This document shows positions 1 to 51,290 of a DNA stretch of 51,290 bases, piece by piece. The stretch is from Kiritimatiellota bacterium (lineage in GTDB: Bacteria; Verrucomicrobiota; Lentisphaeria; Oligosphaerales; JAADHN01): NCBI GenBank assembly GCA_013151865.1, contig JAADHN010000052.1:1-51290 (forward strand), given 5' to 3'. Under the pieces are notes generated by a model. The model made no database searches and was not told where the DNA came from. It saw only the letters and a list, made by a program, of their open reading frames with translations. The translations under genes and the position numbers were made by a program. How positions within the stretch are numbered: position 1 is the first letter of the stretch; each line of letters opens with the position of its first letter.

Positions 1-2967
1 CTCGCTCCCGGAGAATGGATGATCGGCCCCGCCGTGCCCGGCGGCGGTGAAAACGGCCCCCCCGATCCGGGGGAAGATACATCGCCGACCGCCGATAACG
101 GCATTCTCGGGTACAACATCGCCGGGGATTACCTCCCGGAGACGGATTCCACCGTGATTTCACCGCCGGTCGACTGTTCGAGCGCGGACATTGTCGAGCT
201 GTCGTTCCAACGTTGGCTCGGGGTCGAGAAAAGCGACTGGGCCCGAGCCGCCATAAGCGTCTCGGACGACCGGAACACGTGGCACTCCGTGTGGGCCAAC
301 AGCGGCGACGATCTGGCGGACAACCAGTGGGTCCAACTCACCTACGACATCACCTCGTACGCCGCCGGAAAACCCACCGTCTTCATCCGCTTCGACATGG
401 GGCCCATGCGCATGGCATATCCCTTTTGCGGCTGGAACATCGACGACCTCACCCTGCGCGCCGGGGCCCCGGGCATCGTCGGCGTCACGCTCTCCTGTCC
501 GGAATCGGACGTGAAAGTCGGGGACGTATTCAATATCGAAGTGTACGTGACCGAAAACAGTCCGGATGTCGCGGGGGTGCTGGGCGGCGCATTCGACTTC
601 GACCTCCCGCAAGCCCTGGTGCACTATTACGGGCCGTACTACACCCGCGACTGCATGGTCGCCCCCTTCACAAACATGAAAACCGGGGCACGCTATGCCG
701 AGCGCATCGATCAACTCGGCGGCCTGAGTACCGAACCCGGGCACGGCAACGGCGTCCCCGTGCTGTTCGCTCGTATCCCGTTCAAGGCGGATCAAGCGGG
801 CACGGCGCGTTTCGTCATGCGTCCCGCCGGCGGCGGCTTGGCCCTGCCTCAGCCGGTTGGCGTCATTAGTGAACGGCGCATTCCGACCGTCACGCTGGAC
901 GTGTCCGTCGCCCCGGCCCCCATCGTTCCGCTGGCGTATGTCGCACTCGAGGGGCCGCCCGAGTCCGTGCCGCTCGGGAATGTTTTCGAAATCCGCGTTT
1001 ACGTCAAGGAGACTGCGGCAAACGCAGCAGGCGTCCTTGGCGGCGTCCTCGATCTGTACTTCGATCCAGCCCTGACTTCGGCGCCCGGGTTCGATCCCGC
1101 CACCGCCATCCAGCCGCCTTACGCGGGGACCGGCTTCACCACCGGAACGCTCCTCGCATCCCGCATCGACGAACTGGGCGGCCTGACCACTGAAACCGGC
1201 CACGGCAACGGCGCCCCCGTATTGTTCGCCAAACTCAGTTTCCGCGCCGACGCCTTGGGCCAGGCAAGTTTCGAAGCCCGACCCGGCTCGACCGGTCTCA
1301 CCCTCACCTCGCCCGTGGGACTGCTTGATTTCAGCCGGATCGATTACGGACCGCCCCTGGCCGTCACTATCGAGCCCAACTACCGCCTGATCCTCACCCG
1401 GGCGATCTTCCTGGCCGGGAACGGCAATTATATCGAGGGCGCCACGGTGCCAATCCAGGCGGACCCGCCGGAAACCGGGAAGACCTTCGACCACTGGGAC
1501 GGCTCCCCCGCAGACGTCGCAACCGTCGCCCCAAACGACCAACCCGCAGCGACAGTCACTCTACCGGCTGCGGACGTCGCGCTCACCGCCGTGTACCGCA
1601 ATGTCCTGTACACCCTCACGGTTGACAATGGCTCGGGCGATACGGACCAAGCGATTTACCTGCAGCAGATCGCGATCCATGCGGACCCGCCCGGGACCGG
1701 GAAAGTCTTCGACCACTGGGCAGGCGACGCCGACGTCTTGGGGGCGGGGCAGACAACCAACCCGGATGCCACAGTCACCATGCCCGCCGCAGACGTCGCA
1801 CTCACCGCCGTGTACCGGAACATCCTGTATACCCTGACCGTCAACAACGGAACCGGCGGCAAAGCGGACGCCGTGTACGCGGAACAAATCGCCGTTACCG
1901 CAGACCCCGCTCCCACCGGGTATCGGTTTTCTCACTGGACCGGAAACATCGAAGTCCTCAGCGGCAATGTCGCCCCGCCGGCCAACGACCCCACCGCCAC
2001 CGTGACCATGCCTGCGGCCGACGTCGTCCTCACCGCCGTGTACGAAAACGTCCTGTATACGCTCACCGTGAACAACGGCGCCGGCGACACGAACTCGGCC
2101 ACTTACCAACAGCAGATATCCATCACTGCGGATACGCCTCCGGTCGGCAAGGCATTCGACCGCTGGACCGGTGATACAGCGGCGCTCGGTCCCGGCCAGG
2201 AAACCTCGCCCACCGCCACCGTGACCATGCCCGCGGCCAACGTCACCCTCGCGGCCACGTACCGCGATATTCTCTATACCCTCACCGTGGTCGAAGGTTC
2301 CGGCTCGGGCCGCTACCCCATGGGCACGCTTATTCAGGTCGACGCCGACCCCCGCCCCAACGGCGCGGCCTTCATCGAGTGGAAGTACGATGTGGCCGGG
2401 CTCGCGGACAAGACGCAACAAACCACCACGTTTACCATGCCTGCCGCCGACGCGGCAATTGCGCCGAAATTCGTCGGCGACGACGGCTGTATCGGCCTGT
2501 ATTGCCTGATCGTTCTCGGCGGCGCCGGCTCAGGTCGCTACGCCCCCGGCGATTCGGTCACTCTCACCGCCATCGTGCCCGATGGCTCGACTTTCGTGCA
2601 GTGGGGCGGCATGACCGACGCGTTCGCGGACAACATCGACCAAGCCACCGTCACGTTCGACATGCCGGCCGCCGATACCGCGGTCCGGGCCATCCTCAAC
2701 GACCCCATTCGAATCGATGTGCAGCCGGGCTGGAACCTGATCGGCGTCGAACGCCCCACACCCGATCCGGCCGGACTCCTCGAGTATCAGGATGTCATTC
2801 TCGGCAGCGTCTGGGCCTGGGGAAACGGCGCGTATTTCAGCGTCGACGCCCCGACACCGCAAACCTCGGGCGGACTGGTCCCGGAGTGGCACCGCCGCGG
2901 ATTGCTCCTCCCCGAGCATGGCTACTGGCTCTACAGCGCCCGAGCCCGTACCCTCCTCCTGCCGTAG
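1..2967 (+). CDS. Secreted modular protein with jelly-roll, cohesin-like and InlB-type repeat domains (5' partial)
   Basis: The reading frame is open to the first base, so the ATG at 19 is probably internal and the true N-terminus lies outside the window. Counting from that ATG there are 982 residues. Residues about 1-150 (GYNIAGDY, WRWLGVE-like 'FQRWLGVEKSDW', 'CGWNIDDL') resemble the jelly-roll module found near exported peptidases and sugar-binding proteins. Residues about 155-300 and 303-452 are two cohesin-like copies, each with a 'GHGNG.PVLFA' segment. From about 455 to 900 there are six divergent InlB B-type repeats of about 75 residues ('YTLTV.NG', 'F.HW.G', 'ATVTMPAADVALTAVY'). The C-terminal 80 residues (GWNLIGVERP, VWAWGNGAYF, GYWLYSARA) match a common terminal module of exported proteins in this kind of bacterium. 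The protein is probably extracellular or surface-attached, binding polysaccharide or other proteins. No catalytic domain is visible in the part present. Confidence 0.85.
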   Translation, partial: LAPGEWMIGPAVPGGGENGPPDPGEDTSPTADNGILGYNIAGDYLPETDSTVISPPVDCSSADIVELSFQRWLGVEKSDWARAAISVSDDRNTWHSVWANSGDDLADNQWVQLTYDITSYAAGKPTVFIRFDMGPMRMAYPFCGWNIDDLTLRAGAPGIVGVTLSCPESDVKVGDVFNIEVYVTENSPDVAGVLGGAFDFDLPQALVHYYGPYYTRDCMVAPFTNMKTGARYAERIDQLGGLSTEPGHGNGVPVLFARIPFKADQAGTARFVMRPAGGGLALPQPVGVISERRIPTVTLDVSVAPAPIVPLAYVALEGPPESVPLGNVFEIRVYVKETAANAAGVLGGVLDLYFDPALTSAPGFDPATAIQPPYAGTGFTTGTLLASRIDELGGLTTETGHGNGAPVLFAKLSFRADALGQASFEARPGSTGLTLTSPVGLLDFSRIDYGPPLAVTIEPNYRLILTRAIFLAGNGNYIEGATVPIQADPPETGKTFDHWDGSPADVATVAPNDQPAATVTLPAADVALTAVYRNVLYTLTVDNGSGDTDQAIYLQQIAIHADPPGTGKVFDHWAGDADVLGAGQTTNPDATVTMPAADVALTAVYRNILYTLTVNNGTGGKADAVYAEQIAVTADPAPTGYRFSHWTGNIEVLSGNVAPPANDPTATVTMPAADVVLTAVYENVLYTLTVNNGAGDTNSATYQQQISITADTPPVGKAFDRWTGDTAALGPGQETSPTATVTMPAANVTLAATYRDILYTLTVVEGSGSGRYPMGTLIQVDADPRPNGAAFIEWKYDVAGLADKTQQTTTFTMPAADAAIAPKFVGDDGCIGLYCLIVLGGAGSGRYAPGDSVTLTAIVPDGSTFVQWGGMTDAFADNIDQATVTFDMPAADTAVRAILNDPIRIDVQPGWNLIGVERPTPDPAGLLEYQDVILGSVWAWGNGAYFSVDAPTPQTSGGLVPEWHRRGLLLPEHGYWLYSARARTLLLP
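1381..2700 (+). repeat. Six intragenic InlB-type repeat units
   Basis: Repeat units begin at about 1381, 1609, 1828, 2056, 2275 and 2500, a period of 219-228 bases. The DNA is well conserved at the junctions, for example CTCACCGCCGTGTAC at the end of units 1-3. Units 2-4 are the most alike. Units 5 and 6 are shorter and share a 'GSGRY' start. In the protein each unit is a small beta domain, so the array acts as a stalk. Near-identical neighbours allow unit gain or loss by recombination. Confidence 0.8.
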
Positions 2968-3041
2968 CCCGGCGACTGTCCCCAATTCCGTCCGTCCATT
3001 CTTTTGCGAGACGCCGTTCCTCCCGCATACGGCGAAGACCA

Positions 3042-3078
3042 AAGCTCCAGACCTCAGTAGATTGAGCTTGGAGGTCTG
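3042..3078. ncRNA. Candidate pseudoknot: two interleaved inverted repeats
   Basis: AAGCTC at 3042-3047 is complementary to GAGCTT at 3064-3069. The directly adjacent CAGACCTC at 3048-3055 is complementary to GAGGTCTG at 3071-3078. The order stem1-stem2-stem1'-stem2' is that of an H-type pseudoknot, or of two mutually exclusive hairpins. It lies about 75 bases after the stop of the upstream gene, where a terminator-like or regulatory RNA could sit. No T-run follows on the plus strand and no known RNA family is recognised. This is direct sequence observation; function is unknown. Confidence 0.35.
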
Positions 3079-3600
3079 TAAAGTTGGATTCCCTTTTGGG
3101 GACGGACTCCCGGGAATGGGTGTGGGCGCCCAGAATAAGAGGAGGTTCTGTTGTGCAGATTTACTGAGTTCCAGCCCTCAGCAAATCGTGCGTGATCCCG
3201 TTTTTGGCTATCGCAACTTCGGCGCTCGCTTTTTGGGGACGCTGGGGCGGCCGGTTGTGGAGGACGCGGGGGGGCGGTCACGGTGCTTGGGGCCAGGACA
3301 AGTGCCTGGAGATCCGTGTCGGCCAGGGTGACGACCGGTGAGGCGCGTCGGCGCCAAGCGGCATTGATCAGGGCGTGGTCCGGGCGCAGAAGGCGTTCAG
3401 GGCGGCCCGAGTCTTTGGCTGGAGGGTCAGTTCCGGAATGAGCCTGATGTGGAGAATGCGGAGACCGCAACGCACAAGAATCCCGCAGGAAAAACGGCCG
3501 CGAGCGCGGTGCGACGCGCGCCCGATCAATGTGCGATCATCCATGACAAGACGCTCCGGTGATCAGGCATTCCGTCGCGCCGGGCGTCCGTGGAATGCAG

Positions 3601-3820
3601 GGAAGACGGAACGCGCAAAAAGGAAGCCCCAAAGGGCAGGAAAGCGCTTGGCGGCGCAGGAAAGCGGCGGAGCCGCAAGAGAAACAGAAGAAGGAACACC
3701 CGAGAGGCAAGAAGGCGGCGGCAGTCGCAAGAGAAACGAAAGGAAGACCAGCGGGGTAGGAAGACGCCTGACGGCGCAGGAAAGCGGCGGAGCCGCAAGA
3801 GAAACGGAGGAAGGACGCGG
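3601..3820. repeat. Purine-rich interspersed repeats with small hairpins
   Basis: A 35-base direct repeat starting CGGCGCAGGAAAGCGG occurs at 3652-3686 and 3772-3806, exactly 120 bases apart. A weaker related copy (GTCGCAAGAGAAACGAAAGG) lies at 3724-3743, halfway between, giving a rough 60-base period. Each full copy contains GCGGC-GGA-GCCGC, a 5-bp hairpin. The plus strand is strongly purine-biased. The tract resembles an extragenic repeat family. Whether it recurs elsewhere in the genome cannot be seen from this window. Confidence 0.6.
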
Positions 3821-3899
3821 CCGTTCGATCCGGCCATGGATCGGGTCTTCCACGGCTTCCTGTTTGAGATCAAGCGCGCAGACGTTTCGGAGAACCATG

Positions 3900-5267
3900 T
3901 CAAAAACCGAATAATTCCTTCGGGCGTTCGTAAGCCAAGTGGACGACCAAGCGTTCACCGACTACCAGCGGCATCTGGCCCCGATCAACCATGCTTCCCA
4001 CAACGTCGCAGAGCACGCGACGAAACATTTCATTTCGAGAACCGTAAGACAATAGCTTGCGGGAATCGGAAACCATGCCGGCAAAATTCATCAGCAGGTC
4101 CACCGATCCAATGTACTCGAGCTGCCGCCGCATGCCGACAGGCGAGTCGTTGAACCACCAGGCGGCCCCAAGGTTGACGTTTTGGCCAAATGCCCGGCAG
4201 ACAGTCGCCAGTGTGCTCTGGTGATTTGGGTCCAACGTGTACAGGACCACCTTCAGCCGACCGTCGAACCGGTTGAGGAAGTCCCTCAGCGGGGTCAGGA
4301 TGTCCGTCGTATGGTCCGACACATCGCCGCCGGAATCCGGCCCGATGCCGTCCAGAAGGGTATCGCGCACGTCGCGAACTGCGCCGATGTGTATCTGGAA
4401 AACCCAGTTTCGGGCCGCGTCCATCTCCCCGAACCGGTGCAGGAGGTGAGCTGCGTATCCCACGCGTTCTTCGGGAGTGATGTCTTGGCCGGCATAGGCT
4501 TTGCGGAAGATCCGATCCGCGTCATCCTCGCTCACCCGGAACCCGTACGGGACCTCCACACCGTGATCGCTGGCCACGCACCCGTGCTCGGCAAAGTACT
4601 CGTGCCGCAGCTTCAGTCCGGCCACCAAATCGCCGATGGACTTAAAACGCATCCCGGTGCATTCTTCGAGCCGGCCGATGTAGTCGCGCCAGTCCAACTT
4701 GTGGATGTTCATGGCCCTGTCCGGACGAAATGTGGGTCGAACGACACCCGCCACCGACGACTGCTGCAGTTTCTCGTGATATTCGAGGGTGTCGGTCGGG
4801 TCGTCCGTCGAACACATGGCCTCGACTTTCATGCTCTTCAAAAGCTGCTGGGGACGCATTTCGGGCTTCTGAAGGACGTCCCGGCCCTGGGTCCAAATCC
4901 GGCGCGCATTCGCGGCGCAGATCAGGTCGTCAATCCCCAGGCGACGTTTCAGATCCAAGTGAATCCACTCATAGGTCGGATTTCCGGCCAACTCGTCGAA
5001 GACTTCGGCCATGGCGAGCCATTTCTCTTCATTGGACGCATCGCCGGTGATGTACTTTTCTTGAACCCCCCGCTTGCGCAGCAGTTCCCACACATAGTGG
5101 TCCGTAGCCGCCTCCGCCTGCCAAAGGTCGGTAAAACATTCGTTTCGCCAAATGGCTTCCACGTCCGCGTGATTGTGCGCGTCCACAATGGGGAGTTCCC
5201 GGACCTTTTCGTGCAACTGCACGGCGGTTTCACCTGACAGAAGGTAACGTTCGTCGAGAAAAGCCAT
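3900..5267 (-). CDS. uxaC: Glucuronate (uronate) isomerase
   Basis: 455 residues, close to the usual 450-470 of the UxaC family. It interconverts D-glucuronate with D-fructuronate, and D-galacturonate with D-tagaturonate, the first cytoplasmic step of hexuronate catabolism. The metal-site motif of the amidohydrolase fold is visible as D29-A-H31-N-H33, and family blocks such as 'EWIHLDLKR', 'ICAANARRIW', 'STDDPTDTLEYH' and 'LGAAWWFNDS' are present. The start ATG at 5267 has an AGGAG about 14 bases upstream. No other uronate-pathway genes (uxaB, uxuA, kdgK) adjoin it. The GH4 enzyme and the heparinase-like protein elsewhere in the window could supply uronates. Confidence 0.95.
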   Translation of the reverse strand: MAFLDERYLLSGETAVQLHEKVRELPIVDAHNHADVEAIWRNECFTDLWQAEAATDHYVWELLRKRGVQEKYITGDASNEEKWLAMAEVFDELAGNPTYEWIHLDLKRRLGIDDLICAANARRIWTQGRDVLQKPEMRPQQLLKSMKVEAMCSTDDPTDTLEYHEKLQQSSVAGVVRPTFRPDRAMNIHKLDWRDYIGRLEECTGMRFKSIGDLVAGLKLRHEYFAEHGCVASDHGVEVPYGFRVSEDDADRIFRKAYAGQDITPEERVGYAAHLLHRFGEMDAARNWVFQIHIGAVRDVRDTLLDGIGPDSGGDVSDHTTDILTPLRDFLNRFDGRLKVVLYTLDPNHQSTLATVCRAFGQNVNLGAAWWFNDSPVGMRRQLEYIGSVDLLMNFAGMVSDSRKLLSYGSRNEMFRRVLCDVVGSMVDRGQMPLVVGERLVVHLAYERPKELFGF

Positions 5268-5512
5268 GACCTGTCGTCTCCTGTTTCGTTCCTGACGATT
5301 TCTTCCACTCTTTCCCCGTGCACGGACTTCAGGGCTCCGGGAAGCATGCTCAGACTCAGGCTGCCAACCGGGGCTGAAAAACTTTCAGCCGTCGTGTTGC
5401 CGCGCTTGCGAAAGTTCGCCGCAAAGATCGGACGCCCCGAATCGTATTTCCGGGACATCGGGGCCCCGGACGGCAGGCATGACAAGCCAACGTCTTGTGC
5501 GCTCACCGCAAC

Positions 5513-5923
5513 TCATTCGTGCATTTTCCAAGCGCGTTCCGGGACCGACAGGTAAACTTCGAGCGGCAACACGACGCCCAGCAGCGCCAGACCGGGCAAA
5601 AGCGGCGACCCGGGCGCACGAACTCGAACCATGAGAAACAACCAAATCGCACCGACCGCTGCCGCGTGCACTATGCCCCATCCCTGCTCCACCCGCTCCC
5701 GGATACCGGCAGGAGACCCGCTGTGATCGAGCACGAACAGCAGAGCCCGTCGGACGAGCCAATAAACCGCGAACGGCAATGACCAGATCAGAATGCACGG
5801 AAACGTAATCAGGTCGAGCACGGGGTGCTCGTGGCGCTGCCGGAGTCGCTCCCGCACGTAGGCGAACGAGACACCGCCGTACACCAAACTCAGGGCGGTC
5901 AAAACCATTTCGGGTAAAGTCAT
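5513..5923 (-). CDS. Small integral membrane protein, function unknown
   Basis: 136 residues with about four hydrophobic segments: residues 4-20 around 'VLTALSLVYGGVSFAYV', 38-65 around 'LITFPCILIWSLPFAVYW', 84-102 around 'VHAAAVGAIWLFLMV', and 108-126 around 'LLPGLALLGVVLPLEVYL'. Charged arginine-rich loops lie between them. I do not recognise a family. The gene is read in the same direction as uxaC, with a gap of about 245 bases, so it may be a separate transcript. No strong Shine-Dalgarno sequence precedes the ATG at 5923. The membrane pattern and the absence of a better frame support it as real. Confidence 0.55.
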   Translation of the reverse strand: MTLPEMVLTALSLVYGGVSFAYVRERLRQRHEHPVLDLITFPCILIWSLPFAVYWLVRRALLFVLDHSGSPAGIRERVEQGWGIVHAAAVGAIWLFLMVRVRAPGSPLLPGLALLGVVLPLEVYLSVPERAWKMHE

Positions 5924-6648
5924 GGAAAACTCGTTCCGTGGAATACCGCGACAGTCTCATGGCACGGTTCTTGTGTGGAAGTATACTACACTTTTCCGAG
6001 AACCGCCCTCGGGCGAAGGTCCATTTCGGACTGTCGAGTGTTTTCGCGCCTTGACGGCGACCAGCCCACCGACGTACCGGGCGCCGCTCGGATTCGAGCG
6101 TCCCCCCCAAGCGACGGCCGTCGATGGGCCGTCGCCTTGCCGGACACTCTCCTGCACAGCACCGCGCGAGCCCAACTCTCGTCGCCCTCCACATGTTCTG
6201 CCGGTCGCAGCGCCGGCATATGCGAAACAAAGCAGTTGACAAGCAGAGGGCGGTGAGTATTTTCCGGGACTTCCAACCCAAAGTCAAAGGGCGTCCCCGC
6301 GGTTGGACCCCACCGATTCGGGACATTCTCGTTTTTCGCGGCGCAGGCTTTATTGTTCCGGCGTCCGGCGCGATCAGTTGCTGCCCGGGACCGGCTCGAA
6401 TCCCGGCTTCCGCCGGATCGACGTGGACGTGAAGGCCGGATGGGGCCACGGGCTTTTCTGAGTGGCCCGTCCCTGCACGGCACTGCTGTTTCAAATAGCC
6501 TGGGCGAATCTGCCGGACCCGGGGGGTCTTCTGTCCGCGGACCGAACTGTTGTCGCGACACTCAGGGACCGACGGCCTGCGGGCGACGTGCGGTCGTGCG
6601 CCAAGCAGAGACTGCGCCGCCCGCCGCCAAAGCAAATGGGAGAAGACC
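5924..6648. other. Intergenic region and probable long folD leader
   Basis: 725 bases without a convincing gene. They lie between the divergently read small membrane protein and folD. AT-rich TATACT/AGTATA at about 5979-5987 could be a -10 element for the minus-strand gene. The plus-strand promoter at 6236-6263 would give folD a 5' leader of about 380 bases. Inside it are a TCCAACC/GGTTGGA pair (6272-6278 and 6301-6307) and a GGGCCAC/GTGGCCC stem with a 12-base loop (6443-6449 and 6462-6468). I looked for the ZTP riboswitch core often found before folD and could not see it. Confidence 0.4.
6236..6263 (+). promoter_or_regulatory. Candidate sigma70-type promoter upstream of folD
   Basis: A perfect TTGACA at 6236-6241 is followed after 16 bases by TATTTT at 6258-6263, which matches the -10 consensus at four of six positions. 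It points toward folD, about 385 bases away, with no other plus-strand gene between. Confidence 0.45.
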
Positions 6649-7542
6649 ATGTCCGCCACCATCATCGACGGGAAGAAAACCGCGGAAACCATCCGCTCCG
6701 AACTCAAGGCTGAAGTGGAGGACCTTGTGCAGACCACCGGGGTCACCCCCGGCCTCGGCGTCGTCCTCGTCGGCGACGATCCTGCCTCCGCTTCGTATGT
6801 CCGTGCCAAAGAGCGCGCATGTGCGGAAATCGGCGTCTACTCCGACGACAACCGGCTGCCCGCGGAAATCGACCAGGAAGAACTTCTCGAACTCATCGCC
6901 AAGCTCAATGCGGACCCGAAGATTCACGGCATTCTCGTTCAGCTCCCCTTGCCGGCGCATCTGGACGAAGACGCGGTGCTCCTCGCCATCAACCCCGACA
7001 AGGACGTGGACGGCTTCCACCCGATGAACGTGGGCCGAATGATGGTGGGACAGCGCGCCTTTCTGCCCTGCACCCCGCACGGCGTGATTCAGCTCCTGAT
7101 CCGGCACAACGTGCCCATTGAGGGGGCCCACGTCGTCATTGTCGGCCGCAGCAACATCGTCGGCAAGCCGTTGGCCAACCTGCTGATTCAGAAAAACGCC
7201 ACCGGCAACGCCACCGTGACCGTTTGCCATACGCGAACGCGGGACTTGGCGGCAATGACCCGTCAAGCCGACATTCTTGTGGCCGCCGCCGGCCGGCCGA
7301 ATACCGTTACCGCCGACATGGTCCGCCCCGGCGCTGTGGTGATCGATGTGGGAGTCAACCGCGTGGAGGACCCCACGCGCAAACGCGGTTACCGCCTCGT
7401 GGGCGACGTGGATTTCGACGGCGTGCGCGAAGTGGCGGCCATGATCACCCCGGTGCCCGGCGGAGTCGGCCCCATGACCATTGCTATGTTGCTCTACAAC
7501 ACCGTCGAGTCCGCTCGCCGCTTCGCGACGTCACAGGCCTGA
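6649..7542 (+). CDS. folD: Bifunctional methylene-THF dehydrogenase / methenyl-THF cyclohydrolase FolD
   Basis: 297 residues from the ATG at 6649, which has GGGAGAAG just upstream. The frame extends 33 codons further without homology. FolD oxidises 5,10-methylene-tetrahydrofolate to 5,10-methenyl- and then hydrolyses it to 10-formyl-tetrahydrofolate in the cytoplasm. Family signatures are clear: '[13 protein letters not shown]' containing the catalytic Lys, '[14 protein letters not shown]', '[11 protein letters not shown]', the NADP-binding '[18 protein letters not shown]' and the terminal '[16 protein letters not shown]'. The length is typical. A plus-strand ABC ATPase follows after 81 bases, a probable but functionally unrelated neighbour. 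Confidence 0.97.
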
Positions 7543-7623
7543 CCCCCGGCGCCCGCCCGGCCGTTCCGCTCCCGGGCGGCCCCACCGGCGCGAGGCGCAG
7601 CGCGCACCCACCCAGGATTTGCC

Positions 7624-8715
7624 ATGCGAATCACGCTCGCTCACATCACAAAACGCTTCGATGAAGTGGCCGCACTGGCCGATCTTTCCTGCGAAATCGG
7701 CGATGGCGAACTTTTCTTTCTGCTCGGCCCGTCCGGCTGCGGCAAGACAACCCTGCTTCGCGTCCTTGCCGGATTCGTACAACCGGATTCCGGCCGGGTC
7801 CTGTTCGACGGGGTGGATATCACGGACACTCCGCCGCACCGCCGGCCGACGGCCATGGTTTTCCAAGGGTACGCCCTGTGGCCGCACATGACCGTGGCAC
7901 AGAACGTGGCGTTCGGACTCGAGATGCAAAAGGTCCCCCGGGCCGCTCGGTCCGAACAGGTCCGGAATGCGCTGGAACAGGTTCGCATCGCCGAACTGGC
8001 CGACCGTCGCCCCAACGAACTCTCGGGCGGGCAACAGCAACGGGTCGCGCTGGCCCGCACACTCGCCGCAGGCCCCAGGTGCCTGCTTCTCGACGAGCCC
8101 CTGGCCAATCTGGACGCCAAACTCCGGATCGAAATGCGCGTGGAGATCCGCCGACTCTGCAAGGAGAATCAACTCACGGCCGTATACGTCACCCATGACC
8201 AGAAAGAAGCGCTCAGCATGTCCGATCGACTTGCGGTCATGGACCGGGGCCGCATACTCCAAGTGGGAACACCCCACGAGGTGTACACCCATCCGGTCAG
8301 CGCCTTCATAGCCGAGTTCATCGGTGAAACCAACTTCGTGCCGGGACGCGTCCATGGCGCCGCGGACCGGGACACGGTCGAGTTGGCTACGCCCCTGGGC
8401 ACCCTCCGGGCCGCCCTACCCGCCCGTGACTTGACGTCTGGAGACCCGGTGACCCTCTCCGTCCGCCCCGAAGTCATTCGAATCGTGACGGAATCAGATG
8501 ACGCAGGCTCGAACACGATTCGTGCCCTGCTCATCGATTCCATGTATCTCGGCGACTCGGTCCAGTACCGTTTCCGGGTCGAAGGCGACCTCGAGTTACG
8601 CACCACCGAACTCAACCCGCGCGAACTCCGCGAGTCGGGTCGGTTTTACAGCCTGTCGATCAATCCGTCGGACGTACGCGTCCTGCCGCCGCACGCCACG
8701 GACGCCCCCGATTGA
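7624..8715 (+). CDS. ABC transporter ATP-binding protein of the CUT1/PotA/FbpC type
   Basis: 363 residues. The nucleotide-binding domain has Walker A G35-PSGCGKTT-43, Q-loop 'MVFQGYALWPHMT', signature 'LSGGQQQR', Walker B 'LLLDEPLANLD' and switch His in 'YVTHDQKEA'. The C-terminal third, from about residue 240, fits a TOBE-type regulatory domain ('LSVRPEVIRI', 'YLGDSVQYRF'). Such subunits energise uptake of sugars, polyamines or ferric iron. No permease or binding protein is in the window, so it is an orphan ATPase and the substrate cannot be assigned. AGGAT lies just before the ATG. The PIG-L deacetylase follows after 24 bases, probably in the same transcript. Confidence 0.92.
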   Translation: MRITLAHITKRFDEVAALADLSCEIGDGELFFLLGPSGCGKTTLLRVLAGFVQPDSGRVLFDGVDITDTPPHRRPTAMVFQGYALWPHMTVAQNVAFGLEMQKVPRAARSEQVRNALEQVRIAELADRRPNELSGGQQQRVALARTLAAGPRCLLLDEPLANLDAKLRIEMRVEIRRLCKENQLTAVYVTHDQKEALSMSDRLAVMDRGRILQVGTPHEVYTHPVSAFIAEFIGETNFVPGRVHGAADRDTVELATPLGTLRAALPARDLTSGDPVTLSVRPEVIRIVTESDDAGSNTIRALLIDSMYLGDSVQYRFRVEGDLELRTTELNPRELRESGRFYSLSINPSDVRVLPPHATDAPD

Positions 8716-8739
8716 AGCCCTGGACAACGGAGCCTCCCC

Positions 8740-9423
8740 ATGAACTACGAACGCGTCATCGTTTTCGGCGCCCACCCCGACGACGAAATCCGCATGGCCC
8801 CGGCCATGGCCCGTATGGCCGCGGAGGGCGTCCAAGTCACCGCCGTGATCTTCACGGACGGCAGCGAAGGCTATCCGCTGCCGGAGATGAAGGAGACAAT
8901 TGTCGAAACCCGTGCCCGAGAAACCGAAGCCTGCCGCAAAGTTCTGGGCATCCACCGTTATGTCAACCTCGGCGCACCGGACATGGGCCTTGAGAACACC
9001 AAGAGCATGCTCCAGAAAGTCATCCGCGTCGTCCGCGAGGTCCGGCCTCAGGCGATTTTCACCCACGGCGAGAAGGATCGCCACCGAGACCATCTGGCCA
9101 CGCATACACTGACGCTCGAAGCTTGGTGGCACGCAGGTGAGCCCGTGGCGGCGGAACTCGGACCTTCCTGGCGGACGCCGCATTTGTACTATTACAAGAA
9201 CACGGCGCTGGAAGGTCCGGTCGTCGAGTATGACGTCACCGCCTATGCCCACAAACTGCCCGAGGCGCTGGCCACCCAGGTGTCGCAGCACACCCTCTTC
9301 CGGCGGACGCGCGAGGACTTCCTGGCGGAGGCAGAGCGCATCAAAGCGAATCCGCCGCGCAAGGTTCACCGATTCATCCTTCACGCCTGGACCGTGTTGA
9401 AGGACTTTCCCGCGACCTCCTGA
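8740..9423 (+). CDS. PIG-L/LmbE-family zinc deacetylase
   Basis: 227 residues. The family's metal-binding motif A11-HPDDE-16 and the downstream H115-R-D-H118 are both present, giving the expected His/Asp/His zinc site. Members remove N-acetyl groups from glucosamine-containing small molecules or glycans. The actual substrate is unknown here. GGAG precedes the ATG at a good distance. The 24-base spacing after the ABC ATPase suggests co-transcription, consistent with use of an imported amino-sugar compound, which is inference. Confidence 0.88.
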   Translation: MNYERVIVFGAHPDDEIRMAPAMARMAAEGVQVTAVIFTDGSEGYPLPEMKETIVETRARETEACRKVLGIHRYVNLGAPDMGLENTKSMLQKVIRVVREVRPQAIFTHGEKDRHRDHLATHTLTLEAWWHAGEPVAAELGPSWRTPHLYYYKNTALEGPVVEYDVTAYAHKLPEALATQVSQHTLFRRTREDFLAEAERIKANPPRKVHRFILHAWTVLKDFPATS

Positions 9424-9626
9424 TACCGCCTCCTAGAAGTCGCCGGGCGGTCGAACGGACGCCAAAACGATCTGCACGCACTCCATGCACAGTTCGAAAT
9501 CCGCAACACCGCCCGGGTGAACCGCCGGCCCGGCGATCAGGCCTGGCCCGACGCTCCTGCGGGATCGGCGCCCCTGCCGAGCAGAAAAAGGATCTCGGAC
9601 TCCGGACGACCACGTTCGGCGCCGCT

Positions 9627-11891
9627 TCACACCCACTCGTGCTCGTAATTGAAACTGGCGACCGGAGTTCCGTCGTCCAAGCTCGCATGGGTCAAGTCGA
9701 AGAAGCAGGGGAACCCGAGCCGTTCGGGTATGCGAAAGGTTTCTTCGGGATAGAGGAGAGTCTCGGTCCTTTCCCGCTCGACCACAAAGCCCCGGCCACG
9801 GTCGTCTCGGACAGGGCCGTTCACGGGCAATTCCGAACGGGTGCGGAGGACGGGGATCCGCCCAAAAACAAACAGCTCGATGTGCTCGGGCGCCCTGCGA
9901 ATGAGCGCTTCCAAGGCCGGAGCATCCAACTCCACCCAAGCCGTGGCGCGGCGCACTCCGAGATCGAGAAGGGACCGCAACGCCAGCGTGTTGCAGATCG
10001 GGAGCGGAAACGAGGCGACGATCACCAAATCCGGGGTCCGCGCTGTTTCGTCGCACAGGACTTCAAGCCCGAAGAACGACGTGACGCGAAACCGTCGTAT
10101 GCCCTCGCCTACCAATTCCCGGATCCGCCGTCGCAATTGCGGCAGGTCCGCCTCCGGACAGAGGTCCGGCACGAGGACCTCGTCCGCTTCCGACACCCGG
10201 GCATCATCGAGGACACGGCAGGTCCTGCTGAGAGGAACGGGGTTGGGCTTGCCTTTTCCCACCAACACGGTCGTCTCAGGCTCCAGTGCGGGCCCCATAC
10301 CTGACACGCTTTTCGCGAACTCCGCACGAAAACGACCGAGTGCCGCGTGGGCTGCCGCGGTAAAAAGCTCTGCGGGCGTCTGCTCGCGCACCCATTCCCA
10401 GAAAGACCGACGGACCCTCTTGAGTTCGGCCATGGGCAGGAACAAGCCCGGGGCCGCCGAAGCCGACACACCGGCCGCCATGATATCAGTACCGCCGGAA
10501 CGCCGAAATTCAGACTCTATATCGGCCGCACTTACAGCACGCTTGCGCGCCGGACGGGTCTCGACTGACGTCTCCCATACCGGTATCGGCAGATTGTCGA
10601 CCCGGACGGCAATCCGCTTGACCGCAAGCACTACATGGAGATCCACGACGCGGCGACAAACCGGCAAAGCGGCGGTCCGTCGGCCCATGTCCGACGTGCG
10701 CCGGCCTAGCCGATACACCCTGGCCGGGCACGGCACGGCGGCGGCGACCGGCACCCGGCACTCGCTGCCCGGCAAGGCCCGTTGCACCGCTCGACCGTTC
10801 ACTTTCAACTGGGTCAAAGTGAAAGAGGGCCCCTCTTCCCCGGTCAAAGGCTGGAACCGAACTCGGTCGCCCACGGACAGAGGCCGCGTCACCAGCACGG
10901 TCACTCCGTGCTGCGAAGTCCGCACCGTGCTCCCGCACAGCAGCCCGGCCACCCCCATGCGCCGGTGCTCGACCACGTTCGAAAAATCCGCCGACGTCCG
11001 AAACCCGGACGACCACCGTCGCCCGTGCGCCTCGGACAAAACGGCCCGGGCTTTGCTGAGCACGTCGGCCCGATCCTCAGCCGAAGCGTCCAAGACCATT
11101 CGATAGGCCGACACCACGCTCCGCACATAATCCGCACCCCGCAGGCGCCCCTCGATCTTCAGCGAGGTCACGCCCAGCTCGATGTACCGGGGCAGCACGT
11201 CCAGACTGTAGAGATCCCGAGCCGAGAAGAAGAACCCGTTGCCCCCCTCCGAATAATATCGTCGCCGACACGGCTGTTTGCATTTTCCCCGGTTGCCGCT
11301 CCAGCCGCCCAGCCACGACGAAAACAGGCACACACCCGACCGGGAACAGCATAGGGCGCCGTGCACGAATACCTCGATCCCCACTTCGGTCCGCTCAAGA
11401 ATACGGGCCAACTCGCTCACAGTGACTTGCCGCTCCAATATGACCCGCTCCGCACCGAGTCGCTCGAACAGCGCCACACCCGCGCTGTTGTGAGTGCCGG
11501 CTTGCGTCGAAACATGGATCGGCAGCTGAGGAAAGTGGCGGCGTACCAGCCGCAGGATCCCGAGATCCTGAACGATGACCGCGTGCGGCCGCAAAGGCGC
11601 CAGTTGCGCCACAAGTACGGCCACGTCGTCGATTTCGGTTTCTTTGACAAGGGTGTTGAGCGTCACATACACCCGGCGCCCGATTCGGCGGGCGTAAGTG
11701 ATCAGTTTGCCCACTTCTTCCAGCGTGCAGTTCTTGCCGCGTTCCCGTGCGTTGAAGCGCGGCAGACCGACGTAAACGGCGTCCGCTCCGGCATCGAATG
11801 CGGTCAGGCCGGCATCAAGTGTCCCGGCCGGGGCCATCAGTTCGGGAATCGTATTTGCCACGGCTCTCTCCAAACCGCAGTTCACAACCAT
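9627..11891 (-). CDS. U32-family protein (RlhA/collagenase-like)
   Basis: 754 residues from the ATG at 11891. The U32 signature is clear at E173-VFVHGALCCSRSGVC-188, followed by 'KCKQPCRR' and 'SLKIEGRLRGADYVRSVV'. The N-terminal half ('ELMAPAGTLDAGLTAFDAGADAVYVG') is the TIM-barrel of the family. The long C-terminal region matches larger members such as RlhA, which hydroxylates a cytidine in 23S rRNA, and peptidase U32 proteins. Which of these activities applies is not decidable from sequence alone. The conserved cysteines suggest an Fe-S or metal site. The ATG overlaps the stop region of the upstream MBL hydrolase by 10 bases, so translation is probably coupled. Confidence 0.9.
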   Translation of the reverse strand: MVVNCGLERAVANTIPELMAPAGTLDAGLTAFDAGADAVYVGLPRFNARERGKNCTLEEVGKLITYARRIGRRVYVTLNTLVKETEIDDVAVLVAQLAPLRPHAVIVQDLGILRLVRRHFPQLPIHVSTQAGTHNSAGVALFERLGAERVILERQVTVSELARILERTEVGIEVFVHGALCCSRSGVCLFSSWLGGWSGNRGKCKQPCRRRYYSEGGNGFFFSARDLYSLDVLPRYIELGVTSLKIEGRLRGADYVRSVVSAYRMVLDASAEDRADVLSKARAVLSEAHGRRWSSGFRTSADFSNVVEHRRMGVAGLLCGSTVRTSQHGVTVLVTRPLSVGDRVRFQPLTGEEGPSFTLTQLKVNGRAVQRALPGSECRVPVAAAVPCPARVYRLGRRTSDMGRRTAALPVCRRVVDLHVVLAVKRIAVRVDNLPIPVWETSVETRPARKRAVSAADIESEFRRSGGTDIMAAGVSASAAPGLFLPMAELKRVRRSFWEWVREQTPAELFTAAAHAALGRFRAEFAKSVSGMGPALEPETTVLVGKGKPNPVPLSRTCRVLDDARVSEADEVLVPDLCPEADLPQLRRRIRELVGEGIRRFRVTSFFGLEVLCDETARTPDLVIVASFPLPICNTLALRSLLDLGVRRATAWVELDAPALEALIRRAPEHIELFVFGRIPVLRTRSELPVNGPVRDDRGRGFVVERERTETLLYPEETFRIPERLGFPCFFDLTHASLDDGTPVASFNYEHEWV

Positions 11892-12622
11892 CCGGAACGT
11901 CCGGCTTTGAGCACTTTCTTGAGACTGTCCGCGTGCTTCCATTGGAGGAAGCGCCACCAATCCGTCATGTCGGGCGGCGGGACAACCGCTCGCGCAATCT
12001 CGTCATCGCTCAGCCCCCGCTCAATACCGTCCCGAACCCGTTCCCGCAATTCGTCGAAGTACGCCAGCCATCTTTGCAGGTGGTCCGTTGTGCAGAGCGG
12101 ACCGTGACCGGGCACCACGTGCTTCGCCCCAAACCCGATCAGACGGCGATAGGTCTCAACGACTTGGGCCTGCTTGTCCGGACGCAGATTCCCCTCCCAG
12201 GGAATCAAGCCCCAACCAAAAAGGTCGCCCGCGAAGAGTATTCGATCGCCGGGGAACCAAATCACGCAATCCTGTGCTGTGTGACACGGCTGCGCGTGGA
12301 CCCAACACTCCCGGCGATCCCCGCGGAAGGAACGCCCCTTTGCCGGAATGGACGCCGTTCGAGCATTGATGACCTGGGCCCCGAACTCGCGCGCAAACCA
12401 CGGATTCAGGGCCACGTGATCACCGTGGGTGTGCGTGTTGAGCACGAAACGGACCGATTGCACCCCCACGGTCCGCCCCATGGCAATCCGGACCTCGGAA
12501 GCCAAATCCGCTTGCTCGAGCGCGTCGATCACCAGGGCCCACCCACCCATGTCGGCCCATCCCATGTTGTCCACGGCCTGCCGGACGAACAGCCCGTCCG
12601 CGAGTTCGATCAATTCCGCCAT
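11882..12622 (-). CDS. MBL-fold metallo-hydrolase
   Basis: 246 residues from the ATG at 12622, chosen over a longer frame because AAGGGTGAGA sits directly before it. The metallo-beta-lactamase metal motif reads T63-H64-T-H66-G-D68-H69, with a later His in 'VHAQPCHTAQDC', Asp in 'ILFAGDLFGW' and His in 'HVVPGHGPL'. The full di-metal site of the family is therefore present. The substrate is unknown; relatives include hydrolases of thioesters, lactones and nucleic acid ends. The last 10 bases overlap the start of the U32 gene, so the two form an operon. Confidence 0.9.
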   Translation of the reverse strand: MAELIELADGLFVRQAVDNMGWADMGGWALVIDALEQADLASEVRIAMGRTVGVQSVRFVLNTHTHGDHVALNPWFAREFGAQVINARTASIPAKGRSFRGDRRECWVHAQPCHTAQDCVIWFPGDRILFAGDLFGWGLIPWEGNLRPDKQAQVVETYRRLIGFGAKHVVPGHGPLCTTDHLQRWLAYFDELRERVRDGIERGLSDDEIARAVVPPPDMTDWWRFLQWKHADSLKKVLKAGRSGWL

Positions 12623-12886
12623 TGTCTCACCCTTTTGTGAATCGCGCCGCCAAGCCGTGGATCCAGGTGCATTGAGATCGCGCCCTCGCACGAGACGACC
12701 CTATCGAATCAGCCCAAACCGAGAACGACCCGGCGCGAGCCCGGCCGTCTCGTTCGCCCTTGCCGCACTTTTGTAGATCGGAATCGCGACAAGCGCACGA
12801 ACCGGCTAAATATACCCGACTTCTCCGACAGATCCAGCGGCGCCATACGGCAAGCACGCCGACACGGCCCCCTTGCCGGTGACTCT

Positions 12887-13228
12887 TTGCCGTTGCGGTT
12901 CGGCAGTTGCTGCAACCCGACGAATCTCTGTTTCGGGAGCGACGTCTCGCTTTACACGGCCGAATCGAGACGGGGAAGGATCAAACGCTATATGCCGGAC
13001 GGTAGATTCCTCGGGACCGTGGACTCGGTCGGTACAACTCGATTCAACCGGGCCGGCGCGCAGGCCGCGGCGTACAGCAACATCGCCGTTGCCTCTACAC
13101 CCGGCGGACGACGTGTCTACATGATGGATCTCGTGCAAGGCCGCATCAGGGTGCTCGAACGAATCGAGCCCCGCTGCCCCGTGCTCCCCGGCCGACATGT
13201 CCGGACTTTTTGCACGGGGGAGTCTTGA
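12887..13228 (+). pseudogene. Remnant (C-terminal blades) of an NHL-repeat beta-propeller protein
   Basis: The frame translates to 'SCCNPTNLCFGSD.SLYTAE', then 'GRIKRYMPDGRFLGTV', then 'NIAVASTPGGRRVYMMDL'. This is the usual end of exported NHL-repeat propellers ('GCCNP..', 'RIKRYSPDGKFL', 'IAVS.DG.RVYMLD'). Only about 90 residues of a protein that normally has several hundred are left. No canonical start with a Shine-Dalgarno sequence precedes it, and the 260 bases upstream show no continuation of the propeller. It therefore looks like the tail of a deleted gene. The TGA overlaps the -35 of the following tRNA promoter. Confidence 0.55.
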
Positions 13229-13252
13229 CTTCCCCCCTCGGTCAGCTATGGT
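13225..13252 (+). promoter_or_regulatory. Candidate tRNA-Leu promoter
   Basis: TTGACT at 13225-13230, a 16-base spacer, then TATGGT at 13247-13252. The predicted transcription start, about 13259, is some 15 bases before the mature tRNA 5' end. Confidence 0.55.
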
Positions 13253-13273
13253 TTTGGCCATGCTCCCCAATCT

Positions 13274-13360
13274 GCTCGGGTGGCGGAACTGGCAGACGCG
13301 CTAGGTTGAGGGCCTAGTCGGGTAACACCGGTGCGGGTTCGAATCCCGCCTCGAGCACCA
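13274..13360 (+). tRNA. tRNA-Leu (GAG)
   Basis: 87 bases including an encoded CCA. The acceptor stem GCTCGGG pairs with CTCGAGC with one G-U pair. The anticodon stem CTAGG/CCTAG closes the loop TTGAGGG, giving anticodon GAG. A class II long variable arm follows, and the T-arm GCGGG-TTCGAAT-CCCGC is perfect. It reads leucine codons CUC/CUU. Confidence 0.96.
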
Positions 13361-13446
13361 GTTTTTCTCATTGTCTCGAAGTGGTCCGGCATGTAAGCAA
13401 CTTCGCAGTCCTGTCGGAAGGGTCTCATTCCGAGACGCACTGTCAA

Positions 13447-13480
13447 GCAAACGCCGGGCCGGGCCCGGCGTTTGCTTTTC
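13447..13480 (+). terminator. Strong rho-independent terminator
   Basis: GCAAACGCCGGGCC and its exact reverse complement GGCCCGGCGTTTGC are separated by a single G (13447-13475), then TTTTC follows. It lies 87 bases after the tRNA-Leu and would end that transcript. Confidence 0.7.
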
Positions 13481-13744
13481 TCGCCCATTTCGGTCCGCAC
13501 CCCCGGGGACTCCGACCGCAGACTGTCGCCGGCAGTCGATAGTCCGAACACCAAGTCCGCGACGCGACTTGATTTCCCGAAGCGGGCCCGGCATGTTGTG
13601 ACCCGACTGCCCCCGGGCCAGTTGGCCGGCACGGCCTCGGAAACGGGTCTGAACATGGTCGCATCCGACTCCACATTGCCGCTTTTGTCTCGACACGCCG
13701 CAAGATCGGGTGCGGTGCCCGATGCCGCCGGCGCGCCGCTCCGC

Positions 13745-14194
13745 ATGATCGCGCCCCCCCCATCCCGACTCCGCTGCGCCCAGACGCCGCCCCCCCTCGG
13801 AAAAAGCCGCTTTACCTTCCTCGAAATACTAATCGCCATTGCGATCCTCGGAATCGCTCTCGCCCTGGCATTGCAGATCGTCGGCGCCGCACGGGCCCGA
13901 CTCCTGCGCGCGGAACGCCGTTGGGCACGCCAACACAACCTGGACCAAGTCGTCGAATTCTACCTCTTGGCCGGCCCCGATGCCGCGCTGCCGACGGACC
14001 TGCTCCCTGAAGGGTTCAGCGCGTCATGCACAGTCGAGCCGGTCCCGCTCGACGAGTTGCCCGAATTCGTCTCCTCGGAAGAGTATCAGGGCTGGACTCT
14101 GGCCCGATACCGTATAACGCTGGTCTGGCGCGGCAGCGCAAGCGTACAACAACAAGTTGTCGAGAAAGTGATTCGAGCCGATGCGCTTCCCTGA
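13745..14194 (+). CDS. Type II secretion/type IV pilus-like pseudopilin (GspI-like position)
   Basis: 149 residues from the ATG at 13745; an ATG at 13655 is an alternative and neither has a clear Shine-Dalgarno sequence. A short basic leader ends in 'GKSR', followed by the class III prepilin helix 'FTFLEILIAIAILGIALALA' with the essential Glu at mature +5. The residue before the cleavage site is Arg instead of the usual Gly. The rest is a short soluble domain with 'RYRITLVWRGSASVQQQV'. After processing by a prepilin peptidase the protein would sit in the inner membrane as a minor pseudopilin. It overlaps the next pseudopilin gene by 14 bases. No secretion ATPase or secretin gene is nearby. 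Confidence 0.75.
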   Translation: MIAPPPSRLRCAQTPPPLGKSRFTFLEILIAIAILGIALALALQIVGAARARLLRAERRWARQHNLDQVVEFYLLAGPDAALPTDLLPEGFSASCTVEPVPLDELPEFVSSEEYQGWTLARYRITLVWRGSASVQQQVVEKVIRADALP

Positions 14195-14954
14195 CGCAGC
14201 ACAACGGCAACCTGCCGAACGACAACCGTGGCGGCCGACCGCATCCCGGCCCCGGCACGCTGCAGCGACTCGCCGCACAGGACAGACGACACTCCATGGA
14301 AGGCCCTTGCACCGATACTTCACCCTGATCGAACTTCTGGTTGCTTCGGCCATTCTCGTGCTCTTGCTCGGCCTGCTGTTCGCCGCCGGAAACGGGATCA
14401 CTCAATCCTGGTCCCGAATCAGGGCCGAAGAACGCCGGTTCGAAGAGGTCATGGAACTGGACCGGACCCTGGACAACATCTTCTCGAACACCATTCCCTT
14501 CCACTGGCGTGACGACGACGGCAACCCCGTCCTCATGTTTCGCGGGGAACCGGAGTCGGTGCGTCTCACATATTGGCACACGCCCAACGCCCCCGACGAG
14601 GGAGCACTCCGGTTCGTCACCCTCAAAGTACAAGACGGTGGCCTCCTGGCCTGTTACACCGACAGGCCGCGGCTGGCCTGGGAAGAATCCAATGGGGATG
14701 TGCAAGAGAGTATCCTGGCCGAAAAAGTCGCCGGCATCGACTTCCAATACGCTGATTGGGAGTCCGACAACGGCATTGTGTGGGTGTCGGAATGGGATCC
14801 GGACGCCGCCCGACAGGACATCCCTCTGGCCATCATGGTCACGCTTCACTGGGAGGACGGACGGCGGGAAAGCTGGCTCCGGCGCACCGCCGGGAACAGC
14901 CAGTTCGAGCGCTGGGGGAATCCCCCCCGCCCGATCACCACTCGACGCCGCTGA
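14181..14954 (+). CDS. Pseudopilin, GspJ-like
   Basis: 257 residues, read from the ATG at 14181 inside the end of the previous gene; no later in-frame start lies before the leader. A long basic leader of about 45 residues ends in 'LHRY', then 'FTLIELLVASAILVLLLGLL' forms the prepilin helix with Glu at +5. The residue before Phe is Tyr, again not Gly. The C-terminal domain, with 'ILAEKVAGIDFQYAD' and 'IPLAIMVTLHWEDGR', is like the GspJ minor pseudopilin that caps a secretion pseudopilus. Together with the upstream gene it forms a two-gene unit. GspJ is assigned by size, order and domain shape, not by exact motif. Confidence 0.78.
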   Translation: MRFPDAAQRQPAERQPWRPTASRPRHAAATRRTGQTTLHGRPLHRYFTLIELLVASAILVLLLGLLFAAGNGITQSWSRIRAEERRFEEVMELDRTLDNIFSNTIPFHWRDDDGNPVLMFRGEPESVRLTYWHTPNAPDEGALRFVTLKVQDGGLLACYTDRPRLAWEESNGDVQESILAEKVAGIDFQYADWESDNGIVWVSEWDPDAARQDIPLAIMVTLHWEDGRRESWLRRTAGNSQFERWGNPPRPITTRRR

Positions 14955-15008
14955 ACGTCGCGTTCGCCCGCGGCGGCGCCCTTCCACTTTCGTCCCGCGC
15001 CTGCGGGA

Positions 15009-15158
15009 CTATGGCGGACAGGTCGGGGCGGGGCGGGGGCCTGCGGATCCCGAACCGGTTACGCTTTGTGCGGTTGCCGCTGGGTTGAGACAAAAGGAAA
15101 GAGCGGCTATCGCCACGAGAGCAATCATACCGGCATTATTGGGTCGCGTTTTCATCAT
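15009..15158 (-). CDS. Small exported peptide (49 residues) coupled to the TPR-type protein
   Basis: This short frame starts at ATG 15158, overlapping the TGA of the upstream gene as ATGATG. The next ATG at 15155 is also possible. AGGAGAAG lies immediately upstream, a very good Shine-Dalgarno sequence. Residues 1-31 form a clear signal peptide: 'MKTRP' basic start, 'MIALVAIAALSFCL' core, then 'ATA|Q'. The mature part would be only about 19 residues, rich in Gly, Ser and Pro, with one Cys. No family is recognised. Coupled translation with the TPR protein suggests a joint role. Confidence 0.55.
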   Translation of the reverse strand: MMKTRPNNAGMIALVAIAALSFCLNPAATAQSVTGSGSAGPRPAPTCPP

Positions 15159-16906
15159 TTCTTCTCCTGATTTGGTTCCTTAGGTCCGGTTTGCCGGGAC
15201 TTTGGTGGCACAGTTGTAGCCAGCACGAAAACCTGGGGCGCATTGCCATCCGTTCCCGGCATTCCCGGGGGTACGCCCCAAAGCACACTGTTGTCGACGC
15301 GACTGGTGTACAATGTGAACGTAGTATCCGATGCGTCCCGCCCTCCTGTGGCATTCACGGCCCGAGTTCTGCACCTCAATGAGGTCTTGCCCTCGGCGAA
15401 ACTGAGCGTGAAAATCCCCTCCCAGTGGGCGAATTCATTGGTCTGAGCTACCCGCAAAGGATGATCCAGGAATAACGGGAACCGGATAGACCACAAGATT
15501 GAATACTTGCGGCCGGGAAAAGACTTACTCAGTTCCCTAAGGAATTGGGCGTCTGATAAGTCGCCAGGCAATAACCCAATCCTGTGAAATGCCTTGTTCA
15601 AGAGGTCGGGGGTCAAGGGCGTAGGAACCGATGGCAAAGACAACTTTGCTCCAGGCATGCTTTGAATCATGCGAAGCACGAGAAGCCAGTCACGCCCACC
15701 CTCTGGTACTTGTTGGGTTTTGGCCGGCTGAGCGCTTTGAACCACCGGGGCTGCCGTGGGACCCCGGAGCGCGGCTTTTGACAGGGCGATTGTCTTGGCC
15801 CTGATCTCATCATCGGACCAATTGAGTTGGCCCTGCTTTCGGAGTGTGGCGGCCACAGTTAAGGCTCGCTGTACATCGCCCTGCTTTTCGTAGCACTCGA
15901 GGAGACCGCGCAATGCCCCGAGGTAAGCTGCCTTTGCCTGCGGCTCCCCAATTCGGCATTGTTTGCGCACTGTATCGTACATTTTGATGGCTTCCTCGGT
16001 ACGCCCGAGCCTATCCAAGTAACGCCCGGCCCGTTGGCGCACGGTGGCGCCTAGAGGAGTGTCCGCTGGGTAGCGGGGAAGCAGTGCTTGAATGCCCTTC
16101 AAGGCACCCTTTACATCACCCTTTCGCGCCTTCATGTAAGCAATATCGGCGTCAGCCACGTCAGCCAAATACTGTGAGGGCGCCAAGTTCCGTGCCTTGG
16201 CCAAATAGCGGATCGCGGCATCGGGGTCGGATGCCCGTTGGCTCGCGTAGCCCTCCCAGAGGGCGATATCCGCCTTGAGTTTTTTGCCCACCCCCTCCAC
16301 CCGAGAAGCTTGCGTCAACAACGTTAGCGCTTTCGATGGCGCCGTGGGGTACCGCAGCTTGGCGGCGGCCAATAGAAGTCGCGCCCTTGCCGGTACAGGT
16401 CCAGGTCCCCGGGATACATCCAAGATTGATCGCACGGCCAACTCCGGCTCACCGAGGTCTGCGCAGATGCCCGATATGCAGTCAGCGACCCACGGGATGT
16501 TCTCTGGCGCCCACCGCAGCGACTGACTTTCCCGTGCCGCCTTCAGAATGCGTTTTTTCAGTTGGAGGAACTGGGCAGGGTTCCGGGCTTCTCCTCGTGT
16601 GGCTGCGGTTAACACCGAAAGGCAGGCCAGTCGAGTAGTCGGTGCGCAGTCCTGTGCTTTGGCGGCCTCCCACAGCCTTTCGGCCGCCCCCAAACTCATA
16701 CGTCGAACAGAATAGGTTCGTAAAGATCGGGTGATTGGGGCCAAAACCGCAGGTTGAGATAGCCTCAGCAAAACATCGCTGATGACAGGCTGACCGTCCC
16801 CTTTCCCGGAAACTTCCCCGCCTACGACCATCGCCAAGAGGCCCAACCACAAACCAATAGCCACCGTAGTGAACCAAACCGACGACAAATGTTTTGAACC
16901 CGGCAT
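15155..16906 (-). CDS. Exported TPR-type repeat protein, function unknown
   Basis: 583 residues. An N-terminal signal sequence or anchor ('FTTVAIGLWLGLLAMVVGG') is followed by an alpha-helical region, residues about 60-400. Several TPR-like units appear there, for example 'AIRYLAKARNLAPSQYLA', 'GALKGIQALLPRYPADTP', 'RTEEAIKMYDTV' and 'LLECYEKQGDVQRAL'. The last 180 residues form a separate domain ('LPSVPTPLTPDLL', 'TLYTSRVDNSVLWG') that I do not recognise. TPR arrays bind partner proteins, so a periplasmic assembly or scaffolding role is plausible. GGGGAG precedes the ATG. A 49-residue exported peptide gene follows with overlapping stop and start. Confidence 0.75.
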   Translation of the reverse strand: MPGSKHLSSVWFTTVAIGLWLGLLAMVVGGEVSGKGDGQPVISDVLLRLSQPAVLAPITRSLRTYSVRRMSLGAAERLWEAAKAQDCAPTTRLACLSVLTAATRGEARNPAQFLQLKKRILKAARESQSLRWAPENIPWVADCISGICADLGEPELAVRSILDVSRGPGPVPARARLLLAAAKLRYPTAPSKALTLLTQASRVEGVGKKLKADIALWEGYASQRASDPDAAIRYLAKARNLAPSQYLADVADADIAYMKARKGDVKGALKGIQALLPRYPADTPLGATVRQRAGRYLDRLGRTEEAIKMYDTVRKQCRIGEPQAKAAYLGALRGLLECYEKQGDVQRALTVAATLRKQGQLNWSDDEIRAKTIALSKAALRGPTAAPVVQSAQPAKTQQVPEGGRDWLLVLRMIQSMPGAKLSLPSVPTPLTPDLLNKAFHRIGLLPGDLSDAQFLRELSKSFPGRKYSILWSIRFPLFLDHPLRVAQTNEFAHWEGIFTLSFAEGKTSLRCRTRAVNATGGRDASDTTFTLYTSRVDNSVLWGVPPGMPGTDGNAPQVFVLATTVPPKSRQTGPKEPNQEKK

Positions 16907-16959
16907 AGGAATTCTCCCCCATAATAAGGACGTTTCGGTTCGCCGGATTAACGAGCCTC

Positions 16960-16972
16960 ATTATAGTATACA
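16960..16972. promoter_or_regulatory. AT-rich -10-like element between divergent genes
   Basis: ATTATAGTATAC reads TATAAT on the minus strand and TATAGT or TATACA on the plus strand. It lies between the TPR gene and the rhamnose mutarotase. No good -35 was found in either direction, so it is only a candidate. Confidence 0.3.
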
Positions 16973-17038
16973 CTCACCACGGGGGCCCGACTGGGGGATC
17001 TGCGTGGCGAAGGTCTATTCAGTATGGAAGGCGCGAGC

Positions 17039-17380
17039 ATGAGAAAACGGTACGGACTGGTTATCGGCGTCCGGGAGGAAAAGCTCGACGAGTACAAACG
17101 ATTGCATGCCGCGGTCTGGCCCGAGGTGCTGGCAATGATCAAGGCCTGCAACATCGAGAACTACTCGATTTTCCTGCGCCGTATGCCCGACGGATCACAC
17201 TATTTGTTCAGCTATTTCGAGTACACGGGTGACGATTACGAAGCGGATATGGCCCGAATGGCGGCCGATCCGGTCACCCGCGACTGGTGGGCTCGCTGCA
17301 AACCGTGTCAACTCCCTCTCGAAGACCGAGCCGAAAACGAGTGGTGGGCCGCCATGGACGAAGTCTTCCACTGCGATTGA
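17039..17380 (+). CDS. rhaM: L-rhamnose mutarotase
   Basis: 113 residues from the ATG at 17039, chosen because GGAAGG lies about 8 bases before it; an ATG at 17024 is in the same frame. RhaM interconverts the alpha and beta anomers of L-rhamnose to feed rhamnose isomerase. The family pattern is clear: 'YGLVIGVREEKLDEYKRLH', 'VWPEVLAMIKACNIENYSIF', 'LFSYFEYTGDDYEADMARMA' and 'WWAMMDEVFH'-like 'WWAAMDEVFHCD'. The length matches the family. No other rhamnose genes adjoin it, so it would serve a pathway encoded elsewhere. It converges with the ceramidase-like gene. Confidence 0.9.
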   Translation: MRKRYGLVIGVREEKLDEYKRLHAAVWPEVLAMIKACNIENYSIFLRRMPDGSHYLFSYFEYTGDDYEADMARMAADPVTRDWWARCKPCQLPLEDRAENEWWAAMDEVFHCD

Positions 17381-17615
17381 CGACGGAAAGGGCGCCGCGC
17401 CCCTCACGCGACCGCGGCGGGATTCGCCCCGCTGCCGGCCCTGCCCCGACCGCTGCTTTCGGACCGTCTTCAGCCACGGTGAGTCCCGTCCTTCGCCCAT
17501 CGCGACAAACGTGCAAAAGACGGCACGCCGCATTCGACGCAAATGCCGCGCTCCGGGGCTTCGATCCCGGAAGCCTCTCCTGTCGGCAGACACCCTGCGC
17601 GACGGGTTTGGACAG

Positions 17616-18824
17616 TCATGTGTCGATCATGTGCCGGGCCATTGCAACCAGCTTTTCGAGAAGGAGTTCACCCGCGCCCGGCGGCAGGGCCGTACGGCTG
17701 TATTCGGCCGGGTCGGTGCTGCAGAGGTCGACGCCGTATCCGCCTTCGGCGTACGCCGCAAGCGTCGGAACATAACCGGGCCAACCGTTGGCGTAGCCGA
17801 CAAAAATGCCGCATGCCGGCGCAACGGCGCGTCTGAACTGCAGTTGGAACTCGACAAAGACCTCGCCGGGCACGAACCCCAGCAGCACCGGTCCGAGGGC
17901 AAGACACGAGAGTTCGACGTCGACCTTCCGAGTCGAGTCAACGCGGTTCTCGAACGTCAGAGTTTCACTGCGGAAGCGGAGTCCGGGCGCGGGCGACAAC
18001 ACCGAGGCGTCGCGGGCGACATCCACAACGGCCTGTCCCAGGGCACGGCCGATTGCTTCGGTGGCCGTGAAATCGCGCCTCATGCATTCTCGAGGATGGA
18101 CGTTTCCCGCGGCGCCGTTCAGAAACAGGGCTGCGCAGCCTGGAAACACGGCTTCGACTTCGCCTCGGGCTCGACCGGGATAGTCGGCCGTATACAGCAG
18201 GTTGCCGGGGCCCACCGTAAGTGAGTGGGCCGTGTACCTGTACACAATGGCCTTGACCCGCGACGTCGTGGTAACGATTTTCAGCACTGCGAGTTCCGGG
18301 TCCACAATGCCCGTCGTAACGCCGTCGGCATACTCCCAGGCTTCTCTCGCTCGGCCGTTCGCGTCGAGAACACGGCGGTTGTGATTCAGCTCGACCGGCC
18401 TCGACCCGAAAGCGACCTCGACGGGTTCCAGGTTCGACCAAGCCTCCACGACCGCCTTCGCGATCCTCGTATTCATTTCCAGGATAAATGGATCCTCGGG
18501 CGAATTGCCGAAGAGGTAGAGATCCTCGACGGACGAATGGCTGTGCGAACAGGCAACGACGATACGCTCGCCGGCGAGCGACGGCACATCTCCCGCGACG
18601 CGGGCCCTGATGCGTCCCACATCGACCCTCCGGATCCCGCAAAGATCGCACGCCACGAGAGCGACGGCACTTTCGCCGTGGCGCAGCAAGAGAACTCTGG
18701 CCAGAAGAGGATCATGGGCGCCGCGAGCCCGGCGCGGTTCGCGCCTTGGACCGTGCGGGAAACACGCCATGAGCGATCCCGGCGGCGGAGTGATGTCTAC
18801 GGTGGCCGTGCCTGCCTGCAACAT
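17616..18824 (-). CDS. Neutral/alkaline ceramidase-like protein
   Basis: 402 residues. 'TATVDITPPPGSLMACF' at the start, 'IVVACSHSHSS' with the zinc-type histidines, 'YTAHSLTVGPGNLLYTADYPG' and 'LFLNGAAGNVHPR' are the recurring blocks of the ceramidase N-terminal domain family. No clear signal peptide is seen. In bacteria of this kind, most such proteins have unknown substrates; amide or ester bonds in lipids or glycans are possible. The gene starts 19 bases after the sulfatase stop, with AGGGAG before the ATG, so the two form an operon. This pairing suggests work on a shared sulfated or acylated substrate, which is inference. Confidence 0.85.
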   Translation of the reverse strand: MLQAGTATVDITPPPGSLMACFPHGPRREPRRARGAHDPLLARVLLLRHGESAVALVACDLCGIRRVDVGRIRARVAGDVPSLAGERIVVACSHSHSSVEDLYLFGNSPEDPFILEMNTRIAKAVVEAWSNLEPVEVAFGSRPVELNHNRRVLDANGRAREAWEYADGVTTGIVDPELAVLKIVTTTSRVKAIVYRYTAHSLTVGPGNLLYTADYPGRARGEVEAVFPGCAALFLNGAAGNVHPRECMRRDFTATEAIGRALGQAVVDVARDASVLSPAPGLRFRSETLTFENRVDSTRKVDVELSCLALGPVLLGFVPGEVFVEFQLQFRRAVAPACGIFVGYANGWPGYVPTLAAYAEGGYGVDLCSTDPAEYSRTALPPGAGELLLEKLVAMARHMIDT

Positions 18825-18843
18825 GGTCGTGTTCTCCCTGCGG

Positions 18844-20205
18844 TCAGCCGATCCCCAAGCGCTCGCGGCAGTGCCGGCCCTGCTCGACCTGCTTCCGCGG
18901 CGGCGCGACGTGCCCGTCCAGCAGCGGCGACTGCGTGTCCTCCATCATGCGTCGCAAACGGTACCGCAATCCGTGAAGCACGGATTGCGCCTCCGGACTC
19001 TCCACGAGATTGCGCTGCTCCCACGGATCCCGCGCCAAGTCATAGAGTTCCTCGCGTAGCGGCCGGCTGCAGTCGACGTCCATGGACTGCCAGGCCGGAC
19101 TCGACATCACGTCCGCGTCGTCGACCCGAATCCACCTCCCGGCAACGAATGTCGCAAGGACCCGCTCATCGGCGCCCTCGGCATCCTCCGGCGTGACCGC
19201 AAAAGAACGGATGTACTTGTGCGTCCCGGTTCGCACATAGTGCATGGGGTCGTACGAAACGTCATAGAACAGCGCTCCGTAGACCGCCTCCCGATCATGG
19301 TAGGGCTCGCCCCGGATCAGCGGCAGAAAACTGCGACCGGGGATGTCGCCCGGAACGTCCAGTCCGCAGCAGTCGAGGATCGTCGGAGTGAAATCGACAT
19401 TGCTCAGAAGTTCATTGAACTCCCTTCCTCCTTCCATGTGTCCCGGCCAATGTACGATCAGCGGAATGTGGATGCCGGGATCGTAGAACGTGGCCTTGGC
19501 GTGAGGAAAGGCGGCGCCGTGGTCCGTAGTGAAAACGACCATGGTGCGTTCGCCCACGTCGGACCTGCGAAGTTCGGACAAGACCTCGCCGATGGCCGTG
19601 TCCATCTCGAGGATGTCCTGGTGGAAATGCGTCAGATCGTCGCGGATGGTCGGGTTGTCCGGCAGGTACGGCGGCACGTTCACTGCGTCCGGCGCGAACG
19701 CGGACGTGTTGTCCCAGGGCCGGTGCACCTGCTTGAAGCCCGCGCACGCGAACCATGGCGAGCCGGAACGGGCGTCCGTGCTCCGCAGAAACTCGACAAG
19801 GTCGCGGCAGACATTGGCCGCGTGACAGCCGGGCGACGGGTGGTTGTGGAGGTAGCCAAGTCGATCGGGCGGCCCGTCGGTCTCGTGCTGCATACCGAAC
19901 AGATGTGTTTGATAGCCGGCGTCCCTGAGACGCGCTGCGAGATGCGGAACGCGTGGAAAGATGTCCCACCCGAACCAGCACAGCCCCATCAGTCCATGCT
20001 GATGACTGTGTCGACCCGTCATCATGCAGCCGCGACTCGACGTGCATTCGGGTGCGGAAGTGAAGTAGCTCGTGAACCGCACTCCCTCTGACGCGAGTTC
20101 GTCGAGGTGCGGACTCCGCACGGTCGGGTGACCGTAACAGTGCAGGTAATCGCCCAAATCATGCGGAATGAAGACGAGAACGTTGGGACGCCTGTCGGTT
20201 CTCAT
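18844..20205 (-). CDS. Sulfatase with non-canonical active-site motif
   Basis: 453 residues from the ATG at 20205, which has AAAGGAAA upstream; the frame runs on for 43 non-homologous codons. The type I sulfatase fold is clear: 'RPNVLVFIPHDLG', the modified-residue region C54-TSSR-58 followed by 'GCMMTGRHSHQHGLMGL', the metal site 'FTTDHGAAFPHAK', and 'PLIRGEPYHDREAVYG'. Type I sulfatases remove sulfate esters from glycans with a formylglycine made from the first Cys of C-x-P/A-S-R. Here the third residue is Ser, a deviation that could affect maturation. No signal peptide is visible. It forms an operon with the ceramidase-like gene. Confidence 0.9.
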   Translation of the reverse strand: MRTDRRPNVLVFIPHDLGDYLHCYGHPTVRSPHLDELASEGVRFTSYFTSAPECTSSRGCMMTGRHSHQHGLMGLCWFGWDIFPRVPHLAARLRDAGYQTHLFGMQHETDGPPDRLGYLHNHPSPGCHAANVCRDLVEFLRSTDARSGSPWFACAGFKQVHRPWDNTSAFAPDAVNVPPYLPDNPTIRDDLTHFHQDILEMDTAIGEVLSELRRSDVGERTMVVFTTDHGAAFPHAKATFYDPGIHIPLIVHWPGHMEGGREFNELLSNVDFTPTILDCCGLDVPGDIPGRSFLPLIRGEPYHDREAVYGALFYDVSYDPMHYVRTGTHKYIRSFAVTPEDAEGADERVLATFVAGRWIRVDDADVMSSPAWQSMDVDCSRPLREELYDLARDPWEQRNLVESPEAQSVLHGLRYRLRRMMEDTQSPLLDGHVAPPRKQVEQGRHCRERLGIG

Positions 20206-20397
20206 GGCATTTCCTTTTCGGCACGACATGACTACAGCCACAAGCTGGTGTTCCGCGCCCGGAATGACGCCGCTTGCTCCGGTCGGGGCCGGATCCGAAC
20301 CGTGTCCGGAACGTCCCGACAGAACTTGGGGCACGGAGGAACTCGCCTGCCCTGCAATACCGCCGGGATTGTGTCGGGACGCACTGAGACGCGATGC

Positions 20398-23300
20398 TCA
20401 GGGCAGTCCCGCCCTTTTGCGCAGGACCCACTCGGCACTGACGAGCAACAGAAACAGCAGCAGAAACGGCCACGAATCCCAAAGCGACCAGTCCCGCTTT
20501 TCCTCCAGCGTTGCCTTGGCCGGGGCAAGCGCCTCCAGAACGCTGAGGCTCTCTTCCGGCAATACGACCCGACCGCCAGTCAAGGATGCGAGCCGGTCGA
20601 GGAGTTCGCGGTTCGGTGCCAGTTCCGCTTTCTCGGAGCTGACGGCCGGGGCGACCTCGAACTCGATCCGGACCGCCGTGGACGGCGCTGTTTCGGGCAC
20701 CTCGAGTTCCGCACGGTAAACCGCGGCGGGAAGGCCGTCCAAGCGGGTTTCGTAAAGTCCGGCCGAATCAGGGACAAACGCCAGCGGATAGCGGCCGAGG
20801 AACCGCTTGCCCGTGAACAGCTTCACTTGCGGAGTTGCATCGGTGACCGGAGTATAGTCCGAACGGAGCAGCTTGGCGCGCACACGCACGGGCATGTCGG
20901 GGGTATAACGCCCACGGTCCACGCCGAGCCAACTCCCATTGCCGCCGGCCGGCAGCTTGTCCGCCGCGGCCCAACGAAGAAGCTGTCCCCAGAATCGATG
21001 ATGCAACGCGTCGCCTTTCCGAAAACGCAGGCGCCAAGTTTCGTCGAATGTCAGCAGAACCACCCGCCCGAGTCCAAACCTTTGGAAAAGGATGACTGCA
21101 TGGTCTCGAATAAACTGCTGCTTCATGGCGACTTGGCTCTGCGAAGAGCCGGCCGGCGGGAGCCCTCCCTCCGTTTTGTCGAGAAAGCGGGGATGATCGG
21201 GTGGGAGGGCCCAGGCCAGGACCACAGCCTGGGGTTTGGCCGTACACCCCGGATGACGCCAACGGAACTCGGGGACATTCTTCCAAGTCTCGATGTTCGC
21301 AGCGCGATCCGGCGCCAGCCGCATCAGGACGTGATCGATCCCTGCGGGGGTAAGCCGAATTCGCCACTGGCGCTCCGGCGACGACACGGCGGCCGCGCCA
21401 GCCCCCGCAACAACGCCGGGCGTCGAGCATGTTGCCGGCAACATTTCGGCCAGCGGTACATCACGGTATTCGTGCGGCATGTGGTCGGGACCGGCAATGA
21501 CCACGAGAGTGCCCGCCCGTTTCTCGACAAACCGGCGCAGCACGGCCTGGTCCGCGGGCGAGAGGCGCTGCGCCGGCAGGTCGCCGAGGATGATCACGTC
21601 GAACTTTAGCCATTCTTCCGGGCTGGCAGGCGGAAGGTCCGCCTCGATGTGTGCGGGTGCCCGGGACAACGCGGCGGGGACGGGCGGGCGGGGCGCCTCG
21701 AATCCGGCTATCCGATCCGGATGCAGCAGTACAGTCTGAGTCCGCACGGTCCTGTCTCGGCCGGCGAACAGGTTCTTCAGATAGCGGAATTCCCAGCGGG
21801 GACGGTTGTCCATCAGAAGCACGCCGATGTGATCATCCCGGGCCCTGATCCCCACAGCGTACTCGTTGTTGGCCGGGCAGACGTCTCCGGCCGGGACACC
21901 CAATTCAAGACGGAACCGGCGCAGGCCCGGTTGGGTGCATTTCGCCTGCAGCAGAAGCCGCTTCCGAAAGTCCTCGCTGTCAACCGCCACTTCGACGCGT
22001 TCCAGACGCTCGTCGCCGTCGAAGAGCGCCAAGCCCAATTTCTTCCCGGCCAGACCATTGCACTGGATCTCCACCTCGATCGCCGGGGAATCCCCCGTGT
22101 AAACCGTCTCGGGCGCCCTTACCGACACGATCGCAGCATCGGTGGGCGGCCGGTGCACCGAACCGAACACAATGGACGACACGGGGATATGGAGGACCCC
22201 GAGCTGGTGGGCCACGGGATCGACCGCTCCGGGTGCGTTGTGCCGGCCGTCGCTGAGGATCACGATGCCGGCCAATTGGTCCGAGGGAGTGTCCCGAAGT
22301 ACCGCATCCAAGGCCGCGGCCATGTCCGTACGCAGGCGCCCCGGCGCATCGGCGCCGAGGGTATTCGCGCCCCCAGCCTTCTTGTCTTTCTCCCCCGAGC
22401 CAGCGCTCCCGACTGCGAATGTTCCCAGTTCAACCGACACGGGGCGCGCTGCAAAGCGAATGAGTTTCACCCGGTAGTCACGCCGAAGTCGGGCGAGCAG
22501 CGCCCCGCCCCGCCCCTCTGGACCGCTCTGTCCGCTTGCGGCGCCGATGAGAATGAGTCGAGCCAACTCGATCCGCTGCATCCGGGAAAAAGCGTCCACC
22601 CGCTCCCGCATGGCAACTCCCAATTGCGCGTAGAACGCACGGTCCACGTCGCCTGCGAGGCCCGAGGCCCTACGGGCCGCGGAGTCGAGGGCTTCGGCGG
22701 CATGGCGGAGTACGGCCGGAACGTCCGGCGACGAGCCACTGCTCAGACCGGTCAACGGCGTAATCGCCTCGGTCTCGACCGCTCTTGCCGCATCAACTAA
22801 TGGCCGAGTCGTCTCGGACGGGAGAGATCCGCCACGGGCGCCGGTCTTCCTCAGGGCCGACACCGCAGGTCTGAGCCGTTTCAGGCACTCCCGTACCGCG
22901 GAACGAACCGACTCGACCTGTGCGGAGGGTACAGCTGCCGTCTTGCCGTCGGCCGGCCGCAGCAGATCTGCCGTTTCCCGCAGTCTCCTTCCCCATTCCC
23001 GCAGCACTGCGCCGACCTCAGCGACCGACTGAGGTCCACTGGGAAACCCCGGAATAAACTGCCTCGCAAGGCGAAGACGCCGCGATAAAGGCAGACGATC
23101 ATCCGGAGTGTACATGGATGCGGAATCGTCGAGAAGCAGCACCACTTGTCGAGTGGACCGCCACCGGCGGACCGTTCGAAAAACCGGACGGGTCAGGAGC
23201 AACACCGCCAGAAGAACCAATGCGACGCGCAATCCGCACAACCACCCGGGCCGCCGCAGCCGGGCGGTCCGTCGTTCCAGGCCGTACAGGCCGAGCACTG

Positions 23301-23577
23301 CTTCGACCCCGACCGCGGCGATGAGGGCCGCCGCCCAGGGCGCCAGTCGCCCACCGAAAACCAGAAGAGCTGCGAGGGCCTGGAACCCAAGCAGGGCAAC
23401 CGCCCAGGCTACCCCCAGCCGGAACAGTCCCATCACTGTCCTGGGCACGCTCCGGCAAAGCCGGGCACTCAGCCGGTGAACCCCCACCCAGGCGAGCACT
23501 CCGACAGCGGCGGCGCCCCACGCCAGTGCAGGCGCTGTTTGGGGCGGCAGCAGGTAGAATGTCGGTCCTGCAGACAT
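20398..23577 (-). CDS. Large membrane protein with von Willebrand A and amidotransferase-like domains
   Basis: 1,059 residues from the ATG at 23577, chosen for the AAGGAG just upstream; the frame is open a further 106 codons. Residues about 10-140 carry three or four membrane helices. The vWA domain then starts with 'QVVLLLDDSASM', its MIDAS residues being D150-x-S152-x-S154, and continues to 'GIVILSDGRHN'. Around residues 570-720 a class I amidotransferase-like domain is seen ('VLLMDNRPRWEFRYLKNLF', 'DVIILGDLPAQ', 'GTLVVIAGPDHM'). A final helix ('WPFLLLFLLLVSAEWVL') anchors the C-terminus. Proteins of this design are frequent in planctomycete-type bacteria beside MoxR ATPases and BatA-like proteins, but none are here. 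The function is unknown, probably an envelope assembly or stress role. Confidence 0.82.
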   Translation of the reverse strand: MSAGPTFYLLPPQTAPALAWGAAAVGVLAWVGVHRLSARLCRSVPRTVMGLFRLGVAWAVALLGFQALAALLVFGGRLAPWAAALIAAVGVEAVLGLYGLERRTARLRRPGWLCGLRVALVLLAVLLLTRPVFRTVRRWRSTRQVVLLLDDSASMYTPDDRLPLSRRLRLARQFIPGFPSGPQSVAEVGAVLREWGRRLRETADLLRPADGKTAAVPSAQVESVRSAVRECLKRLRPAVSALRKTGARGGSLPSETTRPLVDAARAVETEAITPLTGLSSGSSPDVPAVLRHAAEALDSAARRASGLAGDVDRAFYAQLGVAMRERVDAFSRMQRIELARLILIGAASGQSGPEGRGGALLARLRRDYRVKLIRFAARPVSVELGTFAVGSAGSGEKDKKAGGANTLGADAPGRLRTDMAAALDAVLRDTPSDQLAGIVILSDGRHNAPGAVDPVAHQLGVLHIPVSSIVFGSVHRPPTDAAIVSVRAPETVYTGDSPAIEVEIQCNGLAGKKLGLALFDGDERLERVEVAVDSEDFRKRLLLQAKCTQPGLRRFRLELGVPAGDVCPANNEYAVGIRARDDHIGVLLMDNRPRWEFRYLKNLFAGRDRTVRTQTVLLHPDRIAGFEAPRPPVPAALSRAPAHIEADLPPASPEEWLKFDVIILGDLPAQRLSPADQAVLRRFVEKRAGTLVVIAGPDHMPHEYRDVPLAEMLPATCSTPGVVAGAGAAAVSSPERQWRIRLTPAGIDHVLMRLAPDRAANIETWKNVPEFRWRHPGCTAKPQAVVLAWALPPDHPRFLDKTEGGLPPAGSSQSQVAMKQQFIRDHAVILFQRFGLGRVVLLTFDETWRLRFRKGDALHHRFWGQLLRWAAADKLPAGGNGSWLGVDRGRYTPDMPVRVRAKLLRSDYTPVTDATPQVKLFTGKRFLGRYPLAFVPDSAGLYETRLDGLPAAVYRAELEVPETAPSTAVRIEFEVAPAVSSEKAELAPNRELLDRLASLTGGRVVLPEESLSVLEALAPAKATLEEKRDWSLWDSWPFLLLFLLLVSAEWVLRKRAGLP

Positions 23578-23995
23578 GGGTCTCCTTGACCTATGAGTCG
23601 ATTCTGTCTGTACAACACACCGGAAACCTGAAGCCAGGGGGCCTTCGTTATGACGTAAGGTCGAGTACGGCGTGCCTCCAGTCCCACGGGATCGTACACG
23701 CAACGCACTCCGCTGCCTGTCTCCGACAGCCGCAGTGCCCATACCGATTCCGACGCCGGGCATTCGCGCCGGGTCTAACCCGATCAATTCACGAACTTCG
23801 TCGCGAGAGGGCGCAGTTTGCACGGAGCCAGTCATTGCGTCGAACGCCGGACGAGACTGTGTTGAAACATCGCCTCGGTCGGCGGGCTGCGGCAATGTTC
23901 CGAAAGCGTGTGAAATGCGTCATCGCAACAGATGGCTCATGCATTAATTCCTGCTAGGCTCGCGGCAATACGTCTGTCGGCTTCTCTCGCCGACG
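23578..23995. other. Intergenic region, 418 bases
   Basis: It lies between the end of the heparinase-like gene and the start of the vWA gene, both on the minus strand. I see no convincing gene, no clear terminator and no strong promoter. Part of it is open in frame with the vWA gene, but it has no family resemblance and no good start. Confidence 0.5.
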
Positions 23996-26900
23996 TCATT
24001 TCGTTGCCCGCCCGACAGCGGACCCAACGACGGTCACGGGCAGACGCCAACGGTCCGCGAGCCGAGCCTCGAAGCCGACTTGCCGCCACTTCGAATAAAG
24101 GCGCAAGCCGTCGGGCGCCGGCTCGATCCGCCGCACCGGCCAAGCGCGCCAAGCGCCGTCCCCGGTCTGCACGAACAGCGTACTGCCGACCAGTTCTTCA
24201 CGTGACTGCTCCGGCAAAGCGCCGGCAGGCACAGTAAACCAGGACGCACCTCGCTCGCCACCGACCCCTTTTACCGTGCCGGCGAACTCCGCGACCGAAG
24301 CGGTCAGGCGCAACTTGCCCGCTTCGAGGCGGGTACCGCCAATCATGCACGCGCGGGTCGGGACGCCGCCTCCGATGCGGACCACGGCCGCACGGGCGTC
24401 GGTACTGATCCGCAACCCGCCCGAGCGTACGGTCAAGCTCACCGGCTCTTCGGTTTCGAGACGCGTGAGTACAATGACACGCTCGACGGACGTAACCACC
24501 GCCAAAGCCACCGCCCCCGCCTCGCGCCGCTCACCGGGAGGCGCTCGATACCACGGACGATCGGCGCACCGGTCGACGGTTCGTCTACAAATGCCGCAGT
24601 AAACACATCCAACCGACCACGCCCCTCGCGACGGCGAAAAAAATACGGCAAGACGGCGCCGCGATCCGTATTGCGGTAGTCCCGCTGCCCCCAGCCATCG
24701 CCGACAAACACGGTCTCGCCCGGCGCCCCGGGAAACCAGGCGCTGAATCGTCGAGTCTTGCCGAGTGCCCATACGGCGCGCCATGGGGCAGCGCCGCCGG
24801 CACACCGTAGGTTGGCGATGCCGTCCCATGCGCCGGACGGTAACGTCACGTCCGCGGACAGGGTCCGCCAATTCGTTGATGGAACGAGAGTCGATCCGCC
24901 GCCTTCGAGGCGGCTATCCGCCCACTGCCGATCGGATGACGACTGTGCCGCGTTCGGCCAGGATACGACCTGGATCCGCACCCGGGGTGCATCCCCGCGG
25001 ATGCGACAGCGGAGCCGGTACACGGCACCTGGGCGACCGACCGGCGCTTCGATGCCCGTGTAGCCGTTGGAATGCCCGAGCATGAGACCGACATTGACGA
25101 CCGGGTGGACCTTCCCCCTGCCGGTCGCCCGAAACCGCAGTACGGGGCCGCCGCCATCGGAAGCGGGAACCACGGTCAACGCGGCGGCGCCGTCGCCGAT
25201 GTACCGGCCCCAGGGAGGCGCTTTCGGACCCGCTCGCGCCGGGTCGAGCAGGTTCGGCCCGACGGACTTGCCGTTGCGGAGTTCGCGAAGGTCGACATCC
25301 GTCACGTCGATACTTCCCAATGCGTCCAGGTGCAGGCGAAGGGCAAAGTGCACGGGGTCGCCCTGCGGGGTCGCCCGACGCAACTCGAGTTGGTCGAAGG
25401 ACACGGCCGTGCTCGGACCGTGGAAAACGTAATCGCGGACGTCCCCTCCTTTCACCCGGAACACATCCACGGCCGCGCGGGCGTCGCCGCCGAGATCGAG
25501 GAAAAAGCAGGTTCGGCGATAGAGGCTCGCCTCGGGGTAGGCCTCCGACGATGCCTCCATGACTTTGGCCACCGGGGTCGCGGCAAACAAATGAAAGCGC
25601 CCGCGCCGCCCGGGCCCACGCTGGTCATGGCCGTCGACCATAACCAGGTTGTGCGCCCGAGTACGCCGGGTCTGGTAATGGTCGGGATGGTCCCAGAGGT
25701 AACCCAGGTCGGAGAGCAGTTCACGACCGCGACCCCAAAGGTACAGATTGAGACTGTCGAGGTGATGGTGGTTTCCCCACCAACTCGCATTCAGCAGCAT
25801 CAGAGCCTTGCGTCCGTGCCGCCCGGCCCGAAGGAAGCCCTGAGAAAGGTAGGGGAACACGATATCCGGCAATGCGAAGGGCGACGGGGAATTTCCCGCG
25901 GCCGGATCCGGATTTCGGTAAAACAGTGCGGAACGACAGCCGCCGCCCGCCGGCGTATCGCCTGCAGTTTCGCGGAGAAACGCCTGCATCTCCGGCTCGG
26001 GGAAGAGCAGGCCCAGGAGTTCGGCGAAAGAGGCGCCGATGCGGGTGGTCCGGTAGCTGTCGGCTGCGGGCGGGTGGCGCAGGTCGCCCTGGAGCGTCCA
26101 CAGCAGCGCTTGCCAAGCGTCTCCGTACAGCGTGTCTCGGACCGCGTCGAAGTGCTCGATCCGACGCCCATCCGGCCCCACATAGCCGCGGGGTTCGCTG
26201 TAGTCGCGAAATGCCAGCGGAAACGGACGAATGCCGGACATGGTCATCAACGCGTAGGCGGCGGATTCGGACGTTCCCCCGTCAGGCAGAAACCAGTCGT
26301 TGACGGTTCGCAAGAACCCATTGAGGCCGAATCGGACCAAGTCGGGCTGCCCCACGCACAGGCCGACCAGGGCGGCCCCCGTGCGATTGCCCACGGATTT
26401 GTTGTTGATGTCCGGATCGCAAGTGGCCAAGTACGCACTTTCGAGCAGGACGTCGCGTTCGATGGTTTCGCGGTCTACGGAAGAGAACACCGGGGCGCCC
26501 TGCGGGTCGCGGGCGTCGCAGGTCAGGTCGTAGGATTCGGCGACTCGCGCCACCCACCAGCCGTCCATGCCGGAAGTCCCCACACGGCTGGCGGCCCAAT
26601 AGCCGGCATAAAGCTTCCGGTCGGGCGTGTTCGGCGGCGCCACGATCTCGTCGGCAGGCAGGTCGGCGATCCGACGCGCCGCCACGTGAGGATCGCAGTC
26701 CGCGTATTCCCCGTACCCGTATCCGGCGCGCACCAGCCAATGCGGCAAGGTCTCGGCGAAACGCAAGAGAATGGCACGCGCCGTACGGGCGTAGCGCGGC
26801 TCGCCGGTGAGAGCGTAGGCGGCGGCCAGCGTCGCAAGCCGCCCGGTGGCGTAGCCCACTTTGCGGGCGCGGACGATGCCGGTGAGGCTCGGGCGAGCGC

Positions 26901-27438
26901 GTTTGTAGCCAAAACACCGAAACGTGTCCCCGCCCACGTATCCGAAGACCTGTCGGGGATCCCACTTGCTGCGGACGGTAATTGACTCGGGGAACCGGTC
27001 GTTTGGAAAAACAGTGCCGCAAACCCGACATTTCAGTTGGTTCGGATGCCCGGGCGACCACGTCCACTGGCCGTTCGGATGCCAGGGAAGGCCCTTGGCC
27101 CGACAAGCCGGACACGGTCCCACGCAACCGGGCGTGGTGACTTCGATCATCGTCCGCAACCAGTCCGGTGCGACTTCCCGGCAGATGCTGTCGGCGTCTT
27201 TCCGAAGACGACGCATGTAGTCCGCGGCCCAAGCATGACGGGCGATGTTATCCCTGGCCCGCTCAAGGTCGGAGGACTTCACCGCGGCACAAGGGTGGCG
27301 AACCTGAGCACGAAAACGTTTCCAGGTCGCCAAGTCTGTGGGATCATTGCCGCGGTACGGTGTCTCGCCGCAGACAGACAAGGTCGCGAACGCCGCAACG
27401 GTGACAACCGGCAGAGAGCATTGACAGTAAAGAACCAT
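23996..27438 (-). CDS. Heparinase II/III-like exported protein, split by a frameshift near 24514
   Basis: The first frame runs from 27438 to about 24514 and gives some 970 meaningful residues. A basic Trp/Arg-rich tail ('GRWLWRWLRPSS') then begins, while the next frame takes over with 'AVALAVVTSVERVIVLTRLE' and continues to 23996, in all about 1,145 residues. One base added to the five-C run at 24514-24518 joins the frames. The N-terminus has an export signal ('VVTVAAFATLSVCG'). A cysteine-rich insert follows ('CPACRAKG...CRVCG'), then the alpha/alpha-toroid and the heparinase II/III-type beta domain with 'WWGNHHHLDSLNLYLWGRGRELLSD'. Such proteins cleave uronate-containing glycans or are degenerate relatives. 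The frameshift may be a sequencing or assembly error or a real mutation. Confidence 0.78.
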
Positions 27439-27548
27439 TGAGCGCCCTTGTCCTGCACAGAAGTTTTGCGTTGCTTGTCACTCGGTCAAAGGGCGCCCCA
27501 AATGGTCTCGCAAATCCCGAACCGCGGGAGAATGCAGGGCCGCCGTGT

Positions 27549-28448
27549 TCACGAAAGCCCCAAGAGTTTCACGGCATTCTCACGGGCGACCTTGTTGAAG
27601 ACCTGCGGCGCAATCTTCTCCGCGTCCCGCCATTCAACCAAGAGGTCGACCAAAGGAAAGGCCGTCCCGAAACCGCAGATGTCGGTACCGAAGAGCAGTC
27701 GGTCCTGGAACTCGGTCAGGAAATTGGGACCGTACTCCGGATCACGCGCCAAAGCGTGCCAACCGTTGTAGTCGGACAGGTCGCCGTACAAGTTCGGGTA
27801 GCGACGGAAGAGTTTGGGCACGACGCCCTCCTCCGCGATGGCCCCGACGGGCCGCCGCCCAACCTGTCCGCCGCCCGGCCGAAAGACATAGCCACGCTCA
27901 GCAGGCGTATCGAGCCGGCCGATCTCACTCCAAAACACGGGGCCGTGCCCAAGTAAGATCAGGTCCGGGAAGCGCTGCAGCGAATGTTCGAGTTGCGGCA
28001 ACCCCGGATCGTCATACAACCCGAAGTCCCCGCCGACTTGGTCGGACCCATCGAAAATCACGGGGAGTCCCACGGCCTCTGCGTGCTTGAAAAGGTTCTG
28101 AACAAAAGGATTCATGATCGGCATGTTCAACATGACCTCCCCGAGGCCTTTGCACCCCTGGTCGCGGTAGTAGCGCAGCAGCCGGTCGAGGGGCGCATCC
28201 GTCGAGTTGGTCAAGGCCCTTGGATCGATATTGCAGAACGGTATAAAACGGTCCGGATACCGTTCAGCCATTTCGAGGATGTCTTCGTTGGCCTGGGGAA
28301 GGTAAATCTCGGGGCTGACAATCGGCAGCAGCACGCCTTTCTCGATCCCGGCCGCATCGTAACGTTCGAGCACCTGCTCGGGTGTGCAGAACTTTACGGG
28401 CCACGGCGGTGACCGCCGGTAGGCGTGCGCATGAATGTCAATGAACAT
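27549..28448 (-). CDS. Amidohydrolase-2 family metal-dependent hydrolase/decarboxylase
   Basis: 299 residues. It starts with the metal motif 'FIDIHAHA' (H6-x-H8) and continues with 'YPDRFIPFCNIDPRA', 'CKGLGEVMLNMPIMNPFVQ', 'ILLGHGPVFWSEIG' and the final Asp in 'RLLFGTDICGFG'. This is the layout of the amidohydrolase-2 (ACMSD-like) family of TIM-barrel enzymes, which includes lactonases and decarboxylases. The substrate is unknown. It is read toward the heparinase-like gene, which starts 110 bases downstream, so the two could be co-transcribed. Confidence 0.87.
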   Translation of the reverse strand: MFIDIHAHAYRRSPPWPVKFCTPEQVLERYDAAGIEKGVLLPIVSPEIYLPQANEDILEMAERYPDRFIPFCNIDPRALTNSTDAPLDRLLRYYRDQGCKGLGEVMLNMPIMNPFVQNLFKHAEAVGLPVIFDGSDQVGGDFGLYDDPGLPQLEHSLQRFPDLILLGHGPVFWSEIGRLDTPAERGYVFRPGGGQVGRRPVGAIAEEGVVPKLFRRYPNLYGDLSDYNGWHALARDPEYGPNFLTEFQDRLLFGTDICGFGTAFPLVDLLVEWRDAEKIAPQVFNKVARENAVKLLGLS

Positions 28449-28642
28449 CGTGCATCCCTTTCGAGTCCCCGAGAACCACGGGCCGCGCCGGCAACGGACA
28501 CGCGACCAACCGACATCGACGCGGCAACTGTCTCTGTTTCAGTTCACTGTACGCCGATCTTACCCCCATGCAACCGCCGCGTCTCGAACTGCGGGGAAAC
28601 GTGCTCCCACGGCAAGGCGGACCCGCGCTGCGAAGGATGGGG

Positions 28643-31600
28643 TCACGGCTCGGGGGGCAAGCGGCTCAAGTTCCGAATGAGGTCGGGAGCGAGCACCCGG
28701 TCGTAGATGCGGACTTCGTCCACGAGTCCCCCGAGGTACGCAGTCCCGTCACGTACGCCGATGGCCAAGCGGCTTTTGAGCGGTGGAATCCGGCTCCCAG
28801 GCGGCGTATGCCCCGCCCTGACCTTCTTGCCGTCGAGATAGATGACCAATTCGCCGGTCTCCCCGTCGAAAGTCCCGGCGACATGCGTCCAGACCCCCGC
28901 TTTGACGATGCGCGGCGACCCCGCGCCGGCCCATCGGTGCTCGTCCGTCTGCACGTTGAACACAATGCTGTACGGCGCTTTTGTGTCCACCACCATCAAA
29001 CGAAAGTATTGCGGGCGCTCGAAGATCCCGGTCGCCCCCTTCGTTTGAAAAGGGTCGAGTTTGATCCAGGCCGCAAGCGTGACGGCGTCGCGAATGACCA
29101 AGTGCGCCTTCCAGGGGATGAAGGCGCAAGATTCCTCGGCAGCGGCACATGCCAGGGCCCGACCGAGGACTCCCGGCTTCAGACTCGCGTCCGCGCTCAG
29201 AATTGCCGGGAAATCGTGTCCGGACACGTCCGGTACGCGCCGGGGCCGGTCGGGAACGATATCGTCGAACGTCCAATGGCCGAGCAGGTGCTTTCGGGCC
29301 TCGCGCTCGCTCGTGATCACAAAGCGGCGCTTGAACTCATGCATTCGGACCGCCTGTTCCGGCGTGATGCGGGGAATGTCGGGGCCTTTCATGGGAGGCT
29401 TCAAGGCGAGAGGTTCCGTCCCGGCCCAAGCCGCAATGCCCGGATCCTCAGCCTGGGACCACGCGGAGCACGTTTGCAGAGGATAGTTGCACATACACCC
29501 CTGGGAGAAGTTCGGTGCATTCAACAGGCCGCCGGCAGGCACGAGACTGGCGCTGCACCCCGAGCGCATGTTCCGTAAGTAGTTCCGGTTGCCCGTATCC
29601 AGTTCCACGTAGCACACGGTTTTGTCCCGAATGAATGCCAAATTCGGTCCGGCCACCCCGTAGTTACAGCCGCCGCGACGGAACAGAGGGACGGCGCGCG
29701 TCATTTTGCCTGTTCGCAAGTCGAAAACGCGTGCGCTCTGGTCCATGAAAACGTCGCGGTCGACCATCACGGGCTGAGTGCCCACATCCGCACTGCGCCA
29801 CAGTTCCTTGCCGGACGTACCGTTGAAGGCAACGGTGCGGTTCTCCCTGCCGGCCAGCAGGATGTCGTGGCGGGCACTGTAGGCCAGCCAGTCGTCCCGT
29901 CCGCGCAAGCTGAGCCAAGCGCCGATGCCGTACACGCGGTAGGGACTCTCCACGCGACGCGTCCAAAGCACGGCCCCGGTGCGGGCGTCGAGGGCGAGAA
30001 TGCCGGATGCAACTTTCGACGGCGGCCGACCGCGACGCTGAGCCAAGTCCGTCTGCACCGGAGAAATCGAGTCGACGCAGAACACACGGTCGCGCCCGAG
30101 AGCCACCGCTTTGACGTTGAAACGATTCTCGGCGCGGCGTACCCAGCGCACGGTGCCGGCGGCACGATCCGCACAAACCAACACTCCCGCTTCCCAAACC
30201 GGTTTCCCCTCAGCGTCGGCCGCCGCGCTCGACGCGGGGATGACCACCGAATCGTCCCCCACAAATACCCCGCGGCCGATCAGGTCGGGCGTTTTCTTGT
30301 CCGCCGTTCGGAGGTCGATACTGCGGAGTTCGCGGCCCGTGGCAGGATCGAGAACACGACAATGGTGTTTGTCCACCACATAAACGCCGTCGGACATTGA
30401 GGCGTATCGTATCACCTTGCCACCGCTCGCAACCCATGACCACTCGTAACTGCCGTCGCGCAGCCAAGGCCACGTCGGGGTCCGGCGAAGCACCTGCTTC
30501 CTCCACTGGACGAGCCCGGTGTAGGCATCGTACGCCACCAGTGTCCCGCTGAACTGCTGCAACGCATAGACGCGCCCGTCGCATACTTGGGGTTTGACGC
30601 CGCCGCCATAATCGTGGACCTTGAAGAAGCCGTAATCCGGACCCTCGCCGAACCAGAGGGGCGCCAGAGGGGTTTTGACCAGAGTATCCCGCGAAAAATA
30701 GGTTCGGGCCGCATCCCCGGACTCGTGCGTCCAGTCGGCCGCGCCCGGAAGAGGACCGGGGCGGAGCACCAGCACGGCCCCGGGCAAACGCTCGACCCGG
30801 GCCTGCGACAACCGCGCGGACTTTGCAACGTCCGCGAACTCCGCACAAGGCGCTTCCGAACCGATAAAGGCCAGCATTCCCCCAAATGGATGCACGCTTC
30901 GCCACAGCCGCCGCAGCGCGTCGATGCCGGGAGGGGGCAGTCGGGTGCCGTCGATCAAGAGCGCATCGGCCAAATACGCGGGAAGCGGGAATTCGAGCGC
31001 TGTCCCCTTCCACACCTCGATCCGTTTTCCGTACAATGCGTTGCTGCCAAACACATCCCGCAACGCATCCGCGCGGGCGGGGTCGCCTGCAACGCCGAGA
31101 ACTCGCCGCAACGAGTCCTGCAAGAACGCAGCGCACAAACTGCCGTCGGCCGCCCCAAGCACTACTGCGAACCCCTTGCGTTTCGGCATCCGTTCGAGCA
31201 GCCCTTTCAAACGGGCGACGGCGGCGCCGCTCTCGGGCAGCGGCCGCGACGTCGGTTGCCGGATCGGGGACTGTTTCGGAGCGGCCGTGGCGTCTCCGAA
31301 ACAAAGGAGCCTGCCGTCTTTCAGAACCACGAACAGGCGGTCCGCAGCGGCAACCATCGAGGTGGGCCGGGCCGGAAGTTCGTGGGTCCAATCCACGCGT
31401 GCGTTGCGTTTGTCCTCAGTAAGCTGCAGCACGAGCAAGGTGTTTCCAGCGTGGCCGTAGAGGCGGTTGCCGGCCTTAATGAACAGCCTCGACGGAGCGG
31501 CGTTGTGGCGCGTCGGAGTCCGGAAAAGCAGGGGAACATCCCAGCGTAACGGCTTGAGCGGATAGTTGGCCTGTTGGGCGTCGTACTCCGATAGAGCGGC

Positions 31601-32713
31601 GCCGGCGAGGTCATACCCGTAGAGAACACCGCGTTGAAATCCGTAGACCGCCAGCCCGTCGAACACGGAAAAGGCATCGCATCCCGGAAAAAACTTGTAC
31701 CGGTGGTACGGCCCTTCGTACAGGTCCATCCGTTTCAGATCAAAAGCGTCCGGAGCATTCTTACCCGCGCTGAGCCACTTGCTGCCCACTTCGCGAAAAT
31801 CCACCAGGCTGACCACACCATCGCGCCCCACGAAGGCATAGTCACCGCCAAGCGCCACGCGACAGTCGCCGTTGCGATAGCCTTGGACATAGTAAATCAA
31901 TTCACCATTCGCCTTTTTCAGGCCCATGGGTTGCGACCGCCCGGTGGCAAGCACCAATCGGTCCCCCTTCATCGATAAGTATCCGACCGGAGAAATGCCG
32001 GCGTCGAAGCGCGCATTGTGGTCGATCCGAGCCTTGGCGAGGTAGTTCAGGCGATCATTTCGCCAAACAAGCTTGCCGTCGGCGATTCTCAATGCGTACA
32101 CGAATACGCCCACAGTCGGCCACATGCCACTGGCAAAGTAGACCACACCGGCATCGTCGTCGACCACAGCACCGCCGCGCACCGGCCACATCGAGATCAG
32201 GCGATTGTTGCCGAGCAGGTGCAGGTCCGGACGGTCTTCCGGAAACGCCCGGAACTTCCATCGCAACGCACCAGTCGCGACATCGAGACAATAAAACCGT
32301 CCGTCGTCCGACCCGAACACAATACGGTCGCGCCAGACTGCGGGGGCGAGACGCACCGGGGCGTTCGAATAGAAACACCACAACTCCTCGCCGGAGGCGA
32401 CGTCGAAAGCCCGAACCGAACCGTCCGCCGGCGAACCGAGGAACAGGCGGTTGCCGGCGACCACCGGTTCGTATGAAGCGTCGAATTGCAGTCGGGCCGT
32501 AAATGGAAACGCCGGTTCGAAAACGGGAAAACGACGCTCCCAGTGCAGAGCGAGTTTTGCCGGCAACGCCTGCTCCGAGCGCGCTGAGCGCGTGGCGTCG
32601 TGCCGCCAAGTCGGCCAATCGGCGGCACACAGCGACACGCCCCCCACACGGCAGAACACGAAAACAGTCACAACACGGAAAACCAGGTGCAATCGCGATT
32701 GGGTTCCGAACAT
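28643..32713 (-). CDS. Giant exported protein: PQQ-type propeller, methyltransferase-like segment, second propeller, LamG
   Basis: 1,356 residues from the ATG at 32713, 9 bases after a GGAG; an upstream frame is open. A signal peptide ('VVTVFVFCRVGGVSLCAA') precedes 'DWPTWRHDATRSA', the usual start of PQQ/BamB-type propellers. Blades follow with 'GSVRAFDVASGEELWCF' and 'GRFYCLDVATGALRWKF'. Residues about 511-620 resemble a degraded class I methyltransferase ('FAVVLGAADGSLCAAFL', 'ALLIDGTRLPPPGIDALRRLW'). A second propeller runs from about 655 to 1090 ('ADWTHESGDAARTYFSRD', 'GILALDARTGAVLWTRRV'). The C-terminal 210 residues form a LamG/concanavalin-like domain ('LLGHWTFDD', 'AAWIKLDPF', 'LVDEVRIYDRVL'). 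It probably binds carbohydrate or cofactors at the surface; no catalytic activity can be assigned. Confidence 0.85.
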   Translation of the reverse strand: MFGTQSRLHLVFRVVTVFVFCRVGGVSLCAADWPTWRHDATRSARSEQALPAKLALHWERRFPVFEPAFPFTARLQFDASYEPVVAGNRLFLGSPADGSVRAFDVASGEELWCFYSNAPVRLAPAVWRDRIVFGSDDGRFYCLDVATGALRWKFRAFPEDRPDLHLLGNNRLISMWPVRGGAVVDDDAGVVYFASGMWPTVGVFVYALRIADGKLVWRNDRLNYLAKARIDHNARFDAGISPVGYLSMKGDRLVLATGRSQPMGLKKANGELIYYVQGYRNGDCRVALGGDYAFVGRDGVVSLVDFREVGSKWLSAGKNAPDAFDLKRMDLYEGPYHRYKFFPGCDAFSVFDGLAVYGFQRGVLYGYDLAGAALSEYDAQQANYPLKPLRWDVPLLFRTPTRHNAAPSRLFIKAGNRLYGHAGNTLLVLQLTEDKRNARVDWTHELPARPTSMVAAADRLFVVLKDGRLLCFGDATAAPKQSPIRQPTSRPLPESGAAVARLKGLLERMPKRKGFAVVLGAADGSLCAAFLQDSLRRVLGVAGDPARADALRDVFGSNALYGKRIEVWKGTALEFPLPAYLADALLIDGTRLPPPGIDALRRLWRSVHPFGGMLAFIGSEAPCAEFADVAKSARLSQARVERLPGAVLVLRPGPLPGAADWTHESGDAARTYFSRDTLVKTPLAPLWFGEGPDYGFFKVHDYGGGVKPQVCDGRVYALQQFSGTLVAYDAYTGLVQWRKQVLRRTPTWPWLRDGSYEWSWVASGGKVIRYASMSDGVYVVDKHHCRVLDPATGRELRSIDLRTADKKTPDLIGRGVFVGDDSVVIPASSAAADAEGKPVWEAGVLVCADRAAGTVRWVRRAENRFNVKAVALGRDRVFCVDSISPVQTDLAQRRGRPPSKVASGILALDARTGAVLWTRRVESPYRVYGIGAWLSLRGRDDWLAYSARHDILLAGRENRTVAFNGTSGKELWRSADVGTQPVMVDRDVFMDQSARVFDLRTGKMTRAVPLFRRGGCNYGVAGPNLAFIRDKTVCYVELDTGNRNYLRNMRSGCSASLVPAGGLLNAPNFSQGCMCNYPLQTCSAWSQAEDPGIAAWAGTEPLALKPPMKGPDIPRITPEQAVRMHEFKRRFVITSEREARKHLLGHWTFDDIVPDRPRRVPDVSGHDFPAILSADASLKPGVLGRALACAAAEESCAFIPWKAHLVIRDAVTLAAWIKLDPFQTKGATGIFERPQYFRLMVVDTKAPYSIVFNVQTDEHRWAGAGSPRIVKAGVWTHVAGTFDGETGELVIYLDGKKVRAGHTPPGSRIPPLKSRLAIGVRDGTAYLGGLVDEVRIYDRVLAPDLIRNLSRLPPEP

Positions 32714-33022
32714 GGCACCATGCTCCATCATTGAATGGACACATCGGGGATCGCCTCCGCCGGCTGCGTCCGTCGCGACAGCGACGCCTCCCGACGCGAG
32801 CCTTGCCGCTTTCGGGAGGATTGCGGACCCGACACGGGGCACGCCAGAACGCCGGAATCAAATCTGCCGGACGTCGACGCGACATGCTGGACCCCGGGCG
32901 CTGCCCTGAGTGTACTGAATGACTTGCACAACAAACTGTGAGGACCACGCCCCCCTGAACGACGGAACGGATCTACACCTGAAACGACCTGACGTCCGGC
33001 CCATCAGAGGCTCTGAACACTC
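32714..33022. other. Intergenic region, 309 bases
   Basis: It separates the MFS transporter stop from the start of the PQQ/LamG gene, both minus-strand. No gene, terminator with T-run or clear promoter was recognised. Confidence 0.45.
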
Positions 33023-34174
33023 TCACTTGGCCCGCAAAAAGATTGCCGCAAGCAGGAGCGGCAGCATCGCCACTCCCGCCAACGCCCAGTGCATGGACGA
33101 GTACTCCGCAACTACCCCCATGGCCCACGGCACGATCATCCCGCCGGCGTTCCCCGAGGCCGCGTAAGCCGAAAACATGGCCGCCCCGCCGCCGGGAAAA
33201 CGACCTGCCGCCAAGGCCAATGTCGTGGGCCACAATGTACCGACGGCGAGACCGAACACCACGCCGCTGCAGACGGAAACCAAAGGATGGCCGGGACGGC
33301 TTGTGACCAGAATGAGTACGGAACAGAAAAGGGCGGCCCCAATCACCAGACGCTCCGGGGTTACGGTCCGGGCCAAGCGGGCGCCGAGCAAGCGCCCTCC
33401 GGCCATCGCCATACTGAACAACAACAGAATCACCGGCGCCATGCTACGCGACCAACCCAGTGTACGCTCGGCATACGCGGGGAGCCATTGGGCGGGGCCC
33501 AGTTCCGTCCCCCCACAAAACAGCATGGCAAGAACCAGAAGATAGAAGTCGCCGCGGCGCAGCAGCCCCCGCAACGGAACATACGTCGCCCGGACGGACG
33601 GTGGAGCGTGAGCAACCGGCGATAAGGCCAAAGCCCCAAACGCGACCACCGACGGCACGGCGCCCACCGCAAACACCGTCCGCCAAGAGAAGTGATTTCC
33701 CAGCAACAACATAGCCACCGCGACCATCCCCGCTGCCCCGATACAATAGAAGGCGTGCAACAGGTTCATGGCCCGGGTCTTCTCGTCCGGCCGTAGCGCA
33801 CACACAAAGGGGCTCAGCAGAGCGTCCAGGATCCCGCCCCCGAAGCCGGCCGCAAACGCGGCGCCGAGCAAGGCCGGATAGGCCGGCGCCATTGCAATCC
33901 CGCCGAGACCGCAGGCCTGCCCGACTGCACCAAGCAGCAGGAACGGCTTCATGCCAAAACGGTCGCTAAGCGGCCCGGAAACGCAGATACCGAGAACGAG
34001 ACCGAAAAACATCGCACCGGCCAAGAGCCCCATCCGGGCTTCCCCGAGCCCGAAAGTGTCGGCGATACCCGTGAGACAGACCGGCCCACTGTTGACCGCT
34101 GCAGCCAGCGATACCATCCCGAAGTAACTGGCGAGAATCGCGAAACCGTCGTTTCGTGAATGCTTCCGCAGCAA
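33023..34174 (-). CDS. MFS transporter (FucP/sugar-type)
   Basis: 383 residues with about twelve hydrophobic segments. The start is TTG at 34174, with GGGAG about 8 bases upstream; the first internal ATG would remove most of helix 1. The MFS loop 2-3 motif is seen in 'GPLSDRFGMKPFLL', and the half-repeat in 'GARLARTVTPERLVIG'. Family relatives import sugars or small metabolites by proton or sodium symport. The substrate is not assignable, but genes for glycan breakdown around it support a sugar or sugar-acid role by inference. The response regulator gene ends 49 bases downstream of neither partner's coding end: it lies just upstream on the same strand, so co-transcription is possible. Confidence 0.85.
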   Translation of the reverse strand: MLRKHSRNDGFAILASYFGMVSLAAAVNSGPVCLTGIADTFGLGEARMGLLAGAMFFGLVLGICVSGPLSDRFGMKPFLLLGAVGQACGLGGIAMAPAYPALLGAAFAAGFGGGILDALLSPFVCALRPDEKTRAMNLLHAFYCIGAAGMVAVAMLLLGNHFSWRTVFAVGAVPSVVAFGALALSPVAHAPPSVRATYVPLRGLLRRGDFYLLVLAMLFCGGTELGPAQWLPAYAERTLGWSRSMAPVILLLFSMAMAGGRLLGARLARTVTPERLVIGAALFCSVLILVTSRPGHPLVSVCSGVVFGLAVGTLWPTTLALAAGRFPGGGAAMFSAYAASGNAGGMIVPWAMGVVAEYSSMHWALAGVAMLPLLLAAIFLRAK

Positions 34175-34223
34175 CCCCTTTCTCCCGTTGCCCCACCGCC
34201 GCCGCGGTCACGCCGAACTGCCT

Positions 34224-34625
34224 TCACTCCACAGACTTTTCCAAGAGTCCGGTCACTTTCTCCCTTAGCACATCGAAATCGACCGGTTTCTCCAAAAAAT
34301 CCGCCGCAGGCAACCAAGCGTCGTCGATATCTTCAGCGCTGAACCCGAGCGGAAACCGAGCGTTCACCGCCGTCAACAGCAGAATCGGCACGCTCTGCAG
34401 ACTCGGCTGAGAGTTGTGGATCTTCCGAGCCAAACGAAAACCGCCCGAAGGGTCTTCGGGAAACATGACGTCAAGGATGACCAAATCGGGGCGGCGCTCT
34501 TTCATCAAGGGGATCACTTTGGCCGGTTCCGACACGATTTGGACTTCGTGATTGTCCGCGCCGAGGACAGTGGCAACGGCTTCGGTAAAGTCCAGATCGT
34601 CTTCCACCATGAGGATGTAGGCCAT
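34224..34625 (-). CDS. Single-domain response regulator
   Basis: 133 residues from the ATG at 34625, which has AAAGGAGAG directly before it. The receiver domain is complete: E8-D9-D10 acidic pocket, phospho-acceptor D52 in 'LVILDVMFP', Thr in 'LLLTAVNA', Lys in 'FLEKPVDF'. No output domain follows, so it would act like CheY or Spo0F by protein contact or phosphorelay. The sensor kinase gene lies 261 bases upstream on the same strand, the likely partner. The MFS transporter follows 49 bases downstream. Confidence 0.92.
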   Translation of the reverse strand: MAYILMVEDDLDFTEAVATVLGADNHEVQIVSEPAKVIPLMKERRPDLVILDVMFPEDPSGGFRLARKIHNSQPSLQSVPILLLTAVNARFPLGFSAEDIDDAWLPAADFLEKPVDFDVLREKVTGLLEKSVE

Positions 34626-34886
34626 GATTCTCTCCTTTCTTGAGGATGTGTGTTCACGGAAGTCTTGAGGGAGCAAGCGGGGGGAACGCCGCAACGCCGA
34701 CCGCTTCGGCACGATGCTCGTCCACCCTGACGAAAGGAGCTTGTGCCCCGTTGGGCCCTGCATCGTTTGCCGGCGGTCTGTTGTCGCTACACTCGGCACT
34801 CCTTCCGAAAAACAATGAGGGCTCGCCCGAAAGCGCACTCGGCCGCGAATCCATCTGGGACGCACTCGCTCCAGCGATCTCCGGCT

Positions 34887-36350
34887 TCAGGCAACGTCCG
34901 GACCGTTCCAGCGCACATCCACGGGTACTGCCGGAAAGTATACACGAAAAGTTGTGCCTTTTCCCGGCGCACTCTGCACTTGAATGCGCGCCCGTAAGCA
35001 CTGAGCGGCCTCCTTCAGGATTGCCAAGCCCAGTCCGGACGAGTATGGGTTGAGACGGACGGCTTCGTCGGTTCGGTAGTGGGCGTCGAAGATCAAAGGG
35101 AGTTTGGCCGCGGGAATGCCGATGCCCTCGTCCGTCACGCTCAGGAAGACCTCGCCGTCGGGGGTGAGGCCGCACGCAACGCCGACCCTGCCACCGGGCT
35201 TGGAATAAGCCGCTGCATTACTCAGCAGGTTTTGGATCAACATTTGCAAGTGCCCGGGGGCGCCCCGAACCTGAACGGGCTCGACAGAAAGATCGAGTTT
35301 CAGTTCCCGCTCCCGGAAAAGGGGTTCAAACTGTGCGGCGGCCCGGCGAAGGGCCGCATCCAGGGCAAGCGTTTTGTCGGGGGGCGGCGCCTGAGCCGCC
35401 GAGTTGAGGTTCGCGAGTTGAAGCATTTCCTGGATTTCGTGGGCCAGTCGCTCACAGCGAACGGCAATCTTCTCGATCACGCCACGCGCTTTCGGAGTCA
35501 AGTCGCCGCAGTATCCTTTGAGCAGAAGTTGTGCATTGGCGCTGATGGCGGCAAACGGCGACTTCAGCTCATGCGTCGTTCGCAGCATGTGCTCGGTCCG
35601 CTCCTGTTGAGCCCGACGCAACTGAGCGTTGGTTTCGACGAGCCGGCGCTCACCGGAACGGACCAGGCGTGCCAAGTGGGAAACCAACCCCCAAGCGACG
35701 AACCACACCAGCACGGTGCCCGCAACGTTAATCCCACGGGCAAAAACACAAGGATCTGGAGCGCCAAAACCGCTCACGCCATCGAAAACCGATTGCGACT
35801 CCACAAGCCCGTAGGCTTCTGCCAAGCGGAGCCCCAGATACAATCCGGCTGCGCAAAACGTTACCCCCAAACTGAGCGAACTTCGGAAGAATATGCAAGC
35901 CAAAATGATGTGAAACAAATAGACAAAAGGGAGCCAGACAATGCCTGCGCCCACAAAATGAATGGCCGCGGTCAGGACAGTGAGGTCAACCAGAATCTGC
36001 CCCCAGAGATTCAATTCGACTCGACGCCGACTCAGTCGACAGGAGGTCCGTTGAACCAGGCTCGGGTGAAACATCAGATTCGCGAGGGTAAGAACGCCTG
36101 CCGTCAGAAACAGCCAAGCACTGAGCGGTCTGAGGCCGGTCCAGTTTCGGACAGCGGGAATATCGACCACCCCCCCAAGGGCCAAAAAAGTCGCCACGAC
36201 AATCCAACGAAGCCGGCAGAACCAAAGCGCATTGGCCTCGAGCAATTCCCGCGCCAGTTCCTCGGACGCTGCCGGATCCAGTGGACCCGACTCATCGCCG
36301 TTGAGCGGCACATCGTATGAGACCGGATCGCATTGTGGGCCGTTTTCCAT
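34887..36350 (-). CDS. Membrane sensor histidine kinase
   Basis: 487 residues from the ATG at 36350, preceded by GGGGAG. About six membrane helices lie between residues 55 and 240. A short coiled coil leads to the HisKA domain with H260 in 'THELKSPFAAISANAQLL', and the HATPase domain follows with N-box 'QNLLSNAAAYSKPGG', G1 'DEGIGIP' and G2 'GLGLAIL'. It should autophosphorylate and pass phosphate to the single-domain regulator downstream. No extracytoplasmic sensor domain is recognised; the signal may be sensed inside the membrane. Close placement next to the nqr operon hints at control linked to respiration or sodium, which is inference. Confidence 0.92.
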   Translation of the reverse strand: MENGPQCDPVSYDVPLNGDESGPLDPAASEELARELLEANALWFCRLRWIVVATFLALGGVVDIPAVRNWTGLRPLSAWLFLTAGVLTLANLMFHPSLVQRTSCRLSRRRVELNLWGQILVDLTVLTAAIHFVGAGIVWLPFVYLFHIILACIFFRSSLSLGVTFCAAGLYLGLRLAEAYGLVESQSVFDGVSGFGAPDPCVFARGINVAGTVLVWFVAWGLVSHLARLVRSGERRLVETNAQLRRAQQERTEHMLRTTHELKSPFAAISANAQLLLKGYCGDLTPKARGVIEKIAVRCERLAHEIQEMLQLANLNSAAQAPPPDKTLALDAALRRAAAQFEPLFRERELKLDLSVEPVQVRGAPGHLQMLIQNLLSNAAAYSKPGGRVGVACGLTPDGEVFLSVTDEGIGIPAAKLPLIFDAHYRTDEAVRLNPYSSGLGLAILKEAAQCLRARIQVQSAPGKGTTFRVYFPAVPVDVRWNGPDVA

Positions 36351-36512
36351 TCGCTCCCCTGCCAGAGAATCAAGGAGCATCGCAGAACTCTTGGGACGAA
36401 TTTACGGAGGCCGGGCGTTCCAAATCGTCGCGCGGCGGAACTCCGCCAGCACCCCCGTCTCCGACGGTGCTTCGGATCCGCCGTGATGACGCCGTGTCGG
36501 AGCGACGGCCCC

Positions 36513-37610
36513 TCAAAACTTGTCGTAAAAAACGTCCTGCTCCGCTAACCCTTTGGCCGCCAAGACTTGGGTAACAGCCTCGATCATGGGCGGCGGTCCG
36601 CATAGAAACGCCTGTCGCCGTGTGCCGTCCTGCTTCAAGTATCTGTCCACTGCCAGATGGATAAAACCGGTTTCACCGTCCCAGCTCTCGCCGGGTTCGA
36701 GGGGGTCGGACAACGCATAGATCACCCGGAGGTTCGGGTGATCCGCGGCCAGGGCACGAAATTCGTCATAATAAAAAATGTCTCGCGGCCCGCGGCACCC
36801 GAAGAACATAAAGCAGGAACGTTCCGGCCATCGTGCGCAGATCGAATACACCAAGTTCTTGATCGGCGCCATGCCGACACCGCCGCCAACACAGACAACC
36901 TCCACTTCCGGATCTTCGCTGAGCGCAAACTCGCCGTACGGTCCCGTAAAGGTCACCGCGTCACCCTTTTGCAGACCGTGCAAATAGGTCGAGCCAATCC
37001 CTCCCGGCACCAAACGCACGTTGAGTTCCACCTTGTCGCGAACCAGGTAAGAGGGCGAACTGATCGAATAGGCCCGGTACTCGCTGCCGTCCGGCGTCGG
37101 CGCCTCGATCTGCACGTATTGGCCGGGACGGGCCTCGATCTCGGGCGGCTCTCGCAACGCCAGAGTAATCTCCTTGATATCGTAGGTCAATTCCCGGGTA
37201 CTCTCGACGACGGCCTGGAACAGCTTGACGTTGAGGTACTCTTCCGGAACCACTATTTCAAGGTCCTCCCGAACCTTGACTTGGCAGGCAAGGCGCACAC
37301 CGGAACGAGATTCGCGACGCGTGAGGTATGGCGTTTCCGTCGGAAGGACCGGACCGCCACCCGAAACCACCCGGACCTTACAGTATCCGCAGGATCCTTT
37401 GCCCCCACACGCGGACGGAATGTAAATCTCATTCTCAAACAAGGCGCTGAGCAGGCTCTGGCCGCCTTCCACCTCGAGCACGCGCTCTTGGCGGTTGATG
37501 TCGATCTGACAAACACCGTAGTTGATCAGCACCTTTTCGGCAAAGGTCAACACGCCCGCCAGCGCAGCGAAAAGCCCCGCAAGAACCAGACTGGAAACGA
37601 CGATGCTCAT
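36513..37610 (-). CDS. nqrF: Na+-translocating NADH:quinone reductase subunit F
   Basis: 365 residues from the ATG at 37610, preceded by GGAGCGATCC. One N-terminal membrane helix ('SSLVLAGLFAALAGVLTF') is followed by a 2Fe-2S ferredoxin domain with Cys in 'ACGGKGSCGYCKV' and 'LACQV'. The FAD domain shows 'YRAYSISSPS', the NADH domain 'VVCVGGGVGMAPIKNLVY', and the end is 'QDVFYDKF'. NqrF takes electrons from NADH and passes them to the membrane subunits. It is the last gene of the operon. Its ATG overlaps the stop of the small ORF at 37607-37804. Confidence 0.96.
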   Translation of the reverse strand: MSIVVSSLVLAGLFAALAGVLTFAEKVLINYGVCQIDINRQERVLEVEGGQSLLSALFENEIYIPSACGGKGSCGYCKVRVVSGGGPVLPTETPYLTRRESRSGVRLACQVKVREDLEIVVPEEYLNVKLFQAVVESTRELTYDIKEITLALREPPEIEARPGQYVQIEAPTPDGSEYRAYSISSPSYLVRDKVELNVRLVPGGIGSTYLHGLQKGDAVTFTGPYGEFALSEDPEVEVVCVGGGVGMAPIKNLVYSICARWPERSCFMFFGCRGPRDIFYYDEFRALAADHPNLRVIYALSDPLEPGESWDGETGFIHLAVDRYLKQDGTRRQAFLCGPPPMIEAVTQVLAAKGLAEQDVFYDKF

Positions 37611-37804
37611 GGATCGCTCCGATTCAAGACATGATATGCGACCGTATAGAAATTGAGAACACTCACAACCTTCCAGGCAAGACCGCCCGGGACGCAGAGT
37701 GTCACAATCCGAGACAACTCCGGCGCGGCGCACGGCACGGCGACAAATACTCGAGGCCGAAATCCGGCGCCACAGGAACGGGCGTCGGCACGCAAGCTCG
37801 TCAC
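37607..37804 (-). CDS. Possible small protein between nqrE and nqrF
   Basis: 65 codons. The GTG start at 37804 overlaps the nqrE stop, and the TGA overlaps the nqrF ATG as ATGA, so the frame fills the whole gap between the two genes. Residues 31-60 are moderately hydrophobic ('RIVTLCVPGGLAWKVVSVL'). Third-position GC is lower than in neighbours by eye, and no Shine-Dalgarno sequence was found apart from coupling. It has no recognised family and is not NqrM, whose cysteine pattern is absent. It is either a real small subunit-like protein or a chance frame. Confidence 0.35.
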   Translation of the reverse strand: MTSLRADARSCGAGFRPRVFVAVPCAAPELSRIVTLCVPGGLAWKVVSVLNFYTVAYHVLNRSDP

Positions 37805-38394
37805 TGAATGCTCACCATTCCGGCAAATCCCATGAACGTCATGGCCATGACGCCGGTGACCAACATCGCGGTGGCCACGCCCTGAAACGGTGCGGGGATA
37901 TTGCTGTATCCCATTTTCTTGCGAAGCCCGGCCATCAGTATGATCGCCAGGGCCCAGCCGACGCCGGCACCGAACCCGAAGCCTATGGACTGCGTGAAAC
38001 TATACTTGCGAATGACCAGGAACAGCGAAGCGCCAAGAATGGCGCAATTGACGGTGATCAGCGGCAGAAAAATCCCCAGAGCATGGTACAGCTTGGGGCT
38101 GAAACGCTCCACAAACATTTCGACAAATTGGACGAAGGCCGCAATCACTGCAATGAAAACAATGAACGTCAAATGGTCGATATGCAGCGGGACCAAAACC
38201 CAATGATAGATGGCGTAGTTCAACGTCGCCGTGCAAGTCATGACGAAGGTCACCGCGACCCCGAGACCCGCCGCTGTCTCGAGCTGCCGCGAACACACCA
38301 GAAACGAACACATTCCCAGAAAGTTCGACAGCAGGATATTGTTCGTGAAAATCGCCGCTATCACGATGATGAATGCCGCAGTTTGATGTTCCAT
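37801..38394 (-). CDS. nqrE: Na+-translocating NADH:quinone reductase subunit E
   Basis: 197 residues with six membrane helices, like the family norm. It starts 'MEHQTAAFIIVIAAIFTNNI' and carries 'LGMCSFLVCS' and 'LITVNCAILG', whose Cys residues help bind the iron or 2Fe-2S centre shared with NqrD in the membrane. NqrE and NqrD form the inverted-topology pair that links electron flow to sodium export. A gap of 128 bases separates it from nqrD. Confidence 0.97.
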   Translation of the reverse strand: MEHQTAAFIIVIAAIFTNNILLSNFLGMCSFLVCSRQLETAAGLGVAVTFVMTCTATLNYAIYHWVLVPLHIDHLTFIVFIAVIAAFVQFVEMFVERFSPKLYHALGIFLPLITVNCAILGASLFLVIRKYSFTQSIGFGFGAGVGWALAIILMAGLRKKMGYSNIPAPFQGVATAMLVTGVMAMTFMGFAGMVSIQ

Positions 38395-38522
38395 TTCAGT
38401 GCCTTACATATGAGAATCATCGCTGCAATCGCCGGTCTCGCGCCGGGTGCCCACATGAAAAACCCCACCCCGGCGACAACACTCGAGCACGTGTGCTCCG
38501 CAGTCGGGCGCATTCCGGGCAC

Positions 38523-39197
38523 TCACGGTTTGGCGTCCTCCGGCTGCGGACCTCGCAGCACATTGTACAACGCAATGAGAAACCCGAGAGTGAAGAACGC
38601 ACCCGGCGCCAAGACCATAACTTGATTTGGGGTGTACCACGACAGCGCCCCGAAAGAATACCCCAGCAGAGTACCGGCCCCCAATAGTTCGCGGACAACC
38701 CCGATCAGGGCCAACACAATGGCGTATCCGAGACCATTGGCGAACCCGTCCACGATGGATACCAAGGGCGGGTTCTGCAAGGCGAAGGCTTCGGCGCGCC
38801 CCATAACAATGCAGTTCGTGATGATCAATCCAACGTACGGTCCGAGCTGCTTGGACATGTCCCAGTAAAAAGCTTTCAAAAACTGGTCGAACACGATCAC
38901 GAACGTCGCGATGACCGCTACCTCGGCGATCATCCGAACCCGGCGGGGCGTCACATTCCGCAACAATGAAACGAACAAGTTCGAGCCCACGGTAACGAAA
39001 ATCAGTGCTCCCCCCATCACCAGGGCGTTGGCCAACCGATTCGTCACCGCAAGGGCCGAACAAATGCCGAGAACCTGGATGGAGATCGGGTTGTTGGTCC
39101 ACACTCCCTCGCGCAGAGTTTGGATCCCTTTGCCCCCGCAGGCACCTGTCCCGCCGCAACTCGCGCAACCGATGGGAGAAGCAGTGTCCGCCGCCAT
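38523..39197 (-). CDS. nqrD: Na+-translocating NADH:quinone reductase subunit D with Cys-rich N-terminal extension
   Basis: 224 residues. The core is typical ('NNPISIQVLGICSALAVTN', 'GLIITNCIVMGRAEAFAL', 'GLGYAIVLALIGVVRELLG', 'VLAPGAFFTLGF'), with both conserved Cys residues of the NqrD/NqrE metal centre. The N-terminus has an extra stretch 'GCASCGGTGACGGKG', three Cys in a Gly-rich segment, which the Vibrio-type protein lacks. It starts 3 bases after the nqrC stop. Like NqrE it is a membrane subunit of the sodium pump. Confidence 0.96.
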   Translation of the reverse strand: MAADTASPIGCASCGGTGACGGKGIQTLREGVWTNNPISIQVLGICSALAVTNRLANALVMGGALIFVTVGSNLFVSLLRNVTPRRVRMIAEVAVIATFVIVFDQFLKAFYWDMSKQLGPYVGLIITNCIVMGRAEAFALQNPPLVSIVDGFANGLGYAIVLALIGVVRELLGAGTLLGYSFGALSWYTPNQVMVLAPGAFFTLGFLIALYNVLRGPQPEDAKP

Positions 39198-39200
39198 GTC

Positions 39201-39842
39201 TTAATTGCTCCTTGACGAATCGAAAACTCGCCGCAATGCACGATTCAACATGAATTCCAGCTTGCCGCACGTGAGCGTCGCACCCGTGATGCCGTCAACT
39301 TCGGTCGGCGCCCCTTTCGCCGTGCGCCCTCGGGCGATTCGGATACCGATCTTTCCGGATGCATCGCGGATTTTTTTCCCGCGAAATTGGTTGCGGAACC
39401 ACTCGGACGCAATTTCTCCGCCGAGGCCAGGAGTTTCCTCCTGGTGAGTGAATGCAATGCCCCGCACAGTATCGTCGTCCGCTTCCAACGCGATCAAACC
39501 GTCGATGGGGCCCCACAGACCCTGGCCGGAAAAAGCCAGTGCGACCGCTTCCGGGGTTCGAGCCCCGGACGGAACATAGGCGTAGCGTGTGGTTCCCCGT
39601 GCCTCGTCCTTTTCCACGCGGACGTTGGCCTTGAACACCTCGACCAACTTCGCCGCGGACGCATCGGCGGGAAACGGGACCTCGAGCACTTCGAGCACGC
39701 GCCGCATCTCCTCCGCCTTGGCATTGGCCTCCCGATACGGACGCGTAAACCCGCCGACCACGGTCAGCAACAAGGCGCACACCAACCCCAGGCAGGCGCT
39801 GTAGACGACCGGGTAAGCAGTGCTGTCTCTAAACCCCTTCAT
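39201..39842 (-). CDS. nqrC: Na+-translocating NADH:quinone reductase subunit C
   Basis: 213 residues from the ATG at 39842, which lies inside the end of nqrB (14-base overlap). One N-terminal helix ('VVYSACLGLVCALLLTVVG') anchors a periplasmic domain. The flavinylation motif D-G-I-T-G-A-T189 near the C-terminus marks the Thr that carries covalent FMN, attached by ApbE. Conserved 'FSGQGLWGPIDGLIAL' and 'HQEETPGLGGEI' confirm the family. apbE itself is not in the window. Confidence 0.95.
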   Translation of the reverse strand: MKGFRDSTAYPVVYSACLGLVCALLLTVVGGFTRPYREANAKAEEMRRVLEVLEVPFPADASAAKLVEVFKANVRVEKDEARGTTRYAYVPSGARTPEAVALAFSGQGLWGPIDGLIALEADDDTVRGIAFTHQEETPGLGGEIASEWFRNQFRGKKIRDASGKIGIRIARGRTAKGAPTEVDGITGATLTCGKLEFMLNRALRRVFDSSRSN

Positions 39843-40920
39843 GCGCAAGTCTCCGAAGCCGAAAGTGCACCGCGGCCTCGTCCAGCAGAGGTGCACAAAT
39901 GTTGCCCAACAAGATCGCGAACATGACACCCTCGACATACCCGGTCAGGTTGCGGATCAGGAGGGTCGCCAGTCCGATGAGCGCGCCATACCCCCATTTG
40001 CCCGAATCGGTCGTGGGGCTCGATACTGGGTCGGTTGCCATGAAAAACGCCCCGAAAAGCAGACCGCCGGCGAACAAGCTCCAGACCGGGGGTGCGAACG
40101 CCTGGGGATACGCAGCGTGCAATACAGTTCCGGCCACAACGAAAGTTCCCAGCATCGACACCACCGTACGCCAACTTGCCACCCCGACCAACACCAGAAA
40201 AATGCCGCCGACAATCACCGCCAAGGCAGATGTTTCGCCCACACAACCGGGCACATGCCCGGTAATCAAGCCCGAAAGCGACGCAAACTGCCCTTGTTTG
40301 GCCAGGATCAGCGGGGTCGCCGAAACCACGGCGTCTGTCGTGCCCGAATCGACATACTGAAAAAAACGACCGACCGCGCCGCTGCCGGGCTTGATCCAGT
40401 TGCCCGACATCGCCGCCGGGTAAGCCAATGCCAGGAAACAGCGCCCGACCAAAGCGGGATTGAAGAGGTTTCGCCCCGTGCCCCCAAACAATTCCTTTCC
40501 CACGAGCACGCCGAAGGCAATGCCGACCCCGGCCATCCACAGCGGCAGACCCGGCGGCAGGATGAGCGGGTAAATGAGGCCCGTCACCAAAAAACCTTCG
40601 TTGATCTCTTCCTTGCGCACCACGGCAAAGAACATCTCCACAATGCCGCCCGCCGCGTAGGAGACCACGATCAGCACCAGGACGCGCAGTCCGAAGGAAT
40701 ACAAGGCGAACCCGACACAAGGAATCAATGCCACAATCACCATGGACATGAACCGCTTCACGTCCAAAGGGTCACGCACATGCGGACCGAAAGCGGTCTC
40801 GGCGTCCGGACCGAAAAAGAAGCTGTCGGTGGCGTCGTAAACCGGCTTCAACACCGCAAACCGACCGCCCTCTTCGAAGAGCGGACGGAAGCGCTCGAGC
40901 AGGCGAAGCAGCAATCTCAT
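39829..40920 (-). CDS. nqrB: Na+-translocating NADH:quinone reductase subunit B
   Basis: 363 residues from the ATG at 40920, overlapping the nqrA stop as ATGA. About ten membrane helices are present. Family blocks 'GRNLFNPALVGRCFLALAYP' and 'GALIGLATLLIRNLTGYVEG' are clear. The FMN-binding Thr is probably T202 in D-A-V-V-S-A-T, matching the ApbE target pattern. The N-terminal helix begins 'RLLLRLLERFRPLFEEGG'. NqrB carries covalent FMN and riboflavin and holds the quinone and sodium path. Confidence 0.96.
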   Translation of the reverse strand: MRLLLRLLERFRPLFEEGGRFAVLKPVYDATDSFFFGPDAETAFGPHVRDPLDVKRFMSMVIVALIPCVGFALYSFGLRVLVLIVVSYAAGGIVEMFFAVVRKEEINEGFLVTGLIYPLILPPGLPLWMAGVGIAFGVLVGKELFGGTGRNLFNPALVGRCFLALAYPAAMSGNWIKPGSGAVGRFFQYVDSGTTDAVVSATPLILAKQGQFASLSGLITGHVPGCVGETSALAVIVGGIFLVLVGVASWRTVVSMLGTFVVAGTVLHAAYPQAFAPPVWSLFAGGLLFGAFFMATDPVSSPTTDSGKWGYGALIGLATLLIRNLTGYVEGVMFAILLGNICAPLLDEAAVHFRLRRLAHEGV

Positions 40921-42281
40921 GCGCTGTGGTCCTCTGTGGAATGCAATTCTTCTTGAATCCGAAGCCGGGCATCCCGAAACTGTTTTGCCAAATCGATCTT
41001 CGACGGACAAACCAACGTACAGAGCCCGCAGTCGATGCACAGATCGAGACGCAGCCGCTCAACCTCTTCGAGGGAATCCTGGTATAGCGCCCGATGGATC
41101 AGATGCGGGAAGATCTCGACCGGACAAACCTGCTCGCACAGGCCGCAAGCCACGCACGGGCGCACTTCTCCACGCAAGCCAGTGGTCATCGACTCCGGAC
41201 GACGCTTTCTCAAGAGACTGAGAAAACACCGACTGTAAGAGGCCCGGTCCGACCCCGGACGTAGAAACGAAAGAAACTCTCGCTCACCCGGGACGGGAAC
41301 GACCGTGATCCCCCGTGTCTCAATGTCGACCGCCGCATCGTCCCCGACGATTGAACCGGTCAGAACGTCCCCCCGAATCACGCGCCCCGGTCCTACGGCC
41401 TCCGCCGCCGCCAGTAGAGCCGCGACCGGGGTCCCGGGCACCACGCGAAAATGGGCCGGCTTACGGGTTCCGGGGCCGCCGACGGCCACAACTCGATCAA
41501 GCACAGGCTCCCGGCGGACGAGTGCCCGGTGTACGGCCAGAACGCCCGCCACATCCGTTCCCCACACAGGCGCATCCTGCCCCCGAGCCAATCCCAGTGC
41601 CCCCAAATGCAGCCGGGGATCCCCGTACGGGTACCGCGCAGGGATCAACCGCAGTTTCACCCATGCCTCGCCCCGAATCGCGGCCACCACCTTTTCTCCA
41701 AGAGCGGACCGGATTCTCGGAACCAACAGAAGAATCGGCTGATAATCGAGCAGCGACTGAATTGCCTTCAGGCCTTCGAGGAATGCCTCGAACTCGCCTC
41801 GCAGCAACGTACTGCCCCGTGTCACAACCGGTTCGCTCATGAAAGTGGTTACCACCACCGCCGCCGGCGACAGGTCCGGGTCCGGCACACACCGCGTCCG
41901 AACGTCATAAAAGTGTGCCCATGCCCCCAGACGTACGAGTCGACGACACGGCGAGATCTCCGCCAATTCCGACCGAGTATCCTCCGAAGCGCCTCCAACG
42001 TTTTCCGAAACACGTTCGAGAACCAACGTGCCGGCATCGTCCGTCGTGCGCACCACCCCAGGGCGCGGCGCGAGTAACGGCAAATCGTATGCTCCCGGGT
42101 CCGTCGCCAGGACCGTCCCGGGCGCCACAGTCTGCCCCGACTGGACGCAAATGTTCGCGGCAAACCGAAAACGCTCCGTCTGCAACGGCAGTCGCAGTAG
42201 GTCAGGGACGGGCAAAGATGTGACCTCACCGACCGGTCGACCGGCCAGCGGCAGGTTGTAACCACGCGTCTTTGCTGTCAT
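40917..42281 (-). CDS. nqrA: Na+-translocating NADH:quinone reductase subunit A with two RnfC-like 4Fe-4S motifs
   Basis: 454 residues. The N-terminal half is NqrA/RnfC-like ('YNLPLAGRPVGEV', 'VAPGTVLATDPGAYDLPLLAP', 'RVVAVGGPGTRKPAHFRV'). Near the C-terminus are two complete C-x2-C-x2-C-x3-C-P motifs: C376, C379, C382, C386 and C415, C418, C421, C425. Vibrio-type NqrA lacks these, while RnfC has them. First gene of the operon, followed by nqrB with an ATGA overlap. Gene order A-B-C-D-E-F and NqrF identify the complex as Nqr rather than Rnf, since NqrF is specific to Nqr. The two clusters could offer an extra electron entry, for example from ferredoxin, which is inference. Confidence 0.93.
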   Translation of the reverse strand: MTAKTRGYNLPLAGRPVGEVTSLPVPDLLRLPLQTERFRFAANICVQSGQTVAPGTVLATDPGAYDLPLLAPRPGVVRTTDDAGTLVLERVSENVGGASEDTRSELAEISPCRRLVRLGAWAHFYDVRTRCVPDPDLSPAAVVVTTFMSEPVVTRGSTLLRGEFEAFLEGLKAIQSLLDYQPILLLVPRIRSALGEKVVAAIRGEAWVKLRLIPARYPYGDPRLHLGALGLARGQDAPVWGTDVAGVLAVHRALVRREPVLDRVVAVGGPGTRKPAHFRVVPGTPVAALLAAAEAVGPGRVIRGDVLTGSIVGDDAAVDIETRGITVVPVPGEREFLSFLRPGSDRASYSRCFLSLLRKRRPESMTTGLRGEVRPCVACGLCEQVCPVEIFPHLIHRALYQDSLEEVERLRLDLCIDCGLCTLVCPSKIDLAKQFRDARLRIQEELHSTEDHSA

Positions 42282-42765
42282 GCATTCGTTCCCAGAATCG
42301 TCGGGTGTTAAAAAATCAACGGACAGCCCGCTGCCGAGCGAACCTTGTCAATGTCGCGCCCCTGAACAGAAACGTCCCGCCGGTCGGAGGGGACGGGACA
42401 ATCACCGCCGTGCCAATCGCCGCGTCCATTCGCCCTGCTTCCGCGAACAGGTCGCCTCCAACGCGTGCGGGCCCGAAAAAATCGATGAATTATATCACAT
42501 TACTCCACTATGTGCAAGCCAAACCAGCGAATACCTCCCGAAATATCCTGTCCACCCGTAACCGGCGGTCCGCACCGCACCGCACACGTGTGCTGAAACT
42601 CAGAATCCGGACATGGTACGCGCGCGGAAGAATGCCCGGAAGGGCATCGCCTCCAATGATCCCCGCAGCCGAATCCGAGACCTCCCCGTCGCCCCGGAAC
42701 GACGCTCTGTCCGGCAGAAAGGTTCCCGGACAAACACCACAGCCCGGGCCATGGCCGGCCAATGC
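42282..42765. other. Intergenic region upstream of nqr (484 bases)
   Basis: It holds the nqr promoter at 42489-42517 and a 5' leader of about 200 bases. No gene is convincing. The part from 42518 to 42765 is the 3' flank of the GH4 gene; no terminator with a T-run was seen. Confidence 0.5.
42489..42517 (-). promoter_or_regulatory. nqr operon promoter
   Basis: On the minus strand, TTGCAC (42517-42512), exactly 17 bases, then a perfect TATAAT (42494-42489). It is the best sigma70-type promoter in the window and points at nqrA, whose ATG is about 200 bases downstream. No operator was identified. Confidence 0.7.
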
Positions 42766-44091
42766 TCAGAAATCGGTCGTCGCGAATTGCGGCAGGTAAT
42801 CCCGGTTTTTCCGGAACATCGCCTTAACCATCCGCCGGATCTCGTCGAGCGACAGCACTGCGGCGCTGAGGGGGTCGTAACAAATCGCATGGTAAACCAT
42901 CTCGGCGTTGCCCGTAATCGCCGCCTCCACCGCCATTTCTTCCACCGCTACGCTAATATTGTTCAACGCCGCACACTGCGGCGGGAGAGGACCGACATAG
43001 ATGGAGTTGAAACCACGCCGGTTTGCGACCACCGGTACTTCGACGCACACGTCCGGGGGCAAATTCGGAATCAACCCCGTATTCGGAACATTCCCGTTGA
43101 ATTCGAACGGCTGCCCACCCATATAAGCGTTAATAATTCCACTGGCGTATTCGTGGCCCCGCTTCAGATTCAGCGGACCGGATTGGTCCAGCCAATCCTG
43201 AATTTGCTTGCGCCATGTCTTCACCCGTTTTTTGTAGTTCTTGACGATGTAGGCATATTCGCCCGGGTTCCAATTGGTTCCGTGAGTGCAATACTTCTCG
43301 ATAAGGTCGGGGCGCTTCCGGAACCACCAGTTGTATTCCGAATTGTGGCCGCTGGACTCGGTCACATAATACCCGAGAGCCTTGAACATTTCATTTCGAA
43401 CCTGCTCCCGGTTATAAACTTCTCTCTTGCGAATCACCTTGCGGAGCCGGGGGTAAGCATCCTCGCCCCGCCACTCGTAGCGCAAGTACCAGGCTTGGTG
43501 ATTGATCCCGGCGCACACATAGTCAATCTCATGGAACGGCGCACCGATCCAGTTGGCCAACATCATCGCCGTACCCTGCACACTGTGGCACAGGCCGGAC
43601 ACCTGGATGCGCGATTCCCGCTGCATCGCGCGGCAGTTCATGGCCATCGGATTCGTATAGTTCAGCAGAATAGCCTTCGGGCAAACTTCCTCCATGTCGC
43701 GGCAGATGGCGACCATAGTGGGAATCGTGCGCAACGCACGAAAGATCCCGGATGGTCCGCGGGTGTCGCCGATATTCGTGTCCACGCCGAATCTCTTCGG
43801 AATCAAGATGTCGTGCTGCCAAACGCTCACGTCCCCGCAAAGGATGGTGCAAATGACCGCGTCCGCCCCTTCGAGGGCCTCGCGCCGTTCCGTGGTCGGC
43901 AGGATCTTGGCCGGGTATTTCCCTTCGCTGACGATCCGCCGGCACGCCTGCGTGATGTACCCCAGTCGCTCCCCGTCGATATCCATGAGCGCCAGTGTGG
44001 CATCCTCCAACAGCGGATACGTGAGAATGTCCCGTACCAAGTTTCTGGTGAACCCGAAACTTCCGGCGCCGATGAACGCGATCTTGGCCAT
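42766..44091 (-). CDS. Glycoside hydrolase family 4 (alpha-glycosidase/alpha-glucuronidase type)
   Basis: 441 residues from the ATG at 44091, with CAGGAG 7 bases before it. GH4 enzymes use NAD+ and a divalent metal to cleave alpha-glycosides by redox-assisted elimination. The NAD motif '[20 protein letters not shown]', '[14 protein letters not shown]', the metal Cys in 'SGLCHSVQG', and the His in '[11 protein letters not shown]' are all present. '[22 protein letters not shown]' is the usual C-terminal block. Substrate could be alpha-galactoside, alpha-glucoside or alpha-glucuronide. The uronate isomerase elsewhere in the window would suit the last. Confidence 0.92.
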
Positions 44092-44417
44092 GAGAGCGTC
44101 TCCTGATGTTTCCTTGTTTTGTCTCGTTGGGGCGTGCAACCCGGCCGACGACTCGTGACGCACAGCGGCAACGGGGCCGGGGATCGGCGAAAAGCAAAGC
44201 CGTAACATCGTACCGGGAGTGTTTCTCCGCAAGGTGCCCGCAACGCAGTCTGGGATGACAGAGACAAATCCTGATTCCGCAGCGCTGAACGCAGTCCACG
44301 GGAATCCGCCCAGCCCTTCTCTTCGGGCCGCCGTTCCATTCGACCGAAAAAGCGCAGTCGCTCGAAGAGGCGCTTGTCTGTCCGAGGTTCCCGCCCGGCA
44401 CGCACGACATCCAGCCC

Positions 44418-44684
44418 TCAGCGAATGGCGATGGTGGGGCGCAATTGCGGGGCTCTCTTTTTCGCGACGAATCGCAAGAATCGCAATGTTTCGCTCCCCG
44501 GCAGTCGTTCCACGATGCCGATCCAGCCGGGTTCGCGAGCGAACCGGTGCAAGAGCCCTGTCATGCTGCAAGCGTTCATATGGCCGGACTCATTCCAAAG
44601 TTTTCGGAAACGGTCAACCGCCTCGACAGGAATATGTGGATCGCGTACTGGCTCAACACGAGGCCGCGCCCCGGCGCGCATCAA
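44418..44684 (-). CDS. Possible small hypothetical protein
   Basis: 88 residues, starting with two Met codons. It looks like plausible protein sequence ('[18 protein letters not shown]', '[19 protein letters not shown]', '[13 protein letters not shown]'), with basic and hydrophobic residues evenly spread. Third-position GC is only moderate and no clear Shine-Dalgarno sequence precedes it. It has no recognised family and could be chance. Confidence 0.22.
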
Positions 44685-44763
44685 CCGACATCAAATACTC
44701 GTTTCCAGTAAACCGAGTGCCCCGTTTCGGCAGAAAACCTGAATTCCTCCGCGCGCGACCGGG

Positions 44764-44792
44764 TTGCCGAACGGAGGCCGGCGAAGTAAAGT
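44764..44792 (+). promoter_or_regulatory. Candidate eno promoter
   Basis: TTGCCG at 44764-44769, a 17-base spacer and TAAAGT at 44787-44792. Each hexamer matches four of six consensus bases. The leader to the eno ATG would be about 270 bases. Confidence 0.3.
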
Positions 44793-45045
44793 ATGGAGCT
44801 GTCGGACGGCGATTCATTTCGGAGACTTCGAGGGAAAGCCGGCGGAATACGGCTTGTTGTCCCGTGAATTGATCGGACAATCGGCCGTTTCTTCCGGGAG
44901 ACAAGATGTTCCCCGGGCGTGTGTCTGTGGTGGGACGGTCCGACTGCTGCAACGTCGGGGGGAGTGGTGAAACGGCTTTTGGCCAACCATTCGAAAACCG
45001 GGGACGGCTTCTCTCTCAGCGTCGGCCTTGAACACCAACCGGTGA

Positions 45046-46350
<1,305 letters not shown>

Positions 46351-46548
46351 GGCACACGAGAGGGCCGAGGCGCCGCAGGTCCTACCCACAGCAAGCGGTG
46401 GGCTTCTGCCCCCGATGCGGCCGGGGAGGCCCTTCCGAACAACACATCCGGAACACTTGGACTTCGACCACGTTGCGACGCGGCAGGTGCGGCTTCGCCC
46501 CCCGCCGCACACGGTCGTGCGTTGTCCGTCCGTGTCTGAGGTCAGGGA

Positions 46549-47358
46549 ATGGCACAACGGATCAAAATCCGGCGTCTGCACCAGATCGCCCGCGGAGGTA
46601 TGGCGAGACTGACTCTGGCGGTTCAGCCGGACGGAACCCATCTCGTCGTGCGTGAACTCCACTCGCACTTGGTCTTCAATTTTCGGGTGCACATGAGCTT
46701 CCGTAACGGTCGACGGATCCGGGAGCTGCTGTCCCCCCACCCTCAGATCGTTTATCCGGTCGAGTCTGGATACTACGGCTTGGTCCCGTACGAAGTCATC
46801 GAATACGTCCCGGGCGAGAACCTCCATGAACGAATCATTCACAAGGACAACCTCGTCCAGCGCAGTCACCTAGAAATCCTGCGCCAAGCGGCCCGTGCCC
46901 TGGCGTATATGCACGAAAAAAACATCATTCATCTCGATGTGAAGCCGGAAAACTTCCTCATTGACGACTCGGACGGCAGTCTGCGCGTCAAGTTGACCGA
47001 CTTCGACCTCAGTCGGGATTGTCGAGGGGTCCGCCGGGACCGATCTCGGGCCGGGACCGCCAACTACATGGCCCCCGAACAGTTGACGAAAGGGGCCGTG
47101 GGAGTCCAAGCGGATATCTTTGCCTTCGGCATCATGGCCTACTATCTTGTCACTGGGCAAAAGCCGTTCTCGGGTTTCACGATCGAAGAAATGCGCCGCC
47201 AACAGGTGAGCGAATCCTATGCCGTAACGCCGCCGTCCAAGCACAACCCGGACCTCGCCCCGAAACTCGGTTGGCTGATTCTCCGCTGCCTCGAAAAAAA
47301 TCCCGCGCGGCGAATACCGGATATGTCATACCTGGCCAAGGAGCTGGAGGCGGTCTGA
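46549..47358 (+). CDS. Hanks-type protein kinase with altered key residues (possible pseudokinase)
   Basis: 269 residues, a bare kinase domain with no membrane helix. Glycine loop 'RGGMARLTL' (R15-L23), then the strand where the ATP-binding Lys should be reads 'HLVVREL', with R35 in its place. The helix C Glu is not visible ('SFRNGRRIREL'). The catalytic loop is H128-L-D130-V-K132-P-E-N135, keeping Asp, Lys and Asn. The DFG motif is D151-F-D153. M174-A-P-E177 and 'ADIFAFGIMAYYLVTGQKPF' are normal. Loss of Lys and Glu together suggests weak or absent catalysis, or an adapted mechanism. It sits between eno and the L,D-transpeptidase gene. Confidence 0.88.
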   Translation: MAQRIKIRRLHQIARGGMARLTLAVQPDGTHLVVRELHSHLVFNFRVHMSFRNGRRIRELLSPHPQIVYPVESGYYGLVPYEVIEYVPGENLHERIIHKDNLVQRSHLEILRQAARALAYMHEKNIIHLDVKPENFLIDDSDGSLRVKLTDFDLSRDCRGVRRDRSRAGTANYMAPEQLTKGAVGVQADIFAFGIMAYYLVTGQKPFSGFTIEEMRRQQVSESYAVTPPSKHNPDLAPKLGWLILRCLEKNPARRIPDMSYLAKELEAV

Positions 47359-47704
47359 CGTTTCGCCTGGGACACTCGTCCCCCGCCATACCCGATGTTT
47401 GCCGATTCATCTCGGGAGAGGTGGGACAGCAACAGTCGGTTTGCAGTCGGCAAAGGCTTGCGGCCAACGGGGGCGGGACGCGCAGAAACCACGGCGGACT
47501 CGTCTCGCCGATGATCTCAAAGCAGACTCGGAATACAGGCGAAGTCGCCCGATTCAATTCGGATGCCGCGCAGGGCGAACAATTCACAATCACCTGCCGG
47601 GGTCCGACGCGAGACAACGTTGTTGCCTGCCTCAGGCGTGGTCGTGAGCCGGCCGAAAGGCTGGTTCGGAAATGACGTCCGGACAATTCTGAGACGTATT
47701 CGAA
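47359..47704. other. Intergenic region, 346 bases, with a GAAA-tetraloop hairpin
   Basis: No gene seen. An 8-bp stem with two G-U pairs, AGCCGGCC (47647-47654), closes a GAAA loop with GGCTGGTT (47659-47666), about 40 bases before the L,D-transpeptidase ATG. GNRA tetraloop stems are stable in RNA, so it may influence the start of the following gene. Confidence 0.35.
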
Positions 47705-48703
47705 ATGTATTGGTACTACAAATTCCCGCTGATCGCCCTCGGCGTCATTGCTGGCATCGGCCTGACCTATCTGGCCTGGACCCACTTGCCGGAAGGCTTG
47801 AAATCTCGCTTGCCCACTCAGCGGACTGCGCCGAAACAACCGGACGGTGAGGACGTCGCACCCCCGGTGTCGCCGACAGGCGTTGGTCCGGAAAGAGCGA
47901 CGCCGACTGTCTCGCCCAACGTCTCCCGATCAGCCGCCGCTACCCCCTCCCCGAACTTGGCAGAGCAGGAAAAACGTCTCGCCACAGCGGAACGCCAACT
48001 GGCACGGGACAAACTCCTCGCCGCCCGCGAACTCGCACGCAAAATACTCGAATCCCCGGAGACACAACCATTCTCTCCGCTCTGGGAGCGAGCCGCAAAT
48101 GTGGTCAGCCGTGTCGATACCGTGCTGATCAACACCGACGCACCCGCTCCGGAGAAAGTGGCCTATGAAATCCGTGAAGGAGACACCCTCTCGGCCATTG
48201 CAAAGCGATTCCACACCACTGTGGAGGGTATCCAAAGAAGCAACAAGTTGGATCCGACCAGTGCCGTAATCTACCCCGGAGACATCCTCCACATCTATCG
48301 GGGGGATTGGCGGATCACCGTCAAACGGTCGCGATTCCTCTTGATCCTCTATGACGACAAACATCTGTTCAAACTCTATCCCGTCGGGATCGGACGCCAA
48401 GATCGCACGCCGCTGGGAACTTTCCGCATTGCCACCAAGATCCGGGAACCGGCCTGGACTCCCCCGGGACGCGTCATTCCGTACGGCGACCCGGAAAATG
48501 TCCTGGGGACCCGCTGGCTGGGCTTGGAGCCGATAGGCGACACCGACCCGACACTCAGAGGATACGGCATTCACGGAACCTGGCAACCGGAAACTGTCGG
48601 CACGGCAGCCAGCGAAGGCTGTATCCGCATGAAAAACGATAGTGTGAACGAATTGTTCGATATCGTTCCCATCGGGACCCCGGTACTCATCGAGGACGAA
48701 TGA
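47705..48703 (+). CDS. LysM-containing L,D-transpeptidase
   Basis: 332 residues. An N-terminal membrane helix ('FPLIALGVIAGIGLTYLAW') anchors it outside, followed by a Pro/Thr-rich linker and a helical segment. LysM, residues about 154-198 ('YEIREGDTLSAIAKRF', 'VIYPGDILHIY'), binds peptidoglycan. The YkuD domain follows, with catalytic H290, S303 and C306 in 'GIHGT' and 'SEGCIRMKN'. It would make 3-3 peptidoglycan crosslinks or attach proteins to the wall. accA starts inside its stop (ATGA), so the two are coupled. Confidence 0.93.
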   Translation: MYWYYKFPLIALGVIAGIGLTYLAWTHLPEGLKSRLPTQRTAPKQPDGEDVAPPVSPTGVGPERATPTVSPNVSRSAAATPSPNLAEQEKRLATAERQLARDKLLAARELARKILESPETQPFSPLWERAANVVSRVDTVLINTDAPAPEKVAYEIREGDTLSAIAKRFHTTVEGIQRSNKLDPTSAVIYPGDILHIYRGDWRITVKRSRFLLILYDDKHLFKLYPVGIGRQDRTPLGTFRIATKIREPAWTPPGRVIPYGDPENVLGTRWLGLEPIGDTDPTLRGYGIHGTWQPETVGTAASEGCIRMKNDSVNELFDIVPIGTPVLIEDE

Positions 48704-49662
48704 TCATGCCCACAATCCTGGACTTCGAGCGACCGATCCGCGAACTCGAAGACAAGGTGAGTCAACTCCAAAGCTTCAGCCGCGAACACGGGGTCGATGT
48801 CTCCCACGGCGTAAAAGTCCTGGAGGAACGTATTGCTGAAGCCAAACAGAAGATCTTTGCCAATCTCACGCCGTGGCAGCGAGTCCAGCTGGCACGCCAC
48901 CCCGACCGACCGTATCCGCGGGACTACGTCGAACGTCTTTGCACCGATTTTCTCGAATTGCACGGGGACCGACGTTTCGCTGAGGATCGTGCCATATTCG
49001 GCGGGTTCGCCCGCATGGATGGACGCGCGGTCATGGTCATCGGCACCCAAAAAGGCCGGGACCTCAAAGAGAATGTCCGGTGCAATTTCGGCAGCGCCCA
49101 TCCGGAAGGTTATCGGAAGGCCCTCCGTCTCATGCGGCTCGCCGAAAAGGCGCGGGTCCCCATCGTCTCTCTAATCGACACTCCTGGCGCCTATCCCGGC
49201 ATCGGGGCCGAAAAACGCCACATCGCAGAGGCCATCGCCGTCAATCTGCGTGAAATGTTCCGCATGCACGTTCCGATTCTCGTGGCCGTGACCGGTGAAG
49301 GCGGCAGCGGCGGAGCCCTCGGAATCGGGGTCGGCAATCGAGTCCTGATCCTCGAGAACGCCTACTATTCGGTCATCACCCCGGAAGGATGTGCCGCCAT
49401 TTTGTGGCGAGACGCCGCCAAGGCGCCCCAGGCCGCCGCCGCCCTTAAATTGACCAGTCGAGATTTGGCCGACTTGGAGGTTGTGGACGAAATCGTTCCG
49501 GAACCCCTCGGGGGGGCTCACCTGGATTGGGATCAGGCAGCTGAACTGCTCGGAGAAGCCTTGAAACGGCACTTGGCCGAGCTGACGAGAATCCCCGTCG
49601 ACAGACTGGCCCCGACCCGCTATGCCAGATTCCGTCGCATGGGCATTCTCCGAGAGGGATGA
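48700..49662 (+). CDS. accA: Acetyl-CoA carboxylase carboxyltransferase subunit alpha
   Basis: 320 residues, near the family's usual 315-320. It transfers the carboxyl group from biotin to acetyl-CoA to make malonyl-CoA, with AccD as partner. 'TILDFERPIRELEDKV', 'RHPDRPYPRDYVERL', 'QKGRDLKENVRCNFG', 'VSLIDTPGAYPGIGAEKR' and 'GEGGSGGALGIGVGN' are diagnostic. The ATG at 48700 overlaps the transpeptidase stop; the ATG at 48706 is a possible alternative. accD is not in the window. Confidence 0.97.
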   Translation: MIMPTILDFERPIRELEDKVSQLQSFSREHGVDVSHGVKVLEERIAEAKQKIFANLTPWQRVQLARHPDRPYPRDYVERLCTDFLELHGDRRFAEDRAIFGGFARMDGRAVMVIGTQKGRDLKENVRCNFGSAHPEGYRKALRLMRLAEKARVPIVSLIDTPGAYPGIGAEKRHIAEAIAVNLREMFRMHVPILVAVTGEGGSGGALGIGVGNRVLILENAYYSVITPEGCAAILWRDAAKAPQAAAALKLTSRDLADLEVVDEIVPEPLGGAHLDWDQAAELLGEALKRHLAELTRIPVDRLAPTRYARFRRMGILREG

Positions 49663-49977
49663 CTTCAGTCCACCCGCACGGGAACGGGATCGCGGGACTT
49701 CTTTTCCCCACGCTCCATAGGATCCAGCCCTGCCCGAAGGAGGGGGCGACGCCCGGCGGTCGACGCAGATCGCCTCCGACCTCGGGAGGGATTCGCCCGG
49801 CGGAGGACCGTTCCCGGCAAAGTCCCAAACCGGGATTTTATTGGGCGGGGCTGCGCACCGCTTGCGCACGGTTCATCCTTCGCTTTTAAAGCCGTTATCG
49901 TTTGCGCTTCCTAGTCTTCCGGTAGTGCAGTCGCGGAGGTCAAGACCTCCCGAGACCGTTGAATATGGGATCCTGCC
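49663..49977. other. Intergenic region, 315 bases, with a perfect inverted repeat
   Basis: GGAGGTC at 49935-49941 and GACCTCC at 49944-49950, separated by AA, form a perfect 16-base dyad 28 bases before the next ATG. It could be an operator or a small hairpin. No T-run follows, so it is not a terminator, and it is too far from the ATG to act as a Shine-Dalgarno sequence. Nothing else is recognised. Confidence 0.45.
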
Positions 49978-50541
49978 ATGAATTGCTGCAACATTCGGCT
50001 GGAGACCGCGACGCCGGCCCAGGCCGAAGCCATTCACCGCCTGATCCAACCCCTCGCACGGCGGGGACTGTTGCTTCCTCGTTCCATCGAAGAGGTCCGC
50101 ACCGCTGCGCCGCCGTTCATCACCGCGGAAGCGGACGGCCGCATCGTCGGCTGCGTGGTTCTGCGGGACTACGGAGACGGATTGGCCGAAGTGCGTTCGC
50201 TGGCAGTCCAACCCGACTGGAACGGGCAGGGGCTGGGCTCGCGCCTCGTAGCCCGAGCCGTCGAAACGGCGAGGCGAGACGGCTTTACATGGCTCTTCGC
50301 CCTCACCCGCAGACCCAACCTTTTTCGGCGCCTGGGCTTTCACGTCGTGCCCAAAGAGCGATTCCCCAAGAAGGTTTGGACCGATTGCGCCCGCTGTCCC
50401 ATCCGTGACCACTGTGATGAATTCGCTATGATGCTCCCCCTCGATACGATCCCCTCAAAAGTGAATGTCCCGCGGCGCGAAACGGCCGTTTCGACCATCC
50501 CTCCATCGAACGACGCCACGCTGGGACGGGAGCGGCCGTAA
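49978..50541 (+). CDS. GNAT N-acetyltransferase (ArgA-like, N-acetylglutamate synthase type)
   Basis: 187 residues. The acetyl-CoA motif is 'SLAVQPDWNGQGLGSRLV', then 'FALTRRPNLFRRLGF' and 'FPKKVWTDCARCPIRDHCDE', whose Cys-rich end is typical of the short ArgA-like family that acetylates glutamate to begin arginine synthesis. 'LIQPLARRGLLLPRSIEEV' is the matching N-terminal block. No arginine genes adjoin, so the substrate call is by family. The last 25 residues are low-complexity and variable. Confidence 0.85.
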   Translation: MNCCNIRLETATPAQAEAIHRLIQPLARRGLLLPRSIEEVRTAAPPFITAEADGRIVGCVVLRDYGDGLAEVRSLAVQPDWNGQGLGSRLVARAVETARRDGFTWLFALTRRPNLFRRLGFHVVPKERFPKKVWTDCARCPIRDHCDEFAMMLPLDTIPSKVNVPRRETAVSTIPPSNDATLGRERP

Positions 50542-50626
50542 CGGGGCCAAAGGCCGACCCGCTGTTGCCCATGTCCCAATGCGATCCCAAACCATCCCCT
50601 CAATCCAAAAAATCGCCGAAAAGGGG

Positions 50627-50654
50627 TTGATTTTCGTCCCGTACGGACTAGATT
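50627..50654 (+). promoter_or_regulatory. Candidate initiator-tRNA promoter
   Basis: TTGATT at 50627-50632, a 16-base spacer, TAGATT at 50649-50654. Each hexamer matches four of six consensus bases. The tRNA starts about 110 bases downstream. Confidence 0.35.
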
Positions 50655-50767
50655 CAGGTTCGTGACGATGAAAGCCGCAGCGAGTTCGGCAGAGGAAACG
50701 AACCGCCGGCCGTGTCCGGGCTTTGGCCACGACAGTTTCGTTCACTTGGATGCCAGATGGTTCTTGT

Positions 50768-50905
<138 letters not shown>

Positions 50906-50923
50906 CGGCCGTACCACTGCTAC

Positions 50924-51184
50924 GTGCTTTGGTCACCCGACGGACAACGCTTCTACATCGGTATTGCCGAAGACGTTCAACGCCGCCTGACAGAGCATAA
51001 CGCGGGCATCTCCAAGTGGACCAAACGGTATGCCGGAACTTGGAAACTGGTTTGGCACGAACTCTGCCCAACCCTCGGTCATGCTCGAAAACTGGAAAAC
51101 TGGCTCAAGCGACAAAAACGCGGTCGCGGCTTTTGGCAACGCACCGGACTGTGTCGAAGCGACTTCCGACAATCAGGCTCATAA
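50924..51184 (+). CDS. Small GIY-YIG domain protein
   Basis: The nuclease-like domain reads 'CYVLWSPDGQRFYIGI', with the GIY and YIG strands represented by CYVL and FYIG, then 'VQRRLTEHN' with the catalytic Arg and 'ARKLENWLKRQKRG' with the family Glu. The only canonical start in frame is GTG 50924, which would cut off the first strand: the frame is open upstream to the terminator ('EKQRPYHCYVL') but has no ATG, GTG or TTG there. The final codons and stop (Q-S-G-S-TAA) fall in a copy of the anticodon arm. Such small domains are often selfish DNA nucleases or repair-like proteins. It could be translated from an unusual start or be decayed. Confidence 0.7.
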   Translation: MLWSPDGQRFYIGIAEDVQRRLTEHNAGISKWTKRYAGTWKLVWHELCPTLGHARKLENWLKRQKRGRGFWQRTGLCRSDFRQSGS

Positions 51185-51229
51185 TCCCGCTCAGCGGGAT
51201 CGCAGGTTCAAATCCTGCCCCCGCTACCA
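51173..51229 (+). other. Partial initiator-tRNA copy (anticodon loop to CCA)
   Basis: TCAGGCTCATAA (51173-51184) equals 50795-50806 of the tRNA, and 51200-51229 equals its 3' end. Between them the 3' anticodon strand and variable loop (CCTGAAGG in the gene) are replaced by TCCCGCTCAGCGGGA. The 5' half is missing, so it is not a functional tRNA. Confidence 0.8.
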
Positions 51230-51290
51230 TTTCTCGGCCCGACCGCCAGAGGTCGGGCCTTTTTTTCGAGACACCGCGTGTGAAAAACAA
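51200..51290 (+). repeat. Direct repeat, copy 2 (runs off the window)
   Basis: All 91 bases are identical to 50815-50905. It ends at the window edge on the bases that precede the ORF in copy 1, so a second GIY-YIG frame may follow outside. Confidence 0.95.
51236..51266 (+). terminator. Second copy of the tRNA terminator
   Basis: The same GGCCCGACC/GGTCGGGCC stem and seven-T run as at 50851-50881. It would end any transcript through the GIY-YIG ORF. Confidence 0.9.

Follow-up and report, generated by a model that had tools for sequence, protein, structure and literature searches.

A Kiritimatiellota Nqr operon whose NqrA carries two intact 4Fe-4S motifs, and the place of such proteins between RnfC and cluster-less NqrA

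In this work, we analysed a 51,290-nucleotide stretch of DNA of a Kiritimatiellota bacterium (hereafter the window), on whose minus strand all six genes of an nqrA-B-C-D-E-F operon lie in order (Table 1). The start of nqrB overlaps the stop of nqrA as ATGA, nqrA itself starting with ATG. NqrD and NqrE together hold all four intramembrane cluster cysteines, and the full NqrF displays the Pfam domains Fer2, FAD_binding_6 and NAD_binding_1. No rnfB is present in this operon, NqrF being found there instead. These observations agree with the initial annotation, which had assigned the nqrA product to an Nqr complex from operon order and the presence of NqrF. A histidine kinase and a response regulator gene lie downstream of nqrF (34224-36380). 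Promoter-like sites such as that upstream of nqrA were counted in the region, and their number fell within about one standard deviation of that of shuffles.

Table 1. Coordinates of the features of the window, and of the hybrid operons found in relatives
Feature	Position	Strand	Remarks
nqrA	40917..42281	minus	NqrA of 454 aa; both 4Fe-4S motifs complete
Place of the RnfC FMN/NAD loop (GxGGAxFP)	41892..41939 (residues 115-130)	minus	loop absent in the window NqrA
NqrA-specific insert of ~33 residues	41190..41291, approximate (residues ~331-364)	minus	SLBB / ferredoxin domain junction; REFLSFLRPGSDRASYSRCFLS...
First 4Fe-4S motif	41124..41156	minus	C376xxCxxCxxxC386, then P387
Second 4Fe-4S motif	41007..41039	minus	C415xxCxxCxxxC425, then P426
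nqrB	39829..40920	minus	quinone-site extension at the N-terminus; GG in helix III
nqrC	39201..39842	minus	FMN_bind domain; flavinylation motif DGITGAT
nqrD	38523..39197	minus	both intramembrane cluster cysteines retained
nqrE	37801..38394	minus	both intramembrane cluster cysteines retained
nqrF	36513..37610	minus	full length: TM helix, 2Fe-2S, FAD and NADH domains
Histidine kinase gene downstream of nqrF	34887..36380	minus	same neighbour in G319 and G001
Response regulator gene downstream of the histidine kinase gene	34224..34625	minus	same kinase/regulator pair in G319
Promoter-like site upstream of nqrA	42489..42516	minus	TGCACA-16-TATAAT with TG; consensus match only
Hybrid operons of relatives (nqrABCDE core and the parts that follow it)	L051:12146-15960; L089:4119-7924; L091:967-6242		

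Both 4Fe-4S motifs that had been reported for the nqrA product, beginning at C376 and C415, were recovered exactly, residues 376-387 reading CVACGLCEQVC-P and residues 415-426 CIDCGLCTLVC-P. Pfam detected the domains NQRA_SLBB and NQRA_2nd as well as dicluster ferredoxin domains (Fer4_8, E 2e-8; Fer4_10, E 1e-7), and these E-values, together with the invariance of the eight cysteines in all relatives described below, indicate that the two motifs are not due to chance. Among NCBIfam models, NqrA came first (182.6 bits) and RnfC models next (125-128 bits), the protein scoring under the curated cut-offs for NqrA (182.6 vs 450 and 144 vs 321) and also under those of the RnfC models. Sequence matches in the PDB had Vibrio cholerae NqrA first and RnfC after. 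The AlphaFold2 model (pLDDT 85, pTM 0.89) matched V. cholerae NqrA with a Z of 32.5 over 424 residues and RnfC with a Z of 29-30.3 over ~400 residues. Judged from its sequence, the window protein is a divergent, non-canonical NqrA.

Four phyla were sampled, i.e. that of the window (40 relatives + 387 genomes), Desulfobacterota, Pseudomonadota and Chloroflexota, many of the genomes being draft assemblies. NqrA bearing both 4Fe-4S motifs, hereafter clustered NqrA, numbered 15 in all, i.e. the window protein plus 14 more, six in its own phylum and eight in Desulfobacterota. A one-off or damaged gene is ruled out by these 14 relatives. Within the phylum of the window, clustered NqrA occur in G000 (the genome of the window), G001 (two copies), G297, G215, G319 and G204. 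They are uncommon, with 7 copies in 6 genomes among ~400 of this phylum and 8 in 345 Desulfobacterota; neither motif was seen in the other 25 high-scoring NqrA sequences inspected from the phylum of the window. Six of the eight Desulfobacterota members belong to complete nqrABCDEF operons with full NqrF, the two others being cut by contig ends. No clustered NqrA was retrieved from 349 Pseudomonadota genomes at E 1e-58 or better, nor anything from 251 Chloroflexota genomes at E 1e-36 or better, cut-offs that could both hide weaker members; the weakest Desulfobacterota member scored 2e-70. A contig search with P0001 as sole query returned only distant RnfC-type and ferredoxin-domain proteins.

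The eight cluster cysteines are invariant in 15/15 clustered NqrA, whose pairwise identity averages 29.6 % with a minimum of 21.7 %, and they make up 8 of the 24 invariant positions out of 454. The first motif was found in 15/15 clustered NqrA, 20/20 RnfC and 0/22 cluster-less NqrA; the initial annotation had described such motifs as RnfC-like and missing from Vibrio-type NqrA. From the second motif, the C421 and C425 positions alone persist in cluster-less NqrA (21/22 and 22/22, respectively).

RnfC, clustered NqrA and cluster-less NqrA were further compared for the GxGGAxFP FMN/NAD loop and for the spacing between G309 and C376. In RnfC, the clusters are present together with the loop (18/20) and the spacing is 32-33 residues; in clustered NqrA, the clusters are present, the loop is absent (0/15) and the spacing reaches 65-67 residues, the NqrA insert being found in 15/15; in cluster-less NqrA, the loop is absent as well (0/22) and the spacing is 65-69 residues. 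An apparent loop remnant, ALGSTGIPS, was seen in the deepest Desulfobacterota pair. Since NuoF, a distant homologue, has the FMN/NAD loop (GRGGAGFPTGLKW in L051), its absence from clustered NqrA represents a loss, i.e. the FMN/NAD site is lost as far as the sequences tell, and clustered NqrA would therefore not amount to a functional RnfC combined with an Nqr core, though they may conceivably hold a flavin in some different mode. In V. cholerae, the quinone site is formed by an N-terminal extension of NqrB that RnfD does not have (PMC12174285). The GG of helix III corresponds to quinone-site glycines (PMC4014512). The extension is present on NqrB in 15/15 systems with clustered NqrA; the glycine pair occurs in the clade of the window, Desulfobacterota members having G then L or F.

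Set against known structures, the window protein shares with RnfC of C. tetanomorphum (7zc6), A. woodii (9eri) and A. vinelandii (8ahx) two CxxCxxCxxxCP motifs at the same place and the fold (Z 29-30), whereas RnfC has the FMN/NAD loop, lacks the 33-residue insert and is partnered with RnfB rather than NqrF. V. cholerae NqrA (PDB 7xk3, 8a1u) resembles it in its full-length fold, the insert before the C-terminal domain, the missing FMN loop and the operon order with NqrF, but carries no redox cofactor, has lost the cluster cysteines except at the last two positions and is only ~24 % identical. A mis-called RnfC is ruled out by the NqrA insert, the missing FMN loop, the NqrB helices and NqrF. 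One might still picture an Rnf-type complex retaining the NAD+-reducing function of RnfC and having recruited an NqrF-like reductase, given clusters as intact as those of RnfC and a score of 125 bits with the RnfC model. With the FMN loop absent, the NqrB quinone-site helices and the NqrA insert present, and the NqrB+D+E core placing the window complex on the Nqr side (100/100), this explanation appears largely refuted by the sequences and we regard it as very improbable.

A phylogenetic tree of 57 NqrA and RnfC proteins was rooted on RnfC by assumption, a direction that the sharing of the FMN/NAD loop by NuoF supports. Clustered NqrA were arranged as a ladder between RnfC and a single clade of cluster-less NqrA (support 100/99), branching from RnfC onwards in the order (G204, L105, L106), (window, G001 twice, G297, G215, G319), six Desulfobacterota and finally the 22 cluster-less NqrA. 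At the split between RnfC and NqrA, the window protein went with NqrA at a support of 100/99, or 99/97 without the ferredoxin domain, whose removal left the order unchanged. The same ladder was obtained with the NqrB+D+E core (NqrA 94/94, base unresolved). One discord was noticed, the G215 core grouping with G204 and the partial G215 NqrA with the window. Monophyly of clustered NqrA was rejected (AU test, p = 1.8e-5), and in the three trees these proteins are a paraphyletic grade leading from RnfC to cluster-less NqrA.

These trees also bear on whether clustered NqrA regained a ferredoxin domain from RnfC by domain swap. Ferredoxin domains are mobile, and the ferredoxin domain is the best stretch of the RnfC model matches; however, the ladder persists both without this domain and in the core tree, and cluster-less NqrA retain two of the cysteine positions that belong to the second motif. 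Such a swap is disfavoured by the ferredoxin-free and core trees, and we grant it next to no probability. The initial annotation had foreseen an "ancestral or hybrid form", and its ancestral part is upheld by the paraphyletic grade of the three trees. The NqrB quinone-site features and the loop absence in clustered systems lead to the view that the clusters outlived both the quinone switch and the FMN/NAD loss; the implied order of events would be a gain of the quinone site and of the new input, then loss of the FMN/NAD site, the clusters being lost last.

In Nqr, quinone on NqrB receives its electrons from riboflavin, and NqrA is cofactor-free. We consider it fairly probable, from sequence comparisons, that the operon specifies a genuine NADH:quinone oxidoreductase of the Na+-NQR type, in which an NqrA of the stem lineage retains two working [4Fe-4S] clusters that form a one-electron side branch at riboflavin. 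Clustered NqrA would have descended from RnfC, minus the FMN/NAD site and with the [4Fe-4S] pair kept. Electrons would travel from NADH through NqrF (FAD, 2Fe-2S), the 2Fe-2S of NqrD/E, the FMN of NqrC, the FMN of NqrB and riboflavin to quinone on NqrB. In the Rnf complex, ferredoxin delivers its electrons to RnfB, and RnfC makes up the NAD+ side (PMC12174285, PMC9588780); the RnfC route leads from riboflavin over a pair of clusters and FMN on to NAD+ (PMC9588780, PMC11889175, PMC12174285), with 11.7 A between riboflavin and the proximal cluster (PMC9588780). The pair of clustered NqrA would occupy the cluster position of RnfC, within transfer distance of the NqrB riboflavin, and would be coupled to riboflavin with no FMN behind the pair. 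This side branch may act as an electron buffer by the quinone site for two-electron reduction, or as a port to a soluble carrier of single electrons. Gene content, motifs, conservation, tree position, loop loss and quinone-site helices were observed, whereas we infer that the clusters are occupied and redox-active, how they are placed within the complex and which of the two roles applies. It counts against this best explanation that, with quinone as the acceptor on NqrB, no thermodynamic role is evident for a cluster pair of low potential.

The clusters could alternatively be structural or vestigial, holding the C-terminal domain together without electron transfer. Cluster-less NqrA have the same fold at the same place though cofactor-free, and the domain therefore serves a structural purpose (PMC12174285), and the C421 and C425 positions that remain in them fit this idea; conversely, all eight cysteines were kept through three successive lineages in proteins with so few invariant positions, and a vestigial role would not preserve complete ligand sets, while a structural one could. 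Altogether, we hold this alternative to be unlikely. The hybrid part of the initial annotation, i.e. ferredoxin as an electron donor through NqrA alongside NADH via NqrF, found no support and seems less likely still. A one-electron partner such as ferredoxin is chemically possible, the cluster arm ending without FMN, and three relatives have, within the same operon, NuoF modules of HydB/HndC type that include additional ferredoxin domains; yet RnfB is the ferredoxin acceptor of Rnf and RnfC its NAD+-side output, the operon is without rnfB, a true RnfC is encoded elsewhere in the same genome at an Rnf locus of its own (L054), and entry at riboflavin would skip Na+-pumping steps.

The three relatives in question depart from the window operon at its NADH end. 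G001 (L051), G215 (L089) and G204 (L091) lack the FAD/NADH portion of NqrF and have in its stead a TM + 2Fe-2S domain, either by itself or in fusion with NuoE, followed by NuoF and a NuoG-like protein. This NuoF is HydB/HndC-like with an extra ferredoxin domain, the last protein being similar to the N-terminal part of NuoG/HydA; the fusion to NuoE was found in G215 and G204 only, among 374 genomes searched. Feeding a sodium pump through complex-I-type modules attached to an Nqr core would be a new arrangement. More tentatively than for the side branch itself, clustered systems may form a third class of Rnf/Nqr pump, i.e. an Nqr that reduces quinone, holds an active iron-sulfur arm at its riboflavin and can link the quinone/NADH reaction with a carrier of single electrons. 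Some members would have a NADH module of complex-I/HydABC type (NuoE-NuoF-NuoG') joined to the Nqr core via a membrane-anchored 2Fe-2S domain. We see this third class as possible though doubtful.

Reyes-Prieto et al. (2014) proposed that RnfC became NqrA by losing the NAD/FMN sites and the cluster cysteines (PMC4014512). Clustered NqrA are like the intermediate of this scheme, the first predicted loss (NAD/FMN sites) having been made and the second (cysteines) not; they differ in distribution, the proposed origin lying in Chlorobi/Bacteroidetes and clustered NqrA in the phylum of the window and Desulfobacterota. No mention of a cluster-bearing NqrA was found in that paper, nor any description of one in open-access papers. 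Phylogeny had been suggested as a check on whether the window protein falls among clustered NqrA already described: it does group with other clustered NqrA, yet these are uncommon and, within the open-access literature searched, apparently a small undescribed group. They resemble surviving Rnf-to-Nqr intermediates, which gives an order of events, and offer a natural set for testing the role of the RnfC/NqrA arm.

Several additional observations were made around these loci. A kinase related to that of the window recurs behind the operons with clustered nqrA in G319 and, judged by the start of its sequence, in G001, which suggests that the kinase and response regulator pair regulates the pump. 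Quinone-chain genes adjoin relatives, which speaks for the quinone-reducing explanation given above, with a polyprenyl synthetase at G001, G297, G319 and G204 and UbiA at G001; the synthetase lies directly upstream of nqrA, or the UbiA prenyltransferase after nqrE (L051:6820-7716, L088:181-1083, L090:8077-8970, L050:1283-2230). The genome of the window carries a third, split Nqr-like set, B + C at one place (L057:7414-9164, contig C67) and D + E + F at another (L056:3775-6308, contig C78), beside which no NqrA gene was seen and which forms a deep branch in the core tree. Two Desulfobacterota genomes encode RnfC-type proteins (L098:1495-2757, L130:1438-2739) with both cluster motifs and without the FMN/NAD loop, which branch at the base of the RnfC side. 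Finally, a 326-aa protein of G001 (L052:6348-7328), with both 4Fe-4S motifs and no recognisable NqrA N-terminal domains, is encoded upstream of a multihaem cytochrome c and of genes resembling those for NqrB/C/D/E/F.
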